Source: Bacillaceae bacterium (GTDB lineage: Bacteria; Bacillota; Bacilli; JACDOE01). From it: a stretch of DNA of 64,000 nucleotides. Below the pieces are notes generated by a model. The model had not been told where the DNA came from. It did no database searches and saw only the letters and a list, made by a program, of their open reading frames with translations. The translations under genes were made by a program, and so were the position numbers. Shown here piece by piece: positions 1 to 64,000 of the stretch. The stretch is taken from NCBI GenBank assembly GCA_017656255.1, contig JACDOE010000001.1, positions 561,205-625,204 of the forward strand, in the 5' to 3' direction. Numbering within the stretch: the stretch's first letter is position 1; every line of letters starts with the position of its first letter.

Positions 1-416
1 ATAATAAGTGCATTGCTTCCCTTCTTCATGACCCGTTTCATTTCATTCAATACGCGAGACAAGTCCCCGGTTTCATGAAGGATAAGGGAAGCAATCACTT
101 TGTCCACACATTGAGCCTCAAGGGGAATGTTCTCCATTTCGCCCTGTATCAGATCAATGTTGGAGATGTTTTGTTGTTTCATTTTTTCTTTAAGTATGTC
201 CAGCATTCTGGGTTCCACATCAAGCGCATAGACCGTTTCTCCGGTCATTCCGGCGGCGGGAATCGAGAAATAACCGGTCCCCGCACCCAGATCCAGAACA
301 CAATCTCCGGATGAGATTCCTAATTCCTGCAGAATCTGCTCAGGAGGTAGAACTTTTCTTCTCTCCGGATTGTCCAGCTTGTGGGCGTGTTCGGGATTAA
401 ATCGGTGACCTGGCAA
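1..416 (-). CDS. class I SAM-dependent methyltransferase, partial (3' end outside window)
   Basis: The reading frame on the minus strand starts at a TTG at 416, a few bases after a strong AAGGAGGG ribosome site, and stays open to the window edge, so the C-terminus is missing. The visible part carries the SAM-binding motif I VLDLGAGTGYFSIP at about residues 40-53, then an acidic residue after the second strand (YALDVEPRML) and the later VIASLILHE strand. This is the UbiE/Methyltransf_11 type of fold. The substrate cannot be told. It follows the CstR-type repressor gene by 26 bases and probably belongs to the same sulfur-stress transcript. The call of methyltransferase is firm; the role in thiol or sulfide chemistry is inference. 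Confidence 0.8.
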   Translation of the reverse strand, partial: MPGHRFNPEHAHKLDNPERRKVLPPEQILQELGISSGDCVLDLGAGTGYFSIPAAGMTGETVYALDVEPRMLDILKEKMKQQNISNIDLIQGEMENIPLEAQCVDKVIASLILHETGDLSRVLNEMKRVMKKGSNALI

Positions 417-442
417 ACAAGACCCTCCTTCTCATTATTCCA

Positions 443-703
443 TTACCGGCTTTTGACCAGTAAGTTAATGGCTTCCTTAACGACTTTATCTGTATCGCCG
501 CCGCTTTCCATTTCCTGAATAATGCACTGTTCCATGTTGGAAGCAACAATATAGGCAATGGTACGGTCAACCGCGTTGCGAATTGCAGAAAGTTGACTGA
601 CAACATCTTTACAGTTTTTATTATCATCCATCATCCGCAGTACCCCGCGGGTCTGACCTTCAATACGCTTAAGACGGTTTTTAATTTCATCTGCGTATTC
701 CAT
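443..703 (-). CDS. cstR: CstR-type persulfide-sensing repressor (CsoR family)
   Basis: An 86-residue all-helical CsoR/RcnR-family DNA-binding protein. It opens with the family hallmark RLKRIEGQTRGVLRMM. Two cysteines are present, C31 and C60, and the residue after C60 is isoleucine. Copper-sensing CsoR needs a Cys-His-Cys set, with a His next to the position of the second helix cysteine pair. A Cys31/Cys60 pair without the His is the signature of CstR, which forms inter-subunit di- to tetrasulfide bridges when exposed to persulfides and then leaves the DNA. The surrounding genes (thioredoxin, rhodaneses, TusA, persulfide dioxygenase) fit this reading. It is encoded near the end of the operon that it probably represses through the operator at 1546-1563. 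Confidence 0.88.
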   Translation of the reverse strand: MEYADEIKNRLKRIEGQTRGVLRMMDDNKNCKDVVSQLSAIRNAVDRTIAYIVASNMEQCIIQEMESGGDTDKVVKEAINLLVKSR

Positions 704-752
704 CAGGATTCCCCCCTCTCTCCTTATGCCATCAAAAAGTAAGCTATGACTA

Positions 753-1139
753 TTATTTAACAGTTTTACCTTTCCAGGTCAAGATGCCACCTGCCAGATG
801 GGATAATTTCGCCGGATTTTTTTTGCTCACAATTCGGGCGGCCTGTTTGCTTCTCATCCCGCTTCGACAGTAAAGAATCACTTCTTTATCCTCCGGAATC
901 TCGTCCAGACGCGTTTTGATCTGGGAAAGCGGGATGTTTTTGGCTCCCGGTATGTGACCGGATTTAAATTCATTCGGTTCTCTGACATCGATCAGGACCT
1001 TATCTTTTTTGTTTTTTAGACGTTCCGCCAGCTGGTCGCTGTTCAGATTTTCCAGATTACCCACAGGTGCCAGCCGTTTATAAAGGAACCAGAAAATTAA
1101 AGCAATCAGGATTATATTTAGAATTGTATTGAATTCCAT
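753..1139 (-). CDS. membrane-anchored rhodanese-like sulfurtransferase
   Basis: 128 residues: an N-terminal hydrophobic segment at residues 6-20 followed by a single rhodanese domain. The active-site loop is CRSGMRS with the catalytic cysteine at position 91, preceded by the usual DVREPNEFKSGHIPGA strand and loop. It would carry sulfane sulfur as a cysteine persulfide at the cytoplasmic face of the membrane. It lies between trxA (39 bases upstream) and the cstR gene (49 bases downstream) and should be co-transcribed with both. The donor and acceptor are not visible from sequence; the neighbourhood suggests persulfide handling rather than cyanide detoxification. Confidence 0.88.
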   Translation of the reverse strand: MEFNTILNIILIALIFWFLYKRLAPVGNLENLNSDQLAERLKNKKDKVLIDVREPNEFKSGHIPGAKNIPLSQIKTRLDEIPEDKEVILYCRSGMRSKQAARIVSKKNPAKLSHLAGGILTWKGKTVK

Positions 1140-1178
1140 TTAGAGAATCAATCTCCTTTAAGCCGTATAGTCTAAGAT

Positions 1179-1499
1179 TTACGAAACGTTTTGTTCAATC
1201 ATTTGTTTCAGCATTTCCTTCGGCTGAACACCAACGATAGTCTGCACTTCGTTTCCATTTTTAAACAGTTTCATGGTCGGAATACCCATAATACCATGGT
1301 TACCGGCCGTTACCGGATTTTCATCGACGTTTAATTTGGCGATGGTCACCTGATCACCGATTTCCTGATTAATTTCTTCCAGAATGGGTCCTAAAATCTG
1401 GCAGGGTCCACACCACGGGGCCCAGAAATCCACCAGTACAAGCTCTTCCTTTTGAACGACATCATTAAAATTCTGGTCTGTTACATTTACAATAGCCAT
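1179..1499 (-). CDS. trxA: thioredoxin
   Basis: A 106-residue classical thioredoxin with the WCGPC active site, cysteines at 30 and 33, and the cis-proline segment GIPTMKLF. It reduces disulfides and also protein persulfides. It is the first gene after the CsoR-type operator at 1546-1563 and is followed by rhodanese and cstR genes, so this copy is probably dedicated to releasing sulfide from persulfidated partners and not the housekeeping TrxA. The start is ATG with GGAGAGAG upstream. Family assignment is certain; the specialised role is an inference from position. Confidence 0.92.
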   Translation of the reverse strand: MAIVNVTDQNFNDVVQKEELVLVDFWAPWCGPCQILGPILEEINQEIGDQVTIAKLNVDENPVTAGNHGIMGIPTMKLFKNGNEVQTIVGVQPKEMLKQMIEQNVS

Positions 1500-1545
1500 A
1501 CAGCCTCTCTCCTTTATTTTTTAAATATGGTTTTTAATAGATACT

Positions 1546-1563
1546 TATACCCCTAGGAGTATA
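1546..1563. promoter_or_regulatory. CsoR/CstR-type operator
   Basis: The 18-base element TATACCCCTAGGAGTATA is an almost perfect palindrome with one mismatched pair, and it matches the CsoR-family operator pattern TATACCCC-TR-GGGGTATA closely. It lies 47 bases upstream of the thioredoxin start, in the only sizeable gap of the sulfur gene group, and so probably controls trxA-rhodanese-cstR-methyltransferase. I did not find a second copy in front of the TusA-rhodanese gene at 4064. Confidence 0.75.
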
Positions 1564-1602
1564 TTACAACATCCCTGTTTTTTTTGCAAGTTTTATACAA
1601 AT

Positions 1603-1630
1603 AAGCCTTAGGAACAAGGACCTAAGGCTT
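1603..1630 (-). terminator. hairpin between the TusA gene and the thioredoxin operon
   Basis: AAGCCTTAGG at 1603-1612 pairs perfectly with CCTAAGGCTT at 1621-1630 around an 8-base loop. It follows the stop of the upstream operon on the minus strand. The T-run after it is poor (ATTTGTATAAAA), so termination may be partial and let some transcription reach the thioredoxin genes. Confidence 0.5.
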
Positions 1631-1646
1631 TCAAATCTTAAACCAG

Positions 1647-1880
1647 TCAGCTTTTTTTCACAAAGAAATGGAATTCATCATCGTGTTCGGTGACATCGAG
1701 AAGTTTATTACCCGTCCGATTTACCCAGGCTTCAAAATCTTTTAAAGCCCCTTTATCTGTGGCGATCAGTTCCATCACTTTTCCGGATGCCATTTCGTCA
1801 ATGGCCTTTTTACCTCGTACAACCGGCATTGGACAAGCAAGTCCTCTTGCATCCACGACCTTATCAACGCGAACGTCCAT
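1647..1880 (-). CDS. yrkI: TusA/SirA-family sulfur carrier protein (YrkI-like)
   Basis: A single TusA domain of 77 residues with the ACPMP signature; the cysteine, residue 16 from the chosen start, would carry persulfide sulfur. An upstream GTG at 1889 is in frame, but the ATG at 1880 has the better distance from AAAAGGGGTG. It follows the rhodanese-dioxygenase gene with a 15-base gap, as yrkI follows yrkH in B. subtilis. It presumably accepts sulfur from the rhodanese domains of the same operon. Confidence 0.88.
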   Translation of the reverse strand: MDVRVDKVVDARGLACPMPVVRGKKAIDEMASGKVMELIATDKGALKDFEAWVNRTGNKLLDVTEHDDEFHFFVKKS

Positions 1881-1895
1881 GTTACACACCCCTTT

Positions 1896-3056
1896 TTATT
1901 GTGTGGTGTGATGGACGGCGCAGCGGTTCGGACCGATTTCAAGTTCGTCCGCTTTTTCCTGGCTGACCTGTTTCTGCCCCCGATTGATCGCAACAATGTC
2001 TTCAAAGTTCGGAGGCTTGGTCGTATTCGCTGCTCCCGCCACATACTCCGTAAATTCTTCTTTTGTTGCATTTTGCATAATCTGATTGCTTTGACGAATG
2101 TCTCCCAACAGGGCACTCACAATGCCACGGTCATTAATTTCCTGTATATCAGCATAGTGCGCCGGAAGCACCAGAATACCATCCGCCAGTTCGGAGATTT
2201 TACCGAAAATGGTTTCGTACAGATCAAGCGCCCATTCACGTGCTTTTCCGCCGAGGTCCGGTCGCCCCAATCCGCCTACAAAGATGGTATCGCCGGAAAG
2301 CAGATATTTGTCGTTGAGTAAAAAGGAGACACTCCCTGGCGTATGGCCCGGTGTTTTAATCGCAATAACTTCAACGTTTATGTTTCCAAATTGAATGTTA
2401 TCATGTTGTTCCAGCGGTTCATACTCATATCCGGGATTTTCACCCATAAATTCACTCGAGTTGATATAGTAGGTTGCTCCGGTTTCTTTTGAAATAGCCG
2501 GCGCACCGGAAATATGGTCGGCATGCAGATGTGAGTCCATAATGGTGGTAATGGGGGCATTTTCTTTTTCCGACAATTCAAGGTAAATGTCTATATGCTG
2601 GTTGGGGTCTACCACCATCGCTTTACCGTCAGATACCACAAAATAAGACAGGCAACCTTTGGAAAGGCGGTTGACCTGTATAATTTTCATTTTTTCATCA
2701 ACGGCGACAGTGGTCGGATAATAAAAACGGCTCCATGCCAGCATACCGCCTTCCAGACTATATACTTTATAACCCCGTTCCTGAAGCGTTTCGGCTACCA
2801 TTTCCGAGGATCCACCCTTGGCACAGACAACAATAATTTCTTTATCTTTGGGCAATTTTTGTTCATTTACTTCGATCTGGTCTTCATCAAGAAAATCAAA
2901 ATATGGAACATTTATCGATTCAACTGTTTTTCCTTCGATTTTCCAGTCATTATACTCGTCTTCGTTACGAACATCGAGAATGACCAGGTCTTCCCCGGAT
3001 TTCATTTTTTCATACAATGCATTCGTCGTCATTAAACGTACGTCTGCCACTTTCAA
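1896..3056 (-). CDS. yrkH: rhodanese / persulfide dioxygenase-like metallo-beta-lactamase fusion (YrkH/CstB-like)
   Basis: 386 residues in two parts. Residues 1-110 form a rhodanese domain with the cysteine loop CAKGGSS (C78). Residues 125-386 form an ETHE1/CstB-type metallo-beta-lactamase domain with HLHADH metal ligands at 176-181, GHTPGSVSF and SGDTIFVGG. ETHE1 enzymes oxidise glutathione or other low-molecular-weight persulfides to sulfite using O2 and Fe(II). Here the rhodanese is N-terminal, whereas staphylococcal CstB carries it at the C-terminus; YrkH of B. subtilis has this N-terminal order. It sits between the DsrE and TusA genes. The persulfide substrate is inferred from the family and the neighbours. 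Confidence 0.87.
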   Translation of the reverse strand: MKVADVRLMTTNALYEKMKSGEDLVILDVRNEDEYNDWKIEGKTVESINVPYFDFLDEDQIEVNEQKLPKDKEIIVVCAKGGSSEMVAETLQERGYKVYSLEGGMLAWSRFYYPTTVAVDEKMKIIQVNRLSKGCLSYFVVSDGKAMVVDPNQHIDIYLELSEKENAPITTIMDSHLHADHISGAPAISKETGATYYINSSEFMGENPGYEYEPLEQHDNIQFGNINVEVIAIKTPGHTPGSVSFLLNDKYLLSGDTIFVGGLGRPDLGGKAREWALDLYETIFGKISELADGILVLPAHYADIQEINDRGIVSALLGDIRQSNQIMQNATKEEFTEYVAGAANTTKPPNFEDIVAINRGQKQVSQEKADELEIGPNRCAVHHTTQ

Positions 3057-3074
3057 TTCCTCCTTTCTTCATGA

Positions 3075-3467
3075 CTAGAACGTAACGGTAACATCGGCAT
3101 CAAAGGCGAAGTCAAGGAATGTGGCGGCTCCACCCACTTCGATACCTTCAACAAAATCTTCCTCTTTCAGCCCCACAACATCCATGGTCATCTGACAGCC
3201 GATCATTTTGACACCACTTTCCCTGGCAACTTCAATCAACTCACCAACAGAGGGGACACCGGCCCGCTTGAATCCCTCGGCATACTGCTCCTTGCCGGGA
3301 GCAAGCTGCAACATGTTTTCGGCGTCTTTATGAATAATGGATAAGGCATCAAAGGTGAAAAAAATGGCGACCTGAGCGTCGGTGGCGGCTGCGGCTGTCG
3401 CGATGTTCAATGTTTTATATGCTGTCTCAAGCCCGCCATTACTGGCAATAATCGCAACTTTACGCAT
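3075..3467 (-). CDS. yrkE: DsrE/DsrF-like sulfur relay protein (YrkE-like)
   Basis: A 130-residue DsrE-family protein. It has the N-terminal Rossmann-like strand VAIIASNGG, an internal FFTFDAL segment, and one conserved cysteine at position 91 in VKMIGCQMTMD, which is the likely persulfide carrier. The gene lies between TusA-rhodanese (12-base gap) and the rhodanese-dioxygenase gene (18-base gap). The set DsrE, TusA and rhodanese recurs in sulfur-trafficking operons, where DsrE passes sulfur between TusA and rhodanese proteins. The start ATG has GGAGTGAG upstream. Confidence 0.87.
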   Translation of the reverse strand: MRKVAIIASNGGLETAYKTLNIATAAAATDAQVAIFFTFDALSIIHKDAENMLQLAPGKEQYAEGFKRAGVPSVGELIEVARESGVKMIGCQMTMDVVGLKEEDFVEGIEVGGAATFLDFAFDADVTVTF

Positions 3468-3479
3468 TATCTCACTCCT

Positions 3480-4064
3480 CTAGGATTCGATTTTATTTAT
3501 TTTTCCTTTCCACTTAGACATCCCCGGCGTGACGTTAAAAGTTTTATCGAAACCTTTCTCAGTCAGGATCTGACAGGCAAGGTCACTGCGATTTCCGGTC
3601 TGGCAGACCACGTAAACTTCCTTACCCGGATCGATTTCACTTATTTTTTCTTCCAATTCACCAAGAGGGATCGATCTGGCACCGGGAATATGGCCAAAAG
3701 CATATTCAGCCGGCTCCCGTACATCCACGATCTGTACTTCGGGATCATCGAGCTTTCGCTCCAGCTCTTCATTGGAGATGACATGCGGATGTCGCGTCTC
3801 ATGACGCTCTGCTCCCCCGTCTGATTTGCGGATGTAATGTTTGATGATCCCATCTTCTTCAACATGCCCCAGATACTGCTGCCCGGCCCTGTCTGACCAT
3901 GCTTTCAGATCAGCCAGAGAACCCCTGTCAGTGGCCTGCACTTCCAGAACCTGACCGGGTTCCATGTCTTCCATCGTTTTTTTGGTACGGACGACCGGCA
4001 TGGGGCAACCTGCGCCGATACAGTCCAGGGTTTCATCTGCATCGAATGAAATGGCATGGCTCAT
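3480..4064 (-). CDS. yrkF: TusA-rhodanese fusion sulfurtransferase (YrkF/CstA-like)
   Basis: 194 residues: an N-terminal TusA domain (residues 10-80) with GCPMP, cysteine 20, then a short linker and a rhodanese domain (95-190) with active-site loop CQTGNRS, cysteine 154. Both cysteines are kept, so both halves should transfer sulfur. CstA of Staphylococcus has the same TusA-rhodanese head plus a further domain that is absent here; YrkF of B. subtilis has this two-domain form. It is the first gene of the minus-strand sulfur operon and has an AAGGAGGG ribosome site. No CsoR-type operator is seen in its upstream gap. Confidence 0.88.
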   Translation of the reverse strand: MSHAISFDADETLDCIGAGCPMPVVRTKKTMEDMEPGQVLEVQATDRGSLADLKAWSDRAGQQYLGHVEEDGIIKHYIRKSDGGAERHETRHPHVISNEELERKLDDPEVQIVDVREPAEYAFGHIPGARSIPLGELEEKISEIDPGKEVYVVCQTGNRSDLACQILTEKGFDKTFNVTPGMSKWKGKINKIES

Positions 4065-4154
4065 GTGTGTTTCCCTCCTTAATCCATATCTTGTCCATGC
4101 GCAATCAATTTACTTTCGGAACATGATGGAATTCGTGATAAAATAAGAAGGGAA

Positions 4155-5159
4155 ATGAAACAACAGGGGTTGATCAGGTTGAGTCAGAAGGATCAGGAAA
4201 AAACATGCGAGGTTCCTCCCGAAATTGAGATGCATATCGATTCCTTTCTGGGGCAGTTGTCCAACGCCGGGAGAGCTGAGAAAACGATCCAGGCGTATCA
4301 CCAGGATCTGAAAATTTTTTTCGAATGGTTACTGAGCCATTATCCATCCATTCGTTCCATTCATGATATTACTCGGCCGCAGATACACCATTTTTTCGGA
4401 TATCTGGACCGGACCCGCGGAAATTCCTACTCGACCCGCAAACGCCGTATTTCTTCGCTCGGATTGTTCTTCGAAACCCTGGTCCATGATCGGGTCCTGG
4501 ATGCCCAGGAGAACCCGTTTCCGGATTTTAAACAGCATCCGATCAAACAGAAAAACCTGAGCAAGGACCAGCCCGTGGTTTATCTGGAATATGAAGAAAT
4601 GCTGACCTTTATGAATTCAGTCTTCAAGCGGGACGACAAGAAAGGCGGGCGCAAGGATTGGATGAAAGCAAGAGATATCTGCCTGTTCGACCTACTTTTG
4701 TCGACAGGACTTCGCATCAGTGAACTGTGCAGTCTCACCGTTGAAAACGGCCATGATGTGATCGTCAAGAACCTGCTGGGTGTTGTGGGAAAAGGAAACA
4801 AGTATCGTCCCATTCCCATCTCCAAAGAAACGCATCTGGAACGATTGCGTGATTATTTAAACAAACGGCCGGCTGAGGCTGAAACCGATGCCCTGTTTCT
4901 GACCAAGTCCCTTAAACCCATGCAGCCACGGGATATACAGTATTTAATCAAGACATACAGTAAAAGAAGTAACATACATAAAAATATAACGCCGCACAAG
5001 TTGCGCCATACGTTTGCTTCATTATTGATAAAAAATGATGTGGACATTCGAAAAATTCAGCTGCTTCTGGGTCATGCCAGTATCTCCACAACCCAGATTT
5101 ATACGCATATCAACATCCAGGACCAGCGCGATGCCATTGACAAGTTGCCGGAATGGTAA
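4155..5159 (+). CDS. XerC/D-like tyrosine recombinase
   Basis: 334 residues. The N-terminal half is the SAM-like core-binding domain (residues 25-115). The catalytic half has the full active-site set: Arg in LSTGLRISELCSL, Lys in VGKGNKYRPIPI, HKLRHTFA, the second His in LLGHASISTTQ, and the nucleophile Tyr in IYTHI. It therefore looks active. The first ATG at 4155 is only two bases after AGAAGGG; a TTG at 4179, nine bases after AGGGG, may be the real start. It stands alone between the sulfur operon and ddl, with no phage or integron genes nearby, so it resembles chromosomal recombinases more than an element integrase. Its target site is not visible. Confidence 0.87.
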   Translation: MKQQGLIRLSQKDQEKTCEVPPEIEMHIDSFLGQLSNAGRAEKTIQAYHQDLKIFFEWLLSHYPSIRSIHDITRPQIHHFFGYLDRTRGNSYSTRKRRISSLGLFFETLVHDRVLDAQENPFPDFKQHPIKQKNLSKDQPVVYLEYEEMLTFMNSVFKRDDKKGGRKDWMKARDICLFDLLLSTGLRISELCSLTVENGHDVIVKNLLGVVGKGNKYRPIPISKETHLERLRDYLNKRPAEAETDALFLTKSLKPMQPRDIQYLIKTYSKRSNIHKNITPHKLRHTFASLLIKNDVDIRKIQLLLGHASISTTQIYTHINIQDQRDAIDKLPEW

Positions 5160-5219
5160 ACTTCCGCACCTGCCTGGAATAGGATATTCATACCGAGGAT
5201 GAGAACTGGAGGAATAGCA

Positions 5220-6326
5220 TTGAGTAACAAAATCAAACTTCATGTTTTGTTCGGCGGCAAATCAGGTGAACACGAGGTATCCAAACAGACGGCAAAATCG
5301 GTGATGAATGCCGTTGATACGTCGAGATACGACATTCATCCTATTTATATTACCGAAGATGGGGCGTGGAAATCTCTCCCCCGTTTGTCGGAACTCGAAG
5401 ATATCAATTTGTTGATTGACCGGGTTCGGGAAGTGGCATCCGCTTCATTTTCGGATGAAGGTTTGTCAGTTCCCCAGCGATTGCTTCTAGAGAAGGCGGA
5501 AAACTCCACCGAAGTAATATTTCCCCTTTTACACGGCCCCAACGGAGAGGACGGCACGGTTCAGGGCCTTCTGGAACTGGCCAATCTTCCCTATGTGGGA
5601 GCCGGTGTGATGGCATCGGCTGTTGCGATGGATAAAGTAATGATGAAAACGGTGTTTGATCGGTACGGCCTGGAACAGGGGGATTATCTCTGGTATATCC
5701 GGAAAAAATGGCAAGAAAATCCGGAACCGATGTATCAGGAAGTAGAGCAGGTTCTCGGTTACCCCTGTTTTGTGAAACCCGCCAATCTGGGTTCCAGTGT
5801 GGGTATCAACAAGGCGCGTAACCGTGAAGAACTGGAGAAAGCGTTTCATGAAGCCTTTTTATACGACCGGAAAATTGTGGTGGAGGAATTTCTCGATGCC
5901 CGCGAGATCGAAATCGGAGTACTTGGCAATGATGACCCTGAGGTTTCGGTGGCAGGGGAAATCGTCCCTTCCGGAGAGTTTTATGATTACCGCTCCAAAT
6001 ATCAGGATGGTGACACGTCGCTCATCATCCCTGCAGCTATTATGGAGAAAACGTACCGGACCATCAGCGACATGGCGGTTCGGGCCTTTAAAGCCATTGA
6101 CGGATCTGGACTGGCGCGGGTTGATTTTTTTGTCTCCCGCGACGAAGATAAGGTATGGATCAATGAAGTCAATACAATGCCCGGGTTTACGCCTTACAGT
6201 ATGTATCCGTTGTTGTGGAAGCATTCGGGGCTTTCCTATCCGGAATTAATCGATCGTTTAATTGAGCTGGCCCTTGAGCGTTACCGGGAAAAGCAGGAAA
6301 ACAAGTACACCTTAGATGATAACTAG
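5220..6326 (+). CDS. ddl: D-alanine--D-alanine ligase
   Basis: ATP-grasp ligase joining two D-alanines for the peptidoglycan precursor, in the cytoplasm. Seen: [14 protein letters not shown] at the N-terminus, [16 protein letters not shown], the ATP-binding segment [15 protein letters not shown], the flexible loop around DYRSKYQDG, and the metal site [11 protein letters not shown] near the C-terminus. The TTG at 5220 is taken as start because GGAGG lies seven bases before it; the ATG 21 bases earlier lies upstream of that site. At 368 residues it belongs to the longer DdlA-like group. The Tyr-Lys in the omega loop region agrees with D-Ala rather than D-lactate use. A strong terminator follows at 6355. 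Confidence 0.94.
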
Positions 6327-6354
6327 GAAGGCAGCGCAAAGCGTATCAAAGCAT

Positions 6355-6407
6355 AACCGATCCAAATCCTCTCTTTCGGACTGTTGAGGATTTTGGATCG
6401 GTTTTTT
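6355..6407 (+). terminator. rho-independent terminator after ddl
   Basis: AACCGATCC with AAATCCTC pairs to GAGGATTTT with GGATCGGTT, then a run of six T. It lies 29 bases after the ddl stop and also separates ddl from the convergent trpS. Confidence 0.88.
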
Positions 6408-6430
6408 GCACGGGTAATGTTGATTTCAGG

Positions 6431-7414
6431 TTATACACGATAAAGTCCCATCAAGTCTTTGACCCGTTCCATCGTTTCTTCTGCGATGACGGATACTTTC
6501 TCGGCTCCCTGACGAAGTACGTCCTCTACTCCCCCATCTTTTTCCCATCTGCGATAACGGTCCTGGATCTCGGAGATGCGATCCACGACCACTTCAGCAA
6601 GATCCTTTTTAAAGGCACCGTACCCGAGTCCCTGATACTTTTGCTCCAGTTCGGATACCGGTGTTTCAGACATCAGGCTGTAAATGGTAAGCAGGTTACT
6701 GATACCCGGTTTGTTCTCCGGATCGAACCGGACCTCATTTTCTGAATCGGTCACGGCCCGCATGATTTTTTTGTTAATGATCTTCGGTTCTTCCAGCAGA
6801 CCGATATAATTGTTGGGACTTTCAGCACTCTTGCTCATTTTTTTAGTCGGTTCATCGAGGGCCATGATTCTGGCACCGATCTCGTTGATCAAGGGTTCGG
6901 GGATGGTGAAGGCTTCGCCGTAACGGTTGTTAAAACGCTGTGCAATATCCCGGGTCAATTCCAGATGCTGCTTCTGATCTTCCCCCACCGGGACCACTTC
7001 CGTCTGGTAAAGGAGAATGTCGGCCGCCATCAAAACGGGATACGTATATAAACCGGCGGTCACCGTGTCTTTTCCCTGCCCTTTTTCCTTATACTGGGTC
7101 ATGCGGTTCAATTCTCCGACATGGGCCACACACTGCAGCAACCAGGCCAGTTCACTGTGGGCACTGACACTGGACTGGGTAAATATCGTGGTTTTTTCAG
7201 GATCCAGTCCGATGGCCAGGTAGAACAGGGCCAGTTCTCTGGTTTTGTTTCTAAGTTCCTCGGGATCACGGGGGACGGTGAGGGCGTGCAGGTCGACAAT
7301 ACAAAAAATGCTTTCATAATCATCCTGAAGATCGACAAACCGTTTCATCGCCCCCAGATAATTCCCCAGGTGAATGGTTCCTGTCGGCTGTACACCGGAA
7401 AATACACGTTTCAT
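6431..7414 (-). CDS. trpS: tryptophanyl-tRNA synthetase
   Basis: A class I aminoacyl-tRNA synthetase of 327 residues, the normal length for the bacterial TrpS type. The HIGH-equivalent motif is TIHLGN near residues 13-18 and the KMSKS loop is KKMSKSAESPNN at about residue 195. GEDQKQHLELTRDIAQRFN is the tryptophan/ATP pocket segment. It charges tRNA-Trp. Expression is set by the T-box leader directly upstream (7415-7755), which senses uncharged tRNA-Trp. The ATG at 7414 has AAGGAGG upstream. Confidence 0.96.
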   Translation of the reverse strand: MKRVFSGVQPTGTIHLGNYLGAMKRFVDLQDDYESIFCIVDLHALTVPRDPEELRNKTRELALFYLAIGLDPEKTTIFTQSSVSAHSELAWLLQCVAHVGELNRMTQYKEKGQGKDTVTAGLYTYPVLMAADILLYQTEVVPVGEDQKQHLELTRDIAQRFNNRYGEAFTIPEPLINEIGARIMALDEPTKKMSKSAESPNNYIGLLEEPKIINKKIMRAVTDSENEVRFDPENKPGISNLLTIYSLMSETPVSELEQKYQGLGYGAFKKDLAEVVVDRISEIQDRYRRWEKDGGVEDVLRQGAEKVSVIAEETMERVKDLMGLYRV

Positions 7415-7466
7415 GTTTCGTTTGACCTCCTTATATTATATTTGGATTATGCTAATGCAATGATGA

Positions 7467-7735
7467 AAATAAAAAACCCCCGTCCTGATTGCACAAGGGA
7501 CGAGGGACCGCGTTGCCACCCTAATTAGCCACGATGGACGTATGAGACGCCCGCTATGCATGGCTCACTTAAATCCGTAACGGGGATAGGCCGCCGGCAA
7601 CCTACTGAACAGATTAACATCTGCGGTTCGGTTCCGGTATTCCGAGGTCCATTCAGCAATGCTCCCGCACCGGTTTACACCTACCACCGGCTCTCTGCAG
7701 CGTTCGGCAATGCCTACTCTTCCTCTTCATCATAT
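7467..7735 (-). ncRNA. T-box riboswitch leader of trpS
   Basis: On the minus strand the T-box core GGGTGGCAACGCGG occupies 7521-7508, and its 3' side is followed by a terminator built from CCCTCGTCC and GGACGGGGG plus a T-run (about 7506-7471). The 5' part has the stem I landmark AGAGAGCCGGTGG. A TGG triplet at 7651-7649, inside GAATGGACC, is the likely tryptophan specifier codon. Uncharged tRNA-Trp would pair with it and with the T-box bulge, favouring the antiterminator and trpS expression. The 5' limit is approximate. Confidence 0.93.
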
Positions 7736-7761
7736 CATCCATATCCTTTTTCATGTCCTTT

Positions 7762-7790
7762 ATTTTACAGATTGAGGAGTCAGTTTGCAA
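7762..7790 (-). promoter_or_regulatory. sigma-A promoter for the trpS leader
   Basis: On the minus strand TTGCAA (7790-7785) and TAAAAT (7767-7762) are separated by exactly 17 bases and lead into the T-box RNA. The promoter overlaps the last codons of the upstream gene ending at 7780. Confidence 0.72.
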
Positions 7791-8982
7791 TACTCTCCCA
7801 CAATTCCGATAACGAATCAGGCTCTATTTTCCAGCGGTTGTAGAAGAAATCACGTTTCACCACGATGTCCAATTCGGCTTTGAACCTTTCTCCCTGCTCT
7901 GTATAGCCATCAACTTCTACCGGTACATTGACGAAAATCAAATCGCGGATGCCTGATTGATCCGGCGTGTCCTCGGATGAATCAGGAGAATTAAACGGAT
8001 TGTCCCGGGTTCTACTTCCTCCGCCGACCTGGCGAATACTCTGAATCTGATCCGCCTGTTCAACGATGGCGGATATCTGCTCAGGACGGCTCTGGTCCAG
8101 TGTTCGTTTCAGTACATTAAAGTCCTGTTCGTTGAGAGACTGAATCATCAACGACACCAGTTCATCCGGTCCTGCTTCATAGATCTGTTGATTGAGAAGA
8201 CCTGCCGCTTTCAACACCATCATCCGGTGTCCCGGGTCAGGATAGCTGCGTCGGTGGGTAGAACTGCCGTCAAAATGAATGCAGAAATGACCGGGGAAAT
8301 GGTTGTCTCTGATTGCCCCCGCACCATGAGGCATACCGTTCATGGATGCAGCAATCTTTTTCCCTCCGATTTCCAGTAAAATGGCACGTCGTTGCCAGCT
8401 CCATTTACCATTGTAAATCTCTTTCATGGTCATGGTATCTTCCCTGGTAAGAGGCTGAACGTCAGCATGACGGCTGCCGGCACGCCGTTGAACGCGGAAA
8501 GATCGGCCTGTTTCCAGATCAATAACCGTTGCGGTTTTTTTCATGCTGAATATTTTTCGAGCTTCTTTCCAGGGAATCAGTTCGCCATAATGGCTGTCGG
8601 TGATCATCCTGACATACTGAAGCAGAATTTCTTTTAAACGGGGAGATAGCTGGTACATCATACGGTGTTGCAGATCAAACAAGTTGTGGGAATAGGAAAG
8701 AATAAATTTTCGACTGGTTTTTCCATCCATTACATTAAGATGAGCAAGAAATAATTCAGGTGTGCGGTTTACACGGACACGGGGACTTGACAGAATCTGA
8801 TCTGTCAGCCATCCGCGGTCATCAATGAACAGGCTGGAATAAAGCCTGGCGTCTTCGGATGACTTCACAACAAGTTCAAGCCCTCTGTTCCCCACTTCAT
8901 TCTCTGCGGCATTGGTATTGGATGGAAAAAACAGACCTGTTATCAGAACCAGCAAACTGATAAACGGAATCAGAGATTTCAG
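7780..8982 (-). CDS. exported protein of unknown function, probable CTG start
   Basis: About 400 residues. The longest ATG/GTG/TTG frame begins at a TTG at 8955, in the middle of a hydrophobic stretch with no ribosome site. Nine codons earlier, a CTG at 8982 follows AAAGGGG by nine bases and yields a proper signal peptide: two charged or polar residues, a long hydrophobic core and a cleavage-type site SNTNA-AEN. I therefore extend the gene to that CTG. The mature part has no family I can name; about two thirds along there is a compact motif GHFCIHFDGSSTHR with Cys, two His and Asp, which could be a catalytic or metal site. It is 77 bases downstream of yneA on the same strand. The secreted location is fairly sure, the function unknown. 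Confidence 0.65.
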   Translation of the reverse strand: MKSLIPFISLLVLITGLFFPSNTNAAENEVGNRGLELVVKSSEDARLYSSLFIDDRGWLTDQILSSPRVRVNRTPELFLAHLNVMDGKTSRKFILSYSHNLFDLQHRMMYQLSPRLKEILLQYVRMITDSHYGELIPWKEARKIFSMKKTATVIDLETGRSFRVQRRAGSRHADVQPLTREDTMTMKEIYNGKWSWQRRAILLEIGGKKIAASMNGMPHGAGAIRDNHFPGHFCIHFDGSSTHRRSYPDPGHRMMVLKAAGLLNQQIYEAGPDELVSLMIQSLNEQDFNVLKRTLDQSRPEQISAIVEQADQIQSIRQVGGGSRTRDNPFNSPDSSEDTPDQSGIRDLIFVNVPVEVDGYTEQGERFKAELDIVVKRDFFYNRWKIEPDSLSELWESIAN

Positions 8983-9059
8983 GTTGACCCGCCCCTTTCT
9001 TGAAAAGTCAATGTTAGTATGGGCGGTTCAACCGGAAAAAACTCACACAGATCGGCCGG

Positions 9060-9347
9060 TTATTTTTCTTCCAGGACAGGTACCCGCAAAACTTCACCGG
9101 GATATACCACTTTTGAATCCATCTGATTGAATTCCATGATGGCATAAATACTCTGCCTTGTGCTTGTATATGGACCAAACTCTGAAGCGATCTGCCATAA
9201 GGTATCCCCTTTTTCGACTGTGACTTCAATATATTCTACCCCGCTGAGGTCAGTTGCTTCAGCATCACCTGCCATGAGAATAGAACTGACGACAAACATG
9301 ACCAGAACCAGCCAGACACTGAACAGAATCATATGTACCCTTTTCAT
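9060..9347 (-). CDS. yneA: SOS cell-division suppressor YneA (LysM protein)
   Basis: 95 residues: an N-terminal membrane segment or uncleaved signal (residues 5-26) followed by one LysM domain beginning YIEVTVEKGDTLWQIASEFG. This is the layout of YneA, which Bacillus makes during the SOS response to delay division; LysM binds peptidoglycan outside the membrane. Two LexA boxes lie upstream, one set between the -35 and -10 elements, which strongly supports the identity. In B. subtilis yneA is divergent from lexA; here lexA is about 9.6 kb away. No yneB resolvase gene is present next to it. Confidence 0.87.
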   Translation of the reverse strand: MKRVHMILFSVWLVLVMFVVSSILMAGDAEATDLSGVEYIEVTVEKGDTLWQIASEFGPYTSTRQSIYAIMEFNQMDSKVVYPGEVLRVPVLEEK

Positions 9348-9384
9348 TTATGATCACCCCGAACATATATTCTCGTTTAACTTC

Positions 9385-9413
9385 ACTATAATACGAACAA
9401 TTGTTCGTGTCAA
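9385..9413 (-). promoter_or_regulatory. yneA promoter with LexA box between -35 and -10
   Basis: On the minus strand TTGACA (9413-9408) and TATAGT (9390-9385) are 17 bases apart. The spacer contains CGAACAATTGTTCG (9394-9407), a perfect CGAAC-N4-GTTCG SOS box. LexA bound there would block RNA polymerase directly. Confidence 0.88.
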
Positions 9414-9423
9414 CATGAAAATT

Positions 9424-9437
9424 AGAACAATTGTTCG
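9424..9437. promoter_or_regulatory. second LexA box upstream of yneA
   Basis: AGAACAATTGTTCG differs from the perfect SOS box by one outer base. It lies 30 bases (about three helical turns) upstream of the first box, so two LexA dimers could bind on the same face. Confidence 0.78.
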
Positions 9438-9448
9438 TAAAAACCGCA

Positions 9449-9477
9449 ATAAAAAATCCGCCTCTGCTCAAGGCGGA
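9449..9477 (-). terminator. terminator after ynzC
   Basis: On the minus strand CCGCCT pairs with AGGCGG around a seven-base loop, followed by ATTTTTTA. It separates ynzC from the yneA promoter region. Confidence 0.8.
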
Positions 9478-9483
9478 CCAAAA

Positions 9484-9699
9484 CTATTGCAATCTTTTAC
9501 CGGTTCGCGGGTTTACCGGATATCCTTCTTGATCGACAACCGTTATGTTATCCAATTGTGCTTTGAGTGACGTGCGAAATGCCTTTACATATTCTTCACG
9601 CAACTTTTTTTGCTCCTTCTTTTCTTCAGACGACAGACCTTCACGCTTTTGCTTTCTGGCCAGTTCATTAATACGATCAATTTTGTCCTGCGTAATCAC
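9484..9699 (-). CDS. ynzC: DUF896 protein YnzC
   Basis: 71 residues matching the DUF896/YnzC family: the helical hairpin region DRINELARKQKREGLSSEEKKEQKKLREEYV (read in parts), then FRTSLKAQLDNI and a C-terminal tail. The start is GTG at 9699 with AGAGGAG upstream. In B. subtilis ynzC is a small gene of the SOS yneA-yneB-ynzC operon; here it lies upstream of yneA on the same strand and has its own terminator, so it is transcribed apart from yneA. Biochemical role not established. Confidence 0.9.
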   Translation of the reverse strand: MITQDKIDRINELARKQKREGLSSEEKKEQKKLREEYVKAFRTSLKAQLDNITVVDQEGYPVNPRTGKRLQ

Positions 9700-9817
9700 T
9701 GAGATTAAAAACTCCTCTCTCTTGCCTTTAACATTATTTTAGCATATGTTTCTCCTGCGTTAAAGGCGTTCTGCCTTTCCCTTTAATTGCTTTTTTATTT
9801 GGCCTGATGTAACATTT

Positions 9818-9850
9818 AAATGACTTTGGTCATTTTATGAATTCGGTCAT
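9818..9850. promoter_or_regulatory. probable TetR operator
   Basis: AAATGAC-TTTG-GTCATTT (9818-9835) is a perfect palindrome, and a further GTCATTT half-site follows at about 9845. It lies directly upstream of the tetR gene, the usual place for an autoregulatory TetR operator. TGAC/GTCA arms are common for this family. Confidence 0.65.
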
Positions 9851-9872
9851 TTTTTAAGAATGAGGTGATACC

Positions 9873-10463
9873 TTGTCACTGAGACAAAAACGAAAAGAAG
9901 AACTCAAGGAACAAATCTTTCGTGAATCATTACGCTTGTTCAGAGATCAGGGATATGACAATGTAACAGTGGATCAAATCACACGTGCGTGCGGGATTGC
10001 CAAAGGAACATTTTATAATTATTTTCCGAAGAAGGAACACCTTCTTCTTCATCTTGGACTTGCTCAGATGGAGGTCTTAAATGAAAGTTTGCAAAAATAT
10101 CACAACCACTCTGATATAAAAGAGAAAATCGAGATGATTTTCGGCGACCTTTTTCAGTTGTTTGAAAATGAATGGGATCTCATGAGTCTTGCCCTGTCGG
10201 AAATATTGAGAACTAATTTGGTATCCGGAAAGGAATTCGAAAACATAAACAGCTTTCAAGATGCCCTGTCTTCCATGTTGGATGAAGCGAAGCAACAGGG
10301 CCAGATTTCGAAGGAAGCTGATTCGGATGCCATTGCTTCAACGCTGATAGGCATTTATTTTCATACGCTCTTGATTTCCCTGTCATCCAATGACAGTTCA
10401 AGGTTATCATCTGTATTTCACGATCACCTTGAAGTGGTCTGGAACGGATTTAAACCCCTATAA
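9873..10463 (+). CDS. TetR-family transcriptional repressor
   Basis: 196 residues. The first 55 form the TetR helix-turn-helix domain (FRDQGYDNVTVDQITRACGIAKGTFYNYF, read in parts); the remainder is a helical ligand-binding domain of the TetR_C type. The start is TTG at 9873, preceded by GAGGTGAT. It is followed after 33 bases by the broken flavin monooxygenase gene, which it most likely regulated. The inducer is unknown. The regulator itself is intact although its presumed target is not. Confidence 0.88.
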   Translation: MSLRQKRKEELKEQIFRESLRLFRDQGYDNVTVDQITRACGIAKGTFYNYFPKKEHLLLHLGLAQMEVLNESLQKYHNHSDIKEKIEMIFGDLFQLFENEWDLMSLALSEILRTNLVSGKEFENINSFQDALSSMLDEAKQQGQISKEADSDAIASTLIGIYFHTLLISLSSNDSSRLSSVFHDHLEVVWNGFKPL

Positions 10464-10496
10464 AAAGGGAATTTGCTGTATAAGGAGATAAAAACA

Positions 10497-11648
10497 ATGG
10501 GGAAAAAATTGATCATCATCGGTGCCGGAATAGCTGGTCTGACAACGGGAATCGCTTTGCAACGACAGGGGTTTGATGATGTCAGTATATACGAGCGTTA
10601 CCCGGAAGCAAAATCAACAGGCTCAGGTATCATTCTGGCACCGAATGCTCTAAAGGCGTTTGCCGGATTAAACCTTGACCCGGAGTTAATCCGCGCTGGC
10701 AGGTGAGTCAACAACGTTAAACTTAAAACAAGTACCGGCAGGGTCCTGTCCCATATCGAGCAAGATGTCAATCAAACAAATGACGATATCCGTGTTTTAA
10801 GCATAACACGATCAGAACTTCACCAAATACTATACAGCCATGTGCACCCTGGTACCGTAGTGACGAACAAAACGTGTATTGATTTTGAACAGGACAGTGA
10901 TGGCGTTACCGTCTATTTTGAGGACGGCACCCGGGTTCATGGTGATTATCTGATTGCGGCAGACGGGATTCATTCTGTCATTCGTAAGAAATTGCTACCT
11001 CATGTTCAACTTCGTTATTCGGGTTAAACTTGCTGGCGGGGTGTCACCTCGATTCCCGTACAGGCAAAGCCTGTTGAATTTACAGAAGTCTGGGGCGATC
11101 AAGGCCGATTCGGCAGTGTGCCTCTGGCCGAAAATCGCGTCTACTGGTATGTAACGATTTGTTCAAACCCCGGAAATCAAGAACTGGCCGGTTATCAAAC
11201 AAAAGATATCTACCAGGTGTTCAAGCATTATCATGAACCTATCCCTCATATCATTGAAGCCACCAGAGATGATCACATCCTCTGGAACGATATTTATGAT
11301 TTTAAACCGATTGATCAATATGCCTTTGGTCGAACGGTCTTAATTGGAGATGCGGCCCATGCCACCACGCCCAATATGGGACAGGGAGCCTGTCAGGGCA
11401 TCGAAGACGCTGTCATCCTGGCCAGTTGTCTGAGCCGGTCTGAACAACCGGAAGACGCCTTTAAATTCTTTCAATCCCTGAGAGTGAAAAGGGTAAAGAA
11501 AATTATCGACACCTCGTGGAATCTGGGGAAAATAGCCCATATAAAGAATCCAATCCTATCAAGATTAAGAAACAAAATCTTTCAGTGGGCACCGAAAAAG
11601 GTTTTGCAAAAACAACTGGATTTTCTATATCACGTCCATTTTGACTAG
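10497..11648 (+). pseudogene. FAD-dependent monooxygenase with two in-frame stop codons
   Basis: One continuous frame of 384 codons interrupted by TGA at 10704-10706 and TAA at 11025-11027. The three pieces together carry the class A flavoprotein hydroxylase motifs in order: GAGIAGLTTGIAL near the start, the DG motif AADGIHSVIRKKL, and the GD motif LIGDAAHATTPNMGQGACQGIEDA. No frameshift is needed, and the sequence between and after the stops is still well conserved, so the damage looks recent: a Tyr TAT to TAA change is the simplest reading for the second stop. The ATG at 10497 has AAGGAGAT in front. Relatives hydroxylate aromatic or other small molecules with NAD(P)H and O2. Sequencing error is possible but would need two substitutions. 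Confidence 0.85.
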
Positions 11649-11649
11649 A

Positions 11650-11674
11650 AAACCGGGGACCATCTCCCCGGTTT
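11650..11674. terminator. hairpin between convergent genes
   Basis: AAACCGGGG pairs perfectly with CCCCGGTTT around seven bases. It follows the monooxygenase stop on the plus strand and the biotin carrier stop on the minus strand. T-tracts on either side are short. Confidence 0.65.
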
Positions 11675-11680
11675 GCTCTC

Positions 11681-11893
11681 TTACTCCAATTCAATTAACA
11701 CATCGCCTTCATTGACAAAATCTCCTTCATTCACTTTGACTTCTTTGACAGTTCCATCCTGATCCACGGTGATGGGAATCTCCATTTTCATCGATTCAAG
11801 CACCACGACTTCCTGTCCACTTTTGACACTGTCACCGGCGGAGACGGGGACACGAAGCACAGTCCCTGCCATGTTGGATTGAATTTGCGCCAT
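11681..11893 (-). CDS. yngHB: biotin carrier protein of an acyl-CoA carboxylase (YngHB)
   Basis: 70 residues making up one biotinyl/lipoyl attachment domain. The biotinylation motif ESMKMEI holds the acceptor lysine at position 36. It supplies the biotin carrier for the separate biotin carboxylase encoded at 17049-18404, which has no such domain itself, as for YngHB and YngH in B. subtilis. It is the last gene of the leucine operon, placed after the regulator and 6.5 kb of coding sequence away from its partner subunit. Confidence 0.9.
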   Translation of the reverse strand: MAQIQSNMAGTVLRVPVSAGDSVKSGQEVVVLESMKMEIPITVDQDGTVKEVKVNEGDFVNEGDVLIELE

Positions 11894-11921
11894 AAGTCAT
11901 TCCTCCTCTTTATTTTAAAGA

Positions 11922-13352
11922 CTATGTCTCAATATCGAGTTCCTTCAGTTTGCGGTAAAATGATTTGCGGCTGATGCCGAGTAGTTTCATTGCTTCCGTT
12001 TTGTTGTACCTGGCAGCCCGGAGTGCCATGATAATCGTCTCACGTTCCACTTCCGCAACCCGGTCCTTCAATCTGGGAACCTGCTCCGGAGACGGGATGT
12101 CACAATCCTCTTGCTCCTGCTGTTGGTGATTCGCAGACAGGATGCGTTCAACCGACTGCGGATCTCTTTTGACCGCTGAAAAATAAGGCGGCAGGTGTTC
12201 AGGTTGAATGACCTCTCCGGTGCACATGACGGTACTGTATTCAACGACATTTTGCAATTCCCGGATGTTTCCCGGCCAGTCGTGGTTGTAGAAAATCTGC
12301 ATGACGTCTTCGGATATATGATAGGCCTTTCCTGTTTTTTCCTTTTGCTGCGACAAAAAGTGTTCAATTAATAAAAGCAGGTCGTCTTTTCGCTCACGCA
12401 GGGGCGGGACGAATATGGGCACCACATTGAGCCGATAATACAGATCTTCGCGGAATATCCCTTCCCTGACCATCTGTTCCAGGTTACGGTTGGTGGCGGA
12501 TATAATCCGCACGTTAACTTTGATCGGCCGGGTGCCGCCCACCCGTTCAAATTCTTTTTCCTGTATGACCCGGAGCAGCTTCGATTGCATGAGCAGACTC
12601 ATATCACCCACTTCATCAAGAAAAAGGGTCCCGTCCTGCGCCAGTTCAAATTTTCCGACTTTACCGCCTTTTCTGGCCCCGGTAAAGGCCCCTTCTTCAT
12701 ACCCGAACAACTCGCTTTCCAGCAGGTTTTCCGGGATGGCGGAACAGTTGACCCGGATCATCGGGCCCCGGCAGACATTACTGGCTGCGTGAATCGCTTT
12801 GGCGATCACTTCTTTCCCCACACCGTTTTCCCCGCGGATCATCACGTTAGTATCACTGGCCGCCGCCCGGGCGGCAAGTGTAAGAGATTCCACGAAATTA
12901 TGGTTGCGGCCGACGATCTCATCGAAGCTGTGGGGCAATTCTTTGGTTTTCTCCAGTTCTTCCTGGAGATAATGGGCCAGTCCTTCCATTCGCTGCAGGG
13001 CACGGGTCAGTTCCATCGCTTCCGTCACGTTTTTGAAAATAGCGACCGTCCCTTTAATCTCGCCGTTTTTGTAAATCGGGGTAATCGTAGAGACAATGTC
13101 CATGTTCAGACTGTCCACCCGGGTCCGTTCCTGCAGAATCGGTTTGCCGGTTTTGAGAACCGTCAGCAGGCTGGCCGTTGGTTCAATCTCGGACACTTTC
13201 CGATTCAGAATTTTATCGAGGCGAACCCCGAGAATACGGGTATAAGCAGGGTTGGCATAGACAATACGACTGGTTTCATCAGTGATGACAATTCCGTCGT
13301 GAATCGCATCCAGAGCGGAATGGATCAGGTACTCGTTATTAATTTTTTCCAT
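11922..13352 (-). CDS. PAS-domain sigma-54 activator of the leucine/isovalerate operon
   Basis: 476 residues: a PAS sensor domain (about 8-110), an AAA+ sigma-54 interaction domain (about 145-375) with Walker A GENGVGKE, the GAFTGA loop in [14 protein letters not shown] and the LFLDEVGDM Walker B, and a C-terminal Fis-type helix-turn-helix ([23 protein letters not shown] in parts). Such proteins bind upstream palindromes and remodel sigma-54 polymerase. It lies inside the operon and very likely activates the -24/-12 promoter at 18459-18474 through the palindromes at 18518-18585. PAS suggests direct sensing of a small metabolite, perhaps an acyl-CoA or acid; this is inference. Confidence 0.9.
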
Positions 13353-13410
13353 ATTGTCCGTCTCACCTCCGCTTATGGTCCCGTTTTTTTACACAACCAT
13401 GCTGTTAAGC

Positions 13411-14553
13411 TCAACTGGCCCCGATTTCACGGGCGATGACCAGACGCTGCACTTCGGACGTTCCCTCTCCGATTTCACAGAGTTTGATATCCCGATAATG
13501 CCGTTCCACCGGATACTCTTTCATATAACCGTATCCGCCGTGAATCTGCACCGCCTGATCACAGACACGGGTGGCCATTTCTGAAGCAAATAGCTTGGCC
13601 ATGGCTGCTTCCTTTTTAAAGGGTTTGCCCTGGTCCTTGAGCCAGGCTGCTTTCAGCGTCATGTTGCGAGCGAGCTCAATGTGGGTGGCCATATCGGCCA
13701 GCTTAAACTGGATGGCCTGAAATTTGGAAATGCTCTGTCCAAACTGCCTGCGCTCTTTAGCATACTGCAAGGATGCCTCGTAGGCTGCCCGGGCGATTCC
13801 CACTGCCATGGCAGCGATACTGATCCTGCCCCCATCCAGGGTGATTAGAAATTGTTTATACCCCTCATTTAACTTTCCTAATATATTCTCCTTCGGGATG
13901 CGAACATCCTCCATAATAATTTCCGCTGTATTGGAAGCGTTTAATCCCAGTTTATCGTAAATGGTGCCGATCTTGAATCCCGGGGAGGATGTCGGAACGA
14001 TAAATGAACTGATTCCCCTGCTGCCCCGGCTTTTATCCGTAACAGCCGTGACCACGACCACCTCGGCGTATGCGGCATTGGTGATGAAGATTTTGGTTCC
14101 GTTAAGGACCCATTCGTCGCCATCTTCCACAGCTGTGGTCTGAGTGCCACCGGCATCAGAACCGGCATTGGGTTCGGTCAACCCGAAAGCCCCCATTGAT
14201 TTTCCCTGAGCCAACGGGATCAAGTACTTTTTCTTCTGTTCTTCCGTGCCGAAATAATAGAACGGGCTGCATCCCAGAGAAATGTGGGCAGCATAACTCA
14301 GCCCGGTTCCGCCACAGGCCCGGGACACTTCCTCCACAGCGATGGCGTAACTGACGGTATCCCCGCCGGAACCGCCATATTCTTCCGGAAACGGAATCCC
14401 CATCAGGCCCAGTTCCCCCATTTTATGAAAAACGTCCTGGGGGAATTCACCCGTACGATCCCGTTCCGCCGCTTTGGGCGCAATCTCTGCTTCGGCAAAC
14501 TCCCGCACCATTTTACGAATCATGTCCTGTTCCTGGGTCAATTCAAAATTCAT
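13411..14553 (-). CDS. yngJ: acyl-CoA dehydrogenase, probably isovaleryl-CoA dehydrogenase (YngJ-like)
   Basis: 380 residues with the full acyl-CoA dehydrogenase fold. Signatures: FGLTEPNAGSDAGGTQTTA for FAD/substrate binding and QIHGGYGYMKEYPVERHYRDIKLCEIGEGTSEVQ (in parts) at the C-terminus. It would oxidise isovaleryl-CoA to 3-methylcrotonyl-CoA, passing electrons to ETF. The assignment to isovaleryl-CoA rests on the adjoining carboxylase and HMG-CoA lyase genes, as with yngJ; sequence alone cannot exclude another short branched acyl-CoA. The start ATG has GGGAGGGGAT in front; 30 bases separate it from the carboxyltransferase gene. Confidence 0.9.
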   Translation of the reverse strand: MNFELTQEQDMIRKMVREFAEAEIAPKAAERDRTGEFPQDVFHKMGELGLMGIPFPEEYGGSGGDTVSYAIAVEEVSRACGGTGLSYAAHISLGCSPFYYFGTEEQKKKYLIPLAQGKSMGAFGLTEPNAGSDAGGTQTTAVEDGDEWVLNGTKIFITNAAYAEVVVVTAVTDKSRGSRGISSFIVPTSSPGFKIGTIYDKLGLNASNTAEIIMEDVRIPKENILGKLNEGYKQFLITLDGGRISIAAMAVGIARAAYEASLQYAKERRQFGQSISKFQAIQFKLADMATHIELARNMTLKAAWLKDQGKPFKKEAAMAKLFASEMATRVCDQAVQIHGGYGYMKEYPVERHYRDIKLCEIGEGTSEVQRLVIAREIGAS

Positions 14554-14583
14554 CTTTCATCCCCTCCCTCTAATGTCAGCAGA

Positions 14584-16110
14584 TTAGACCGGATAGACCG
14601 GATGCTTGCGTTCACTGAATATCATCTCTTTACTTTCATAAGCTTCCAGACGGTCCTGAAGTTCTTTTCGCAGATCCTGTGGCTGAACGATTTCGTCTAC
14701 AATCATTTCGGATGCCAGCCGGTAAATGTCAATGTCCTCCTGGTATTCCCGGCGTTTTGCCAGGATGAATTCCTGTCTTTCTTCCGGAGGAAGTTCGGCG
14801 ATTTTATTACTGTAGACGGCATTGACCGCGGCTTCTGGTCCCATGACCGCAATTTGAGCTGTCGGCAGGGCGATGCAGACATCCGGTTCAAAAGCCGGTC
14901 CGGCCATGGCATACAGTCCGGCTCCATAGGCTTTTCTGACAATAACCGAAATCTTGGGTACGGTCGCTTCCGACATCGCGGAGATAAACTTGGCACCATG
15001 CCGGATAATCCCCGCCCGCTCCACTTTGGTACCAATCATGAAGCCGGGTACGTCCGCCAGAAACAGGAGCGGAATGTTGAACGCATCACACAGGGTGATG
15101 AAGCGGGCCGCTTTGTCGGATGAATCGACGAATAACACACCGCCCTTCACTTTCGGTTGGTTGGCAATGATTCCGACCGCCCGACCGTCTATGCGAGCGA
15201 GACCGGTAATCAGTTCGGGCGCAAACAGTTTCTTGATCTCAAAAAAACTGTTCCGGTCAATGATGGCATGGATAAAATCATACATATCAAACGGCGCATT
15301 CTGATTTTCAGGGACAATCTGCTCAATCGGCGTTTCACCTTCAATCGGCCGTTGCGGGGTTGTTCTTTGCGGTTTTTCACGATAATTGGCTGGAAAATAG
15401 CTCAGATAACGGCGCGCTGTCTCGATGGCTTCTTCCTCACTGGCAGCCAGGTAATCGCCGCATCCGCTGACGGAACAGTGCATGCGTGCACCTCCCATCT
15501 CTTCCAGGGTCACCTTCTCACCGATGACCATCTCCGCCATACGCGGCGAGCCGAGATACATACTGGCGTTTTTATCGACCATAATCACGACATCGCAGAA
15601 GGCCGGGATATACGCCCCTCCGGCAGCTGAAGGCCCGAACAACAGACAGATCTGCGGCACCTGGCCGGACATTTTCACCTGATTGTAAAAGATACGTCCG
15701 GCACCGCGCCGGTTGGGAAACATCTCCACCTGGTCGGTAATGCGAGCGCCGGCGGAATCCACCAGATATAGCATGGGTACTTTCAGTTTCATGGCTGTTT
15801 CCTGTATGCGGATGATTTTTTCGACGGTGCGTGCCCCCCAGGAACCGGCTTTTACCGTGGAGTCATTGGCCATGATGCAGACCTTCTGCCCGTTGATTTT
15901 GCCGATTCCCGTAAACACGCCGTCGGCGGGAAGATCATCACGCAGACAGTTGGCAAACATACTGTCTTCCAGTTGAAAATCCTCATCGAGTAACAGTTTG
16001 AGGCGATCGCGTACGAACAGCTTGTTTTGCTGTTTCAGTTTTTCATGATATTTGGGGGCACCTCCCCTTTTGATCCGCTCTGCAATTTCCTGATAACGCT
16101 GATTGGACAT
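14584..16110 (-). CDS. yngE: methylcrotonyl-CoA carboxylase carboxyltransferase subunit (YngE-like)
   Basis: 508 residues of the crotonase-fold acyl-CoA carboxyltransferase family, covering both the N- and C-terminal carboxyltransferase halves. Seen are GGGAYIPAFCDVVIMV in the first half and the FADVPGFMIGTKVERAGIIRHGAK region in the second. It moves CO2 from carboxybiotin to an acyl-CoA; with HMG-CoA lyase next door the substrate is most likely 3-methylcrotonyl-CoA. Propionyl-CoA carboxylase beta subunits are close relatives and cannot be excluded from sequence. AAAGGAGG precedes the ATG. Confidence 0.9.
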   Translation of the reverse strand: MSNQRYQEIAERIKRGGAPKYHEKLKQQNKLFVRDRLKLLLDEDFQLEDSMFANCLRDDLPADGVFTGIGKINGQKVCIMANDSTVKAGSWGARTVEKIIRIQETAMKLKVPMLYLVDSAGARITDQVEMFPNRRGAGRIFYNQVKMSGQVPQICLLFGPSAAGGAYIPAFCDVVIMVDKNASMYLGSPRMAEMVIGEKVTLEEMGGARMHCSVSGCGDYLAASEEEAIETARRYLSYFPANYREKPQRTTPQRPIEGETPIEQIVPENQNAPFDMYDFIHAIIDRNSFFEIKKLFAPELITGLARIDGRAVGIIANQPKVKGGVLFVDSSDKAARFITLCDAFNIPLLFLADVPGFMIGTKVERAGIIRHGAKFISAMSEATVPKISVIVRKAYGAGLYAMAGPAFEPDVCIALPTAQIAVMGPEAAVNAVYSNKIAELPPEERQEFILAKRREYQEDIDIYRLASEMIVDEIVQPQDLRKELQDRLEAYESKEMIFSERKHPVYPV

Positions 16111-16134
16111 GTGTTAAAACCTCCTTTAACTCCT

Positions 16135-17046
16135 TTAATCTTTTTGCGTGGCCAGATAGGAACACAGGTATCTGGCAGGAAGGGTTTTGCCTGTCACACG
16201 CTGCATATAAGCGCCGATCTCTGCCAGTTTATCCAGGTTGATTGCCGTTTCAACGCCCATACTGTTTAACATGTAAACCAGATCTTCCGTGGCCACATTT
16301 CCGGATGCTCCCGGTGCATAAGGACAACCGCCCAGTCCACCCAGGGAACTGTCAAAGGTGGTGATGCCCATATCCATTGCGGCCAGGATGTTGGCCAGGG
16401 CCGTTCCCCGTGTGTCATGAAAATGAAGGGCGATCCGTTCCGGGTCCACCTGTTTGAGAAGAAGTTTGAGGAATGCCTGCACCTGGCGGGGATTGGCAAC
16501 GCCGATGGTATCCCCGATGGATATTTCCTGACAGCCCATCTCCAGCAGGCGGTCAATCACCTTGATCACCTGTTCGGGTGCTACGTCTCCTTCATAGGGA
16601 CAACCGAAGGCGGTGGATACATAGCCACGCACCGGAATCCCCTTCTGCCCGGCGGCTTCGACCACTTCCTGTAGAACCGGATAGGTTTCTTCGATGGTTT
16701 TGTTAATATTGCTTTTGTTATGGGACTGGCTGGCTGACATAAACACGGCGACTTCATCCACTCCGGCTTCCACGGCTCGCTCAAGCCCTTTCATATTGGG
16801 GACCAGGGCACTGTATGTGATACCGGGCTTTCGTTTGATCTCACGAGCTACTTCTACAGCATCGGAGAGTTGTGGGATCCATTTGGGATTCACGAAAGAG
16901 GTGATTTCGATTCGGGTGAGTCCCGTCTCACTCAAATGATTGATAAAAGCAACTTTGTCTTCTGTCGGAATAGGTTGCTTCTCATTCTGTAACCCGTCTC
17001 GCGGTCCTACCTCGACGATCGTTACTTTATCCGGCATATGCAGCAC
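16135..17046 (-). CDS. yngG: hydroxymethylglutaryl-CoA lyase
   Basis: 303 residues of the DRE-TIM metallolyase family: VEVGPRDGLQNE at the N-terminus, the conserved SIGDTIGVANP, HFHDTRGTALAN and the glycine-rich catalytic loop GGLGGCPYAPGASGN with the essential cysteine. It splits HMG-CoA into acetyl-CoA and acetoacetate, the last step of leucine breakdown. The GTG at 17046 lies eight bases after GGAGG; an ATG three codons later is the alternative. It is separated by only two bases from the biotin carboxylase gene. Confidence 0.94.
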   Translation of the reverse strand: MLHMPDKVTIVEVGPRDGLQNEKQPIPTEDKVAFINHLSETGLTRIEITSFVNPKWIPQLSDAVEVAREIKRKPGITYSALVPNMKGLERAVEAGVDEVAVFMSASQSHNKSNINKTIEETYPVLQEVVEAAGQKGIPVRGYVSTAFGCPYEGDVAPEQVIKVIDRLLEMGCQEISIGDTIGVANPRQVQAFLKLLLKQVDPERIALHFHDTRGTALANILAAMDMGITTFDSSLGGLGGCPYAPGASGNVATEDLVYMLNSMGVETAINLDKLAEIGAYMQRVTGKTLPARYLCSYLATQKD

Positions 17047-17048
17047 GT

Positions 17049-18404
17049 TTACTCCCTCCCTTCAGATGAGGCGAGCTGTTTTTGCAGAAAATCCGTGGTG
17101 GTGTTTCCGGCTATAAAATGGGGATGTTCCAGTACTTTTATCAGCATGGGGATGTTATGTTTGATCCCCTCGATTTTGTACTGATCCAGGGCCTTTTTCA
17201 TCCTGTTAATGGCACTTTCACGATTCTCAGCCGATACAATCAGTTTGGCAATCATCGGGTCATAAAAAGGGGTCACGTTATAACCGGAAGTAACACCGTC
17301 ATCAAGGCGAATGCCTTCTCCTGCCGGCGGCTGGTAGTCTTTAATCAGACCCGGCGCCGGATAAAAAGTGTCGGGGTCTTCGGCATAGATGCGGCATTCA
17401 ATGGCGTGACCGGTGGGTTTGATTTCTTCCTGCCGCATTGACAGAGGTTTTCCGGCGGCAATGGCGATTTGTTCGGCGATCAGATCAATGCCATATACCT
17501 CTTCTGTCACCGGATGTTCCACCTGAATACGGGTGTTCATCTCAATGAAGTAAAAATTCTTGTTTTCATCCATCAAAAATTCCACGGTGCCGGCATTAAC
17601 ATATTTAATGGATTCAGCTGCGGCGAGGGCAGCTTCCCCGATCCGTTGCCGCGTATTGTCATCCACAAAAGGCGACGGAGCTTCCTCAATCACTTTTTGA
17701 TGTCGGCGCTGAATGGAACATTCCCTTTCTCCGAGATGGATCCGGTTACTGTGCCGGTCAGCCAGGATTTGAACCTCAATATGTCTGGGATTCGCCACGT
17801 ATTTTTCGATATACATGGCACCGTTTCCAAAATAGGTCTGAACCCGTTTCTGATTGGCTGCAAACGCTTTTCTCAGTTCGGATTCGTTACCGACGATCTG
17901 CATCCCGATCCCGCCCCCTCCTGCTGCGGCCTTCAGCATGACGGGGTAACCGATTTCCTCAGCATGGCTACAGGCTTCATCAACACTGTCAATGGCTTTC
18001 ATCGTACCAGGTATCACCGGCACACCGGCCTGTTTCATTATCCGTCGCGCCACCAGCTTATCGCCCATGGCTTCCATCATTTCCGGTTCCGGACCGATAA
18101 AGGTGATGCCCTTTTCCTTTAACTTCCGGGCGAATAGCGGATTCTCCGATAACAGTCCGTAACCGGGATGAACGGCATCGGCGCCGGATTCGTCCACAAT
18201 CTCCAGGATACGATCGATGTTTAAATAGCTCTGATTCACCGGTGCTGCTCCCAGCAGATAGGTTTCATCCGCTGCTCTTACATGAGGGGCATCCCGGTCT
18301 GCTTCGGAGTAAACGGCAACCGTCGGGATATTTAACTTTTTGCAGGTGTTGATCACCCTCAATGCGATCTCGCCTCGGTTGGCAATCAGGATTTTCTGAA
18401 ACAT
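17049..18404 (-). CDS. yngH: biotin carboxylase subunit of methylcrotonyl-CoA carboxylase (YngH-like)
   Basis: 451 residues covering the biotin carboxylase N-terminal, ATP-grasp and C-terminal domains (ILIANRGEIALRV, AAGGGGIGMQIV, EMNTRIQVEHPVTEEVYGIDL). There is no biotinyl domain; that is supplied by the 70-residue protein at 11681. The length equals AccC-type subunits, but the operon assigns it to leucine catabolism. It is the first gene of the operon, 55 bases after the sigma-54 promoter, with AGGAGGGGG before the ATG. Confidence 0.92.
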   Translation of the reverse strand: MFQKILIANRGEIALRVINTCKKLNIPTVAVYSEADRDAPHVRAADETYLLGAAPVNQSYLNIDRILEIVDESGADAVHPGYGLLSENPLFARKLKEKGITFIGPEPEMMEAMGDKLVARRIMKQAGVPVIPGTMKAIDSVDEACSHAEEIGYPVMLKAAAGGGGIGMQIVGNESELRKAFAANQKRVQTYFGNGAMYIEKYVANPRHIEVQILADRHSNRIHLGERECSIQRRHQKVIEEAPSPFVDDNTRQRIGEAALAAAESIKYVNAGTVEFLMDENKNFYFIEMNTRIQVEHPVTEEVYGIDLIAEQIAIAAGKPLSMRQEEIKPTGHAIECRIYAEDPDTFYPAPGLIKDYQPPAGEGIRLDDGVTSGYNVTPFYDPMIAKLIVSAENRESAINRMKKALDQYKIEGIKHNIPMLIKVLEHPHFIAGNTTTDFLQKQLASSEGRE

Positions 18405-18458
18405 GGCTCCCCCTCCTCACTTGAATGGTTCAATGATTGATTCCATTCATATGTATGT

Positions 18459-18474
18459 TGCAAAAACGATGCCA
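18459..18474 (-). promoter_or_regulatory. sigma-54 (-24/-12) promoter of the leucine operon
   Basis: On the minus strand TGGCATCGTTTTTGCA shows the invariant GG and GC exactly ten bases apart, with TGGCA and TTGCA contexts. It sits between a terminator and the start of yngH, and the operon encodes its own sigma-54 activator. Confidence 0.88.
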
Positions 18475-18477
18475 AAC

Positions 18478-18503
18478 AAAAAAACAGCCGGTGGCGGCTG
18501 TTT
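18478..18503 (-). terminator. terminator of the small gene at 18611
   Basis: On the minus strand AAACAGCCG pairs with CGGCTGTTT and runs into seven T. It isolates the sigma-54 promoter just downstream from read-through. Confidence 0.82.
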
Positions 18504-18517
18504 CATAACGATTCGGG

Positions 18518-18585
18518 GACACACGATTGTGTCATTTTGATATATAGTGTGTCAATATGACACATAATGTAGTGTTTTTGACACA
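18518..18585. promoter_or_regulatory. palindromic enhancer sites for the sigma-54 activator
   Basis: A perfect 17-base palindrome TGTGTCA-ATA-TGACACA (18548-18564) is flanked by a related TGTGTCA half-site at 18528-18534 and a TGACACA half-site at 18579-18585, about 20-21 bases apart, which is two helical turns. GACACA and TGTGTC at 18518-18533 also pair. The array lies 45-110 bases upstream of the -24 element, where activator sites are expected. Confidence 0.72.
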
Positions 18586-18610
18586 GATTCAGTTTCTATT
18601 TGATTTTCTT

Positions 18611-18832
18611 CTAGTCTATTTTATCATCCTGATCCGTCATAGGTAAATCAAACGGCGCGTACCCGAGTAAAAAATTTCCCTCCAGTTCAAGTCGGATCGA
18701 ATCTTTCTTCAGCTGTTCGTCGGACTTCTGTCGGATTCGTTCCATGCCCTGTTCGCTTCGTTTCTTCAGAATCATTTTTCGATAACGGGTTTCAGAAAGA
18801 TTGGGTTCGTCTTTATGACGGTTAAAGTCCAT
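18611..18832 (-). CDS. small hypothetical protein
   Basis: 73 highly charged residues, rich in Arg, Lys, Glu and Asp, mostly predicted helix, with an aromatic stretch NFLLGYAPFDLPM near the end. No membrane segment and no family I recognise. The ATG at 18832 is chosen because AAAGGAGGG lies about ten bases ahead of it; the ATG nine bases upstream directly abuts that site. It is divergent from lexA and ends in the terminator at 18478. Confidence 0.6.
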   Translation of the reverse strand: MDFNRHKDEPNLSETRYRKMILKKRSEQGMERIRQKSDEQLKKDSIRLELEGNFLLGYAPFDLPMTDQDDKID

Positions 18833-18913
18833 CGGCAGCATCCCTCCTTTCTTTATTCTGTTTTGTTTTTAATCCGTTTATCCATCTGTTCCACTATAGA
18901 ATATACGTTCTGA

Positions 18914-18952
18914 GAACGGGTGTTTGTATTTCTGAAGGAGAACTGGTATAAT
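18914..18952 (+). promoter_or_regulatory. lexA promoter with LexA box
   Basis: TTGTAT (18924-18929) and TATAAT (18947-18952) are 17 bases apart. GAACGGGTGTTT (18914-18925), a GAAC-N4-GTTT type SOS box, overlaps the start of the -35. A second imperfect palindrome, CGTTCT-G-AGAACG, lies just before. This fits negative autoregulation. Confidence 0.75.
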
Positions 18953-18990
18953 AAAGTGAAATTAAGTTTAGGGAAAAGCGAGGGGGAAAC

Positions 18991-19614
18991 ATGAAACGTT
19001 TGTCCAAACGGCAGCAGGCCATACTGGATTTTATCAAACAGGAAGTGAGAGATAAAGGATATCCGCCTTCTGTACGAGAGATAGGCGAAGCGGTGGGACT
19101 GGCATCTAGTTCAACGGTTCACGGACATCTGGAACGCCTTGAGAAGAAAGGGCTGATTCGCCGTAATCCCACTAAACCAAGAGCGATTGAGGTTTTGACG
19201 GACGATATGCCTGCTGTGGAACAACACGAACAGATACATATCCGTAAAATTCCGGTTGTCGGTAAAGTTACGGCCGGACAGCCGATTACCGCTGTGGAAA
19301 ACATAGAAGACTATTTTGTATTTCCAGAACATGAAGTCAGTGATGATACGTTTATGTTGCGGGTTCAAGGTGACAGTATGATCAATGCCGGGATCATGGA
19401 CGGGGATTATGTCATCGTCAAAAAACAGCCCGTGGCCAACAACGGTGAGATTGTCGTCGCCATGACCGAGGACGATGAAGCGACCGTCAAACGTTTTTAT
19501 AAAGAGAAGGATCACATTCGTCTGCAACCGGAAAACGACGCCCTTTCCCCCATTATTCTACCCAATGTCACGATTCTGGGAAAAGTGGTCGGTGTTTATC
19601 GCCGGATGCATTAA
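18991..19614 (+). CDS. lexA: SOS repressor LexA
   Basis: 207 residues, the usual Bacillus size. Residues 1-65 are the winged helix-turn-helix ([24 protein letters not shown] in parts). The self-cleavage bond is Ala95-Gly96 in KVTAGQ, with catalytic Ser129 in QGDSM and Lys167 in ATVKRF. RecA filaments trigger cleavage after DNA damage and free SOS genes, including yneA in this window. The gene is preceded by its own promoter and SOS box. Confidence 0.97.
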
Positions 19615-19698
19615 TTTAAGAAACCATGACAAACACACAGTCAATTCCTTCTTTCCTCACATAAGGTATTAAAACAGGGGTGAAAGGAGGAATTTTTT

Positions 19699-19791
19699 TT
19701 GAGCGGATTTAACGGATTCGGTGACAATGGATTTGCCTGGATCATTGCGTTAATTGTGCTATTCTTCCTGTTTTCGGGGTTTGATGACTAA
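19699..19791 (+). CDS. YjcZ-family micropeptide
   Basis: A 30-residue frame beginning with TTG, eight bases after a perfect AAAGGAGG. The product starts with a Gly/Asn/Phe-rich head SGFNGFGDNGFAW, then a membrane segment IIALIVLFFLFSGFDD. This is the layout of YjcZ/SscA-type small sporulation proteins, which are very common in Bacillales and too short for normal ORF calling. A strong terminator follows at once. The function is unknown beyond links of relatives with the spore coat. Confidence 0.82.
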   Translation: MSGFNGFGDNGFAWIIALIVLFFLFSGFDD

Positions 19792-19806
19792 ATAGGAAGT
19801 GCGGAT

Positions 19807-19861
19807 GGCTTCCACCGGTAAACACGTATTGAAACGGTCCGGCGGAAGCCTTTTTATTTTT
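19807..19861 (+). terminator. terminator after the YjcZ-like gene
   Basis: GGCTTCCACCGG pairs with CCGGCGGAAGCC (one bulge or mismatch) and is followed by TTTTTATTTTT. Confidence 0.85.
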
Positions 19862-19870
19862 GTTTTGACT

Positions 19871-20347
19871 TTAGATGGCCCAGAAAAACCATCCGATCAT
19901 GATCAGTTGCAGGGCTATTTTGATGATTGAACTGCTGAACAGGGCAACCAGTGTTCCCCATGCCACTTTAAAGGCATGGGCGTTTTCCTTTTCCTTGATC
20001 CATTCGATTAAAAAGACCACGAGAAACGGTCCGATCAAGATGCCGACTGGTCCCATAACAAACGGAAGAATCAGAAGTCCGAGGATTGCCCCAAGCATGG
20101 ACCAGCGTGAACCGCCGTATTTCTTTACAAAAACCAGGTTGGCCAGCATATCCGCTCCGATGATGAAAAGCGTGATGATAGCCATCCCCCACCAGAAACC
20201 GGATGGGAGCCCCTGTTCAGCCAGTGTAAATTGATACAATAAAAACCCGCCCCATAATAAAATAGTATCGGGGATAAAGGGGATGATCACACCAACCAGA
20301 CTGGTCAGGAAAAGAATGATAATAATAGCCCATAATAATACGTCCAT
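19871..20347 (-). CDS. DUF456 membrane protein
   Basis: 158 residues, strongly hydrophobic, with about four to five membrane segments. It shows the DUF456 pattern GVIIPFIPDTILLWGGFLLYQF near the N-terminus and the glycine-rich GAILGLLILPFVMGPVGILIGPF in the middle. Related to B. subtilis YqgC. Role unknown. The ATG follows AAAGGAG. It is separated from glnA by a terminator and is probably monocistronic. Confidence 0.85.
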   Translation of the reverse strand: MDVLLWAIIIILFLTSLVGVIIPFIPDTILLWGGFLLYQFTLAEQGLPSGFWWGMAIITLFIIGADMLANLVFVKKYGGSRWSMLGAILGLLILPFVMGPVGILIGPFLVVFLIEWIKEKENAHAFKVAWGTLVALFSSSIIKIALQLIMIGWFFWAI

Positions 20348-20486
20348 ACGGATACTCCTTTATGCTTTATTTTTCTGTCCCCTGTCTTATATACGTTTCC
20401 CGGTACGAGGGGTTTCAACAATTAACCGGCTTATAGGAAAGATATGTGTTGTACCGGATCCATTATACTTTATTCACCAGCATAGC

Positions 20487-20516
20487 AAAAAACCGGGAAG
20501 ATTCCTCCCGGTTTTT
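20487..20516. terminator. terminator after glnA
   Basis: CCGGGA pairs with TCCCGG, extended by A-run and T-run arms on each side, so it can work in both directions. On the minus strand it ends the glnRA transcript. Confidence 0.85.
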
Positions 20517-20532
20517 GTTCGGCAACTTTTTA

Positions 20533-21870
20533 TTAATATGTGGACATGTACTGATCGCGTTCCCAGCGATGAACCTGAGTACGGTACATGTCCCACTCGA
20601 TTTCTTTGGCTTCAATGAAGTGGGTCAGCGCGTGATCACCCATCGCTTCGCAGATGATGGCATCATTTTTCAGCTCGGCCAGTGCTTCTTTCAGGCTGGC
20701 AGGAAGGCTCTTGATTCCCTCTTCTTCCAGCTCTTTTTCATCCATGATATAGATGTTGCGGTCAATGGCCGGCGGTACTTCCAGTTTGTTTTTGATACCG
20801 TCCAGTCCGGCTTTCAGCATGACAGCCAGGGCCAGGTACGGGTTGGCGGACGGATCGGGACTGCGAACTTCAATCCGGGTGCTTAATCCGCGGGATGCAG
20901 GAACACGGATCAGCGGACTTCTGTTCTTGGCCGACCAGGCCACATAGGAAGGTGCTTCATACCCCGGTACCAGACGCTTGTAGGAGTTGACCAGCGGGTT
21001 GGTAACCGCTGTAAAAGAACGAGCGTGCTTTAGAATACCTGCCGTGTACTGAAGCGCTGTTTCACTCAAACCCATTTCGGTACTGGGATCATAGAAAGCA
21101 TTTTCTTTGCCACGGAACAGCGACATGTTGATATGCATACCGGATCCGTTCACACCGAACAGCGGCTTCGGCATGAAGGTCGCATGCAGTCCGTATTTAC
21201 GGGCAACGGTTTTGACGACCAGTTTAAACATCTGGATCTGATCGGCAGCTTTGACGGCATGGGCATATTTAAAATCAACCTCATGCTGTCCGGGAGCCAC
21301 TTCGTGGTGAGAAGCTTCCACTTCAAAGCCCATTTTTTCAAGGGTCAACACGATGTCGCGGCGGCAGTTTTCCCCGAGATCCAGTGGAGCAAAGTCAAAG
21401 TATCCACCTTTGTCGTTCAGTTCCATGGTCGGTTCGTCTTTTTCATCCAGTTTGAACAGGAAAAATTCCGGCTCCGGACCTACGTTCATCGCTGTAAAGC
21501 CCAGCTCTTCGGCTTCTTTCAACACTTTCTTCAGGATCTGGCGGGGATCTCCTTCAAAGGGTGTTCCGTCCGGATTGTAGATGTCGCAGACCATGCTGGC
21601 CACCTTGCCGTCCTCAGAACTCCAGGGGAAAATGGTCCAGGTATCGAGGTCGGGCTGCAGGTACATGTCTGATTCCTCGATGCGGACGAACCCTTCGATG
21701 GATGATCCGTCAAACATCATTTTGTTGTCCAGTGCCTTTTCCAGTTGGCTCAACGGGATCTCCACGTTTTTGATGACACCCATCAAGTCGGTGAACTGCA
21801 GGCGGATAAAGCGAACATTCTCTTCTTCCGCCATTTTCAAAATGTCTTCGCGTGTGTAATTTTTACTCAT
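20533..21870 (-). CDS. glnA: glutamine synthetase type I-alpha
   Basis: 445 residues, the size of Bacillus GlnA. Visible are [18 protein letters not shown] of the beta-grasp end, the metal and glutamate sites [10 protein letters not shown] and [12 protein letters not shown], the [12 protein letters not shown] segment and the ATP-site [18 protein letters not shown] (in parts). No adenylylation loop tyrosine context of the beta type is seen. It makes glutamine from glutamate, ammonia and ATP, and feedback-inhibited GlnA also controls GlnR. It follows glnR by 52 bases. Confidence 0.97.
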
Positions 21871-21922
21871 GGTTTCCCTCCTGTTTTCTCCTATAAAATA
21901 TGGTATCTATAGATTCTTTCGA

Positions 21923-22327
21923 TTAGTGGAAGAACCGTGACAGTTGTCCTCTAATCAAAGAATTTTCTGCCTGTCTGCCGCCGTGTATGATCTGCTTTTT
22001 GAGAAGCTGGTGCAGTTCATGGTCGGACATTTCCTGTCGCTTCTCTTCTGACTGCTGATCAATGACGGTCTGCTGTTGATCTTCTGTTTTCATCTCGAGC
22101 ACCTGTTTGATGCCGGCGATGTTCAAGCCCTTTTCTAAAAGGGATTTGATCTCAAGCAGGCGGTCCACATCATTAAATGAGAACAGCCGCTGATTCCCTT
22201 TGGTTCGGGCCGGATGAATCAGGCCGTGTTCTTCATAGTAGCGAATCTGCCGGGCGGACAATTCCGTCAGCTTCATCACAATCCCAATCGGAAACAGGGC
22301 CATATTGCGGCGAATCTGATCGCTCAT
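21923..22327 (-). CDS. glnR: glutamine synthetase repressor GlnR
   Basis: 134 residues of the MerR family: FPIGIVMKLTELSARQIRYYEEHGLIHPARTKGNQRLFSF in parts is the DNA-binding domain, followed by a coiled helix and a C-terminal tail that in B. subtilis senses feedback-inhibited GlnA. It represses glnRA when nitrogen is plentiful. A TGTNA-N7-TNACA site lies upstream at 22397-22413. Confidence 0.95.
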   Translation of the reverse strand: MSDQIRRNMALFPIGIVMKLTELSARQIRYYEEHGLIHPARTKGNQRLFSFNDVDRLLEIKSLLEKGLNIAGIKQVLEMKTEDQQQTVIDQQSEEKRQEMSDHELHQLLKKQIIHGGRQAENSLIRGQLSRFFH

Positions 22328-22364
22328 GTTTTTTCCCTCCCATCTCGGAAGTGAACTTGTGTTT

Positions 22365-22413
22365 ATTGTACCATGTCAGGTTACTTTGTCAATAGATGTT
22401 AGGTATATTTACA
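22365..22413 (-). promoter_or_regulatory. glnRA promoter with GlnR/TnrA site
   Basis: On the minus strand TTGACA (22392-22387) and TACAAT (22370-22365) are 16 bases apart. Directly upstream, TGTAAATATACCTAACA (22413-22397) matches the GlnR/TnrA consensus TGTNA-N7-TNACA exactly. Confidence 0.85.
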
Positions 22414-22434
22414 TGAAAAAATTTTAGAAAATTT

Positions 22435-23715
22435 TTATGGTTGTTGCGGGATCTGCAAAAAACCCTTCTGCACCATTTGGTCCAGGGCATATAGCACGCC
22501 AGTTTTGACGTGAGAATAGGTCAGACCTCCCTGCACGAATCCCCGATAAGGCGGTCGTATCGGCCCGTCCGCCGTCAGTTCGATGCTGGCTCCCTGTACA
22601 AAGGTGCCGGCGGCCATGATCACTTTGTCTTCATAGCCGGGCATGTCACTGGGCTGCGGGGTGACGTGGGCATCCACCGGGGAAGCCTGCTGAATTCCCT
22701 GGCAGAATGTGATCAGTTTATCAGGGTCTTCAAAGTCAACGGACTGAATGAGGTCAGTACGCGGGTCGTTCCAGGCGGGGTCTGTCCGGAATCCAAGCCT
22801 GTCCAAAAGCGCTGCTGTAAAAACAGCCCCTTTGAGGGATTCCCCTACAACATGAGGTGCGAGGAAAAATCCCTGATACATATCAAGCAGGGTATGCAGG
22901 GTGGCGCCTCCTTCCGCTCCGATTCCCGGGGCAGCCATGCGGTAAGAAGCCAGTTCAACCAGGTCCCCTCGGCCGACGATATAGCCGCCGGTTTTGGCCA
23001 GTCCTCCACCCGGGTTTTTAATGAGTGAGCCAGCCATGATATCGGCTCCCATCTGGGTCGGTTCTTCCTGTTCGGTAAATTCACCGTAACAGTTGTCTAC
23101 AAAAATGATGATATCCGGTTTGACTTGTTTGATTTCCCCGATCATTTCCTTGATCTGGCTCACTGTAAAAGAAGGTCTTCCTGAATAGCCGCGGGAACGC
23201 TGGATGGCAGCGATACGGGTTCTGTCGCTGATGGCACTTTGGACGGTTGCCAAATCCACCTCGCCGTCCGGGGTGAGTGGAATCTCCTGATAGGTAATGC
23301 CGTATTCCTTAAGCGACCCACGACCATTGCCGCTAATGCCGATGACCTGTTCCATCGTGTCGTAAGGTCGACCGGTGATATACATCAGTTCATCCCCCGG
23401 CCGCAACAATCCGAACAGGCAGATGGCAATAGCGTGGGTCCCGGAGATAATCTGCGGGCGAACCAGGGCCGCTTCTGTTCCGAACACGTCGGCATAGATA
23501 TCCTCCAGGGTCTCCCGGCCGGCATCGTCGTAACCGTAACCGGTGGACGGGGCAAAATGAAAATCACTCACTTCGTGTTTGCGAAAAGATTGCAGGACTT
23601 TAAACTGATTAAAGTCCACCAGTTCCTGAATCTCCTGAAAACGGGGTACGATCTGTTGTTCAATCTCTTTGACGATGGACTTCCATTGTTCTCCATTTTG
23701 AAGCAGGTTATACAT
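22435..23715 (-). CDS. ynbB: methionine gamma-lyase family / aluminium-resistance-like PLP protein (YnbB)
   Basis: 426 residues, fold-type I PLP enzyme. The likely PLP lysine lies in SLIKNPGGGLAKTGGYIVG and the PLP-aspartate region in DIIIFVDNCYGEFTE. It matches YnbB of B. subtilis, conserved next to hflX and glnRA. The family name comes from similarity to Cys/Met metabolism enzymes and an aluminium resistance report; the true substrate is not known. It ends 20 bases after glnR's regulatory region and may be co-transcribed with hflX (24-base gap). Confidence 0.9.
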   Translation of the reverse strand: MYNLLQNGEQWKSIVKEIEQQIVPRFQEIQELVDFNQFKVLQSFRKHEVSDFHFAPSTGYGYDDAGRETLEDIYADVFGTEAALVRPQIISGTHAIAICLFGLLRPGDELMYITGRPYDTMEQVIGISGNGRGSLKEYGITYQEIPLTPDGEVDLATVQSAISDRTRIAAIQRSRGYSGRPSFTVSQIKEMIGEIKQVKPDIIIFVDNCYGEFTEQEEPTQMGADIMAGSLIKNPGGGLAKTGGYIVGRGDLVELASYRMAAPGIGAEGGATLHTLLDMYQGFFLAPHVVGESLKGAVFTAALLDRLGFRTDPAWNDPRTDLIQSVDFEDPDKLITFCQGIQQASPVDAHVTPQPSDMPGYEDKVIMAAGTFVQGASIELTADGPIRPPYRGFVQGGLTYSHVKTGVLYALDQMVQKGFLQIPQQP

Positions 23716-23739
23716 AGTCGGGTTCCACTCCTGTTCCGT

Positions 23740-25038
23740 TTATATCTCTGATTGCATGGCCTGTTGAATCCGTCCATATGCTTCCCGACTCATACGGACA
23801 GTCATGTCCCAGCCAGTCTCTTCTTCTCTGGATTCGATCACTTCTCCGCTCTCATAGAGCTTCGACATCAGTTGTGGCCGTGTGTATGGAATACGAAAAT
23901 GATAGACGGACATACTTTGTTTCAGTAAGTCATCAACGGCCAGAAGCAACCGGTCGATCCCTTCTCCGCTTCGTGCGGACAGATAAATGGTATCCGGCAG
24001 CGGTGCCAGGGCACTGCGTGTTTCCGGGTCAAGCCGGTCGATTTTATTATAGACGGTGATGATCGGGATGTCTTCAGCTCCCAGGTCATGCAGTACCTGT
24101 TCCACCGTTTTCATCTGTTGATGATGGTCGGGGGGGCTGGTATCCACGACATGGATCATGATATCCGCTTCGACCGCTTCTTCAAGTGTGCTTTTGAAGG
24201 CAGCCACCAGATGGTGAGGCAGGTTCTGAATAAACCCGACCGTATCCGTCATCAGCGTTTCTCGACCGGAAGGCAGACGAATCTGACGGGTGGTCGTTGA
24301 TAAAGTAGCGAACAGTTTGTCTTCCGCCTCCACCGGGTTTGCATTTTCTTGACGTGTGTGTTGATAGACGGCATTAAACAGGGTTGACTTGCCGGCGTTA
24401 GTGTATCCGACAATGGACACCAGCGGGATACCGGTCTTCTCCCTGCGGGCCCTGGATAATTTCCGCTGTTTTTTGACCGTTTCCAGTTCTCTTTTGAGAT
24501 CAGCGATTTTATCGCGAATGCGGCGCCGGTCCAATTCCAGCTTTTTCTCCCCGGCACCCCGGGTGCCGATACCTCCTCCCTGCCGGCTCAGTTCCACGCC
24601 TTTACCCGTCAATCGGGGCAGAGTGTATTGCAATTGAGCCAGATCCACCTGCAACATCCCTTCTTTACTGCGGGCGCGCAGGGCGAAAATATCCAGAATC
24701 AGGCGAGTGCGGTCAATTACTTTAACATCGAGTGCGTTTTCCAGGTTGCGGGTTTGCACCGGGGTCAACTCGCTGTCAAAGATGACCATATCCACGTCAT
24801 AATGTTTGATGAGTCCTTCCAGTTCGCGCAGTTTGCCGCTTCCTATATAGGTGGACGGGTCCGGTTTGGGGCGGCTTTGCATCAATTGAGCCACCACCCG
24901 AGCACCGGCTGTCTCGGCCAGATTGGCCAGTTCACGAAAAGAGGACTCGCTTTCTTCTTTACTCTGTTCCGGAAGGTGAAGTCCGGCGAGGACTGCTTTT
25001 TCCTGTTGTTCTTCAAGTTCAAAGGGTTGTCTGTTCAT
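23740..25038 (-). CDS. hflX: ribosome-associated GTPase HflX
   Basis: 432 residues: an N-terminal HflX subdomain with the glycine-rich turn RLTGKGVELSRQGGGIGTRGAGEKKLE (in parts), a helical linker, and a G domain with G1 GYTNAGKS, G3 DTVGF and G4 NKID. HflX binds the 50S subunit and splits stalled or hibernating 70S ribosomes. Same position relative to ynbB as B. subtilis ynbA. A terminator separates it from spoVK. Confidence 0.95.
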   Translation of the reverse strand: MNRQPFELEEQQEKAVLAGLHLPEQSKEESESSFRELANLAETAGARVVAQLMQSRPKPDPSTYIGSGKLRELEGLIKHYDVDMVIFDSELTPVQTRNLENALDVKVIDRTRLILDIFALRARSKEGMLQVDLAQLQYTLPRLTGKGVELSRQGGGIGTRGAGEKKLELDRRRIRDKIADLKRELETVKKQRKLSRARREKTGIPLVSIVGYTNAGKSTLFNAVYQHTRQENANPVEAEDKLFATLSTTTRQIRLPSGRETLMTDTVGFIQNLPHHLVAAFKSTLEEAVEADIMIHVVDTSPPDHHQQMKTVEQVLHDLGAEDIPIITVYNKIDRLDPETRSALAPLPDTIYLSARSGEGIDRLLLAVDDLLKQSMSVYHFRIPYTRPQLMSKLYESGEVIESREEETGWDMTVRMSREAYGRIQQAMQSEI

Positions 25039-25112
25039 GTGTTTTCTATTTCCTCCTCGGGTGTCCGTACCTGTCGCATTCTATTACTTACATCTTAACA
25101 GAATTTCATACA

Positions 25113-25136
25113 TAAAAAACACCCGCCACGGGGTGT
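25113..25136 (-). terminator. terminator after spoVK
   Basis: On the minus strand ACACCC pairs with GGGTGT around six bases and runs into TTTTTTA. It lies between the spoVK stop and the hflX start. Confidence 0.8.
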
Positions 25137-25158
25137 GACGGGATTTTCCTGTTTGAGC

Positions 25159-26106
25159 TTAGAGTCGGAGGTCCTGCGGACCAATCAGCATCAGGTCATC
25201 ACGGGTCGGGGACGGTTTTTTCATCAGTCTGACGGCCTGATAGCGAATGGACTGTTCGATCAGGTTTCGTACATAACGGGCGTTGCTGAAGGAACGGAAA
25301 GGCTGGTTCATTTCTTTTAGCAGGTGCCGTTTCAGGCGTTCGATGGCCTGGCGACTAAGGCGATAGTCTTTTTCTTCGGCCATGAGACGGGCGATTTCAA
25401 TCAACTCTTCAATGGTGTAGTCAGCAAATTCAAGCTGTATCGGAAAACGGGACGGCAGGCCGGGATTGGACTGGATGAAGTATTCCATCTCCTCGGAATA
25501 ACCGGCGAGGATGAGCACGAATTCGTTTTTATGGTCTTCCATGGCCTTGACCAGGGTATCGATCGCTTCCTTGCCGAAGTCTTTGTCGCCGCCGCGGGCA
25601 AGTGAATACGCTTCATCAATAAACAGGATGCCGCCGAGGGCTTTTTTGACATGCTCCCTGGTTTTCTGGGCAGTGTGGCCGATGTATTCCCCCACCAGAT
25701 CCGCCCGTTCCACTTCAATCAGATGCCCTTTATCCAGCACGCCCATCTCTTTCAGCAGTTTACCGACGATGCGGGCGACGGTGGTTTTACCGGTCCCGGG
25801 ATTGCCTTTAAAGATCATGTGTAGCACCTGGGATTCTGCCTTCAGACCAGCTTTTCTCCGGTACTGATTAATTTGCAAAAGGGCATAAATTTCATATATG
25901 AAGTCCTTGACGTTTTTTAATCCCACCAGGTGGTCCAGTTCTTTGATCACCTGCAGATAATGGCTGTGTGTATAACTTTCTTCGGAAGGCTCCTCGAGGG
26001 GTTTCATTGAATCGTATAAGGTTTGTTTCTTTGCGGCGGGTTCACGGTTCAGGACGACCTGGATCCGGTGAGGAGCGCTTTTTTCCGTAACAACCTCCCT
26101 GCTCAA
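25159..26106 (-). CDS. spoVK: stage V sporulation protein K (AAA+ ATPase)
   Basis: About 315 residues of the CbxX/CfqX-like AAA+ family. Walker A is GNPGTGKTTVARI, Walker B ILFIDEAYSLARGG, and the sensor/arginine region includes PGLPSRFPIQLEF. In B. subtilis SpoVK is made in the mother cell and needed for spore maturation. A GTG at 26115 is in frame, but TTG at 26106 follows GAGGTGA at the right distance and is preferred. It is the last syntenic core gene before the AT-rich accessory patch. Confidence 0.92.
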   Translation of the reverse strand: MSREVVTEKSAPHRIQVVLNREPAAKKQTLYDSMKPLEEPSEESYTHSHYLQVIKELDHLVGLKNVKDFIYEIYALLQINQYRRKAGLKAESQVLHMIFKGNPGTGKTTVARIVGKLLKEMGVLDKGHLIEVERADLVGEYIGHTAQKTREHVKKALGGILFIDEAYSLARGGDKDFGKEAIDTLVKAMEDHKNEFVLILAGYSEEMEYFIQSNPGLPSRFPIQLEFADYTIEELIEIARLMAEEKDYRLSRQAIERLKRHLLKEMNQPFRSFSNARYVRNLIEQSIRYQAVRLMKKPSPTRDDLMLIGPQDLRL

Positions 26107-26278
26107 GTCGGTCACCTCTCTCTTGAAGGATTGCTTCTTCGGGTAACCATATTATATGGGCGGATGCCCGGGTTGGTGAATGTTAAAAAAAGGAATCTTT
26201 CTTATTTATTCTACTTTTTAAAAATTTATAAGTTGTTTTCGAGACCGCAATATAAATTTTCTTAGATAAAAATCAAAA

Positions 26279-27889
26279 TTAACTCCTACGTTTTTTTTTT
26301 ATATGTAACTTTTGTATTTTAAATTGCATCGCTCTAAGAGTCTTAATGCTATGAACAAAATTTAATTTCGAGAAAAAAGGTAACCTCTCGTGTATCTCTT
26401 TATCACCTTCATAAATGATAGCATACACAATTGTGTAATCCCGAGGATTAAATGTATCTATATCAAATAACAAAGGAAATTGTTCATCAATCTCTGATAT
26501 TTTCTCGTTAATCTTAGGAATAACTTCTTCTGTAAAATAAACAAGAGTTTCTGCACTAACTCTCCCTTGAGCAAAAAGATGACTTAAAGTAGATGAACTT
26601 TTCCAAGGTTTTACATGAACAAGGTGTTTTTCTTTTGATAATAAATCACATAATTCAAACTTTCCATTATTATCAATTACGATATTTACTTTATCCATAC
26701 AAAGAATTTCTGAGTTAGAATTTGAAATTGATTGATTATATTCGTTTTCACTACTGTAAACCGCTTCATCATAATCCAGTAAGTCAAGATTACTATTATC
26801 GACACTCTGTATAATACTATCTATTTCGCTTACATAGTCTCTATCAATTAAAAACCATTGACCTAAAGTTAAGACATAATAGTTATCATTAAATATTATT
26901 TCTGCAACTAAGCAATTGTAAATTGACCATTTATCAATTAATTGATTAGTTTCAGAGTTATAGACATATATCTTATCTTGTTTAAGTTTATTAACAGTAT
27001 AATTGTTCCTAGGTTTTTTCTCTTTTATGTAATTTTTCAGACTTAATTCATCTTCTAATTGACCCATCTGTTTGTATGAAAATACAATATTATCCTCCAT
27101 GTTTATTATTTCAGGTGGGGCTAAATGAATATTGTATTCATTATCATTTTCATAAATATCATTTATTTGATCTAATAACTCATTGTTTAAATTATTAATC
27201 AAAACAGGATCTTTAACTTCAGTTAAATAATCTATCCATTCAAAATAATCTTTATATTTTTCAGAATTAAAATCATAGATTAAATTATCGCATATTGTTT
27301 TCAAATCTTGAAAATTAAATGAAAAATAAAAATGAAAAGAGTCTCTACCTGCTATTATTTTTCCATACCTATCAAAATCTTTTGATTCTGCAGTCACTGC
27401 TTTTAACAAATCCCTAGTATCATCAATTTCGAAATGATTAATATCTGAGGATTTACTAGTTTGTATTCTAGCTTGAACAGTAATTGAATCGACAGTTGAA
27501 GAATCAATACTTTTCAATTTGTTTATTTCACAATTGTTTAACACTATTTTTAAACCAAACCCTCTTTCATAAGTCTCTGGTTTTATCATGTGTTTACCAT
27601 GCCCAAAAGTAAAAGCAAAAATTCTACCTCTTCTTTTTATTAGCATTACAGCTCTAGTAGATTGATTCATAATTTCTGGTGGATTTATAATTCCTTTTTT
27701 TAATTCTTGGTACCAAGAAGGTTTAGTTTGTTGGTTATGCCCAATATAAATAATTCCATTTAAATCAAATGTATCCTTTATATATAATTTATGCTCCCAT
27801 TTTTCTTCTTCTATTACTTCATCAAATTCAGTGTATTCTTCTTTAATTAAGAAAACAGTATATTTTATCTTAGGAGTATTGCCAACCAT
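26279..27889 (-). CDS. TIGR04141/DUF6119 family sporadically distributed protein
   Basis: 536 residues. Recognised by the family pattern: RAVMLIKRRGRIFAFTFGHGKHM, then ERGFGLKIVLN, the SIDSSTVDS segment, HLAPPEI in the middle, and VHVKPWKSSSTLSHLFAQGRVSAETL near the C-terminus. This family (about 550 residues) is known for patchy distribution and frequent presence on mobile or defence-like islands; its biochemical activity is not established. The gene is strikingly AT-rich by eye compared with spoVK and the acyl-CoA synthetase on either side, with A/T-ending codons, which points to recent transfer. AAGGAGG precedes the ATG. It stands alone apart from the DUF2726 gene 213 bases upstream. Confidence 0.85.
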   Translation of the reverse strand: MVGNTPKIKYTVFLIKEEYTEFDEVIEEEKWEHKLYIKDTFDLNGIIYIGHNQQTKPSWYQELKKGIINPPEIMNQSTRAVMLIKRRGRIFAFTFGHGKHMIKPETYERGFGLKIVLNNCEINKLKSIDSSTVDSITVQARIQTSKSSDINHFEIDDTRDLLKAVTAESKDFDRYGKIIAGRDSFHFYFSFNFQDLKTICDNLIYDFNSEKYKDYFEWIDYLTEVKDPVLINNLNNELLDQINDIYENDNEYNIHLAPPEIINMEDNIVFSYKQMGQLEDELSLKNYIKEKKPRNNYTVNKLKQDKIYVYNSETNQLIDKWSIYNCLVAEIIFNDNYYVLTLGQWFLIDRDYVSEIDSIIQSVDNSNLDLLDYDEAVYSSENEYNQSISNSNSEILCMDKVNIVIDNNGKFELCDLLSKEKHLVHVKPWKSSSTLSHLFAQGRVSAETLVYFTEEVIPKINEKISEIDEQFPLLFDIDTFNPRDYTIVYAIIYEGDKEIHERLPFFSKLNFVHSIKTLRAMQFKIQKLHIKKKRRS

Positions 27890-28102
27890 TGGTTTTCCTC
27901 CTTGTATGTATTTGAAGAATACTTTATGATAGTAAAAACTTAGAGCTATCAGAAATGAGGAATTCTATCGAAACAAAACACATCCTTCTATTAATTATTA
28001 TTTATTGTACCAAAAAGAGGAAATTAAAACCATACTGTCATAATCAAGTCAAGACAGAACAAGTCCTATTAAACCACCTGACTACCGGCTTTATAATCTT
28101 TG

Positions 28103-28771
28103 TCAAACCTCAACAATCTCCCTGCATCTGGGGAAATTAGGGCACCCATAAAACACTTTCCCCTGATTTTCCCCTCTTTTAGCCTGTCGCTTAACCATCG
28201 GCACCTTGCATTTGTTACAAACAGGCGTAGCCTGATCCCCCGAATCATACTCCTGGTTTTCAGAAGTTACTTCTGCTTCTTCGAATTCTTCAGTCACAAA
28301 AATACCTTTCAACTTTTCCTCAATCTCCGCAATCTGATAAGCACTTTGATTTTTAAACCGGATCAACTTTAAACCGGCTGAATGAAATACACGATCCACA
28401 AACCGGTCCCGTTCCAACCGATCCGACCTTTGATGTGAGCGATCGTCCAGTTCAATGCCGCAGATCGGTTTCAGTGTCTCCACGGAACAAAGAAGAAAAT
28501 CGACATGCTTGCGGCTGATTTTATTGTAATAGGCCGTTCTGTCACTGTTATTGGCAACATTCACAAAAAAAATATCCTGTAATGACACCTTCGGACAAAT
28601 CAAGGCTTTATCGCCAACGTATTGCTGAAGTACCTTATAAAATGACAGTTCGGATGGAGACAGAAAATCATCCCGTTTTTTATACGGTAACCTAGTATCA
28701 TGAAATCGGTCAGGAATGACACCAAATAACTTTAAAAATTGCCCTAAACAGCCAGGTCTTTGATTGAACAT
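28103..28771 (-). CDS. DUF2726 nuclease-like protein with topoisomerase-type zinc ribbon
   Basis: 222 residues in two parts. Residues 35-155 are a DUF2726 domain, a restriction-endonuclease-like fold; the candidate PD-(D/E)XK residues are in KHVDFLLCSVETLKPICGIELDDRSH, followed by DRFVDRVFHSAGLKLIRF. Residues 180-222 are a C4 zinc ribbon of the type found at the end of topoisomerase I: CNKCKVPM... FYGCPNFPRC. Together they suggest a DNA-binding or DNA-processing protein. It is read in the same direction as the TIGR04141 gene. Its base composition is nearer to the core genome than that of its neighbour. Activity is unproven. Confidence 0.82.
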   Translation of the reverse strand: MFNQRPGCLGQFLKLFGVIPDRFHDTRLPYKKRDDFLSPSELSFYKVLQQYVGDKALICPKVSLQDIFFVNVANNSDRTAYYNKISRKHVDFLLCSVETLKPICGIELDDRSHQRSDRLERDRFVDRVFHSAGLKLIRFKNQSAYQIAEIEEKLKGIFVTEEFEEAEVTSENQEYDSGDQATPVCNKCKVPMVKRQAKRGENQGKVFYGCPNFPRCREIVEV

Positions 28772-28860
28772 ACTTCAAACACCTCTAACCTTGATTTATG
28801 AATCCCAACGAATATAACCATTTCTACATCAATCCTGAATTACCTTTAATTAACTTTAAA

Positions 28861-28905
28861 ACAAATTAAAAAGAAAGACGCCCCACCCGGAACGCCTTTC
28901 CCACC
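28861..28905 (-). terminator. weak terminator after the acyl-CoA synthetase gene
   Basis: On the minus strand AAAGGCG and CGTCTTT can pair imperfectly around a GC-rich loop, followed by CTTTTTAA. It sits just after the stop at 28921. Confidence 0.4.
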
Positions 28906-28920
28906 AAACCCGTATTTATC

Positions 28921-30549
28921 TTAATTCGCCACGTTCTTCCGTTCTCTCTCCATCTGCCGCAACTCAACCCGGCGGATCTTGCCACTTACCGTCTTGGGCA
29001 GTTCCGTCACAAATTCAATTTCACGCGGATACTTGTAGGGAGCCGTTTTCTCCTTCACAAACTCCTGCAAATCCTTAACCAGTTCATCACTCGGTTCATG
29101 CCCCCGTCCAAGCACCACAAACGCCTTGACGATTTCCCCCCGGGTCGGATCCGGACTGGCCACCACCGCCGACTCCGTCACCGCCGGGTGTTCAAGCAGC
29201 ACACTCTCAATTTCAAACGGCCCGATCCGGTAACCCGCACTGATAATCACATCATCGGACCGTCCGACGAACCAGAAATAGCCATCTTCATCTTTGTAAG
29301 CTCGATCCCCGGTCAAATACCAATCTCCGCGGAAACTGTTTTTCGTTTTCTCTTCGTTTTTCCAGTAACCGGCAAACAGTCCGACCGGACGCTCCGGTTT
29401 CGTACGAACAGCGACATCCCCTTCTTCATTGGGACCACATTCATTCCCATTCTCATCAATGACGCTGACATAAAAACCGGGAGCCGGTTTCCCCATCGAA
29501 CCGGGCTTTACCTTGTTCGGCGGGAAATTTCCGATCAGAAGCACCGTTTCCGTTTGCCCGAAGCCGTCGTAAATCGTCAGACCGGTTTCATTTTTCCACT
29601 TGGCGATCACTTCCGGATTGAGTGGCTCACCGGCAGCCACACAGTGACGGAGGGAATTCAACTTATACTGCGTCAGATCCTCCTGAACCAGCATCCGGAA
29701 GATCGTCGGCGCCCCGCAGAACGTCGTGATCGGATATTTTTCAAGCAGTTGCAGCGTTTGAACCGGATCAAAACGCGGGGTATGATGAATAAACAGCGCT
29801 GATCCCTGGATCCACGGGCCAAAGAAGCTGCTCCAGGCCGCTTTCGCCCATCCAGTGTCAGACAGATTCCAGTGCAGGTCATCCGGGGTCAGATCCAGCC
29901 AGTAACGACCGGTGACCTGGTGCCCGATACCGCAGGAAGCCTGAGTATGTTTGGCCATCTTCGGGCTTCCCGTGGTTCCACTGGTGAAAAACAGGAATGC
30001 CGGATCATCCGGAAGCGTATCCGCTGCCTCAAAATCGTCGGAAGCATCAGCCATGACCCCCTGATAGTCCATCCAGCCTTCCCGTGAACCGTTAACCAGC
30101 AATTTGGCCTTTAAGGAATGGCCACTCTGGGCCAGTGCTTCATCCACCTTCGCCGCATTCTCATCATCGGTAATCACAGCCACGGCTTCAGATTCTTTCA
30201 GGCGATAGGCAAGGTCCCGTGTTCTCAATTGAATACTCCCGGGACTGACAACCAGTCCACTTCTTAAGGATGCCAGAATGCTCTCCCACCATGCGGTATA
30301 ACGGGATAACAGGAGAATGACGGTTTCACCCTTTTTCAACCCGTGTTCCTTGAACACATTGGCGAGACGTTTGGACCGGTTCGCAAACTCTCCGAATGTG
30401 ATCCGTTCTTCATTGCCATCATCGTCCACCCAGAGCATCGCCAGCTTCTCCGGATCATGCCGGTCAAATACATCCCGGCAGAAGTTGAACTTCTCGGGGA
30501 CCTCCCACTTAAAATTGCGGTACGACTCATCGTAATTAACCATGTTCAT
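28921..30549 (-). CDS. AMP-forming acyl-CoA synthetase (MbcS/medium-chain type)
   Basis: 542 residues of the ANL adenylating family. Signatures in order: FFTSGTTGSPKMAKH (P-loop-like), YDGFGQTE, YLTGDRAYKDEDGYFWFVGRSDDVI (in parts), the hinge, and the C-terminal acyltransferase-type lysine in KTVSGKIRR. It activates a carboxylic acid with ATP and joins it to CoA. The overall pattern is nearest to medium or branched-chain acyl-CoA ligases such as B. subtilis MbcS rather than to acetyl-CoA synthetase. A role in feeding isovalerate or other short acids to the leucine operon is possible but not shown. The lysine would be open to control by acetylation. Confidence 0.88.
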   Translation of the reverse strand: MNMVNYDESYRNFKWEVPEKFNFCRDVFDRHDPEKLAMLWVDDDGNEERITFGEFANRSKRLANVFKEHGLKKGETVILLLSRYTAWWESILASLRSGLVVSPGSIQLRTRDLAYRLKESEAVAVITDDENAAKVDEALAQSGHSLKAKLLVNGSREGWMDYQGVMADASDDFEAADTLPDDPAFLFFTSGTTGSPKMAKHTQASCGIGHQVTGRYWLDLTPDDLHWNLSDTGWAKAAWSSFFGPWIQGSALFIHHTPRFDPVQTLQLLEKYPITTFCGAPTIFRMLVQEDLTQYKLNSLRHCVAAGEPLNPEVIAKWKNETGLTIYDGFGQTETVLLIGNFPPNKVKPGSMGKPAPGFYVSVIDENGNECGPNEEGDVAVRTKPERPVGLFAGYWKNEEKTKNSFRGDWYLTGDRAYKDEDGYFWFVGRSDDVIISAGYRIGPFEIESVLLEHPAVTESAVVASPDPTRGEIVKAFVVLGRGHEPSDELVKDLQEFVKEKTAPYKYPREIEFVTELPKTVSGKIRRVELRQMERERKNVAN

Positions 30550-30819
30550 ATCCAGCTGTCTCCTTTCCTGAATGTGATCACTTTTTTTGAAACGCGGGCA
30601 ACATCATCAACATAAATGAAGTCAATTCGAAGGTATTTCCGGGGGTTCTGAAAAGAATCAGTCGGAACATACAGAAAGCGTTATCAGAATGAAATGAACC
30701 ACCACCTCCTGAATCTATGACTATTCTCGGGGATAAACCATCAGGTTTCGGATGATCTTCAATATGCCAAAAATCTATGTATAAAAAATTTTCAGTCTAT
30801 TATTACGGTTAACAATTTT
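30550..30819 (-). other. long 5' leader of the acyl-CoA synthetase gene
   Basis: From the promoter at 30820-30848 the untranslated leader would be about 260 bases. I see no match to a riboswitch I know and no small frame with a good ribosome site. GGATGATCTTCAATATGCC with flanks gives only weak pairing. Confidence 0.4.
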
Positions 30820-30848
30820 AGAATAGAATTGTCACCGGTGTCTGTCAA
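30820..30848 (-). promoter_or_regulatory. candidate sigma-A promoter upstream of the acyl-CoA synthetase
   Basis: On the minus strand TTGACA (30848-30843) and TATTCT (30825-30820) are 17 bases apart. It lies just after the hairpin that ends the pxpC transcript. Confidence 0.6.
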
Positions 30849-30860
30849 GGTGAATCCATA

Positions 30861-30891
30861 AATGAACCGGGGTCTTTTCCAGAAGCCCCGG
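30861..30891 (-). terminator. terminator after pxpC
   Basis: CCGGGG (30867-30872) pairs with CCCCGG (30886-30891) around 13 bases; on the minus strand TTCATTTA follows. Modest T-tract. Confidence 0.55.
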
Positions 30892-30916
30892 GCATCAACA
30901 GAGATTTGTCAATTTT

Positions 30917-31885
30917 TCAAACACCGGCCTCGATCTTTAACCCTTTTAAAAACATTTCCTGTTCCACAAACAAACGTTGCGCTTCCTCTACCGTCACCGA
31001 TTCAAAAGCAATCGTGTTCCCCGGCACCATCTGGGCGATAAACGGGATATCGACGGTAATCACGGTGCCAATTCGGGTATAGCCCCCGATGGTCTGCCGG
31101 TCAGCCAGCAGGATAATGGGTTCTCCACCCGACGGCACCTGTATGGTACCCGGCGCAATCGCGTCCGACAGAATATCCGCCCCCGTCACATGCTGGATTT
31201 TCGGACCGGTAAGGCGATAGCCCATCCGGTCCGCCTGAGTCGTAATCTCATACGTTTCATTTAGGAACGTTTGGATTCCCGATTCCGTAAAAGCGTCCTG
31301 ATCCGGCCCCAGGACTACCCTCGCTTTAAAATGAGCCGGATAATCCGGGATATAGGCAGGATGTAGCCGTCTTCCCACCCATTTTTCCAGTGAGACATGG
31401 CTCTCTCCCCGACTCAAAACATCCCGTTTTTGAAGCGGGCGGCCTTCAACTCCCCCTATGGCCGCCTTCATGTATGTGGATTTGCTCCCCATCACCACCG
31501 GTACATCGAAGCCTCCGGCAACAGTGAGATAGGCGCGCGCCCCTTTTTTCGGGGCGCCGAAACGGATTTTTTGCCCTTTTTTAACGCGAAAAGATTTCCA
31601 GGCCGGAATCGGAACACCTTCCAGCGTCGGGGACAGATCAGCACCGCAGATGGCCATCACCGTATCATCGAGGATTTCCAGTTCCGGTCCCATCATGGTG
31701 ATCTCCAGCCCTGCCTCCTCCTGCTGATTGCCTACCAGTAGATTGGCTACCCGGAGCGCGTAGGGATCCATCGCTCCGGACACGACCATCCCGTATTGCT
31801 GGTAACCCTGGCGCCCCAGGTCCTGAACCGTCGTCATCAAGCCCGGCCTGACAACTTTTAAAACGTTACGCACCAGTCGTCCCAA
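30917..31885 (-). CDS. pxpC: 5-oxoprolinase subunit C (KipA-like, biotin-dependent carboxyltransferase family)
   Basis: 322 residues matching PxpC/KipA: the N-terminal VVRPGLMTTVQDLGRQGYQQYGMVVSGAMD pattern, the central GGFDVPVVMGSKSTY and the C-terminal GGEPIILLADRQTIGGY. With PxpA and PxpB it forms the ATP-dependent 5-oxoprolinase that opens 5-oxoproline (pyroglutamate) to glutamate. It overlaps the end of pxpA by 20 bases, so the two are translationally coupled. The third subunit gene, pxpB (kipI), is not found in the window. Last gene of the TRAP operon. Confidence 0.9.
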   Translation of the reverse strand: MGRLVRNVLKVVRPGLMTTVQDLGRQGYQQYGMVVSGAMDPYALRVANLLVGNQQEEAGLEITMMGPELEILDDTVMAICGADLSPTLEGVPIPAWKSFRVKKGQKIRFGAPKKGARAYLTVAGGFDVPVVMGSKSTYMKAAIGGVEGRPLQKRDVLSRGESHVSLEKWVGRRLHPAYIPDYPAHFKARVVLGPDQDAFTESGIQTFLNETYEITTQADRMGYRLTGPKIQHVTGADILSDAIAPGTIQVPSGGEPIILLADRQTIGGYTRIGTVITVDIPFIAQMVPGNTIAFESVTVEEAQRLFVEQEMFLKGLKIEAGV

Positions 31886-32645
31886 CTTTCTTGATATTGA
31901 TGCCGTTTTGTTGAAGCTCTTCTCTCAATTTTTGTACAAAAAGAAGTGCGCTGGGCTCATCTCCGTGAACGCAGATGGTATCCGCCTGAATCGCGATATC
32001 CGAACCGTCCACAGCCTCCACTTTCCCCTCTTTGACCATACGGATTACCCGGGATACCGCTTCATCCGCATCGTGAATCATGGCATTCGGCTGGGTGCGG
32101 GGTGTCAGGGTACCATCCGGTTGATAGGTCCGATCGGCAAACACTTCCTGTGCCACTTTAAGACCGATCTCTTTCCCGGCTTTCACCAGTTCACCGCCCG
32201 CCAGTCCGAACAAAATCAGGTTCGGATTTACATCATAAACAGCCCGGGCGATCGCTTGAGCCAGCTCTCTATCTTTGGAAGCCATATTAAACAGGGCCCC
32301 ATGTGGTTTCACATGGTTGAGTGAAGCCTTATGCACGCGAGCGAAGGCCTGCAGGGCCCCGATCTGATAGATCACAAAATGATAGACATCTTCGGGATCC
32401 ACTTGCATGGGCCGGCGCCCGAATCCGATTAAATCGGGCAGTCCGGGATGAGCACCCAGCCCTACCCCTTTTTCCACCGCCATTTTCACCGTTTTATACA
32501 TGACGTTGTGATCGCCGGCATGGTACCCGCAGGCGATATTGGCCGAGGTAATGTAATCCAGGACCTGTTCATCCTGTCCGATTTTATAAGCACCGAAACT
32601 TTCTCCAATATCACTGTTCAAATCTACCTGATACATCGTGCGCAC
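31866..32645 (-). CDS. pxpA: 5-oxoprolinase subunit A (LamB/YcsF family)
   Basis: 259 residues with the family opening VDLNSDIGESFGAYKIG and further marks ITSANIACGYHAGDH, GAHPGLPDLIGFGRR and HVKPHGALFN. PxpA acts with PxpB and PxpC in 5-oxoproline cleavage. It starts 34 bases after the TRAP large permease gene, which suggests that the imported substrate is 5-oxoproline or a compound giving rise to it. The start ATG lies at 32645; a second Met three codons later is possible. Confidence 0.92.
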   Translation of the reverse strand: MRTMYQVDLNSDIGESFGAYKIGQDEQVLDYITSANIACGYHAGDHNVMYKTVKMAVEKGVGLGAHPGLPDLIGFGRRPMQVDPEDVYHFVIYQIGALQAFARVHKASLNHVKPHGALFNMASKDRELAQAIARAVYDVNPNLILFGLAGGELVKAGKEIGLKVAQEVFADRTYQPDGTLTPRTQPNAMIHDADEAVSRVIRMVKEGKVEAVDGSDIAIQADTICVHGDEPSALLFVQKLREELQQNGINIKKVGTTGA

Positions 32646-32679
32646 TCACTTCCCCTCTATTTTTATTGCAGGTTATCTG

Positions 32680-33978
32680 TTACTTGACCATCATATTCGG
32701 AAGCCACAGCACAAGCTGCGGATACCATGTAATCACGGCAACGACCCCCAGAATGATCAAAAATGACGGCAAAGCATAACGAGCGATTTTCAATATATCA
32801 TCCTTGACCAGACCGTTAATGACGAACAGATTAAATCCGACAGGCGGCGTAATTTGAGCCACTTCAATCATGATGACCAGAAAGATCCCGAACCAGAGCG
32901 GATCAAATCCTGCGGCTGTAATTAACGGTAAAGCCAGTGGCAGACTCATTACAATCATGGAAAAACCGTCAAGCATAAAACCAAGAATAATATACATAAT
33001 CGCCATAATAACAATCAGTTCGTACTTCGACAAACCGAGTGATCCTACAAACTCGGTTAACTCGGACGGAATCCCCAGATACCCGACAGCTACCGACAGA
33101 TAGGATGCCCCGACCACAATCAGCATGATCATGGCACTTGTCTTGACCGCACCCAGAATAGCATCCCAGAATATATGCCGGTTCAGACTGCGGGACAGAG
33201 CCGCAAAGAACAGCGCACCGATGACCCCCACAGAGGCCGCTTCAGTCGGTGTCGCCCATCCGGCATAAATACTGCCCAGTACCAGGGCGATTAACAGAAT
33301 GACGGGAAGTAACAGGGGCAGTGTTTTCAAACGGTCAGCCCATGTATAGTGATCTCCCCCCGGTGCCAGGTCCGGATTAATCAGGCAGCGTATCGCTGTA
33401 TATAAACTTAACGCTAAAGCCAGCATGATACCCGGAATAATCCCGGCAATAAACAGTTTTCCGATACTCACTTCCGCTACGATTCCATAGACAAGCATCA
33501 CCATACTGGGAGGAATCAGAAATCCTAACGTACCGGCCCCGGCAAGGGATCCCAGCGTCAGTGACCGGTCGTAATTACGCTTCAGCAATTCCGGTAAGGT
33601 AATTTTACCCACCGTTGCCGTTGTCGCGGCAGATGAACCACTAACAGCTGCAAACAGACTGCTGGCTACAATATTAACATGAATCAGCCGTCCGGGTAAA
33701 AAACTCATCCAGGGGGACAGCCCTTTAAACAGATTTTCCGATATCTTACTGCGAAAAAGGATTTCTCCCATCAGGATGAATAACGGGAGGGCCATCATCG
33801 TCGAACTGTTCGTATTGTTCCAGAGTATATTGGATAAGATCGTCATCGGCGGACTGCTGGTAAACAATACAAAAGCGGCTATGCCGACCAGAAACAGAGA
33901 GATGCCGACCCAGATGGTACTGCCCAGTAAAAGGATCAAAAGTCCCAGTATCGTCAATGAAACAACCGTTAAGCTCAA
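32680..33978 (-). CDS. dctM: TRAP transporter large permease DctM
   Basis: 432 residues, about twelve membrane segments, DctM type. Typical elements: MMALPLFILMGEILFRSKI near the N-terminus, GSSAATTATVGKITLPELLKRNYD, AGTLGFLIPPSMVMLVYGIVAE, and GFNLFVINGLVKDDI near the end. It is the sodium-coupled translocation subunit working with DctQ and the DctP binding protein. The pxpA and pxpC genes follow in the same transcript. Confidence 0.94.
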   Translation of the reverse strand: MSLTVVSLTILGLLILLLGSTIWVGISLFLVGIAAFVLFTSSPPMTILSNILWNNTNSSTMMALPLFILMGEILFRSKISENLFKGLSPWMSFLPGRLIHVNIVASSLFAAVSGSSAATTATVGKITLPELLKRNYDRSLTLGSLAGAGTLGFLIPPSMVMLVYGIVAEVSIGKLFIAGIIPGIMLALALSLYTAIRCLINPDLAPGGDHYTWADRLKTLPLLLPVILLIALVLGSIYAGWATPTEAASVGVIGALFFAALSRSLNRHIFWDAILGAVKTSAMIMLIVVGASYLSVAVGYLGIPSELTEFVGSLGLSKYELIVIMAIMYIILGFMLDGFSMIVMSLPLALPLITAAGFDPLWFGIFLVIMIEVAQITPPVGFNLFVINGLVKDDILKIARYALPSFLIILGVVAVITWYPQLVLWLPNMMVK

Positions 33979-34017
33979 AACCGGTATCCCCCTTTCATTT
34001 CATGTCTGTCGTCTTGA

Positions 34018-34551
34018 TCATCGACCTAATGCCTGTGATTCTGTTTCCTCATCATCCAATTCACCCGAGCGTAACTTGATCACGGAACGGATGACTTCAG
34101 CAGAAAATTGTAACGTCATCAATAACGAACCCAGGGGCATCATGGATTGCGGAATGGCGAGATAGGTTCTTGAAATCTGCATGGATCGCGTTCCCGACTC
34201 CACTGAATCCCAGAAAAAATCAGCTGTTGTATAAGTGATCACCGCAAAGATGGCAAAACCCGCCAGAAATGCATAGAGATCGAGAAAAACACGTGCTTTT
34301 CCTTTAACAAATTTGTGCAAAAAAACCATGCGAATGTGCCCTTTTTCTTTAAGGGTGTATGCCAGTCCCAGAAAAGTAATCCCCACCATGAGATAGGCCG
34401 TATATTCTTCCGTTATATAAATCGTGCGATCCATCAGCGTTCGAACCAGAATCTCTGTGATGACAAGTGCCACACCGGCAAGCATCATCAACCCCGCTAT
34501 CACACCAAAAAAAGAAGAAACACGATCAATCCATCGTACAAATTTTTCCAT
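34018..34551 (-). CDS. dctQ: TRAP transporter small permease DctQ
   Basis: 177 residues with four membrane segments (about 15-35, 50-70, 88-110, 130-155) and the DctQ-type pattern EYTAYLMVGITFLGLAYTLKEKGHIRM. It pairs with DctM. It lies 39 bases upstream of dctM and, unusually, is separated from dctP by a clear terminator, which would lower permease amounts relative to binding protein. Confidence 0.92.
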   Translation of the reverse strand: MEKFVRWIDRVSSFFGVIAGLMMLAGVALVITEILVRTLMDRTIYITEEYTAYLMVGITFLGLAYTLKEKGHIRMVFLHKFVKGKARVFLDLYAFLAGFAIFAVITYTTADFFWDSVESGTRSMQISRTYLAIPQSMMPLGSLLMTLQFSAEVIRSVIKLRSGELDDEETESQALGR

Positions 34552-34584
34552 ACACCTCGCCCCCTTTCACCATCATATTAATAT

Positions 34585-34624
34585 AAAAAAAGCAACCGAC
34601 AAACTTGTCCAGCTGCCGGTTGCA
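34585..34624 (-). terminator. intra-operon terminator between dctP and dctQ
   Basis: On the minus strand GCAACCG pairs with CGGTTGC around an 18-base loop, then seven T. It lies inside the transport operon, so it probably acts as a partial terminator that sets high DctP over DctQM. Confidence 0.82.
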
Positions 34625-34640
34625 TTCTGTCATGCTTATT

Positions 34641-35703
34641 TTAACGACCGACTTCTTCTTTAAACTTGTCCACAATTTCCTTCGCTTCAGCCGGTGCAGA
34701 TTCTAACCAATTCTGTCTGATATCTTCGGTGACTTCAGACAATTCATTTAAAAATTCCTGACTCGGTGTTAGTGTTGTAATGCCATTTTCATTGACGACA
34801 GCTTCTTTTTCTTTATCCAGTTGTGCAACTTTCTCCCACATTTCTTCTTCCATTTCTTTACCGGCCTGAATGATGGCTTCCTGTGTTTCTTTATCCAGTT
34901 TGTTGAATTCATCCAGATTGACGGTCACCAGATTTGTAGCCATCGTCACACTGGCGGGTACATAGTAATCCAGTACTTCCCAGAACTTGGCATCCACGGC
35001 TGTCGGCGTGGAAGTCAGGACGGAATCAATAACCCCGGTCGCCAGTGAAGAATATACTTCGCTGAAAGGCAGCGGATACGGTGTTCCCCCGGCGGCTTCT
35101 ACCACGAGCGCACCGTTCTCATCATACGTACGCATTTTCAAACCTTTCATATCTTCAAGAGACTTTACTTCATCCTTTGTCCAGAAACCGGCTGCCGGCC
35201 ACGGTGCAATGTAAAGAATTTTCTGGTTCCATTTTTCTTCGGCTACTTGATCAAAATACGGACGGGCAATATCGTTCAGCAACTTACCTTCTTCAAAATT
35301 TTGCACCAGAAACGGCAGCGTGACAACACCAAAGAGCGGCTCATCCCCGGCAACTCCACTGGTCAACATGTCAGACACCGGCACGACACCGTCACGTACG
35401 GCTTTAAGAAGTTCCGGTCCTTTGTAACCAAGGGCTCCAACCGGTCTTAACTTCAAGCTCAACCATTCCACCTGTTGCTTCCTTGACTTTCGCGGCGAAC
35501 GCTTCAAGTCCCTCACTGTGATGATTGTTAGGCGGCCAAACAGAATTGGCAACCCACTTCACGGGTTCTGCTGTCTCCTTTTCCGGCTCTGACGTTTCAT
35601 TGTTCCCCGTGTTGTTGGCAGCATTATCATTTCCGCCACCACAACCGGCCAGTGCCAGAGACAATGTCAGAATGGCAACAAGACTCCATACAAATTTGCG
35701 CAT
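34641..35703 (-). pseudogene. dctP: TRAP substrate-binding protein DctP, interrupted by one frameshift
   Basis: Two overlapping frames together give a complete DctP lipoprotein of about 350 residues. The first (from ATG 35703) has a signal with lipobox LALAGC, an acidic linker and the start of the binding domain, VKWVANSVWPPNNHHSEGL. The second holds the rest, for example AVRDGVVPVSDMLTSGVAGDEPLFGVVTLPFL and GVIDSVLTSTPTAVDAKFWEVLDYYV. A single extra base near 35440, within CCGGTTGGAGCC on the minus strand, moves the frame; removing one T restores VKTGGALGYKGPELL. The intact sigma-54 promoter, ribosome site and downstream permeases suggest a very recent mutation or an assembly error. Confidence 0.85.
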
Positions 35704-35757
35704 AATCGTACGTTTCCCCCTTTTTGAGAATGTGTTTTTATACAGTCCTAACTAATA

Positions 35758-35773
35758 TGCAAGTTGCGTGCCA
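35758..35773 (-). promoter_or_regulatory. sigma-54 (-24/-12) promoter of the TRAP/oxoprolinase operon
   Basis: On the minus strand TGGCACGCAACTTGCA is a near-perfect sigma-54 promoter, GG and GC ten bases apart. It lies 55 bases upstream of dctP and just downstream of the gene for an NtrC-type activator. Confidence 0.93.
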
Positions 35774-35831
35774 AAAAATAAAATCCCATTATTTCAGTAA
35801 TAATCGGACTTTTTCAACATCATGTTCGATT

Positions 35832-35854
35832 AAAAAACCGCCCTGATCGGGCGA
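35832..35854 (-). terminator. terminator after the response regulator gene
   Basis: On the minus strand CGCCC pairs with GGGCG around four to five bases and is followed by GTTTTTTAA. Confidence 0.78.
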
Positions 35855-35891
35855 TTTCGCACATTTTACAGGTTTGCGCACACAACACCGG

Positions 35892-37313
35892 TTATGCCTT
35901 GGGAAAATACTTGTCGATTCTTCTCTGCAGAGCATAGCGGCTGATCCCGAGTAAAGCGGAGGCCTGGGAGATGTTCCAGCGCGTTTTTTGTAATGCCGCC
36001 TCAATATACTTTTTCTCCAGGTCCTCGACCATCTTTTCCAGGGATACACCGTCTTCGCTTAACCGGATCTCATACGTTCCGTCGTCTCTCACCATTGTAT
36101 CCGGGGGAGATGTTTCAACCGAAGTCCGGTCATCCTTCTCGAGCTGCACCAGTTCTTTGGGCAGATCCTCAATCCCGACGTAGGCGTCCCGTTGCAGAAT
36201 CGCAATCCGTTCCATCATGTTTTTAAGCTCGCGGATGTTACCGGGCCATGCATACTGCAACAATCGCTGTTTAACTGTTTCTGTCAGTTGTAATGGTTGC
36301 CTGCCCATTTGATAACAGTACTCGTCGAGAAAATGTTCAGCCAGGAGCAGAATGTCCTGTTCCCTTTCACGCAGGGGCGGCAACGTGATCGGCACGACAT
36401 TCAACCGATAAAATAAATCAGAACGAAACGTATTTTCTTCGACCATCTGTTCCAAGTTTCGATGAGTGGCGGCTATCACCCTGACATCCACCTGAATGTC
36501 ACGAAAACCGCCGACACGTTTGAATTTTCGTTCCTCCAGAAATCGGAGCAGTTTTACCTGCATTTCAGGTGCCAGTTCACCGATTTCATCCAGAAAAAGG
36601 GTGCCGCCGTCCGCCCATTCAAATAGCCCTTTCTTCATTTGATTGGCCCCGGTAAAGGCCCCTTTCTCATGACCGAACAGTTCGCTTTCAATCAGGTTGG
36701 CCGGCAGTGCCCCGCAATTAATCGCCATAAAAGGGCGTTCTTTTCGTTCACTTTTCTGATGGATGTAACGGGCGGCCAGTTCCTTTCCGGTCCCCGTCTC
36801 TCCCCGAATCAAAACGGTTGTATCCTTCACGGCAGCAACCCGTTCCAGTTCTCTCACGAAAGCCTCTGTCGCCGGACTCACCCCGATGAATGAAACCGTC
36901 TGACTCTTTTTCTCCTGGCGATAGAGTTCCACTTCCGACTGCAGGTTTATATGATTAAACGTCCGATTAACCAGTAATTGCACTTCTTCCAGCTCAAACG
37001 GTTTGTTAATATAGTCGACGGCTCCGGATTTGATGGCCCGAACTGTGCTTTTGGTATCACCGTAAGCGGTCATGATAACCACGGCTATTTCGGGATCGGT
37101 TGTCTTGATCTGTTCAAGAAAATCAAGACCGTTGCCATCCGGAAGCCGAATGTCAAGAAAGATAATATGCGGTAAAAAATCCTTTATCACACGCTCGGCT
37201 TCCTGAATGTTCGCAACGGCATTTACCTGGTATCCCTGATCTTCCAGCCCGGCTTTGAGAGATAGGCGCAGGGTCATTTCATCATCGACGATCAGGATGC
37301 GTTGTTCGTTCAA
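35892..37313 (-). CDS. NtrC-family response regulator (sigma-54 activator)
   Basis: 473 residues: a receiver domain (1-120) with phospho-acceptor Asp54 in IIFLDIRLPDG; an AAA+ domain (about 145-380) with Walker A GETGTGKE, GAFTGA in GHEKGAFTGANQMKKG and LFLDEIGEL; and a Fis-type helix-turn-helix at the C-terminus (NISQASALLGISRYALQRRI). It follows directly the histidine kinase gene, with no gap. It lies next to the sigma-54 promoter of the TRAP operon, which is its most probable target. Confidence 0.93.
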   Translation of the reverse strand: MNEQRILIVDDEMTLRLSLKAGLEDQGYQVNAVANIQEAERVIKDFLPHIIFLDIRLPDGNGLDFLEQIKTTDPEIAVVIMTAYGDTKSTVRAIKSGAVDYINKPFELEEVQLLVNRTFNHINLQSEVELYRQEKKSQTVSFIGVSPATEAFVRELERVAAVKDTTVLIRGETGTGKELAARYIHQKSERKERPFMAINCGALPANLIESELFGHEKGAFTGANQMKKGLFEWADGGTLFLDEIGELAPEMQVKLLRFLEERKFKRVGGFRDIQVDVRVIAATHRNLEQMVEENTFRSDLFYRLNVVPITLPPLREREQDILLLAEHFLDEYCYQMGRQPLQLTETVKQRLLQYAWPGNIRELKNMMERIAILQRDAYVGIEDLPKELVQLEKDDRTSVETSPPDTMVRDDGTYEIRLSEDGVSLEKMVEDLEKKYIEAALQKTRWNISQASALLGISRYALQRRIDKYFPKA

Positions 37314-38711
37314 TTATGCCCCCTCCTTTTGCACCACAGGAAAACGCAGGATAAAGACCGTCCCTTTTCCCTGTTCACTTAACACATCGATTTCACCATT
37401 GTTTTGCAGGACCAGTTGATGAACCATAGATAAACCCAGTCCGGTTCCCTTCGGGGACGTTGTGTAAAATGGATCGAAAATTTTATCAATCGCTTCCCCG
37501 TCAATTCCGTTTCCATCGTCTTTCACGAATATTTCCCCTTCTTCACCGGAAGAGAAGGATATCTCGCCCCCTCCCGGCATCGCTTTAATTGCATTCAGGC
37601 TCAAATTAATGATGATTTGTTTAAAATGATCCGGATCTACCTGATAATATAAATTTTTCGCAATGCGATTATGAAATGCAATATGTTGATCCTCACTCTC
37701 TTTTTCCAGTAGAACCAGGGTCTGATTGACCACGTCATAAGCGGATATGGTACGGGTCTGAGGTTCCCTGGGCCGGGCCAGGTTTAACAGATTGGAAATA
37801 ATGCGATTGACCCTGTCGATCTCACCCGTGATCCCTTCAAAAAGACTCTGATTCTCTTTATCCAATTGCAAACGGGAGGCAAGCACCTGAATCGTCGTCT
37901 TGATTCCGGCCAGCGGATTGCGAATCTCGTGGGCGATACCGGAGGCCATCTGGCCCATCGCTGCCAGGCGTTCGATCCGCTCCATCTTTTTTTCCAGGCG
38001 TTTCTTCTCCTCCAGGTTATCGATCATCTCTTTGATGGACCGGGACAGCACGCCAATTTCATCATTTCGGGACAGGGGAATCTCCCCTTTCTCCTCAGCT
38101 TTCCCGCTCCCCAGTTGCTGGCAAAAGGTGGCCAGGTTTTTGATCGGGCGAGAAATATGATGGGACAGTAAGATCGTCATTTCCACTGCAACAATGGCGG
38201 CAATGATCATCACCAGTAACGTATTTTTCTGGATATCGATCAGAGGTTCCGCCAGATAGGAATAGCTGAATGGAATCACTACCGACCAGCCCCATTCCTG
38301 AAAATGATGGATCATGACCCATTCTTCCTCAAACCCGATTGTTTCCTGGTTTCTCTGAAAGGTGCCGTTCTCTTTTTGCAGTAAAGGAGACCACCACGCC
38401 GTTAATACATCCTCATCCAGGTTGCGAGTCTGATCGATCAGGATCAGAGAATTCATCTGTAATATAAAGGCCTTAGCCAGTTTTTCCGCCTGTTCATGAC
38501 TTAATCCGCCCTGCCTCACCTGTCGATCCAGGGTGTTCAGATAGCTGGCAACCGTCTCCATCTTATTCTCAGCCTGTTCAAATTGATCACTCTTGTAGGA
38601 CTGAAAATTGGTCCAGTAGGCGGCCGATCCAATGGCCAAACTGGGAAGCAATACCACGATCAAAAAAGGAATCATGATTTTCTTCTCAATGGTCCGTTTC
38701 TGCCTCATCAT
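37314..38711 (-). CDS. membrane sensor histidine kinase
   Basis: 465 residues: two membrane segments (about 12-32 and 163-185) enclosing an extracellular sensing region of about 130 residues, a HAMP linker, the phospho-acceptor His near 260 in MASGIAHEIRNPLAGIKTT, and the HATPase_c domain with NLSLNAIKAMPGGG, DDGNGIDGEAIDKIFDPFYTTSPKGTGLGLS in parts. NtrB/AtoS type, partner of the response regulator encoded directly after it. The gene overlaps the symporter stop by four bases, so symporter, kinase and regulator form one operon. The symporter substrate may also be the signal. Confidence 0.93.
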   Translation of the reverse strand: MMRQKRTIEKKIMIPFLIVVLLPSLAIGSAAYWTNFQSYKSDQFEQAENKMETVASYLNTLDRQVRQGGLSHEQAEKLAKAFILQMNSLILIDQTRNLDEDVLTAWWSPLLQKENGTFQRNQETIGFEEEWVMIHHFQEWGWSVVIPFSYSYLAEPLIDIQKNTLLVMIIAAIVAVEMTILLSHHISRPIKNLATFCQQLGSGKAEEKGEIPLSRNDEIGVLSRSIKEMIDNLEEKKRLEKKMERIERLAAMGQMASGIAHEIRNPLAGIKTTIQVLASRLQLDKENQSLFEGITGEIDRVNRIISNLLNLARPREPQTRTISAYDVVNQTLVLLEKESEDQHIAFHNRIAKNLYYQVDPDHFKQIIINLSLNAIKAMPGGGEISFSSGEEGEIFVKDDGNGIDGEAIDKIFDPFYTTSPKGTGLGLSMVHQLVLQNNGEIDVLSEQGKGTVFILRFPVVQKEGA

Positions 38712-40129
38712 GTACGCTCCCTGTCTTTCATGAAAAATAAGATGCCAGACACAATCACAGACGGAATGGCGGGATGAAAATAACGACTCACGTCTTCAGA
38801 AATCAACAGAAAACTGATGATATAGGTCACCATACCGCCGACAAAAGAAAACATCGCTCTCCGACTGGTTGCACGTTGATCATAAAGGCCACCAAATAAG
38901 GGAAAGAAAAAGGTGGCGGCAATCATCCCCCAGATATGACCGCTGAATCGAACAAGGTCCTGCAGGGGAGTCAGGGATAAAACAAGCGCCAGTGTAACCA
39001 GAATCACGATGAGCCAGCGGTTATAGACCAGTAATTTCCGATCAGAAAGAGAGGTCTTTCGCACCACCTGATAGATGTCATAAATGGCACTGCTCCCGAT
39101 TAAAAGAAGTTGCGAATTGGCGGTTGAAATACTGGCGGCAATAATGCTGATCAATATGATGCCCTTGAGGGGCGAAACAATAAACTCACTCATCATATAA
39201 GGGAAAATCTGATCGGTTGCCATCTCAGTCCCTGCTGGAATAAGCACTCTCCCGCCCATCCCGACGACAGCCAGCGCCAGATAAACAAAGGATAACAAAA
39301 GTACACTGACCGTTATCATTTTATACGCCGTCATTTTGCTGCGAGCGGACCAGACTCTGACCAGATACTGGGGATTAACCGCGAGCCCCAGCCCCAGAGT
39401 GAAAAAGGAACTGATAAAAAAAGCGATTGACATAGCCCCTTCCGGCAAAGGAACGAATAATTGCTGACTTTCTTCACCCGGGAATCGATCCAGTATCTGC
39501 GCATGCATCCGTTCAATCCCGCCCACCTCATTCAGGACAAGAAACGCGGCGACAAGGGCACCGGCCAGAATCAGTACAAAATTCACCATATCGGTTCGAG
39601 CCACAGAATGCATGCCGCCAAAGGTGGTATAGATGATGAACAAAAAAATCAGGAAAATACCAACCGTATAGGGAATCCCCAGCAATTTCCCGATGACGAT
39701 ACCAAACCCCTGGATTTGAATTACCAGATACAGCAGATAGCTCAGTAATAAAATAAATCCGGCGATCACCTGCAGGGACTTTGAATCATATCGAACGCGA
39801 AAAAATGCCGGTACACTAATGACATCATACTCATATAATTTATCCACCAGTAACACCATTACAGCCGCACCCAGAAACCAGCAAACTGCTGTAAACAGAA
39901 TGGTCGAATAGCCGTGATAGAAGACAAGTCCGGTAAATCCCAACATGGAAGCCGCACTAAACCAGGTTGCCCCGAAGGTGGCAATACTGCTCCAGGTGCC
40001 GAGCCGGCGACTGGCCACAAAATAGTCTTTTAAACTTTCACTCCGGTCAAAACCATGTCGGCCGAGTATCAAAATGAGAATGGTATAAAACACAAAAAAC
40101 CCCAGATATAATATCGGATCATACGTCAT
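38708..40129 (-). CDS. sodium:solute symporter (SSS family)
   Basis: 473 residues, about 13 membrane segments. Family marks are ATFGATWFSAASMLGFTGLVFYHGYS in the first helices, GGMHSVARTDMVNFVLIL and the SIIAASISTANSQLLLIGSSAIYDIY stretch that holds the sodium site. The nearest relatives are proline, pantothenate and short-acid permeases. It is translationally coupled to the tiny membrane protein upstream and to the histidine kinase downstream. Confidence 0.92.
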   Translation of the reverse strand: MTYDPILYLGFFVFYTILILILGRHGFDRSESLKDYFVASRRLGTWSSIATFGATWFSAASMLGFTGLVFYHGYSTILFTAVCWFLGAAVMVLLVDKLYEYDVISVPAFFRVRYDSKSLQVIAGFILLLSYLLYLVIQIQGFGIVIGKLLGIPYTVGIFLIFLFIIYTTFGGMHSVARTDMVNFVLILAGALVAAFLVLNEVGGIERMHAQILDRFPGEESQQLFVPLPEGAMSIAFFISSFFTLGLGLAVNPQYLVRVWSARSKMTAYKMITVSVLLLSFVYLALAVVGMGGRVLIPAGTEMATDQIFPYMMSEFIVSPLKGIILISIIAASISTANSQLLLIGSSAIYDIYQVVRKTSLSDRKLLVYNRWLIVILVTLALVLSLTPLQDLVRFSGHIWGMIAATFFFPLFGGLYDQRATSRRAMFSFVGGMVTYIISFLLISEDVSRYFHPAIPSVIVSGILFFMKDRERT

Positions 40130-40250
40130 GGTCGTTTCTCCTTCTTCGTTTCAGAATCACCAGCAGTACCGGCAACAGGCTGGATAAAGCAAACGGGATT
40201 CCGATACCGAACCAGGTCATAGCAGGTAGCTCAAGCCACATCTTGTCCAT
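40119..40250 (-). CDS. symporter small accessory membrane protein
   Basis: A 43-residue frame with one membrane segment (MTWFGIGIPFALSSLLPVLLVIL) flanked by a short acidic head and the basic tail KRRRRNDHDV. It overlaps the ATG of the symporter gene by 11 bases in a different frame, so both would be translated together. Tiny one-helix proteins in this position occur with many SSS symporters and are annotated as small accessory subunits. Fourth-codon Met is an alternative start. AAAAGG lies upstream. Confidence 0.78.
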   Translation of the reverse strand: MDKMWLELPAMTWFGIGIPFALSSLLPVLLVILKRRRRNDHDV

Positions 40251-40413
40251 CAACCTTTTCGTCAAATTTTTTATGTTGCATCTATTTTTATTAATACCAT
40301 ACCATGTCGGAAATAAAATAAAAACCAGCCACTACATGATCATGACGGTGAACATGACACTTTTCAATCTGTGAAAATTCATGATTCGTTTTTAAAATAT
40401 TTTAAATTTTTTG

Positions 40414-40442
40414 TTGATTAAGGGGTGGAATTGTCGTATATT
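40414..40442 (+). promoter_or_regulatory. candidate sigma-A promoter of the GGDEF gene
   Basis: TTGATT (40414-40419) and TATATT (40437-40442) are 17 bases apart in an AT-rich region, 78 bases before the TTG start. Confidence 0.5.
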
Positions 40443-40519
40443 TCTAATAACACCGGGTACTTTAACCCAGTCACATTTAACCATCTGATAGTTTTTTTAA
40501 AAAAAAGGAGCGAATCGGC

Positions 40520-42709
40520 TTGCATCAAAAGCCCCACAAATTTACGTTATTTTTCATTATATTGTTTCTCCTCCCTTTCCTCATCACGGGCTGCCAGAAC
40601 CAGGTTGAAGAAATGAAAAAAATTCCTTTCGAACTCAAAATACTTGAAGATCGCAACGGTGAATGGCGAATTTCTGATATCGTTCAAAAACCCCGGAGTG
40701 ATTGGCAGTCTTATCAACAGGGCCATCAATTGGGTTACACAAACGCTGTCTACTGGATTCATGTGATTCCCCCGACCCATATGAAACCTGATCCCTTATG
40801 GTATCTGGAAATTCATAATGCAAGCCTGGATCACATTCAGTTATTTGTTCAAAGAGATGATATGACCTTCGAATCCAGAACAACCGGTGATTTATATCCC
40901 TTTTCACAGCGGGAAATCAACTACAAAAATTTTGTATTCCCCCTCTCTTCATCACAAATGATAACGGAAGACTTTTATTTAAGAATTGAAGCCAGTGGTG
41001 CAATGGATTTTCCCTTGACCCTCTGGACCCCGGATGGTTTTATTGAATCCAAAATTATGTCCCTGTTAGGCTGGGGCGCTTTTACAGGCACGATGGGGAT
41101 TATGATTGTTTATCATCTTTTGTTTTTTGTCGCTTCGCGAAATACAGCCTATTTTTATTATGCTGCCCTTATGACAGGTATTCTTCTGTTTCAGTTAACG
41201 GATAGCGGCCTTGCTTTTCAGTACCTGTGGCCTCAATTTCCCGGGTGGAATGTGAGTGCACCGGGATTTTTCGCCGGTTTTATCCTGCTTGTCCTTGTAT
41301 TATTCTCACAAACATTTTTGCAGACAAAGAAACATCATCCACGGATGCACAATGTATTAAATTCTTTGAATATCATGGTTGTGGTCATAACCACCACCTT
41401 ATTTTTTGGAAACCATTCTGTTTTGTTTCGCAGTTTAATGTATCTCAGTTTTATCACATTTATCATCTTAATAATTTTGGCGGTATCCCGAATGAGACAG
41501 GGTTACTCACCGGCTCGCTATTATCTGCTTTCATTCTCAGCCCTGATTGCAGGAGGTACCGCGAGCATGGCACGAAATCTGGGGTTTTTGCCGTCGAATA
41601 TTCTTACAAATAACGGGATGAAAATCGGTTCGCTCCTTTTTCTGATCGTGTTGTCTTTTGGCATTATGAATTTAATTAACGCCTTAAAAAAAGAAAACCT
41701 GAGGATTCATCAACATCGGCAACTTTTAGAGACGCTTTATCAGATGACCAATTCCATCACATCAACCTATGATCTAAATGAACTTGCTGAGCGAATATTG
41801 CCGATTATGAGACAGATTCTGCCCACTAAAAACGCTTTTTTGTTTTTGAAAAGCGGTTCGACATATAAATTAAAGGCAAGTGCCGGCGAATATGGTCCCA
41901 GGCGAATAACGTCTATTTTTCATATCATCAAGAACCATGACAACTTACACAACCATGAGCAGGACAAGTTGTTTCCGCTTGAGACGAGTGGTAACCGTTC
42001 GGATCGTCCTTCCCACTGGGCCCTGTCCATTCCAATTGTGTATGAATCAGACATTCTTGGCTTTATCATTTTGTGTGATAAAGACAGAGACCGGTTTGAA
42101 GATTACAAAATGGAAGTGATTCGCAGTTTCAGTCAAACAGCTGCCATCGCCATCAAGAACTCTCAATTGTTTGAGGAAGTCCAATTAAAAGCAGTGACGG
42201 ATGATTTAACCGGTCTTTATAACCGCAGGCATTTTTTTGAACTTGCCGACATAGAAATGAGCCGTTCGTTACGTTATTCAAATGAACTTTCCATCATGAT
42301 GCTGGATATTGATTTTTTCAAAAGAATTAATGACAAGTATGGTCATATCATCGGGGATGAAATCCTGAAGAAAACGGCCATACGCCTGAAACAAAGGCTT
42401 CGAAGCACTGATATCATCGGTCGATTCGGAGGTGAAGAATTTGTCATCCTCCTGCCCGAGACAAATTTGCATGATGCGGTCCGTGTCGGCGAACAATTAA
42501 GAACGTTTATTCAGGACCATCCCTTTGATGTCGGGATTGAAAACGATATATCCATCACCATCAGTGCTGGCGTAGCGGCTGTCACAAAAGAAACCACTAC
42601 CATCGATGACCTGGTAGAAACCGCAGACCGGGCTTTGTACAAAGCTAAAGAAAGTGGCAGGAACACAATCGTTTCAAGGTTAATATACGGAAGTGATGAT
42701 CCGGGTTAA
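40520..42709 (+). CDS. 7TM-DISM receptor diguanylate cyclase (DISMED2-7TM-GAF-GGDEF)
   Basis: 729 residues. The TTG start has AAAGGAG upstream. A signal with lipobox-like LITGC is followed by an extracellular 7TMR-DISMED2 domain (about 35-170, with NAVYWIHV and WYLEIHNASLDHIQLFV), seven membrane helices (about 180-390), a GAF domain (about 410-545) and a C-terminal GGDEF domain (about 560-725). The active-site motif is intact as GGEEF in GRFGGEEFVILLPE, with DDLTGLYNRRHF before it, so cyclic-di-GMP synthesis is expected. DISMED2 domains are thought to bind carbohydrates or similar ligands. Lipid attachment of a protein with this topology is possible but not certain. It is convergent with the GH3 operon. 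Confidence 0.92.
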   Translation: MHQKPHKFTLFFIILFLLPFLITGCQNQVEEMKKIPFELKILEDRNGEWRISDIVQKPRSDWQSYQQGHQLGYTNAVYWIHVIPPTHMKPDPLWYLEIHNASLDHIQLFVQRDDMTFESRTTGDLYPFSQREINYKNFVFPLSSSQMITEDFYLRIEASGAMDFPLTLWTPDGFIESKIMSLLGWGAFTGTMGIMIVYHLLFFVASRNTAYFYYAALMTGILLFQLTDSGLAFQYLWPQFPGWNVSAPGFFAGFILLVLVLFSQTFLQTKKHHPRMHNVLNSLNIMVVVITTTLFFGNHSVLFRSLMYLSFITFIILIILAVSRMRQGYSPARYYLLSFSALIAGGTASMARNLGFLPSNILTNNGMKIGSLLFLIVLSFGIMNLINALKKENLRIHQHRQLLETLYQMTNSITSTYDLNELAERILPIMRQILPTKNAFLFLKSGSTYKLKASAGEYGPRRITSIFHIIKNHDNLHNHEQDKLFPLETSGNRSDRPSHWALSIPIVYESDILGFIILCDKDRDRFEDYKMEVIRSFSQTAAIAIKNSQLFEEVQLKAVTDDLTGLYNRRHFFELADIEMSRSLRYSNELSIMMLDIDFFKRINDKYGHIIGDEILKKTAIRLKQRLRSTDIIGRFGGEEFVILLPETNLHDAVRVGEQLRTFIQDHPFDVGIENDISITISAGVAAVTKETTTIDDLVETADRALYKAKESGRNTIVSRLIYGSDDPG

Positions 42710-42736
42710 ACCGGTTCCGTGGCCACTTCTCATTTT

Positions 42737-44383
42737 TTACGTGGCACGTTCTATATATACGCCATGAAATCTCAGACTCCAATTCTTATAAGTATGTAAC
42801 GCGACCGGTTTGATGTCCCCGAGCTTCTGCCCGTTTTCCTCACAGGTGTCCAGATAAGTTTTCATCCCGTCTTTTTTAATTCTAAATATATGCGGTTCTT
42901 TTAATTGCCCCAGTTTACGGCAATAGTCGTAATGAAAGTTTTCGCGCAACTTTTGATCCAGATAAGACGCCAGTGACAGGGGCAGCTCCTCACTTGTTTC
43001 CATATACAATGTGTAGCATTGCTTTTTATAATCATCATAAGCCAGCAAGAAAAAACGGGGATTGAGACTATAAGCATTGAACGTATCACGCAAAACCTCG
43101 GATACATGTGCTTCGTTTAACTTTTCCCCGAAATGATCCACCACTTTATCCGCTTTCCCCAGAAACCGTATCACCGGCGTCTTTTTTTCAAATCCGACCA
43201 CCTCGATCATGTCCTGTAACTGATAACGATAAAATCCTCCCCCTGTCGTCACGATAACCGAATATGTCTTACCGGTTTCCAGTTGATGAGCCCCTTTTAT
43301 ATCCGATGATCCCGCTTCTTTAAATTCAAAAAAATGGCTGCGAATGGCCAGGACCCCATCATTCAGATGAACCAGTGGAAACGAGACAAATGCTTCCGTA
43401 GCCAGAAGGCCTTTAGCCTGAAAGGGAATGTCCCCCATTCGCCTTCTCAACTCATTGTAATAAGGTAAAGCATTGCCATCCCGCCAGCAACTGATCAGGG
43501 ACAGCTTTGGCCAGATGTTATTGTATTCACGGGGGGTTAATGGTCGCAATTCATCTGCTCTTGCCGGGTCAGGTTGAATCTTCCTGACTAACTGACGGTA
43601 GATATTATCATCAATTCGGTTTGGCAGACTTAAGCGCCCGTGTTCGATGTCTGCGATCAGGCTGTGCCAGTGATACTCCAGTTGATCCAGCAGGATAAGC
43701 AAAAACGTCGGATTCCAGATTGAAATCAGCGACAGGCGCCGGTCTTTTAATAAAAAGAACAGGGTGGCATAGTGAAACGATGGGATATCGCTGATGTACT
43801 TCACTGCAGCCGGAACCGCCATCATGTTGTTGACCACATATTTTTCAATGAAACCGAAATAATCGGTATCATCCTCAAACCCGACAGGAATTCCACTTCG
43901 GGTAAATGTTTTGTTGGTGGAAACAGGGGTGATTGACCAGTAGGATGTGCCGAACAACAACCGCCGATGATGCGTATAAAGATTAAAAATCCAGGCCGAT
44001 ATTCCCCTCTGAAAGTCATGTTTTAACCCTTTGGTATAGGGAATCATTTTGGATGCAGCGGTGGATCCGCTTGATAATTCGAACATCAACACCGGATCAC
44101 ACGTCAAAACAGACTTTTGCCCGTCTGATAGCGCGTCGATATATGAAACATAATCTTCGTACATTGTAAGCGGAACCTTAGCCTGATAATCCTGGATCGA
44201 CTTGATATCAGCAAATTGATGCCGTATGCCAAAATCAGTATTTTGATTTTGTCGCAACTGCCGTTTCAGATAGGTCCGTTGGGTTTTTTCAGGGTTTCTC
44301 AGTGACAATGTCAGGCAGATATATTCTTTCAGGCTGAGCAGCAGCCAGACGAGATGACTGAGTAACAGAATCCATGATTTCAA
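42737..44383 (-). CDS. GH3-family acid-amide ligase-like protein
   Basis: 548 residues of the GH3 (auxin-responsive promoter) superfamily of ANL-type adenylating enzymes. Seen: the ATP-binding serine/threonine loop FELSSGSTAASKMIPYT near residue 100, LLATEAFVSFPL, the VTTGGGFYRYQLQDMIEVVGF segment and RFLGKADKVVDHFGEKLNEAHV. GH3 proteins activate a carboxylic acid as its adenylate and join it to an amine, usually an amino acid. The N-terminus is hydrophobic, suggesting membrane contact. It is the last gene of the six-gene radical SAM operon and overlaps the previous gene by four bases. Bacterial GH3 substrates are mostly unknown. Confidence 0.88.
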   Translation of the reverse strand: MKSWILLLSHLVWLLLSLKEYICLTLSLRNPEKTQRTYLKRQLRQNQNTDFGIRHQFADIKSIQDYQAKVPLTMYEDYVSYIDALSDGQKSVLTCDPVLMFELSSGSTAASKMIPYTKGLKHDFQRGISAWIFNLYTHHRRLLFGTSYWSITPVSTNKTFTRSGIPVGFEDDTDYFGFIEKYVVNNMMAVPAAVKYISDIPSFHYATLFFLLKDRRLSLISIWNPTFLLILLDQLEYHWHSLIADIEHGRLSLPNRIDDNIYRQLVRKIQPDPARADELRPLTPREYNNIWPKLSLISCWRDGNALPYYNELRRRMGDIPFQAKGLLATEAFVSFPLVHLNDGVLAIRSHFFEFKEAGSSDIKGAHQLETGKTYSVIVTTGGGFYRYQLQDMIEVVGFEKKTPVIRFLGKADKVVDHFGEKLNEAHVSEVLRDTFNAYSLNPRFFLLAYDDYKKQCYTLYMETSEELPLSLASYLDQKLRENFHYDYCRKLGQLKEPHIFRIKKDGMKTYLDTCEENGQKLGDIKPVALHTYKNWSLRFHGVYIERAT

Positions 44384-45105
44384 GTTATCACCCTGCTCCC
44401 GATGACACGATGTCCGGCTTTTGTCAGATTCTCGGGATGAATTTCACACAGGCAGACCAGTTCTTCCCCTTCATCATGTCGTGGATTTTTATCGATGAAA
44501 AATTGAACATGCGGATCTTTCAGTTTATCCGCGGTTACGGGAGCGACACCTTCCTTCAACCGCTCGCTGGAATGGCTGAACCGTACGACCCCTCTATCCT
44601 TCCTGTAATCCCGGCCGTATTTATAAGCTGCCAGATCATCCATCAACCCCTGTATGTCCGGTGGCGTTTGTTTGTAAAAACACGGGTAAAAATTCTTGAA
44701 GAATACCGGCAAAAAACGATAAGTTTTATAGCCTGAAGAAATCAAAAACCAGAACCACTTTTTGCCTGGATCGGTTTCTCTCAAGGAAAAAACAAGTTTG
44801 CCCCAGGCTTTTGGAAGTTCCATCGACCCCCAGTATGCCCGATCCACAATGGTATCACCCGAAAATACAATCTTAACGATTTTACCCTTCCAGTTAAAAT
44901 CCATGACCATCATGTTTGAAAACCCGACGATGGCATTCTCGCCTGTATCTTTCAGTAAAATCACACGTGACTTTTCACGCAAATCGCGGATAAAATTTTC
45001 TCGGGTGATCCCATCAAAATACCGCTGTAACAATAAATACATGTTATTTTGATCCGCTTCGCTGATGTCATGAATCGATAGAATGGCACTTTTGATATTT
45101 GACAT
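44380..45105 (-). CDS. acyltransferase-like protein of unknown function (GNAT-like)
   Basis: 241 residues. The first half resembles a GNAT fold: FIRDLREKSRVILLKDTGENAIVGFSNMMVMDF, then a strand with VFSGDTIVDRAYWGS, which is the usual acceptor-side pattern of large GNAT-like proteins, and WFWFLISSGYKTYRFLPVFFKNFYP. The C-terminal third is not recognised. There is no membrane segment. It is coupled to the GH3 gene (ATGA-type overlap) and starts 12 bases after the GNAT gene. The GNAT call is by pattern only and the acyl donor is unknown. Confidence 0.65.
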   Translation of the reverse strand: MSNIKSAILSIHDISEADQNNMYLLLQRYFDGITRENFIRDLREKSRVILLKDTGENAIVGFSNMMVMDFNWKGKIVKIVFSGDTIVDRAYWGSMELPKAWGKLVFSLRETDPGKKWFWFLISSGYKTYRFLPVFFKNFYPCFYKQTPPDIQGLMDDLAAYKYGRDYRKDRGVVRFSHSSERLKEGVAPVTADKLKDPHVQFFIDKNPRHDEGEELVCLCEIHPENLTKAGHRVIGSRVIT

Positions 45106-45117
45106 ACTGACTCCCCT

Positions 45118-46236
45118 TTACAACCGTGCGATTTCCAGATAGGGAATTTGCCGGGACAGACGGGCATCCCTGATAGGCTCGTCCGGCTCGTCCCAGTGCA
45201 CCAGATATAAAATGCTCGGGTATTTGATATGCCGGTACTTCTCAGGGATTCGGATGAGTGGATCTTGCTCGGAAAAGCCCACCATGATAAAGTCATAGGG
45301 TTTATCCGTAAACGCCCCATAAATAAAAGCAAACAAATCATCAAATACTGTGTCATCGTTATCTTTAACGGCCGTGTGGCTCACATAAAGATATGAAAAT
45401 GCCTTTCCTTCCTCCGGTAATGCCGGCAATCCCGTCACCGTCGACAACATATTGTAAACGGGTTTGATCCGTTTTATTTTGCCGTGATAGGAGTGGATCA
45501 TGGTTTGCTTAAAAGCTGACTGGTCCCAGATGGCCGTGACCCCGACAAGCTGACCCTGCTTTCTGGCCATATAAAAGGAGTCCCAGCTTAACCCGCGACT
45601 TAAAAGATCGGATTCCAATCGCGCTTTTGTATAGACCGGATAGAACAATTTCTCTTTTCCATGTGTGTTAAGAAAAGCGACGATCTCATCGGCATCCTGT
45701 CGGGACGCGCGTTCAATCTGATACTGAAAGCGGTGGGTATGCCGTTTATAAAAAGGTTGCTTCAAAAAAACACTGTACGTGATCATTTTCCCCACCCGGG
45801 AGTAGTAGGGCAACCCCAGGCGATGTGATGTCAACAGGTCTCGGACCCTGAAATTATCTTCAACAATGGTCGTCATAGCACAGGGCACATCCAGCTCTGC
45901 AATTAAATCTCTCATTTTTTTGTAACCGCCGGATAACAGGCGAATATCCCCCTGATACTCCCGACGCACGCGTAGCTGGCTCAAATAGCCGATTTTTTTC
46001 TTCGATTGGTTGATATAGGCGTCAAAGGTGCTGACACTGCCCATCCCCACCAGCTCAGATCCCTGTCTGGCTGTCAGAATGCGATAATCCTCCCCTTCAA
46101 TCCGGGTGGCATGGAAGTAGTCAGGCTCCCTGGCAAAAACAACCGATATCTCCCCTTTCATCGGTGTTTCCCTCAATAATTGTCTTAACTGGCTTTCATC
46201 TGACGCCTTCGCCAGATCAAATGTGTATGTTGCCAT
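45118..46236 (-). CDS. GNAT-family acyltransferase, probably two GNAT modules
   Basis: 372 residues. Residues 1-150 form a GNAT domain with the acetyl-CoA loop region YLSQLRVRREYQGDIRLLSGGYKKM. Residues 155-350 look like a second, more diverged copy (IERASRQDADEIVAFLN at its start, YLYVSHTAVKDNDDTVFDDLFAFIYG further on). It presumably transfers an acyl group to an amine. It lies between a B12-type radical SAM gene (16-base gap) and the second GNAT-like gene. Substrate unknown. Confidence 0.8.
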   Translation of the reverse strand: MATYTFDLAKASDESQLRQLLRETPMKGEISVVFAREPDYFHATRIEGEDYRILTARQGSELVGMGSVSTFDAYINQSKKKIGYLSQLRVRREYQGDIRLLSGGYKKMRDLIAELDVPCAMTTIVEDNFRVRDLLTSHRLGLPYYSRVGKMITYSVFLKQPFYKRHTHRFQYQIERASRQDADEIVAFLNTHGKEKLFYPVYTKARLESDLLSRGLSWDSFYMARKQGQLVGVTAIWDQSAFKQTMIHSYHGKIKRIKPVYNMLSTVTGLPALPEEGKAFSYLYVSHTAVKDNDDTVFDDLFAFIYGAFTDKPYDFIMVGFSEQDPLIRIPEKYRHIKYPSILYLVHWDEPDEPIRDARLSRQIPYLEIARL

Positions 46237-46252
46237 CCTTTCACCTGATTTC

Positions 46253-47653
46253 CTAAACGATTACCTGGTTGTTCGCATCGGTTAACCTCGTTACATCCAC
46301 TTTCAGCAGTTCACCCTCAAATCCTTCGTCACCCAGCGGATACCCTTCCCGCTGACTCGCTTCTTTTCGTAACAGAAAATTAATAAACCAGAAGTTGTAC
46401 CACATGAAAAAGTTGCTGCTGTTGGTTTTGTTAAAAGACCGTTTAATGATCGAGGGAATGCTGTAAAAGCGTTTCCGTGATTCCACGCATTTTTCACGGA
46501 TCAGATCGGCATTTAATTCTCCCTTCACCACAAATGGAACATCCCCATAGCGATAGCGGTCATCCAGCCACCATTTGTCATATAGTAAACGCCCTTCTTG
46601 TTCCAACCGCTCGTATAAAGGGGTTCCCGGAAACGGGGTCAAATGATTGAATGCCACCATATAGATGTTATGTTTCACACAGAATTTCACCGTTTCTTCA
46701 AAGGATTCCAGTTTATCGTGGTCATAGCCAAACACAAAGGTGGCATACAGACGAATCCCGTATTCGTTCAGCTTTCTGAGAGCTGCCGTAAAACCTCCTT
46801 TAGCGGCATTAAACCCTTTGTTCATATGTCTTAAATTGTCGGGATTAAGACTTTCGAATCCGATTAAAACCCCCTGACAGCCACTGGCCTTTAACAACGC
46901 CATAAACTCATCGTCGTGGGTACAGGTGATGCTTGCCTGCCCCACCCATCTGATTTTCAGCGGTATCAGGGCACGAAATAGTTCTTTCGCCTGCTCCATA
47001 TTGGATACCACATTATCATCCACAAAGAAAAACAGTTTTTTACCCTGCTTCTTTAATATCCTGATTTCTTCCACGATTTCCTGGTAAGGCCGGCGGATCT
47101 GTGTGCTGTTAAAATAACTCTGGATCGCACAAAAATCACATTTAAAATGACATCCGCGCCCGGCCTCCACTAATGCGAGCGGCAAATATCTTTTTCCCCT
47201 GAAAATCGAACGGTCCGGTCTCACACCTTCTAATGTGGGCCGATCGGTCCGTGTATAAAAACGTTTCAGGCGGCCGTTTTTAAAATCTTCTATAACGGCC
47301 TCCCACAGGCCTTCCGCTTCACCGATGACGACCGCTTCTGCATATTCTGCCACTTCGTCGGGTACCAGTGTGGCATGAAAGCCTCCCATCACAACCGGGA
47401 CTCCTCTTTTTCTGTATGCCGATGCAATCTGGTAAGCCCGTTTGGCCGTATAAGTCTCGATACTGATGGCCACCAGATCAGTGGTTTCATCGAAGGGGAT
47501 GGGTTCGATGCGATCATCATAAAATTTAATTTCGACGTCGTCCGGGGTTAAAGCGGCGATCATGGCCGGCGGCAACGGCTCCATTTCCCATGATTTGATG
47601 TAAGATTCCCCTTTTTTCTTCCCGATACAGGGATGTATCAGTGTCAGTTGCAT
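46253..47653 (-). CDS. B12-binding-type radical SAM enzyme, copy 2
   Basis: About 466 residues from the ATG at 47653, which has GGGAGTG nine bases upstream; a longer frame to 47701 lacks a ribosome site. Residues 1-130 are a cobalamin-binding-like Rossmann domain (VPVVMGGFHATLVPDEVAEYAEAVVIGEAEG). The radical SAM core follows with the cluster motif C-x3-C-x2-C in GRGCHFKCDFCAIQ, then FFVDDNVVSN and GFESLNPDN. The C-terminal 130 residues resemble the DUF4070-type extension. The classical DxHxxG cobalamin motif is not seen, so cobalamin use is not certain. It is clearly a paralogue of the protein at 48795-50123. Confidence 0.87.
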   Translation of the reverse strand: MQLTLIHPCIGKKKGESYIKSWEMEPLPPAMIAALTPDDVEIKFYDDRIEPIPFDETTDLVAISIETYTAKRAYQIASAYRKRGVPVVMGGFHATLVPDEVAEYAEAVVIGEAEGLWEAVIEDFKNGRLKRFYTRTDRPTLEGVRPDRSIFRGKRYLPLALVEAGRGCHFKCDFCAIQSYFNSTQIRRPYQEIVEEIRILKKQGKKLFFFVDDNVVSNMEQAKELFRALIPLKIRWVGQASITCTHDDEFMALLKASGCQGVLIGFESLNPDNLRHMNKGFNAAKGGFTAALRKLNEYGIRLYATFVFGYDHDKLESFEETVKFCVKHNIYMVAFNHLTPFPGTPLYERLEQEGRLLYDKWWLDDRYRYGDVPFVVKGELNADLIREKCVESRKRFYSIPSIIKRSFNKTNSSNFFMWYNFWFINFLLRKEASQREGYPLGDEGFEGELLKVDVTRLTDANNQVIV

Positions 47654-47676
47654 CCTGTGTTCACTCCCATCACATT

Positions 47677-48798
47677 TTACAACCAGTTTGCGTTTTGCCA
47701 CAGCGTACAGTTTTTGCAGGTCTCAATTTCGTTGTATTTTCCCTCAACCATTAATCGTCGAAACCGGTTCCATTCATTTGAATTATAAATATCCCGGATA
47801 CGCTGCTGTTTGACATTTCCCATGATGTTTGTGTGTGTAAAATCATTGACGCAGAACGGTACATCGCCGTTATGCAGGATATGCAAATGGGAAAAGGCAT
47901 ACGGACAGACGGGAAAAATACGTTTTGCAAAATGTTTTTTGGCAAATCTTTTCAGCCTGTTTTGGACCGGTTGTTGGACGACATGATATTTTTTCAGTGA
48001 ATCAGCGCGGTTGTTGACATCAATGCCTAAGGTATTAAATCCTTTTTTGCGCCAGTATGTCTTAAAAAAATCGTACTCCTGGTAATTTTCATTCTGACGA
48101 ACAAATCTGACGAACACATTGGTCCTCGACAGGTCCAATTGCGCGATCTGCTCAAGATTTCGAATGACGGTATCCCAGTCAAGCCCTTTCATAATGGCGT
48201 GGTAGGTTTCCCGGTTCATGGCATTCAGACTGATATTGATGAGATCAAGACCGTTCCGGATCAAGGCTTCCATTTTCGTTTTCGTTAACAGGCTGCCGTT
48301 AGTGGTGATTTCAATGCGTTGATGATGCCTGCGCTTTTCGTTAAATTCCCTGACGCGCTCAACCAGTTTGACATCCATTAACGGTTCCGTCTGCGCCATC
48401 GGGACGAAAACTTTTAAAGACGTTTCCTGGACGGCTTCATCAACGATTCTGGTATACAGATCATCCGTCATGATACCTTTATCTTCCAGATGAACCGTTT
48501 CCGGATACGGGCACATGATACAACGGCCGTTACAGCGATTAATGGTCTGAACCTGAATGACCGCCGGGAATAATTCAGTGTTTTCCCGTTGTTGAAGCCA
48601 TCTATGAATATTGGGCAACAAAATCTCTTTCATTTGCATCGCATAGCCGAGTGCCGTTGTCTTTTTGGTCAGGGGGTTTTGATATCCGGTTCTGGAGTAT
48701 TGAAACGCATAGATCAGCTTCATGATGAAAAGGATCCCGGCATATAAGCCATCGATCCATTTTTCTTTTATGACGGAACTTTTCGATAACTGGCTCAT
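47677..48798 (-). CDS. radical SAM/SPASM enzyme
   Basis: 373 residues. A 75-residue N-terminal helical region precedes the radical SAM core, with C-x3-C-x2-C in INRCNGRCIMCPYPE. The C-terminus has a SPASM-type auxiliary cluster region, FPVCPYAFSHLHILHNGDVPFCVND and ETCKNCTLW (in parts). SPASM enzymes modify peptides, proteins or small molecules with an extra iron-sulfur cluster. No precursor peptide gene is visible next to it. It overlaps the preceding gene by four bases, so translation is coupled. Confidence 0.88.
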   Translation of the reverse strand: MSQLSKSSVIKEKWIDGLYAGILFIMKLIYAFQYSRTGYQNPLTKKTTALGYAMQMKEILLPNIHRWLQQRENTELFPAVIQVQTINRCNGRCIMCPYPETVHLEDKGIMTDDLYTRIVDEAVQETSLKVFVPMAQTEPLMDVKLVERVREFNEKRRHHQRIEITTNGSLLTKTKMEALIRNGLDLINISLNAMNRETYHAIMKGLDWDTVIRNLEQIAQLDLSRTNVFVRFVRQNENYQEYDFFKTYWRKKGFNTLGIDVNNRADSLKKYHVVQQPVQNRLKRFAKKHFAKRIFPVCPYAFSHLHILHNGDVPFCVNDFTHTNIMGNVKQQRIRDIYNSNEWNRFRRLMVEGKYNEIETCKNCTLWQNANWL

Positions 48799-50123
48799 CT
48801 CATAAACCCACCGTTACAGGTATAGAAACGATGGAGGTTATAAGCGTAAAAACGATAACCGAGATTAGTGACCATTTGCAATGGAATCTGAATCCCGGAC
48901 CCTGCCACACGCCTCCATATATTCTTGTAGCGATAAACGTATTTCCAGGTCCACTCATGACCCCGATACAACTCTTCAGGAGTCATATGCCGGGGCTCGA
49001 ACACCACGTGTTGGCCATCATACTTTTCCCAGTCCTCTTCGATGATTCTTCCTTCGAATTTCAACCTTTGATATAAAGGTGTGGCTGGAAATGGGGTGAC
49101 AATGGCAAAACGGGGCAAATCGATATGAGCGTCGATCACGAATTCAGCGGTTTCTTGAAACACCTCTTTTGTGTCACTGTCAAGGCCGAAGACAAAAGTT
49201 CCGTTAATGGCGATTCGGCGATCATGAAACTTTCTTACTATTTCTTTATATTTTTCCGGGGAGTTAAAGCTTTTCCTGGTTTCGCGCAGTGTCTCCTTTG
49301 AAATGCTTTCAAAACCCAGTAATAAACCAGAACAACCGCTCCTCGCTGCCAGATCCAGCAGTTCCTCATCTTCAGCCAGTAATGTGGTGGATAGGCCGTA
49401 CCATTTCACTTTTAAAGGGATAAGCGCCTGGAAAAGTTGTCTGGCATAATTTCGATCGGCGATAAGGTTCAGATCAAAAAAGACCAGTTTTTTGGATTTC
49501 ATTTGTTTAATGTCCCCGATGATCACATCGATGGGCTTTTGAAACGGTCTATTGCCCCAGGCAGTCGGTACCACACAGAACTCACATTGATGGATACATC
49601 CCCGTGTTGCTTCAAACGAATGGTTTGTTATATACGGTTTGGATGGCAGCAATTCCCGTCGTGGATAAGGCAAATCTCTCAACATATCCAGTGACAGATC
49701 CGGACGCATGTCATAACGCTGCTTCAACTGTCCATTTTTAAAATCTCTGAGCAATTGTGGAAATGTTTCTTCGGCATAGCCGGTGACAATACTGTCGGCA
49801 TGTTGCATCGCTTCTTCCGGTACCAGGGTTACGTGAGGACCGCCCAAAACGACGGTGATCCCTCTTTTTCTGAAATGGGCTGCCAGTTCATAGGCCCGTG
49901 GTGCCGTTCCGGTGATCACGGTCATGCCGATGATATCCGCTTCAATATTTAAATCCAGTTCCCGGATACCTTCGTCCTGAATCTCAACAGTAGCGTTTAA
50001 TTCCGGAGGGACATAGGATGCCAGGGTCGTCAGTGTCAACGGGGCCGCCCGCAGGTTTTTCTTGAAAATTCCCCCTTTATACCGATACAAAGGGCCTTTT
50101 GGAGAAATTAAAACAATTTTCAT
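48795..50123 (-). CDS. B12-binding-type radical SAM enzyme, copy 1
   Basis: 442 residues from the ATG at 50123, chosen because AAAGGTTG lies seven to eight bases before it. The N-terminal Rossmann-like domain shows ITVVLGGPHVTLVPEEAMQHAD; the radical SAM core has the cluster motif in TRGCIHQCEFCVVPTAWG and the later GCSGLLLGFESISKETL, NGTFVFGLDSDTKEVF and FPATPLYQRL. It shares layout and many segments with copy 2 at 46253. Enzymes of this type methylate unreactive carbons or do ring or carbon-skeleton chemistry. It is the first gene of the operon. Confidence 0.87.
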   Translation of the reverse strand: MKIVLISPKGPLYRYKGGIFKKNLRAAPLTLTTLASYVPPELNATVEIQDEGIRELDLNIEADIIGMTVITGTAPRAYELAAHFRKRGITVVLGGPHVTLVPEEAMQHADSIVTGYAEETFPQLLRDFKNGQLKQRYDMRPDLSLDMLRDLPYPRRELLPSKPYITNHSFEATRGCIHQCEFCVVPTAWGNRPFQKPIDVIIGDIKQMKSKKLVFFDLNLIADRNYARQLFQALIPLKVKWYGLSTTLLAEDEELLDLAARSGCSGLLLGFESISKETLRETRKSFNSPEKYKEIVRKFHDRRIAINGTFVFGLDSDTKEVFQETAEFVIDAHIDLPRFAIVTPFPATPLYQRLKFEGRIIEEDWEKYDGQHVVFEPRHMTPEELYRGHEWTWKYVYRYKNIWRRVAGSGIQIPLQMVTNLGYRFYAYNLHRFYTCNGGFMR

Positions 50124-50232
50124 GATAAACAACCTTTCAATTCTCATCTCAGGTGTACAGGAACATAATTTTTAATTTTCAATTATTACATCCTTCGACA
50201 ATAACTTTAATATTCCCTTCCATTCATAGCGA

Positions 50233-50931
50233 CTACCCGTCTATGAAATCCATTGGATCAAATTCTATCTTTTCAATATAGGTCACCGGTTCGTCCATAT
50301 AGGTGGTATACGGCAAATACTCCTTTAGATATTCTTCTTTCGAATCCATGCCGCTTTTTTCTTCTTTACCTTCGTAATAATGGTGTGTCCCCGTTTCGAC
50401 CCCTGAGATTTTCCACTTGTCATCATCTTCTGTAAACATATATTTGTTTACTTGATAAAACTCATGCTCGAGACCTGATTCGTCTTCCCATTTGTCAATT
50501 TGCCTGGCAAAAACAATTTTCCAGTTATGGTCCGGATCCTCATAAACCTTTGAGATGTCAACGGTTATGGATAACGTATTGAATATCTCGTCATGTCGCA
50601 TTTCTTTCTGATAGGTTTTCAGTTGTTGAAATTCATCATCAGACAGGCCTTTTAAATCAGCTATCCTGTAAGATTCTCCGTTATATACCAAAATCTCTTC
50701 TGCGTCAAAATAAGTGGGATCCACCAGAATGTCTTCAACCGTATTTTTATAATCTTCATACGACATGTTCAGGTACCTGGCCTGAATCAACGTCTGTTTC
50801 AAGGTCCTGGTTTTTTCAATAATCGATGGGTTGACAGATTTTTCTGTCTTGTTCATACAACCGGACAACAACAACACGGTGAGTAATACGAAACCGAACA
50901 AACGCCATTTAGACAGTTGTTTTCCTGTCAT
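50233..50931 (-). CDS. lipoprotein of unknown function
   Basis: 232 residues with a classical lipoprotein signal (basic start, hydrophobic core FGFVLLTVLLLSGC, cysteine near 25). The rest is acidic and resembles extracytoplasmic proteins with a YDKYK-type repeat-less fold; I recognise no family. Tyr- and Glu-rich stretches include YMDEPVTYIEKIEFDPMDFIDG at the end. It overlaps the membrane protein gene upstream by 23 bases and so belongs to a three-gene operon. Confidence 0.75.
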   Translation of the reverse strand: MTGKQLSKWRLFGFVLLTVLLLSGCMNKTEKSVNPSIIEKTRTLKQTLIQARYLNMSYEDYKNTVEDILVDPTYFDAEEILVYNGESYRIADLKGLSDDEFQQLKTYQKEMRHDEIFNTLSITVDISKVYEDPDHNWKIVFARQIDKWEDESGLEHEFYQVNKYMFTEDDDKWKISGVETGTHHYYEGKEEKSGMDSKEEYLKEYLPYTTYMDEPVTYIEKIEFDPMDFIDG

Positions 50932-51397
50932 CTAGCCTTCCACCTTTCTTATACATAGAATTCCTTTTTATCAGTAATCCCACCCACAGAAGAACCGTTG
51001 GCAACATTGTCATGACTATATAAAAAAGAAACTCAAATAGAGGTTGACCGATCTGATCAATTATCCAGCCTGGAGCTATCCCGATTGGATTATACAGGTA
51101 CCACAGAAATATTGGATCAAGGCTGATCACACCGAGAGATCCGTGGTAGCCCTGCCGCTCAGCCAGGGCGACAAAAAGAACAATGTAACCGATAAAAGCG
51201 GGAGAAAGGACAGAGAGAAAATCTTCAAAAGCTCTTTCAGTCGTTGTGAGTTTTGTTCCGATGTAGATGTAGCATACAAAAATCCCCAGAGTGGTTACAA
51301 TAAAGACGATTGCTGTGTCCAATATGCTGATCAGGGGAAATACAAACGTCGCTATTGTGATCTGAAGTAACAGGACAATGAGATTATTTCTGATCAT
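50909..51397 (-). CDS. multi-pass membrane protein of unknown function
   Basis: 162 residues, four likely membrane segments (about 5-25, 28-47, 65-83 and 118-140), with a basic C-terminal tail. No family recognised. It overlaps the next upstream gene by four bases and the lipoprotein gene downstream by 23 bases, so the three products are probably made together, perhaps as a membrane complex. Confidence 0.75.
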   Translation of the reverse strand: MIRNNLIVLLLQITIATFVFPLISILDTAIVFIVTTLGIFVCYIYIGTKLTTTERAFEDFLSVLSPAFIGYIVLFVALAERQGYHGSLGVISLDPIFLWYLYNPIGIAPGWIIDQIGQPLFEFLFYIVMTMLPTVLLWVGLLIKRNSMYKKGGRLDDRKTTV

Positions 51398-51906
51398 CCG
51401 CCGTCTCCCTTTTTGGTATCGTGGCCCCTGACCTTTCGAAATAGACCGATGATGATTTGTAACCCGATCAAAACAAATAGTATCACGAGTGCTCCCATGA
51501 GATAGATGCCGGTACTGACTAAAGGGGGCATCTCAAATTTTTGTAAGGATGGATCATCCGGTGTTAAATCGGCAATGACGAAGGTATTATTCTTTGTCAG
51601 CACAATATGTTCATCACGCTCCAGGCAGTGTGAATTCATGTTTATTCGGCCATCTCGTAATAAATCACCCTCAAATGACATGTTTGAATACGTTGCTTTC
51701 CAGGTATAAAACTGGCTCAACAGAGCCCAGGAAAAATTTATTTCACCCCGTTCAACCAGTGTTTCGTTACAAAATTCACGGGCAAACGATTTGATTGCGC
51801 CATCCAGGTTTGTTTCAAACCGATCTACCCTGGCATTCAATTCCAACCAATAAAAGACAAGGATAACATTAACGATAAACCAGCCGATAATAAGTTTCTT
51901 CAGCAT
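51394..51906 (-). CDS. two-helix membrane protein with extracytoplasmic domain
   Basis: 170 residues: one membrane segment at 5-22, an extracytoplasmic domain of about 100 residues with three cysteines, and a second membrane segment at about 133-157 followed by a basic tail. No family recognised. First gene of the three-gene operon; ATG at 51906 is preceded only by a weak GGGGGTCGT ribosome site. Confidence 0.72.
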   Translation of the reverse strand: MLKKLIIGWFIVNVILVFYWLELNARVDRFETNLDGAIKSFAREFCNETLVERGEINFSWALLSQFYTWKATYSNMSFEGDLLRDGRINMNSHCLERDEHIVLTKNNTFVIADLTPDDPSLQKFEMPPLVSTGIYLMGALVILFVLIGLQIIIGLFRKVRGHDTKKGDGG

Positions 51907-52083
51907 ACGACCCCCGGATCCAGAAATTTATATGATAAGATTCGACAACCTGCCTGAGATTCCTTTCATTTACTTTACAAACTCCCTTCGACATCATCCG
52001 TTCGATCTCTTTTGTATGAATGGTATATAAGCGCTGCTTGGTGAATAAACATATACAAGCCTTAACAAATGGGAGGGGATAAC

Positions 52084-53601
52084 ATGGCCGTAAAAAAACC
52101 GACGATTGATCAATTGAAAAAAATTGCTGAAGATTACGCTATGAATATAACGGATGAAGAGCTAAAAAAGTTTCAGAGTTTGATGGAAGGCTCATTACAG
52201 TCATATGAACGTCTCCATCAGTTGGTGGAACCCGGCCTGGAAGTCAAATATCCGAGAACGAGCGGTTATCGTCCGCAGCCGGATGAAAACCCGTACAATG
52301 CCTGGTACCGGAAAACATCGATAAAGGGGAACAGCGATGGAAAGCTGGCCGGCAAAAAGATTGTATTAAAAGACAATGTCAGTCTGGCCGGTGTTCCCAT
52401 GATGAATGGTTCCACCATACTGGAAGGGTTTGTACCCGATGAAGATGCCACGATCGTCACCCGAATCCTGGACGCCGGCGGTGAAATTGTCGGGAAAGCA
52501 GTGTGTGAAGACCTCTGTTTTTCCGGTGGAAGCCATACCGCTGGAACAGGGCCGGTACTCAACCCTCATGACCTGCGCCGGACGTCCGGCGGTTCTTCAA
52601 GCGGAAGTGCCGTACTGGTCGCAACCGGTGAAGTGGATATGGCGATTGGCGGCGATCAGGGTGGATCCATCCGCATTCCCAGCTCCTGGTGCGGCGTATT
52701 CGGATTAAAACCGACTTACGGCCTGGTACCCTATACCGGGATTTTTCCCATTGAATTAACCCTGGATCATACGGGACCAATCGCCCGTTCAACCGAGGAC
52801 GTGGCATTGCTCCTGGAAGTCATAGCCGGTGATGACGGGCTTGATCCCCGCCAGTCCGGACTTGAAGTCAAACCCTACCGACAGGCACTGACAGGTAACA
52901 CCGAAAACTTGAAAATCGGAATGGTACGTGAAGGCTTCGGTTGGGAAGGATTATCCGAGGAAGACGTGGATCAGCTGGTAAAAGAAGCGGCACAGACCCT
53001 CGCTCAAACCGGTGGCGAGCTTGAAGAAGTCTCCATCCCGATGCATCGGGACGGCATTCACATCTGGAACGGAATCGCAACGGAAGGTGCGACAGCTCTT
53101 ATGGTCAACGGAAACGGGATGGGAACCAACTGGAAAGGCCATTACAACACCAGACTATTGGATGTTTATGGGCATGGCAGACGCACACGGGCCAACGACC
53201 TTTCGGAAACGGTCAAGCTGGTGATGCTTCTCGGACAATACATGCAGGACCAGTATAACGGACGCTATTACGCCATCGCACAGAATCTGTCCCTTCAACT
53301 TAAAAAAGCCTATGATCATGCCCTTTCTCACTTTGATGTGTTGATCATGCCGACACTTCCAATGAAAGCCACTCCGATCCCGGATGACAGTGCGTCAAAA
53401 GAAGAGTATGTCAGCCGTGCTCTGGAGATGTTACCCAATACTGCACCGTTTAACGTGACCGGACATCCCGCCATGAATGTCCCCTGTGGAAAGTCGGATG
53501 GGCTGCCGGTGGGCATGATGATCGTGGGACGTCACGGCGAGGATGATGTGGTATTAAGAGTGGCTCATGCGTTTGAAAACATTTCCGGACAGTTGGGTTA
53601 A
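52084..53601 (+). CDS. amidase-signature family hydrolase
   Basis: 505 residues with the Ser-cisSer-Lys machinery: Lys in VLKDNVSLAG, cis-Ser in TSGGSSSGSAVLVATG, and the nucleophile Ser in GDQGGSIRIPSSWCGVFGLKPTYG. The ATG at 52084 follows GGGAGGGGAT; the ATG 15 bases upstream lies before that site and is rejected. Members hydrolyse linear amides; the long N-terminal helical region (residues 1-70) resembles stand-alone aliphatic amidases rather than GatA. It is a single-gene transcript ended by a strong terminator. Confidence 0.92.
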   Translation: MAVKKPTIDQLKKIAEDYAMNITDEELKKFQSLMEGSLQSYERLHQLVEPGLEVKYPRTSGYRPQPDENPYNAWYRKTSIKGNSDGKLAGKKIVLKDNVSLAGVPMMNGSTILEGFVPDEDATIVTRILDAGGEIVGKAVCEDLCFSGGSHTAGTGPVLNPHDLRRTSGGSSSGSAVLVATGEVDMAIGGDQGGSIRIPSSWCGVFGLKPTYGLVPYTGIFPIELTLDHTGPIARSTEDVALLLEVIAGDDGLDPRQSGLEVKPYRQALTGNTENLKIGMVREGFGWEGLSEEDVDQLVKEAAQTLAQTGGELEEVSIPMHRDGIHIWNGIATEGATALMVNGNGMGTNWKGHYNTRLLDVYGHGRRTRANDLSETVKLVMLLGQYMQDQYNGRYYAIAQNLSLQLKKAYDHALSHFDVLIMPTLPMKATPIPDDSASKEEYVSRALEMLPNTAPFNVTGHPAMNVPCGKSDGLPVGMMIVGRHGEDDVVLRVAHAFENISGQLG

Positions 53602-53625
53602 CAGATCAAACATTCAAACTTCTTA

Positions 53626-53660
53626 CCTTCCTTTGGTTACGACAAAAGGAAGGCTTTTTT
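53626..53660 (+). terminator. terminator after the amidase gene
   Basis: CCTTCCTTT pairs with AAAGGAAGG around about ten bases, followed by CTTTTTTAT. Confidence 0.87.
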
Positions 53661-53788
53661 ATGTGGAGGATCAACAGCTCTTCCACCTCTTGCATGCAAA
53701 ACTTTTTTATTCCCCCCCTTAAATCACATACATGGAAACGAACCTACTAATACCCAAACACAATAAACATAACAGGAGGTCATGTACA

Positions 53789-54844
53789 TTGAAGAAATGG
53801 TTGATAACCCTGATGACAACAACACTTCTATTATCAATACCCCTTATGGCACTGGCAAACGGAGAAGACCAGGCAACCGATCAAACTGCGGAAGATGATG
53901 TCATTCAAGACTTGATTAAAACGGCAAGTGATCAGGATGACGAGACGGATTCAGATATCACGTCTCCCGACAGTTTTATCTATGTACTGGAACGTTTTTA
54001 TGAGCAACTGAGACTTATGTTGACGTTTGACTCAGAGGAAAAGTTTAATCTTCATATGGAGCTGGCTTCAAAACGCCTGGCTGAATTGAAATCACTAAAT
54101 GAGGAAATCAAAGCAGAATACTCCAGTGAACTCTACGCGGATTTCATTGAAAATCTGGAAGAAGCGATGACTCTGGCCGTTAAGCTTAAAACTAAGAAAG
54201 AAGAATTGAACGATCTCATGGCTGAGATGGAAACGGTTATCGAGCAGGGTGAAGAAATTGTAGAAGAAATGAAAACCGAGGCCGAATTAACCATCGAAGT
54301 TGATGAAGAAGAGGAAATCGAATCAGAACTGGTGAAGGTGACACCGGCTGTGGTCTCCCATTTAGATTCAGAGATTATTACAGAGCTTCGTGATGAAGGG
54401 TATGGTTACGGACAGATTGCACAAATCGCATCCATCGCTGCTCTGACTGATTCGTCTCTTGATGAAGTTAAAGAAAAAATGAAAGAACATAAAGGAATCG
54501 GAAAAGTGGCAAAAGAAATGGGGTTACATCCGGGAAATCTGATCAACAGAGGCAAAGTAGCCATTCAGCAGCAGAATAAACAGACTCAGGATGAGGATAT
54601 TCAGGATACCGAACTGAAAACGGAGGGGGAATTAAAAGCAACGCTCGATCTGGATCAACATACATCTGTTGAACTGAATACTGAGAAAGGTTTGAATACC
54701 CTCCTCCCCTCTGTAAAAGTTGAAACTGAGCTTAAAGGAAAAGGACATGGTCAGGCGAAAATAAAGAACCATGGTCAGGCGGAGTTCCCCGGAAAAGGCC
54801 ATGCAAAAGGCCATGGAAAATCCAGAGGGAATTCAGATAAATAG
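53789..54844 (+). CDS. exported DUF5667-like protein with Gly/Lys/His-rich tail
   Basis: 351 residues from a TTG at 53789, nine bases after AGGAGGT; the longer frame from 53732 has no ribosome site. The signal peptide ends around LMALA-NGED. A helical region at about 65-160 (SFIYVLERFYEQLRLMLTFDSEEKFNLHMELASKRLAEL in parts) fits DUF5667, a coiled domain of exported proteins. The C-terminal 40 residues are low-complexity GKGHGQ/GKGHAKGHGK repeats rich in Gly, Lys and His. The body is acidic and the tail basic. Function unknown; cell-wall or metal contact is guesswork. Confidence 0.8.
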   Translation: MKKWLITLMTTTLLLSIPLMALANGEDQATDQTAEDDVIQDLIKTASDQDDETDSDITSPDSFIYVLERFYEQLRLMLTFDSEEKFNLHMELASKRLAELKSLNEEIKAEYSSELYADFIENLEEAMTLAVKLKTKKEELNDLMAEMETVIEQGEEIVEEMKTEAELTIEVDEEEEIESELVKVTPAVVSHLDSEIITELRDEGYGYGQIAQIASIAALTDSSLDEVKEKMKEHKGIGKVAKEMGLHPGNLINRGKVAIQQQNKQTQDEDIQDTELKTEGELKATLDLDQHTSVELNTEKGLNTLLPSVKVETELKGKGHGQAKIKNHGQAEFPGKGHAKGHGKSRGNSDK

Positions 54845-54864
54845 ACCAGGCGATGCGATAGTAG

Positions 54865-54909
54865 AAAAGGAGTGCCCCTGGGTTCTGAATACCGGGTACT
54901 CCTTTTTTC
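54865..54909. terminator. bidirectional terminator
   Basis: AAAAGGAGT pairs with ACTCCTTTT; GCCCCTGGG and ACCGGGT extend the loop region. T-runs are present in both directions, serving the DUF5667-like gene and the convergent NUDIX gene. Confidence 0.82.
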
Positions 54910-55385
54910 TATAAGCGATTACGATTGCTGCGTCTTCCCAGATATGCGGCCCTTTTTCCCCTCTCCTCCCAGAATGATGACTTTTTGATGATGTCAGGAA
55001 ATACGATGATATCATTCAATTTATCTCTTGGAATCCATTTGACCTCCTTGATGAAATGTTCATCCATTCCTTTTCCATCGATATGATCAATTGTCAATTC
55101 ACCGTCGATAACGTCTGCCTCAACAAAAACCTCAAGATTAAGGGTGTGATATTCCTCATCTTCAAACTCACTGATGAAGCAAATATTTTCTTTTACATTT
55201 ACACGCAAACCCGTTTCTTCCCACACTTCTCTTCTGGCGGTCTCAAAAATATTGTGATCTTCCTCTTCCACGCCTCCTCCCGGCGGGATCCACCATTCAA
55301 ATCCCGTCTGGGGATGCACATGTTTAACCAGTAAAATGGAATCCCCCTGTATAATGATTGCTGCAACTCTTATTCGGTGTTTCAT
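54909..55385 (-). CDS. NUDIX hydrolase
   Basis: 158 residues with the complete NUDIX box: GGGVEEEDHNIFETARREVWEETGL, catalytic REVWEE included. The ATG at 55385 is five bases after GGAGGAG; an ATG directly before it and one at 55406 are less likely. NUDIX enzymes cleave nucleoside diphosphates linked to another moiety; substrate unknown. It is convergent with the DUF5667-like gene and shares its terminator. Confidence 0.9.
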   Translation of the reverse strand: MKHRIRVAAIIIQGDSILLVKHVHPQTGFEWWIPPGGGVEEEDHNIFETARREVWEETGLRVNVKENICFISEFEDEEYHTLNLEVFVEADVIDGELTIDHIDGKGMDEHFIKEVKWIPRDKLNDIIVFPDIIKKSSFWEERGKRAAYLGRRSNRNRL

Positions 55386-55416
55386 CATTTCTCCTCCCTG
55401 CTTCATTCGGCGTGCA

Positions 55417-55923
55417 TTAATAAAGCCGATCCCTCAAGTTTTTATCTATAAACCAGACACGAATTTCTTCTATGGTTAGATTCCGTGTCTTGAAATCGAT
55501 AAATAATTCATCTTTGGACCAGATCCCGTTTGATTGTTGATAGTAGTGATTATTTTTCAAGATTTTTTCTGATTTGCTTACATGGTCTCCGATACCAATA
55601 CCGAATACATGATGTGCCGGATTGGATGTGTGAATGACGCTAACCTTTTTGTAGGCACGATTGTCCGGGTCATCAGAAAAACCCGCAAACAACCGGATAT
55701 CACGATAGTTTCGTCCATATCCCCCCATACCAGGAACAAATTCACCTTCTCCAAACCCGTCTATAACTTCTGTCTCTCCGGTCAGCATTTGAATACCACC
55801 AAAATACGAGTGTTCATTTAATTCCTGTATTTCGCTGTCTTCATTTTCTGGCCATAACAGGGTAACAACCACAATTAACAAAGAAATAGTGATCAATGCA
55901 ATCAAACCGTGAAATGGTTTCAT
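55417..55923 (-). CDS. membrane-anchored protein of unknown function
   Basis: 168 residues: an N-terminal membrane anchor (about 7-24) and an extracytoplasmic domain with several Gly- and Tyr-rich turns (EGEFVPGMGGYGRNYRDIRLFAG). Family not recognised. The gene is 31 bases upstream of the NUDIX gene on the same strand and might be co-transcribed. Confidence 0.65.
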   Translation of the reverse strand: MKPFHGLIALITISLLIVVVTLLWPENEDSEIQELNEHSYFGGIQMLTGETEVIDGFGEGEFVPGMGGYGRNYRDIRLFAGFSDDPDNRAYKKVSVIHTSNPAHHVFGIGIGDHVSKSEKILKNNHYYQQSNGIWSKDELFIDFKTRNLTIEEIRVWFIDKNLRDRLY

Positions 55924-55991
55924 AAATAAAACCCCTGTCCCATATGAATAATTTCCATTATGTACACATCCTAACTTCGGACCTAAAATTG

Positions 55992-56381
55992 TTAATCCTC
56001 AATATTCCGAACGTAGATTTCATCCAAAAACTGTTGCGGATTCAATTCTTGACATTCAACCACTATCGCTGTCATCCCATCTATTGTCGACGCTTCATGC
56101 CATTCCCCTGCTTCCCACAGTACCATTTCACCCTGCCGAAACGGGATGTTCCGGTTTTCTTTTCCTTTTACCCACCCTTCCCCTTCAATGACCATGAACA
56201 ACTGGGGAACGGAAGCCTGATGCCACCCGACTAATCCGTCTTTTTTCAAAAATATGCAACTGATTTGAAGAACGTCAATCCGTTATTTAACAAACGCATG
56301 ATAGGGGTCAGAAACAGGTTTCGGCTTCCGTGCTTTTCAATTTGTTTAAACCATATTACCCCGCCACTTGAATCTTCTCAT
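55992..56381 (-). pseudogene. decayed cupin-domain gene
   Basis: The open 3' part (from about 56249) encodes the core of a cupin: GLVGWHQASVPQLFMVIEGEGWVKG, then GEMVLWEAGEWHEAS, holding the usual metal-site His and Glu positions. Upstream, the same frame continues as IDVLQISCIFLKKDG and is then broken by stops, while a neighbouring frame encodes the missing piece WFKQIEKHGSRNLFLTPIMR. An ATG at 56381 with GAGGTGA in front gives the old N-terminus in the first frame. At least two frameshifts are needed to rebuild the protein, so the gene is probably dead. Confidence 0.72.
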
Positions 56382-56547
56382 GAATTCACCTCATTTATCC
56401 AATTTTAATTTTCATAAATCTATAACAAATATTTTTTAAATTAATGTAAAATTCCTCCACAAAGCTTTCATGCATATCTCGAAAACCTCAAGGAAAACTA
56501 ACGAATGAAATTTTATGCAACCTTTATCTTTTGGGAGGTATAAATGA

Positions 56548-56778
56548 ATGGATCGCAATGAACTGGAACAACTGGGCAACCGACTGAGAGAAATCGGCCA
56601 CAGAAGGCGTGAACTGGCGGAAAGGATCTATAACGAAATCGAAGAAGGCGATAATCAATCTTCCAGGGAGTTGTATCAGGAATTAAGCCGCGTGTCAGAT
56701 CAAGCCATCGATATTATGACCCGGCAAAAACAGATGTTTGATGAAGAAGTGGAACGTTTACAGGATTCACCCGTGTAG
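56548..56778 (+). CDS. small coiled-coil protein
   Basis: 76 residues, highly charged and helical (RLREIGHRRRELAERIYNEIEEG, then SRVSDQAIDIMTRQKQMFDEEVERL), with no membrane segment and no cysteine. GGGAGGT precedes the ATG. It stands 27 bases upstream of sspH in the same direction and may share its sporulation-specific expression. No family recognised; it resembles small spore or aspartyl-phosphatase-like proteins only in being helical and short. Confidence 0.7.
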   Translation: MDRNELEQLGNRLREIGHRRRELAERIYNEIEEGDNQSSRELYQELSRVSDQAIDIMTRQKQMFDEEVERLQDSPV

Positions 56779-56805
56779 TGATCAAATGGAACAGGGAGGC
56801 GTTGC

Positions 56806-56985
56806 ATGAACACACTGCGAGCAAAAGCAATTTCAGAATCCCCGGTAATGGCACATGTCACCTACAATGGTATACCGATCTATATTCAGCACATTGATGA
56901 AAAAAACGAAACAGCCCGTATCTACCCCCTTGATCAACCGGAAAATGAACAGGAAGTCCCTGTCGCCAGCCTGATCGAGCATTAA
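56806..56985 (+). CDS. sspH: H-type small acid-soluble spore protein
   Basis: A 59-residue frame with GGGAGG upstream of the ATG. The product shows the SspH family pattern: MNTLRAKAISESPVMAHVTYNG, then IPIYIQHIDE and a C-terminal VPVASLIEH. SspH is a minor spore-core protein made in the forespore. The gene has its own terminator directly after the stop. Confidence 0.92.
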   Translation: MNTLRAKAISESPVMAHVTYNGIPIYIQHIDEKNETARIYPLDQPENEQEVPVASLIEH

Positions 56986-56997
56986 TTGGAGATAATA

Positions 56998-57029
56998 GCC
57001 CTGTGTTCAGTGCAAACACAGGGCATTTT
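56998..57029. terminator. terminator after sspH
   Basis: GCCCTGTGTT pairs with AACACAGGGC around a seven-base loop and is followed by ATTTTGT. It also lies before the stop of the convergent lipoprotein gene. Confidence 0.85.
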
Positions 57030-57044
57030 GTATGGCATGTCCTT

Positions 57045-57992
57045 TTAATCCAGGTCAATCGGTTGAAAGGCATTGCTTTCTATCAACTGCTGGACTTCTT
57101 CATGGCCGGGAGGAAAAGCAAAATGATAGCGTGCTGGAATGGCAAAAACATAGTTTTTATTTCGACCGATCTCTCTCGGTCCCACAGGTCCTGCTCCAAT
57201 ATGAAAAGCTCCCTGTTGCATCAGTTCCCATTGATGGATTGTAAAAATCATAATCGGGATGTCCTGTCTTTGATGTTCCCGAGACCATTCTGGATGTCTA
57301 ATCAGGAGAAGCGGTCCTGTCTCGGCAGTTTCCATTTTGCCGGTGTCGTCATTTACCTTGACCCCTTCCCAATTGTCCGCGACAATACGAAACCCTTCCC
57401 AGCTTTGGGGAAGCCTGAAGGTAAAACCATAATTCGTATTTTTATAGATAATATCGTGATCCGTCTCCTCCTTGATCACCTCAACATCGTTTATCACCCA
57501 TCGGCCATCCGTTTTTTTGACCATCAGAGTGATGGGATACTTCGCAGCTATGCCACCCGATGTTTTTTCCACACTTGTGATTTCAATGACTTCCCCACGT
57601 ACTTGATATGTATCTACCGATATTTGTTCCATAGATAAAATGTCGATCCGCTCGGGCCATGGACTGGAAACAAGGCGTCCCGGTGCGGATTGTGGATTTT
57701 TCAACCAGCGGGCAAGAAGCGACGGTGAAACCAGCTCCCCATAATTTTCCTCAATGCTTTTTTCCAGTACCGATTCCGGTGCCTGAAGGGATACCTGTTG
57801 CAGTCTTTGACCGAACCTCTCAACAACCGAAACGACCCTTTCTTCTTCTGAAATAGGAAGGTCCTCGTTGTCAGTATTCTCTGTGAGTTGTTCTTCTTCA
57901 TCAACGGTGGAAATAATTTCCTCATTCGAGCAACCGACCAAAAGAACAGACACCATTATAAAAAGCACACTGACTACAGTAACAAGTTTCAT
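57045..57992 (-). CDS. lipoprotein of unknown function
   Basis: 315 residues from the ATG at 57992, five bases after GGGAGGTA. A lipoprotein signal with lipobox LLVGC is followed by an acidic linker, a helical/NTF2-like part (VVERFGQRLQQVSLQAP to about 180, ending in VKKTDGRWVINDVEVI) and a C-terminal part (YKNTNYGFTFRLPQSWEGFRIV onwards) that resembles PsbP-like folds with the NYGFTFRLPQSW entry. Role unknown. Confidence 0.78.
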   Translation of the reverse strand: MKLVTVVSVLFIMVSVLLVGCSNEEIISTVDEEEQLTENTDNEDLPISEEERVVSVVERFGQRLQQVSLQAPESVLEKSIEENYGELVSPSLLARWLKNPQSAPGRLVSSPWPERIDILSMEQISVDTYQVRGEVIEITSVEKTSGGIAAKYPITLMVKKTDGRWVINDVEVIKEETDHDIIYKNTNYGFTFRLPQSWEGFRIVADNWEGVKVNDDTGKMETAETGPLLLIRHPEWSREHQRQDIPIMIFTIHQWELMQQGAFHIGAGPVGPREIGRNKNYVFAIPARYHFAFPPGHEEVQQLIESNAFQPIDLD

Positions 57993-58101
57993 GATGCTAC
58001 CTCCCGTCAACCGATCTTCCCTCTCACTTTTAGACGAAATAAATCACCCTTTTTGTTTCATTTACCATATGATCAATCTTCGAACAGGGTTCCTTATCCG
58101 T

Positions 58102-58137
58102 AAAAAAGCCCGCCGATCGTAAACTTGATCGACAGGC
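58102..58137 (-). terminator. terminator after the MFS gene
   Basis: On the minus strand GCCTGTCGATC pairs with GATCGGCGGGC (two mismatches) and is followed by six T. Confidence 0.82.
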
Positions 58138-58151
58138 CGACAAAAGAATTT

Positions 58152-59387
58152 TTACGCCTGTTGTTCTTCTGCCAGTTGTTTCAATTTTTGATCTGACGGC
58201 AGGAAGAAAGTAAACAGCCCGATAAAGGGTAAAAAACTGCACAAAATCATGACCTGCCTGATTCCGATCAGATCAGCGAGCCCGCCAAGCGCAACCGCAC
58301 CCAGTGCCCCCATGCCGAACGCCAGCCCGATAATCAGCCCGGAAACCATGCCAATCTTGCCCGGCATCAGTTCCTGGGCATACACCACTGTCACGGAAAA
58401 ACTGGACAGGATAATAAAACCGTTAATCAGAAAAACGGGATAGGCCCAGAACAGTGAGACATGCGGCATGATCAGGGCCAGCGGTGCCGACCCCAGCATG
58501 GAAAACAACAGTATATTACGTTTTCCAAACCGGTCGGAAAGCGGACCTCCCAGAAACGTCCCGACCGCTCCCGCTGCCAGGAACAGGAAAATATAAATCT
58601 GTGCTTCCTCCACCCGGAGGCCATATTCATTGATCAGATAAAACGGATAGTAATTGGTAATCCCCGCATGGTACCAGGAACGGGCAAACACCAGAAAGAT
58701 CAGCAGAATCATGCCGGTGATCATCGTTTTATTCGCCGATCGTGCCTCTTCCGACTTTCCCGTATTTCCCTTCCGGACCGGAACCGGCATCTCCCTCAAC
58801 CTTGTAGCCGACCATGACGCCACATAAAAAAGGACCACGATCGCCACGGCGGCAACCAGGGTAAACCAGACGGCGCCGAACTGACCCAGCGGGACAAAAA
58901 TAAGTGCCGTCATAATCGGGGCCAGAGACTGCCCCCCGTTTCCACCCACCTGAAAAATCGATTGAGCCAGTCCTCTTCTCGTTCCGGCCGCCATATACAC
59001 CACCCGTGCCCCCTCCGGATGAAAGACAGCGGAACCAAGTCCCACCAGAATCACGGACAACAACAAAAAATAATAATTGGGTGCAAAGGCCAGCCCCAGC
59101 ATCCCGAGCATGGTCGACCCCATGCCCAGCGGCAACAGATAGGGGGAAGGTTTCTTATCCGTGTACAACCCGACCACCGGTTGCATGATGGACGCCGTCA
59201 TATTCAAGGCAAACGTAATCCATCCCAGTTGAAAATAGGACAGTTGCATAGATTCCGCCAGAATGGGGAAAATCGCCGGAATGACTGCCTGCACGGAATC
59301 ATTCAACAAATGAACGAAACTGATCATAAATAAAATCGGGAATACGGTGGCGTTAACCTGCCGTCTTCTGTGAATAACCGTTTCCAT
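58152..59387 (-). CDS. MFS exporter, fosmidomycin-resistance (Fsr) type
   Basis: 411 residues from the ATG at 59387 (GGGAGAG in front). Twelve membrane helices. Seen are the HLLNDSVQAVIPAIFPIL opening typical of Fsr proteins, FHPEGARVVYMAAGTRRGLAQSIFQVGGNGGQSLAP after helix 5, and LGGPLSDRFGKRNILLFS, the MFS motif A, in the second half. Fsr transporters export small acidic compounds; the substrate here is unknown. A strong hairpin separates it from the N-demethylase genes upstream, though read-through could link them. Confidence 0.88.
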   Translation of the reverse strand: METVIHRRRQVNATVFPILFMISFVHLLNDSVQAVIPAIFPILAESMQLSYFQLGWITFALNMTASIMQPVVGLYTDKKPSPYLLPLGMGSTMLGMLGLAFAPNYYFLLLSVILVGLGSAVFHPEGARVVYMAAGTRRGLAQSIFQVGGNGGQSLAPIMTALIFVPLGQFGAVWFTLVAAVAIVVLFYVASWSATRLREMPVPVRKGNTGKSEEARSANKTMITGMILLIFLVFARSWYHAGITNYYPFYLINEYGLRVEEAQIYIFLFLAAGAVGTFLGGPLSDRFGKRNILLFSMLGSAPLALIMPHVSLFWAYPVFLINGFIILSSFSVTVVYAQELMPGKIGMVSGLIIGLAFGMGALGAVALGGLADLIGIRQVMILCSFLPFIGLFTFFLPSDQKLKQLAEEQQA

Positions 59388-59410
59388 GTTCTCTCCCGCT
59401 CCCATGACTC

Positions 59411-59446
59411 AAAAAATGAGTTAGAATAAAACTCATTCTAACTCAT
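59411..59446 (-). terminator. terminator-like 12-base inverted repeat upstream of the MFS gene
   Basis: ATGAGTTAGAAT (59416-59427) and ATTCTAACTCAT (59435-59446) are perfect complements around seven bases, and on the minus strand six T follow. It fits a terminator for the reductase operon. Because it lies 24 bases before the MFS start, it could instead, or also, be an operator. Confidence 0.68.
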
Positions 59447-59499
59447 TTCATCTCAATTGACAACGGCGTTTCTCCGCTGGCAAAACACTCATTATCCCG

Positions 59500-60456
59500 T
59501 TATAAATTCAACGTGATCCTCCCGTTTCCCCGCGAAACACAGGCCAGCATCCGCTGCTTTTTCTCTTCACCTGTTAAAAATGAATCCTGATGAAGAATGT
59601 TTCCTTCAAGCACCTCTACCTCACAGGTTCCGCAGATGCCCCTCCGGCAGGCAAACGGCACCTGAATCTTTTGCTCATGTAACACGTCCAAAAGTGAATG
59701 ACCGGCAGGAACCAGAATCTCTTTTTGACTTTGATGAAGCCGGCAGGTAAAAGGATTATCCTGGCTCACCATTGACGATGAAAACCGTTCAAAATGAATG
59801 TGCTTCCGGGGATAGCCCCGTGACTTTGCTGCTTTTTGTACATCCTCAATCATCGAAGCCGGGCCGCACACATAAACATGTGTCCCCATGGGACGGTCAT
59901 CCATGGTTGCCTGTAATGCCAGTCGTTTTTCTTCCCGTGAGGAAAAATAGAAATGAGCCTGTTCCGTAAAGGTCTCCCGAATCAGCCGGTAAAAGGGACA
60001 ATCGTCCTGTGATGGAGCAAAGTAATGCAGTTCAAATGATTTGTTCAGATCAGTCAGATGTTTCATCATCGACAAAAACGGGGTAATGCCGATCCCGCCG
60101 GCATAGAAAACATGGTGCCGGGCTTCAAAATGCAACGGGAAATGATTGGATGGCGGACGGATCCACAAAACGTCTCCTTCCTGTGCGTGTTCATGTAAAT
60201 AGAACGATCCACCCCGGGACTCAACCTGTTTTTTAACGGCAATCTCATACTTATTTTCTAAACTGAGTGGATGATTGATTAAGGAATAATGTCTGTTTAA
60301 CGTCTTCCCCTTCCACGGAATCAACAACTCAATGTGGGCGCCGGCTCCAAATGACGGAAGCGATCGATCCGGGGATGTCAGTATGAAACGTTTCACATCT
60401 CTGGTTTCCTGAATAATCTTTTGAATCACCACCCGTATGGATTCCTGATTACGCAT
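59500..60456 (-). CDS. FMN/2Fe-2S oxidoreductase, phthalate dioxygenase reductase type (N-demethylase reductase subunit)
   Basis: 318 residues, the PDR family length, from the ATG at 60456 after GGGGGTGA; the longer frame to 60561 lies inside the preceding gene. Residues 1-105 bind flavin (RHYSLINHP), 110-220 bind NAD(P)H (FYAGGIGITPFLSMMKHL, YVCGPASMIEDV), and 235-318 form a plant-type ferredoxin domain with CRRGICGTC and a distant fourth Cys (MLACVSRG). It would pass electrons from NADH to the heme-containing partner encoded two genes upstream. Overlaps the DmmA-like gene by eight bases. Confidence 0.9.
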   Translation of the reverse strand: MRNQESIRVVIQKIIQETRDVKRFILTSPDRSLPSFGAGAHIELLIPWKGKTLNRHYSLINHPLSLENKYEIAVKKQVESRGGSFYLHEHAQEGDVLWIRPPSNHFPLHFEARHHVFYAGGIGITPFLSMMKHLTDLNKSFELHYFAPSQDDCPFYRLIRETFTEQAHFYFSSREEKRLALQATMDDRPMGTHVYVCGPASMIEDVQKAAKSRGYPRKHIHFERFSSSMVSQDNPFTCRLHQSQKEILVPAGHSLLDVLHEQKIQVPFACRRGICGTCEVEVLEGNILHQDSFLTGEEKKQRMLACVSRGNGRITLNL

Positions 60457-60934
60457 GACTGTCACCCCCCAGCACCGGATAGCCCAGGTACGCATCATGA
60501 TACCTGGAGTAATGGGTGGACGGTTCCAGCTTGAGGCCACAGGAATCACAGATGAAAACACTGAAATCTACGCGTTCAGTAATCATATAACATCGTGAAC
60601 AAAAGATCCGGAAGCTTCCGTCAGTTACTTTCACCTGCATATCTCCATCTGTAAACCCTGACGCATAAGCGATCCGGCAGACCTTTTGCACCAGCCGGCG
60701 ACTTCCCGCCACATAAAGATAACTGCCCACTTTTTGCCGGCCCAGTATTGAATCAACCACATGATCAAAACGGTCCTGTAATTCCTCTTCCAGCAACGGC
60801 CCCTCATAGGGCGATCCGATATCCCTGATGGCTTCAAGTAATGGGGCGAGGACCCGTAAACCCTGTTGATCGGCCACCAATACATAATTTTGTTTGCCGG
60901 TTGAGAGCGTTAAATCCTGATGTTCATCGATCAT
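60449..60934 (-). CDS. DmmA-like subunit of an N-demethylating monooxygenase
   Basis: 161 residues. The first 100 have a Rossmann-like, reductase-derived look (SYLYVAGSRRLVQKVCRIAYASGFTDGDM); the last 50 hold a small zinc or rubredoxin-like knot, CSRCYMITE and ICDSCGLKLEPSTHYSRYHDAYLGY. This is the pattern of the DmmA family, a subunit of dimethylamine monooxygenase and of the related heme-dependent oxidative N-demethylases. It is translationally coupled on both sides (11-base overlap with the DUF3445 gene, eight with the reductase gene). Confidence 0.82.
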   Translation of the reverse strand: MIDEHQDLTLSTGKQNYVLVADQQGLRVLAPLLEAIRDIGSPYEGPLLEEELQDRFDHVVDSILGRQKVGSYLYVAGSRRLVQKVCRIAYASGFTDGDMQVKVTDGSFRIFCSRCYMITERVDFSVFICDSCGLKLEPSTHYSRYHDAYLGYPVLGGDSHA

Positions 60935-61886
60935 GTTGGCTGTTCCTTTCCCCGGGGAGCCATCGCTCCATATAGGCCAGCATGGCTTCCTGGTAGTGTG
61001 AGATCCCCTTATAGTCCGCGATGTCCTGATCCAGACTTATGATATTTTGATAGAATTGCCTGAGCCAGGCTGGATGTGTCACCAGTTTTACGAGCGGCAA
61101 CAGATACGTGTGAATGGTAAAAAGAACATCGTTGTTGACGGGTAGACGGTAGAGGCGCTGAACCTCAACCCGAAGGTGAACCTTATCCCCGGCATTATCT
61201 TCCGTAACCTGATCACGCAGTTTCCCCCATTCCGCATAAGTTTCCAGATGGGTATCCAGTTTAGGTCCAATGGTAATCGACCAATTTTTTCGCTCCCAGG
61301 ACTGGCCCGGCTGAATGCGTTTGATAAATCGATGCACTTTATTGATAAAATGATGCTGTTGAATGCCCGGCACCGGATCATGGATCGATTTAAAATCCAT
61401 ACCCAGTGTGAACACGAGGGACCAGTTGGATGGGAAGCACAACTGCCCGGCATCCAGAAACAAATCTCCGTGCCTGTCTCCCATCAGGATCAGGTCCTCC
61501 TGGACATGTCGACCGGCCAGATCGAGGGGCTCCAACTCGATTGATCCGGTATCGCGGAAGATGAAACGCTCTTCTTCCTGTAACCGGTGATTCTGAAAGA
61601 TCCATTCATTTCCATGGCGCTTCAATTGGAAATCTTCCGGGTTATACTGCGCCAGTTCATAGAAGATAAGACGCAACACTTCCCATTGCGCTTCCAGTGA
61701 ATGAGACAGAGATTGATAACATCTGTCATGATGGTTCACAAGCAATCTTCTTTTGAGATCCAGTTCTTCCTCATACCTATCGTCCACCGTGATAGAGCGG
61801 GGCGGATCAAGAAGAACGGAATTGTTTTTATAACGGTATTCATTTTCCTCAAACGGGAAAGGAAATTCATGTATGGACGAACTCAT
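60924..61886 (-). CDS. heme-dependent oxidative N-demethylase alpha-like subunit (DUF3445)
   Basis: 320 residues from the ATG at 61886, with AGGTGAT in front; the frame to 61973 lacks a ribosome site and runs into the upstream gene. The N-terminal pattern FPFPFEENEYRYKNN, the segment LLVNHHDRCYQSL and FPSNWSLVFTLGMDFKSIHDPVPG match the DUF3445/HODM alpha family. In this family a PAS-like domain binds heme and oxidatively removes a methyl group from secondary amines such as dimethylamine. The downstream DmmA-like and reductase genes support the assignment. The true substrate here is not known. Confidence 0.83.
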   Translation of the reverse strand: MSSSIHEFPFPFEENEYRYKNNSVLLDPPRSITVDDRYEEELDLKRRLLVNHHDRCYQSLSHSLEAQWEVLRLIFYELAQYNPEDFQLKRHGNEWIFQNHRLQEEERFIFRDTGSIELEPLDLAGRHVQEDLILMGDRHGDLFLDAGQLCFPSNWSLVFTLGMDFKSIHDPVPGIQQHHFINKVHRFIKRIQPGQSWERKNWSITIGPKLDTHLETYAEWGKLRDQVTEDNAGDKVHLRVEVQRLYRLPVNNDVLFTIHTYLLPLVKLVTHPAWLRQFYQNIISLDQDIADYKGISHYQEAMLAYMERWLPGERNSQHDR

Positions 61887-61900
61887 GTTATCACCTGTTT

Positions 61901-62641
61901 TTAGGTCTGTACGCGAGATGTCACTTTTTCCAGAGGCCACACACGGACATCTATTTTCTCCGAATAATGGCAAAGGGGCGATTGACCCGGAAGGTCAACG
62001 CCGACAGGCTGAAGCATGCTGTTTGCCTTAATCTCAGCTTCAGCAGTCTGTAAGGGCCACGGCTCATGATCGATCTCACATCGATAGATATAATCGGAGT
62101 CAAATGTGTACAGGCAGTATCTTTCTGTCAGCCAGTGATCCAGATTCCCCGGCCTGGAAAGATAAACCGGGGAAAGCGGTTGATAAACCGCCGAAAAACG
62201 AGCGTTTGCATCTTTTCCTTTTCGACTGCTATCATACACGACGTTTAACCCGGCCACATTTTGAGTAATCGACGCATGATAATAGGGCAGTTTATACATC
62301 AATTTGGCAGCCCTGACCGCCGGCAAACTGGCCGCATCCAGACTGAAAAAATAAACCCCCGGTTTATCATCCAGCGTCACATAGGTTCGTACATTAATTT
62401 CCGCAAAAGAAGAGGTAAACGGAACAGGAGGCAGAAATCGATACCGGATACCGCTCATATAAAAGGGTACAATACCTACCCAGGCTTTCCCGTCGTACGT
62501 ATCCAGTTCAAGCGGATCCGGAATAAACGGTTTGATCCTGTCAGGGGCAACCGGCCAGTGGGCAAACAAAAGCCGGTGCCAGGTCTGTTTCATAATCCAC
62601 GGTCTGGCAGGAACCGGCCATGGACGATGTGATTTGGCCAA
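61901..62641 (-). CDS. yqjF: YqjF-family DUF2071 protein
   Basis: 246 residues with the DUF2071 pattern: PWIMKQTWHRLLFAHWPVAPDRIKPFIPDPLELDTYDGKAWVGIVPFYMSGIR (in parts) and AEINVRTYVTLDDKPGVYFFSLDAASLPAV. The family resembles acetoacetate decarboxylase folds, but no activity is established. It starts 20 bases after the next upstream gene's stop and lies 15 bases before the N-demethylase genes, so it is probably in one operon with them. Confidence 0.88.
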   Translation of the reverse strand: MAKSHRPWPVPARPWIMKQTWHRLLFAHWPVAPDRIKPFIPDPLELDTYDGKAWVGIVPFYMSGIRYRFLPPVPFTSSFAEINVRTYVTLDDKPGVYFFSLDAASLPAVRAAKLMYKLPYYHASITQNVAGLNVVYDSSRKGKDANARFSAVYQPLSPVYLSRPGNLDHWLTERYCLYTFDSDYIYRCEIDHEPWPLQTAEAEIKANSMLQPVGVDLPGQSPLCHYSEKIDVRVWPLEKVTSRVQT

Positions 62642-62661
62642 TTTTCATTCACCTCTTAAAC

Positions 62662-63405
62662 TCAGTTACCACGGTTCAGTTCCCCTATCCAGCCGATTCC
62701 GGAGTCATATGTTGCTTCTTCAAAAGCAGGATCTACACTCCATTTTGCCGCCAGGCGCAATACATCCTCTTCATCCGGATAATCTCCCGGGATATCCAGT
62801 TCCTTTTCCGCTTCGGTCACGTCCCCTTTGTCCCAGATCGTTTCACCGCTTTCGCCCAGATAGGCGTAAGCCCGAACAATCTCCCCGTTTTGTACTCTGG
62901 CCCACGCATGGTATTCCACGACCCGGTGTGTTGAAAAGTAGTGAACTTCCTCAAATTGGGAACCCAAATCCTGAATCAATGGTGTGATTTCGTCCGGATG
63001 CCCCTCATCACCTGCCGTAGGAAGTGATTGTCCGATGACCAGCACCCATTCATCGAGGACCGGGGATACAAAAACTTCACCATCCATTTCATAGGCGGCT
63101 TCCAGCCCCTGGCTCCAGTTGGCTTCACGAACATTCCCCAGGTTCAGTTTCTGAATCACCTGTTTCGGATCAGAGGTTTTGATGGCAAGCCAGGAACATT
63201 TGTAACCAAAGGGATGCGGCGTTTCCGGTTCCACCTGATTCGATTCCTGGATGTCGAAGGTTTGCTGATGAGTATCTTGATGATCAGGGTCTTGATAACC
63301 GGTAGCTGTTTGATCCGTTCTCCTCCCGAAAGGTGACTGATTCCATTGCCAGACTAACAGAATGATGACGGCTATCAAAATCAATAATAATAGAAAAAAT
63401 AACAT
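62662..63405 (-). CDS. membrane-anchored protein of unknown function
   Basis: 247 residues from the ATG at 63405, eight bases after GGAGGT. A single membrane segment at residues 2-20 is followed by a polar Gln/Asp-rich linker and a soluble domain that begins FGYKCSWLAIKT and ends DPAFEEATYDSGIGWIGEL. Trp-rich segments such as EYHAWARV and GETIWDKGDV repeat through the domain. No family recognised. It lies directly upstream of the yqjF-like gene. Confidence 0.72.
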   Translation of the reverse strand: MLFFLLLLILIAVIILLVWQWNQSPFGRRTDQTATGYQDPDHQDTHQQTFDIQESNQVEPETPHPFGYKCSWLAIKTSDPKQVIQKLNLGNVREANWSQGLEAAYEMDGEVFVSPVLDEWVLVIGQSLPTAGDEGHPDEITPLIQDLGSQFEEVHYFSTHRVVEYHAWARVQNGEIVRAYAYLGESGETIWDKGDVTEAEKELDIPGDYPDEEDVLRLAAKWSVDPAFEEATYDSGIGWIGELNRGN

Positions 63406-63501
63406 AGATCGGATACCTCCATCCATATGGTTCTGTTATATCTTTTCAACACATTTTTACATTTTCCTCTAGTTCAGGTTAAAAAAACATTTTAGATAAA
63501 T

Positions 63502-63527
63502 AAAAATCGGAGAGTATGAACTCTCCG
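63502..63527 (-). terminator. terminator of the membrane gene at 63583
   Basis: CGGAGAGT (63508-63515) pairs perfectly with ACTCTCCG (63520-63527) around four bases; on the minus strand ATTTTTATTT follows. Confidence 0.82.
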
Positions 63528-63536
63528 AAGGTGCTT

Positions 63537-63570
63537 TGTTACAAACATACTCATGGGTATGTTTGTAACA
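63537..63570. repeat. 14-base perfect inverted repeat
   Basis: TGTTACAAACATAC (63537-63550) and GTATGTTTGTAACA (63557-63570) are perfect complements around a six-base loop. It lies between the stop of the membrane gene and its terminator. No T-run follows directly. Confidence 0.85.
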
Positions 63571-63582
63571 GATTTGATTTAT

Positions 63583-64000
63583 TTAATAAAACCAGCTGGT
63601 CGGGACGAAAAACACCCAGGGAACGGTTACAACTCCCATGGCGATTCCCAGTCTCTTCACTACTTTTTCAGTATAACCGTATTTTCTTCCCAGATAGACA
63701 TTAAATCTGTAGATCATCAGACCGGCTATCAGAACAGCGATGGTATACATGAAAATAGTGAGAGGACTGTTCCATATTGTATATTCACTTAATCTTTCCG
63801 GATCTACAAACAGCATGATTAACAGGAACAGTCCCCCGACGATATCCGCAAAGAATCCAAAAACCCAGGCTCTTAAAACCAGCCCGCCAAATGTCCGGTT
63901 AAAATGAACGGGAACGCCGCTTAACTTTAAAGTTAGATAGATGACCAGACCATCGATTAGAAGATTTGCAGGTAAGACAAAAAACAATACGGGCGGGAAA
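63583..64000 (-). CDS. multi-pass membrane protein, partial (5' end outside window)
   Basis: At least 138 residues; the frame stays open upstream to the window edge, so the first visible residues (FPPVLFFVLPANLLID) are internal. Four membrane segments are visible. The C-terminus ends FVPTSWFY. No family recognised. The TTG at 63987 could be read as a start but lies within a hydrophobic stretch and has no ribosome site. Confidence 0.7.
   Translation of the reverse strand, partial: FPPVLFFVLPANLLIDGLVIYLTLKLSGVPVHFNRTFGGLVLRAWVFGFFADIVGGLFLLIMLFVDPERLSEYTIWNSPLTIFMYTIAVLIAGLMIYRFNVYLGRKYGYTEKVVKRLGIAMGVVTVPWVFFVPTSWFY

Follow-up and report, generated by a model that had tools for sequence, protein, structure and literature searches.

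The radical SAM, GNAT and GH3 genes that lie together in a 64,000-nucleotide stretch of a Bacillaceae genome (contig JACDOE010000001.1; hereafter the window) belong to a gene cluster whose families co-occur in at least seven phyla. Its core consists of an uncharacterised protein of 241 aa (P2), a GH3-family protein (P1) and a double-GNAT acyltransferase (P3), which are joined in most hosts by two to five orthologous B12-type radical SAM proteins. On balance, the cluster seems to make a long-chain acyl amide, that is, an amino-lipid or lipid-like amphiphile, without a PKS, an NRPS or a ribosomal precursor, with both product and substrates predicted. The earlier note on this DNA had put forward an unusual small molecule or modified lipid, formed by amidation and acylation of a remodelled acid; a modified lipid or amide remains the best reading.

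Operon layout and recurrence of the core

All six ORFs are carried on the minus strand and, from P6 to P1, are separated by -4, 23, 16, 12 and -4 bases when homologue-matched starts are used for P6 (M-K-I-V at 50123) and P4 (M-Q-L-T at 47653). These recomputed values bear out the first description of six same-strand genes with overlaps or gaps of at most 23 bases. The original family assignments also agree with Pfam, and the GNAT-like call for P2 is backed by an AlphaFold model despite the lack of a Pfam match. A promoter and terminator scan gave signals no better than in shuffled sequence and was uninformative; the operon limits are thus based on spacing and conservation. The upstream genes at 50233-51906, for which the related loci hold no equivalent, were not counted in the cluster. 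A short precursor peptide gene, as expected of a RiPP cluster, is absent within the cluster, since the overlaps and gaps of at most 23 bases leave no space for a precursor ORF between genes. In addition, no small ORF family recurred among ORFs of at least 70 aa in the loci bearing radical SAM genes.

When 84,980 species genomes were searched with P2 as the query, 57 loci were returned. Co-occurrence was counted in the 19 loci with sufficient flank, with Alcanivorax and Aquabacterium left out; these come from Bacillota, Planctomycetota, Pseudomonadota, Desulfobacterales, Omnitrophota and Saganbacteria. P3 is accompanied by at least one B12-type radical SAM gene in 19/19 of these loci, and GH3 is present in 18/19; 18/19 contain at least two B12-type radical SAM genes, and the entire P2-GH3-P3-radical SAM set is found in 17/19. 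The window likewise harbors P2, GH3, P3 and at least two B12-type radical SAM genes close together, the arrangement that defines the cluster. Among the carriers are gut bacteria of animals (Ruminococcus, for example R. flavefaciens 007c, and Lachnospiraceae), anaerobes of alkaline habit, Alkaliphilus serpentinus, Planctomycetota and Omnitrophota. The complete core set is also encoded on a mobilizable enterobacterial plasmid, from Citrobacter; a megablast search of E. coli genomes did not find the cluster.

That the six genes adjoin merely by chance, a reading to which the absence of GH3 and P3 of the window type from 80/80 sampled relatives of the same class lends itself, is extremely improbable given the 19/19 co-occurrence across phyla and the plasmid-borne copy of the set. 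These data already refute the chance reading where the five core genes are concerned, and only the SPASM gene, P5, may still be a chance addition. Trees of GH3, P3 and P2 gave no firm placement of the window proteins, and a mosaic origin is therefore not claimed. The open-access literature searched yielded no described cluster with this gene combination and no characterised pathway that matches it. Taken with its recurrence, this upholds the view that the operon is a genuine biosynthetic unit fitting no standard class.

The P3, P2 and GH3 proteins

P3 (45118 to 46236, minus strand; 372 aa), a core double-GNAT protein with a GNAT match in Pfam, was modelled by AlphaFold with a pLDDT of 92.8. 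In a Foldseek search of the PDB with this model, 50/50 of the best matches are eukaryotic N-myristoyltransferases (NMTs), with E values of 9e-14 to 9e-13 and TM scores of 0.55-0.63. Thus, as judged by Foldseek, the modelled P3 has the two-GNAT NMT fold. The identity between P3 and the NMTs is 10-14%, and the likeness is structural only. Among 30 members of the P3 family, none matched Pfam NMT or NMT_C at E<=1, and a profile-profile comparison of P3 with NMT gave an E value of 0.04 over part of the length; sequence homology is hence not demonstrable. Searching the PDB with the P3 sequence returned weak GNAT matches only.

The C terminus of P3 has the form E-x-x-x-L-COOH. A final leucine and an E or D five residues from the end are present in 39/39 complete P3 homologues of the scan, and in the P3 model this C-terminal stretch is confident, with a pLDDT averaging 91 over the block, whereas the flexible linker ahead of it has 53. 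In NMT, the catalytic base is the enzyme's own C-terminal carboxylate (PMC7048800, PMC4964394). Human NMT1 loses its activity when three residues are deleted. P3 therefore resembles NMT in its two fused GNAT domains, its fold match over the full length and its conserved last residue with a free carboxylate. In contrast to NMT, it is bacterial, shows no significant sequence-level match and sits in a biosynthetic operon. This last feature makes a small molecule a more probable acceptor than a protein N terminus.

P2 (44380 to 45105, minus strand) is the hallmark gene of the 57 loci and contains an invariant S-G-D-T. It matches no Pfam or NCBIfam family, and a search of the PDB with its sequence found nothing; its AlphaFold model (pLDDT 95.4) has a GNAT fold, and aminoglycoside acetyltransferases are among its Foldseek matches. 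A profile-profile match to the N-terminal half of P3 (E 1.8e-5) identifies P2, at the level of sequence, as GNAT kin to the first half of P3. The acyl donor of P2 and P3 could be acetyl-CoA.

P1 (42737 to 44383, minus strand; 548 aa), also part of the core, is a predicted acyl-acid amido synthetase. It matches the Pfam GH3 N, M and C domains with 197.5, 59.1 and 33.3 bits, each over the cut-off, and its nearest solved structures are plant GH3.15 and JAR1. The nucleotide-binding motifs SSGST, ATEA and GFYRYQLQD are present, though less strict in some relatives, and membership of the family suggests ATP-dependent amide formation. OlsH, which makes N-acyl-ornithine (PMC12493201), was the sole characterised bacterial GH3 found in the literature searched. 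It offers a precedent for reading the operon as an ornithine lipid pathway of the OlsH type to which further enzymes have been added, and the Singulisphaera acidiphila OlsH/OlsI pathway likewise uses a bacterial GH3 as its amide-forming step in a lipid context (PMC12493201). We consider such a pathway very unlikely here. The match of P1 to the OlsH model is weak, reaching 49.9 bits against the NCBIfam NF052613 cut-off of 620 over ~90 residues, and P1 was not accepted as an OlsH. Moreover, the OlsH/OlsI pathway works without radical SAM or GNAT enzymes, its acyltransferase, the alpha/beta-hydrolase OlsI, is absent from the window operon, and the GNATs would be redundant. The N-acyl amino acid synthases (NasY; stieleriacines) are likewise dedicated lipo-amino acid enzymes, but their clusters are reported to contain nitroreductase and adenylyltransferase genes and not radical SAM genes (PMC12479983). 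Neither P2 nor P3 has a Pfam match to the N-acyl amino acid synthase family.

The radical SAM proteins

P6 (rSa; 48795 to 50123, minus strand; 442 aa) and P4 (rSb; 46253 to 47653, minus strand) each combine, by Pfam, a B12-binding domain with a radical SAM domain containing CxxxCxxC, and are predicted to bind cobalamin; cobalamin riboswitches are present in the host genome. The CxxxCxxC motif is kept in 104/104 B12-type radical SAM homologues. Both proteins belong to the conserved core, with identities to homologues from other lineages of 45-62% for P6 and 43-57% for P4. The phylogeny that the earlier note had called for places them in separate orthologue groups, and most of the radical SAM groups cross several phyla. 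By contrast, P5 (47677 to 48798, minus strand; 373 aa), with Pfam Radical_SAM and SPASM domains, is an accessory protein outside the conserved set, no homologue having been assigned in the 57 related loci at E<=1e-4. Hence the three radical enzymes initially taken as a trait of the system are a feature of this genome alone: two of the B12 type make up the core complement, and other clusters have up to five.

The best NCBIfam matches of P6 and P4 include HpnJ, BchE and the ladderane-type TIGR04072. Domain order and CxxxCxxC are common to these, PhpK, AprD4 and the window proteins, but P6 and P4 score far under the curated cut-offs. From their sequences, P6, P4 and their kin form subfamilies of their own, which accompany P2, P3 and GH3.

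The nearest solved structure to P6 is AprD4, an aminoglycoside enzyme that acts as a dehydratase, which leaves methylation as no more than a candidate reaction for P6 and P4. AprD4 is also among the NCBIfam matches of both B12-type proteins. Together with the acetyltransferase matches of P2, this would fit a hydrophilic small molecule, for example amino-sugar- or aminocyclitol-like, with a sugar-like core that the two radical SAM enzymes deoxygenate, in the manner of AprD4, or methylate, while the GNATs acetylate amines and GH3 attaches an acid. We regard such a product as quite unlikely. No biosynthetic gene family beyond the core was seen to recur across phyla in the related loci, and so there are no conserved sugar-building genes; further, the best fold matches of P3 are NMTs, not acetyltransferases, and lipid genes recur as neighbors.

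Neighboring genes and the predicted product

A fatty-acid desaturase gene adjoins the cluster in two loci (L042 and L073) and on the Citrobacter plasmid, with PAP2 in two of these three. Independent lineages show other lipid neighbors: DUF3419 (BtaA-like) with a methyltransferase, and a CDP-alcohol transferase with a cytidylyltransferase. Such neighbors occur in a minority of loci, and none were noted in most Bacillota. Genes resembling those of lysine fermentation adjoin the cluster in a single locus (L033/L039) and were regarded as incidental.

Tes acts on lipid acyl tails, and by analogy the product might be a structural membrane lipid, with the radical SAM proteins cross-linking or methylating acyl tails and GH3 and the GNATs building an amide head group. 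The BtaA-like, CDP-alcohol transferase and cytidylyltransferase neighbors, the HpnJ, BchE and ladderane-type matches and the presence of Tes/TrsS-related radical SAM genes are consistent with this. However, the last are found in two loci only (L038 and L041), the complete Tes-like gene scores 110.8 bits against the Tes cut-off of 450, and versions of the cluster that lack radical SAM genes lie next to efflux pumps, in keeping with secretion of the product. A membrane lipid is therefore unlikely.

These versions are found in Alcanivorax and Acinetobacter, which keep P2, GH3 and P3 with exporters alongside: HlyD and an RND pump in Alcanivorax, where a PapA_C-like acyltransferase is also present, and HlyD-MFS-OEP in Acinetobacter. 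The observation that the block has no transporter thus stands for the window and fails for these Pseudomonadota relatives. In some aerobic Pseudomonadota the core would work without radical steps, its product probably being exported by the adjoining pump. Alcanivorax proline lipids, reported for A. dieselolei (reviewed in PMC6669457), are lipo-amino acids of undescribed biosynthesis from a genus that carries such a version; A. dieselolei is not by name among the Alcanivorax hits, and the link is a lead only. As Alcanivorax carriers such as A. jadensis are cultivable, the chemistry of P2, GH3 and P3 is testable apart from the radical steps.

For the favored long-chain acyl amide, the following scheme can be proposed. 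P1 would adenylate a carboxylic acid with ATP and join it to an amine. P3, as its fold and C terminus suggest, would bind a long-chain acyl thioester and acylate an amine in the manner of NMT, with its own C-terminal carboxylate as the putative general base, while P2, from its modelled fold, may acylate a second position or prepare the acceptor. The P6-P4 pair would edit an unreactive carbon, most likely in the hydrocarbon part, before or after the GH3 and GNAT steps, and P5 would be a local accessory. The sequence given in the earlier note, with remodelling of the acid first, amidation next and acylation last, gained no support.

In weighing an acyl amide we counted in its favor the cross-phylum set, the radical SAM orthologue groups, the radical SAM-free core with exporters, the P3 fold and C terminus, the GH3 domains and OlsH precedent, the lipid neighbors and the host riboswitches. 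Counted against it were the structural-only likeness of P3 to NMT, the possible use of acetyl-CoA as acyl donor by P2 and P3, the minority of loci with lipid neighbors and the closeness of P6 to AprD4.

More tentatively, the cluster may represent a new class of natural-product or lipid pathway, distributed widely among bacteria and also plasmid-borne. In it, an NMT-like enzyme using its C-terminal carboxylate as base would acylate a GH3-built small molecule whose hydrocarbon chain is edited by two to five dedicated B12-type radical SAM enzymes. Up to five such enzymes are encoded in one cluster alongside an apparently NMT-like enzyme in bacteria, and, if this reading is true, the P3 family could bear on the origin of eukaryotic NMT.

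Conservation and spread of the operon

All six open reading frames of the minus-strand operon described in the earlier note are present, with the domains it named (Pfam): the B12-type radical SAM proteins P6 (48795..50123) and P4 (46253..47653), the radical SAM/SPASM protein P5 (47677..48798), the 372-residue double-GNAT protein P3 (45118..46236), the 241-residue cluster hallmark P2 (44380..45105) and the 548-residue GH3 protein P1 (42737..44383). If the first gene starts at 50123 and the third at 47653, in line with their homologues, the spacing between successive genes is −4, 23, 16, 12 and −4 bases. A convergent GGDEF gene lies downstream, while upstream a 109-base gap precedes three small, unrelated genes on the same strand (50233-51906). 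One putatively encodes a lipoprotein and the other two appear to encode membrane proteins; none of the three matches Pfam or NCBIfam or has a counterpart among related clusters. Promoter and terminator scans at the operon gave no informative signal. Elsewhere in the window, a 536-residue minus-strand ORF (26279-27889) lies in a sharp GC dip (26200-28000, ~26% versus ~48-50% just before) and, judging by that dip, was probably acquired recently.

Searching the phylum for the GH3 family revealed four Bacillota loci in which GH3 adjoins P2 and B12-type radical SAM genes; 80 other genomes sampled from the same class contained no GH3 or P3 of the window type. Scanning 84,980 species genomes with a P2 alignment of the window and these four loci returned 57 loci, and profile searches of their ORFs show that the same families surround P2. 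Among fully flanked loci (flanks of at least 5 kb and 6.5 kb on the two sides; Alcanivorax and Aquabacterium left out), P3 and a radical SAM gene each occur in 19/19, GH3 and at least two radical SAM genes each in 18/19, and the whole set in 17/19; the profile searches assigned no SPASM homologue of the P5 type in those loci. The operon is conserved as a unit, and because gene order varies from lineage to lineage, the repeated company of these families is more telling. No description of the cluster was found in open-access papers.

A tree of 104 radical SAM proteins has two deep divisions and several groups of orthologues, most of the latter crossing phyla; P6 and P4 cluster with Planctomycetota and Pseudomonadota sequences, apart from other Bacillota (support 100 and 99). 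The phylum of the window genome itself is taken from a genome of that phylum whose locus belongs to Clostridiales bacterium PH28_bin88. The gene set has spread between phyla. Its mobility is also directly visible: in Citrobacter portucalensis isolated from a gull, the complete core cluster sits on a mobilizable IncFIB/IncFII plasmid (L097, NZ_CP134684.1 51417-63512). The plasmid order is P2, GH3, two radical SAM genes, P3, two further radical SAM genes, PAP2 and a hypothetical gene, with a fifth radical SAM gene and a fatty-acid desaturase gene on the other strand.

Core and radical SAM genes

P6 and P4 fall far short of all curated NCBIfam cut-offs, their best matches including HpnJ, BchE, PhpK and TIGR04072; among solved structures, AprD4 and an unnamed radical SAM protein are the closest. 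Judged by sequence, both are B12-type radical SAM proteins and putative cobalamin enzymes; the host genome contains three cobalamin riboswitches and other B12-binding proteins.

Most hosts carry two to five radical SAM genes per cluster. In Alcanivorax, P2-GH3-P3 occurs without them; an AraC-type regulator precedes it, and genes for a PapA_C-like acyltransferase, HlyD and an RND pump come next. The radical SAM-free Acinetobacter baumannii version (L095, L098) reads LuxR-type regulator, amidase, HlyD, MFS, P2, GH3, OEP, P3, SurE; no paper on its product was found in the open-access literature. In these Gram-negatives the cluster genes thus adjoin export machinery genes. Because such forms exist, the core chemistry is that of P2, GH3 and P3, on which the radical steps apparently elaborate. 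Two records resemble ordinary bacterial chromosomes: L098 (CAKLQF020000015.1), filed as "Acinetobacter phage MD-2021a," and NZ_CP064203.1, filed as a 3.97-Mb "plasmid."

P2 also occurs without GH3, P3 or radical SAM genes in Aquabacterium (L090, L088, L093), near an ABC exporter and an outer-membrane efflux protein at L090. At L068 499-3351 and L072 2504-5338 (Bacteriovoracaceae, Deltaproteobacteria), P2 lacks GH3 and P3 and lies beside a gene whose product unusually fuses an NqrB/RnfD-like membrane domain to FG-GAP and ASPIC/UnbV repeats.

Predicted likeness of P3 to N-myristoyltransferase

Structure models give predicted folds for P2 and P3. The P2 model has a GNAT fold (pLDDT 95.4), and the P2 profile aligns with the N-terminal half of P3 at E 1.8e-5 (probability 78%). 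For the AlphaFold model of P3 (mean pLDDT 92.8), the best 50 PDB fold matches, which include many repeats of the same few enzymes, are N-myristoyltransferase (NMT) in 50/50, full-length, with E 9e-14 to 9e-13 and TM 0.55-0.63. As a partial control, P2 run likewise gave mixed acetyltransferases, with NMT lower in the list.

The catalytic base of NMT is its C-terminal carboxylate, called unique in the GNAT superfamily (PMC4964394, PMC7048800). The exact C terminus of P3 is conserved at the sequence level: the last residue is Leu in 39/39 complete homologues, the window included, and position −5 is E in 37/39 and D in 2/39. P3 C termini elsewhere read ...EVGRI (Acinetobacter), ...EIALL (Citrobacter) and ...EIYLV (Burkholderia); P2 has no C terminus of this kind. 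In the P3 model a floppy linker (block mean pLDDT 53) precedes the tail, itself well placed (91). Since sequence methods do not show homology between P3 and NMT, our claim is limited to P3 being predicted to work like NMT, rather than being an NMT.

GH3, lipid neighbors and the product

P1 contains all three Pfam GH3 domains, and the solved structures closest to it are those of plant acyl-acid amido synthetases. OlsH, a characterized bacterial GH3, converts free fatty acid, ATP and ornithine to N-acyl-ornithine (PMC12493201). P1 was rejected as OlsH, scoring 49.9 bits against a cut-off of 620.

Fatty-acid desaturase genes lie next to the cluster at L042, L073 and on the Citrobacter plasmid, and PAP2 at L073 and on that plasmid. 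L042 also has a methyltransferase and DUF3419 (the BtaA family); L041 has a CDP-alcohol transferase and a cytidylyltransferase. Tes/TrsS-related radical SAM genes occur at L038 and L041. In Clostridiales bacterium PH28_bin88, a lysine-fermentation-like gene set (zinc dehydrogenase, amino acid permease, BKACE, hotdog thioesterase) lies directly upstream of the cluster (L033 568-4606, = L039).

The lipid-gene neighbors, seen in a minority of loci only, favor a lipid or lipid-like amide as the product. We infer that this would be an acyl amide, that its acyl donors would be long-chain, and that the radical enzymes would edit the chain, in an order of steps that is likewise provisional.
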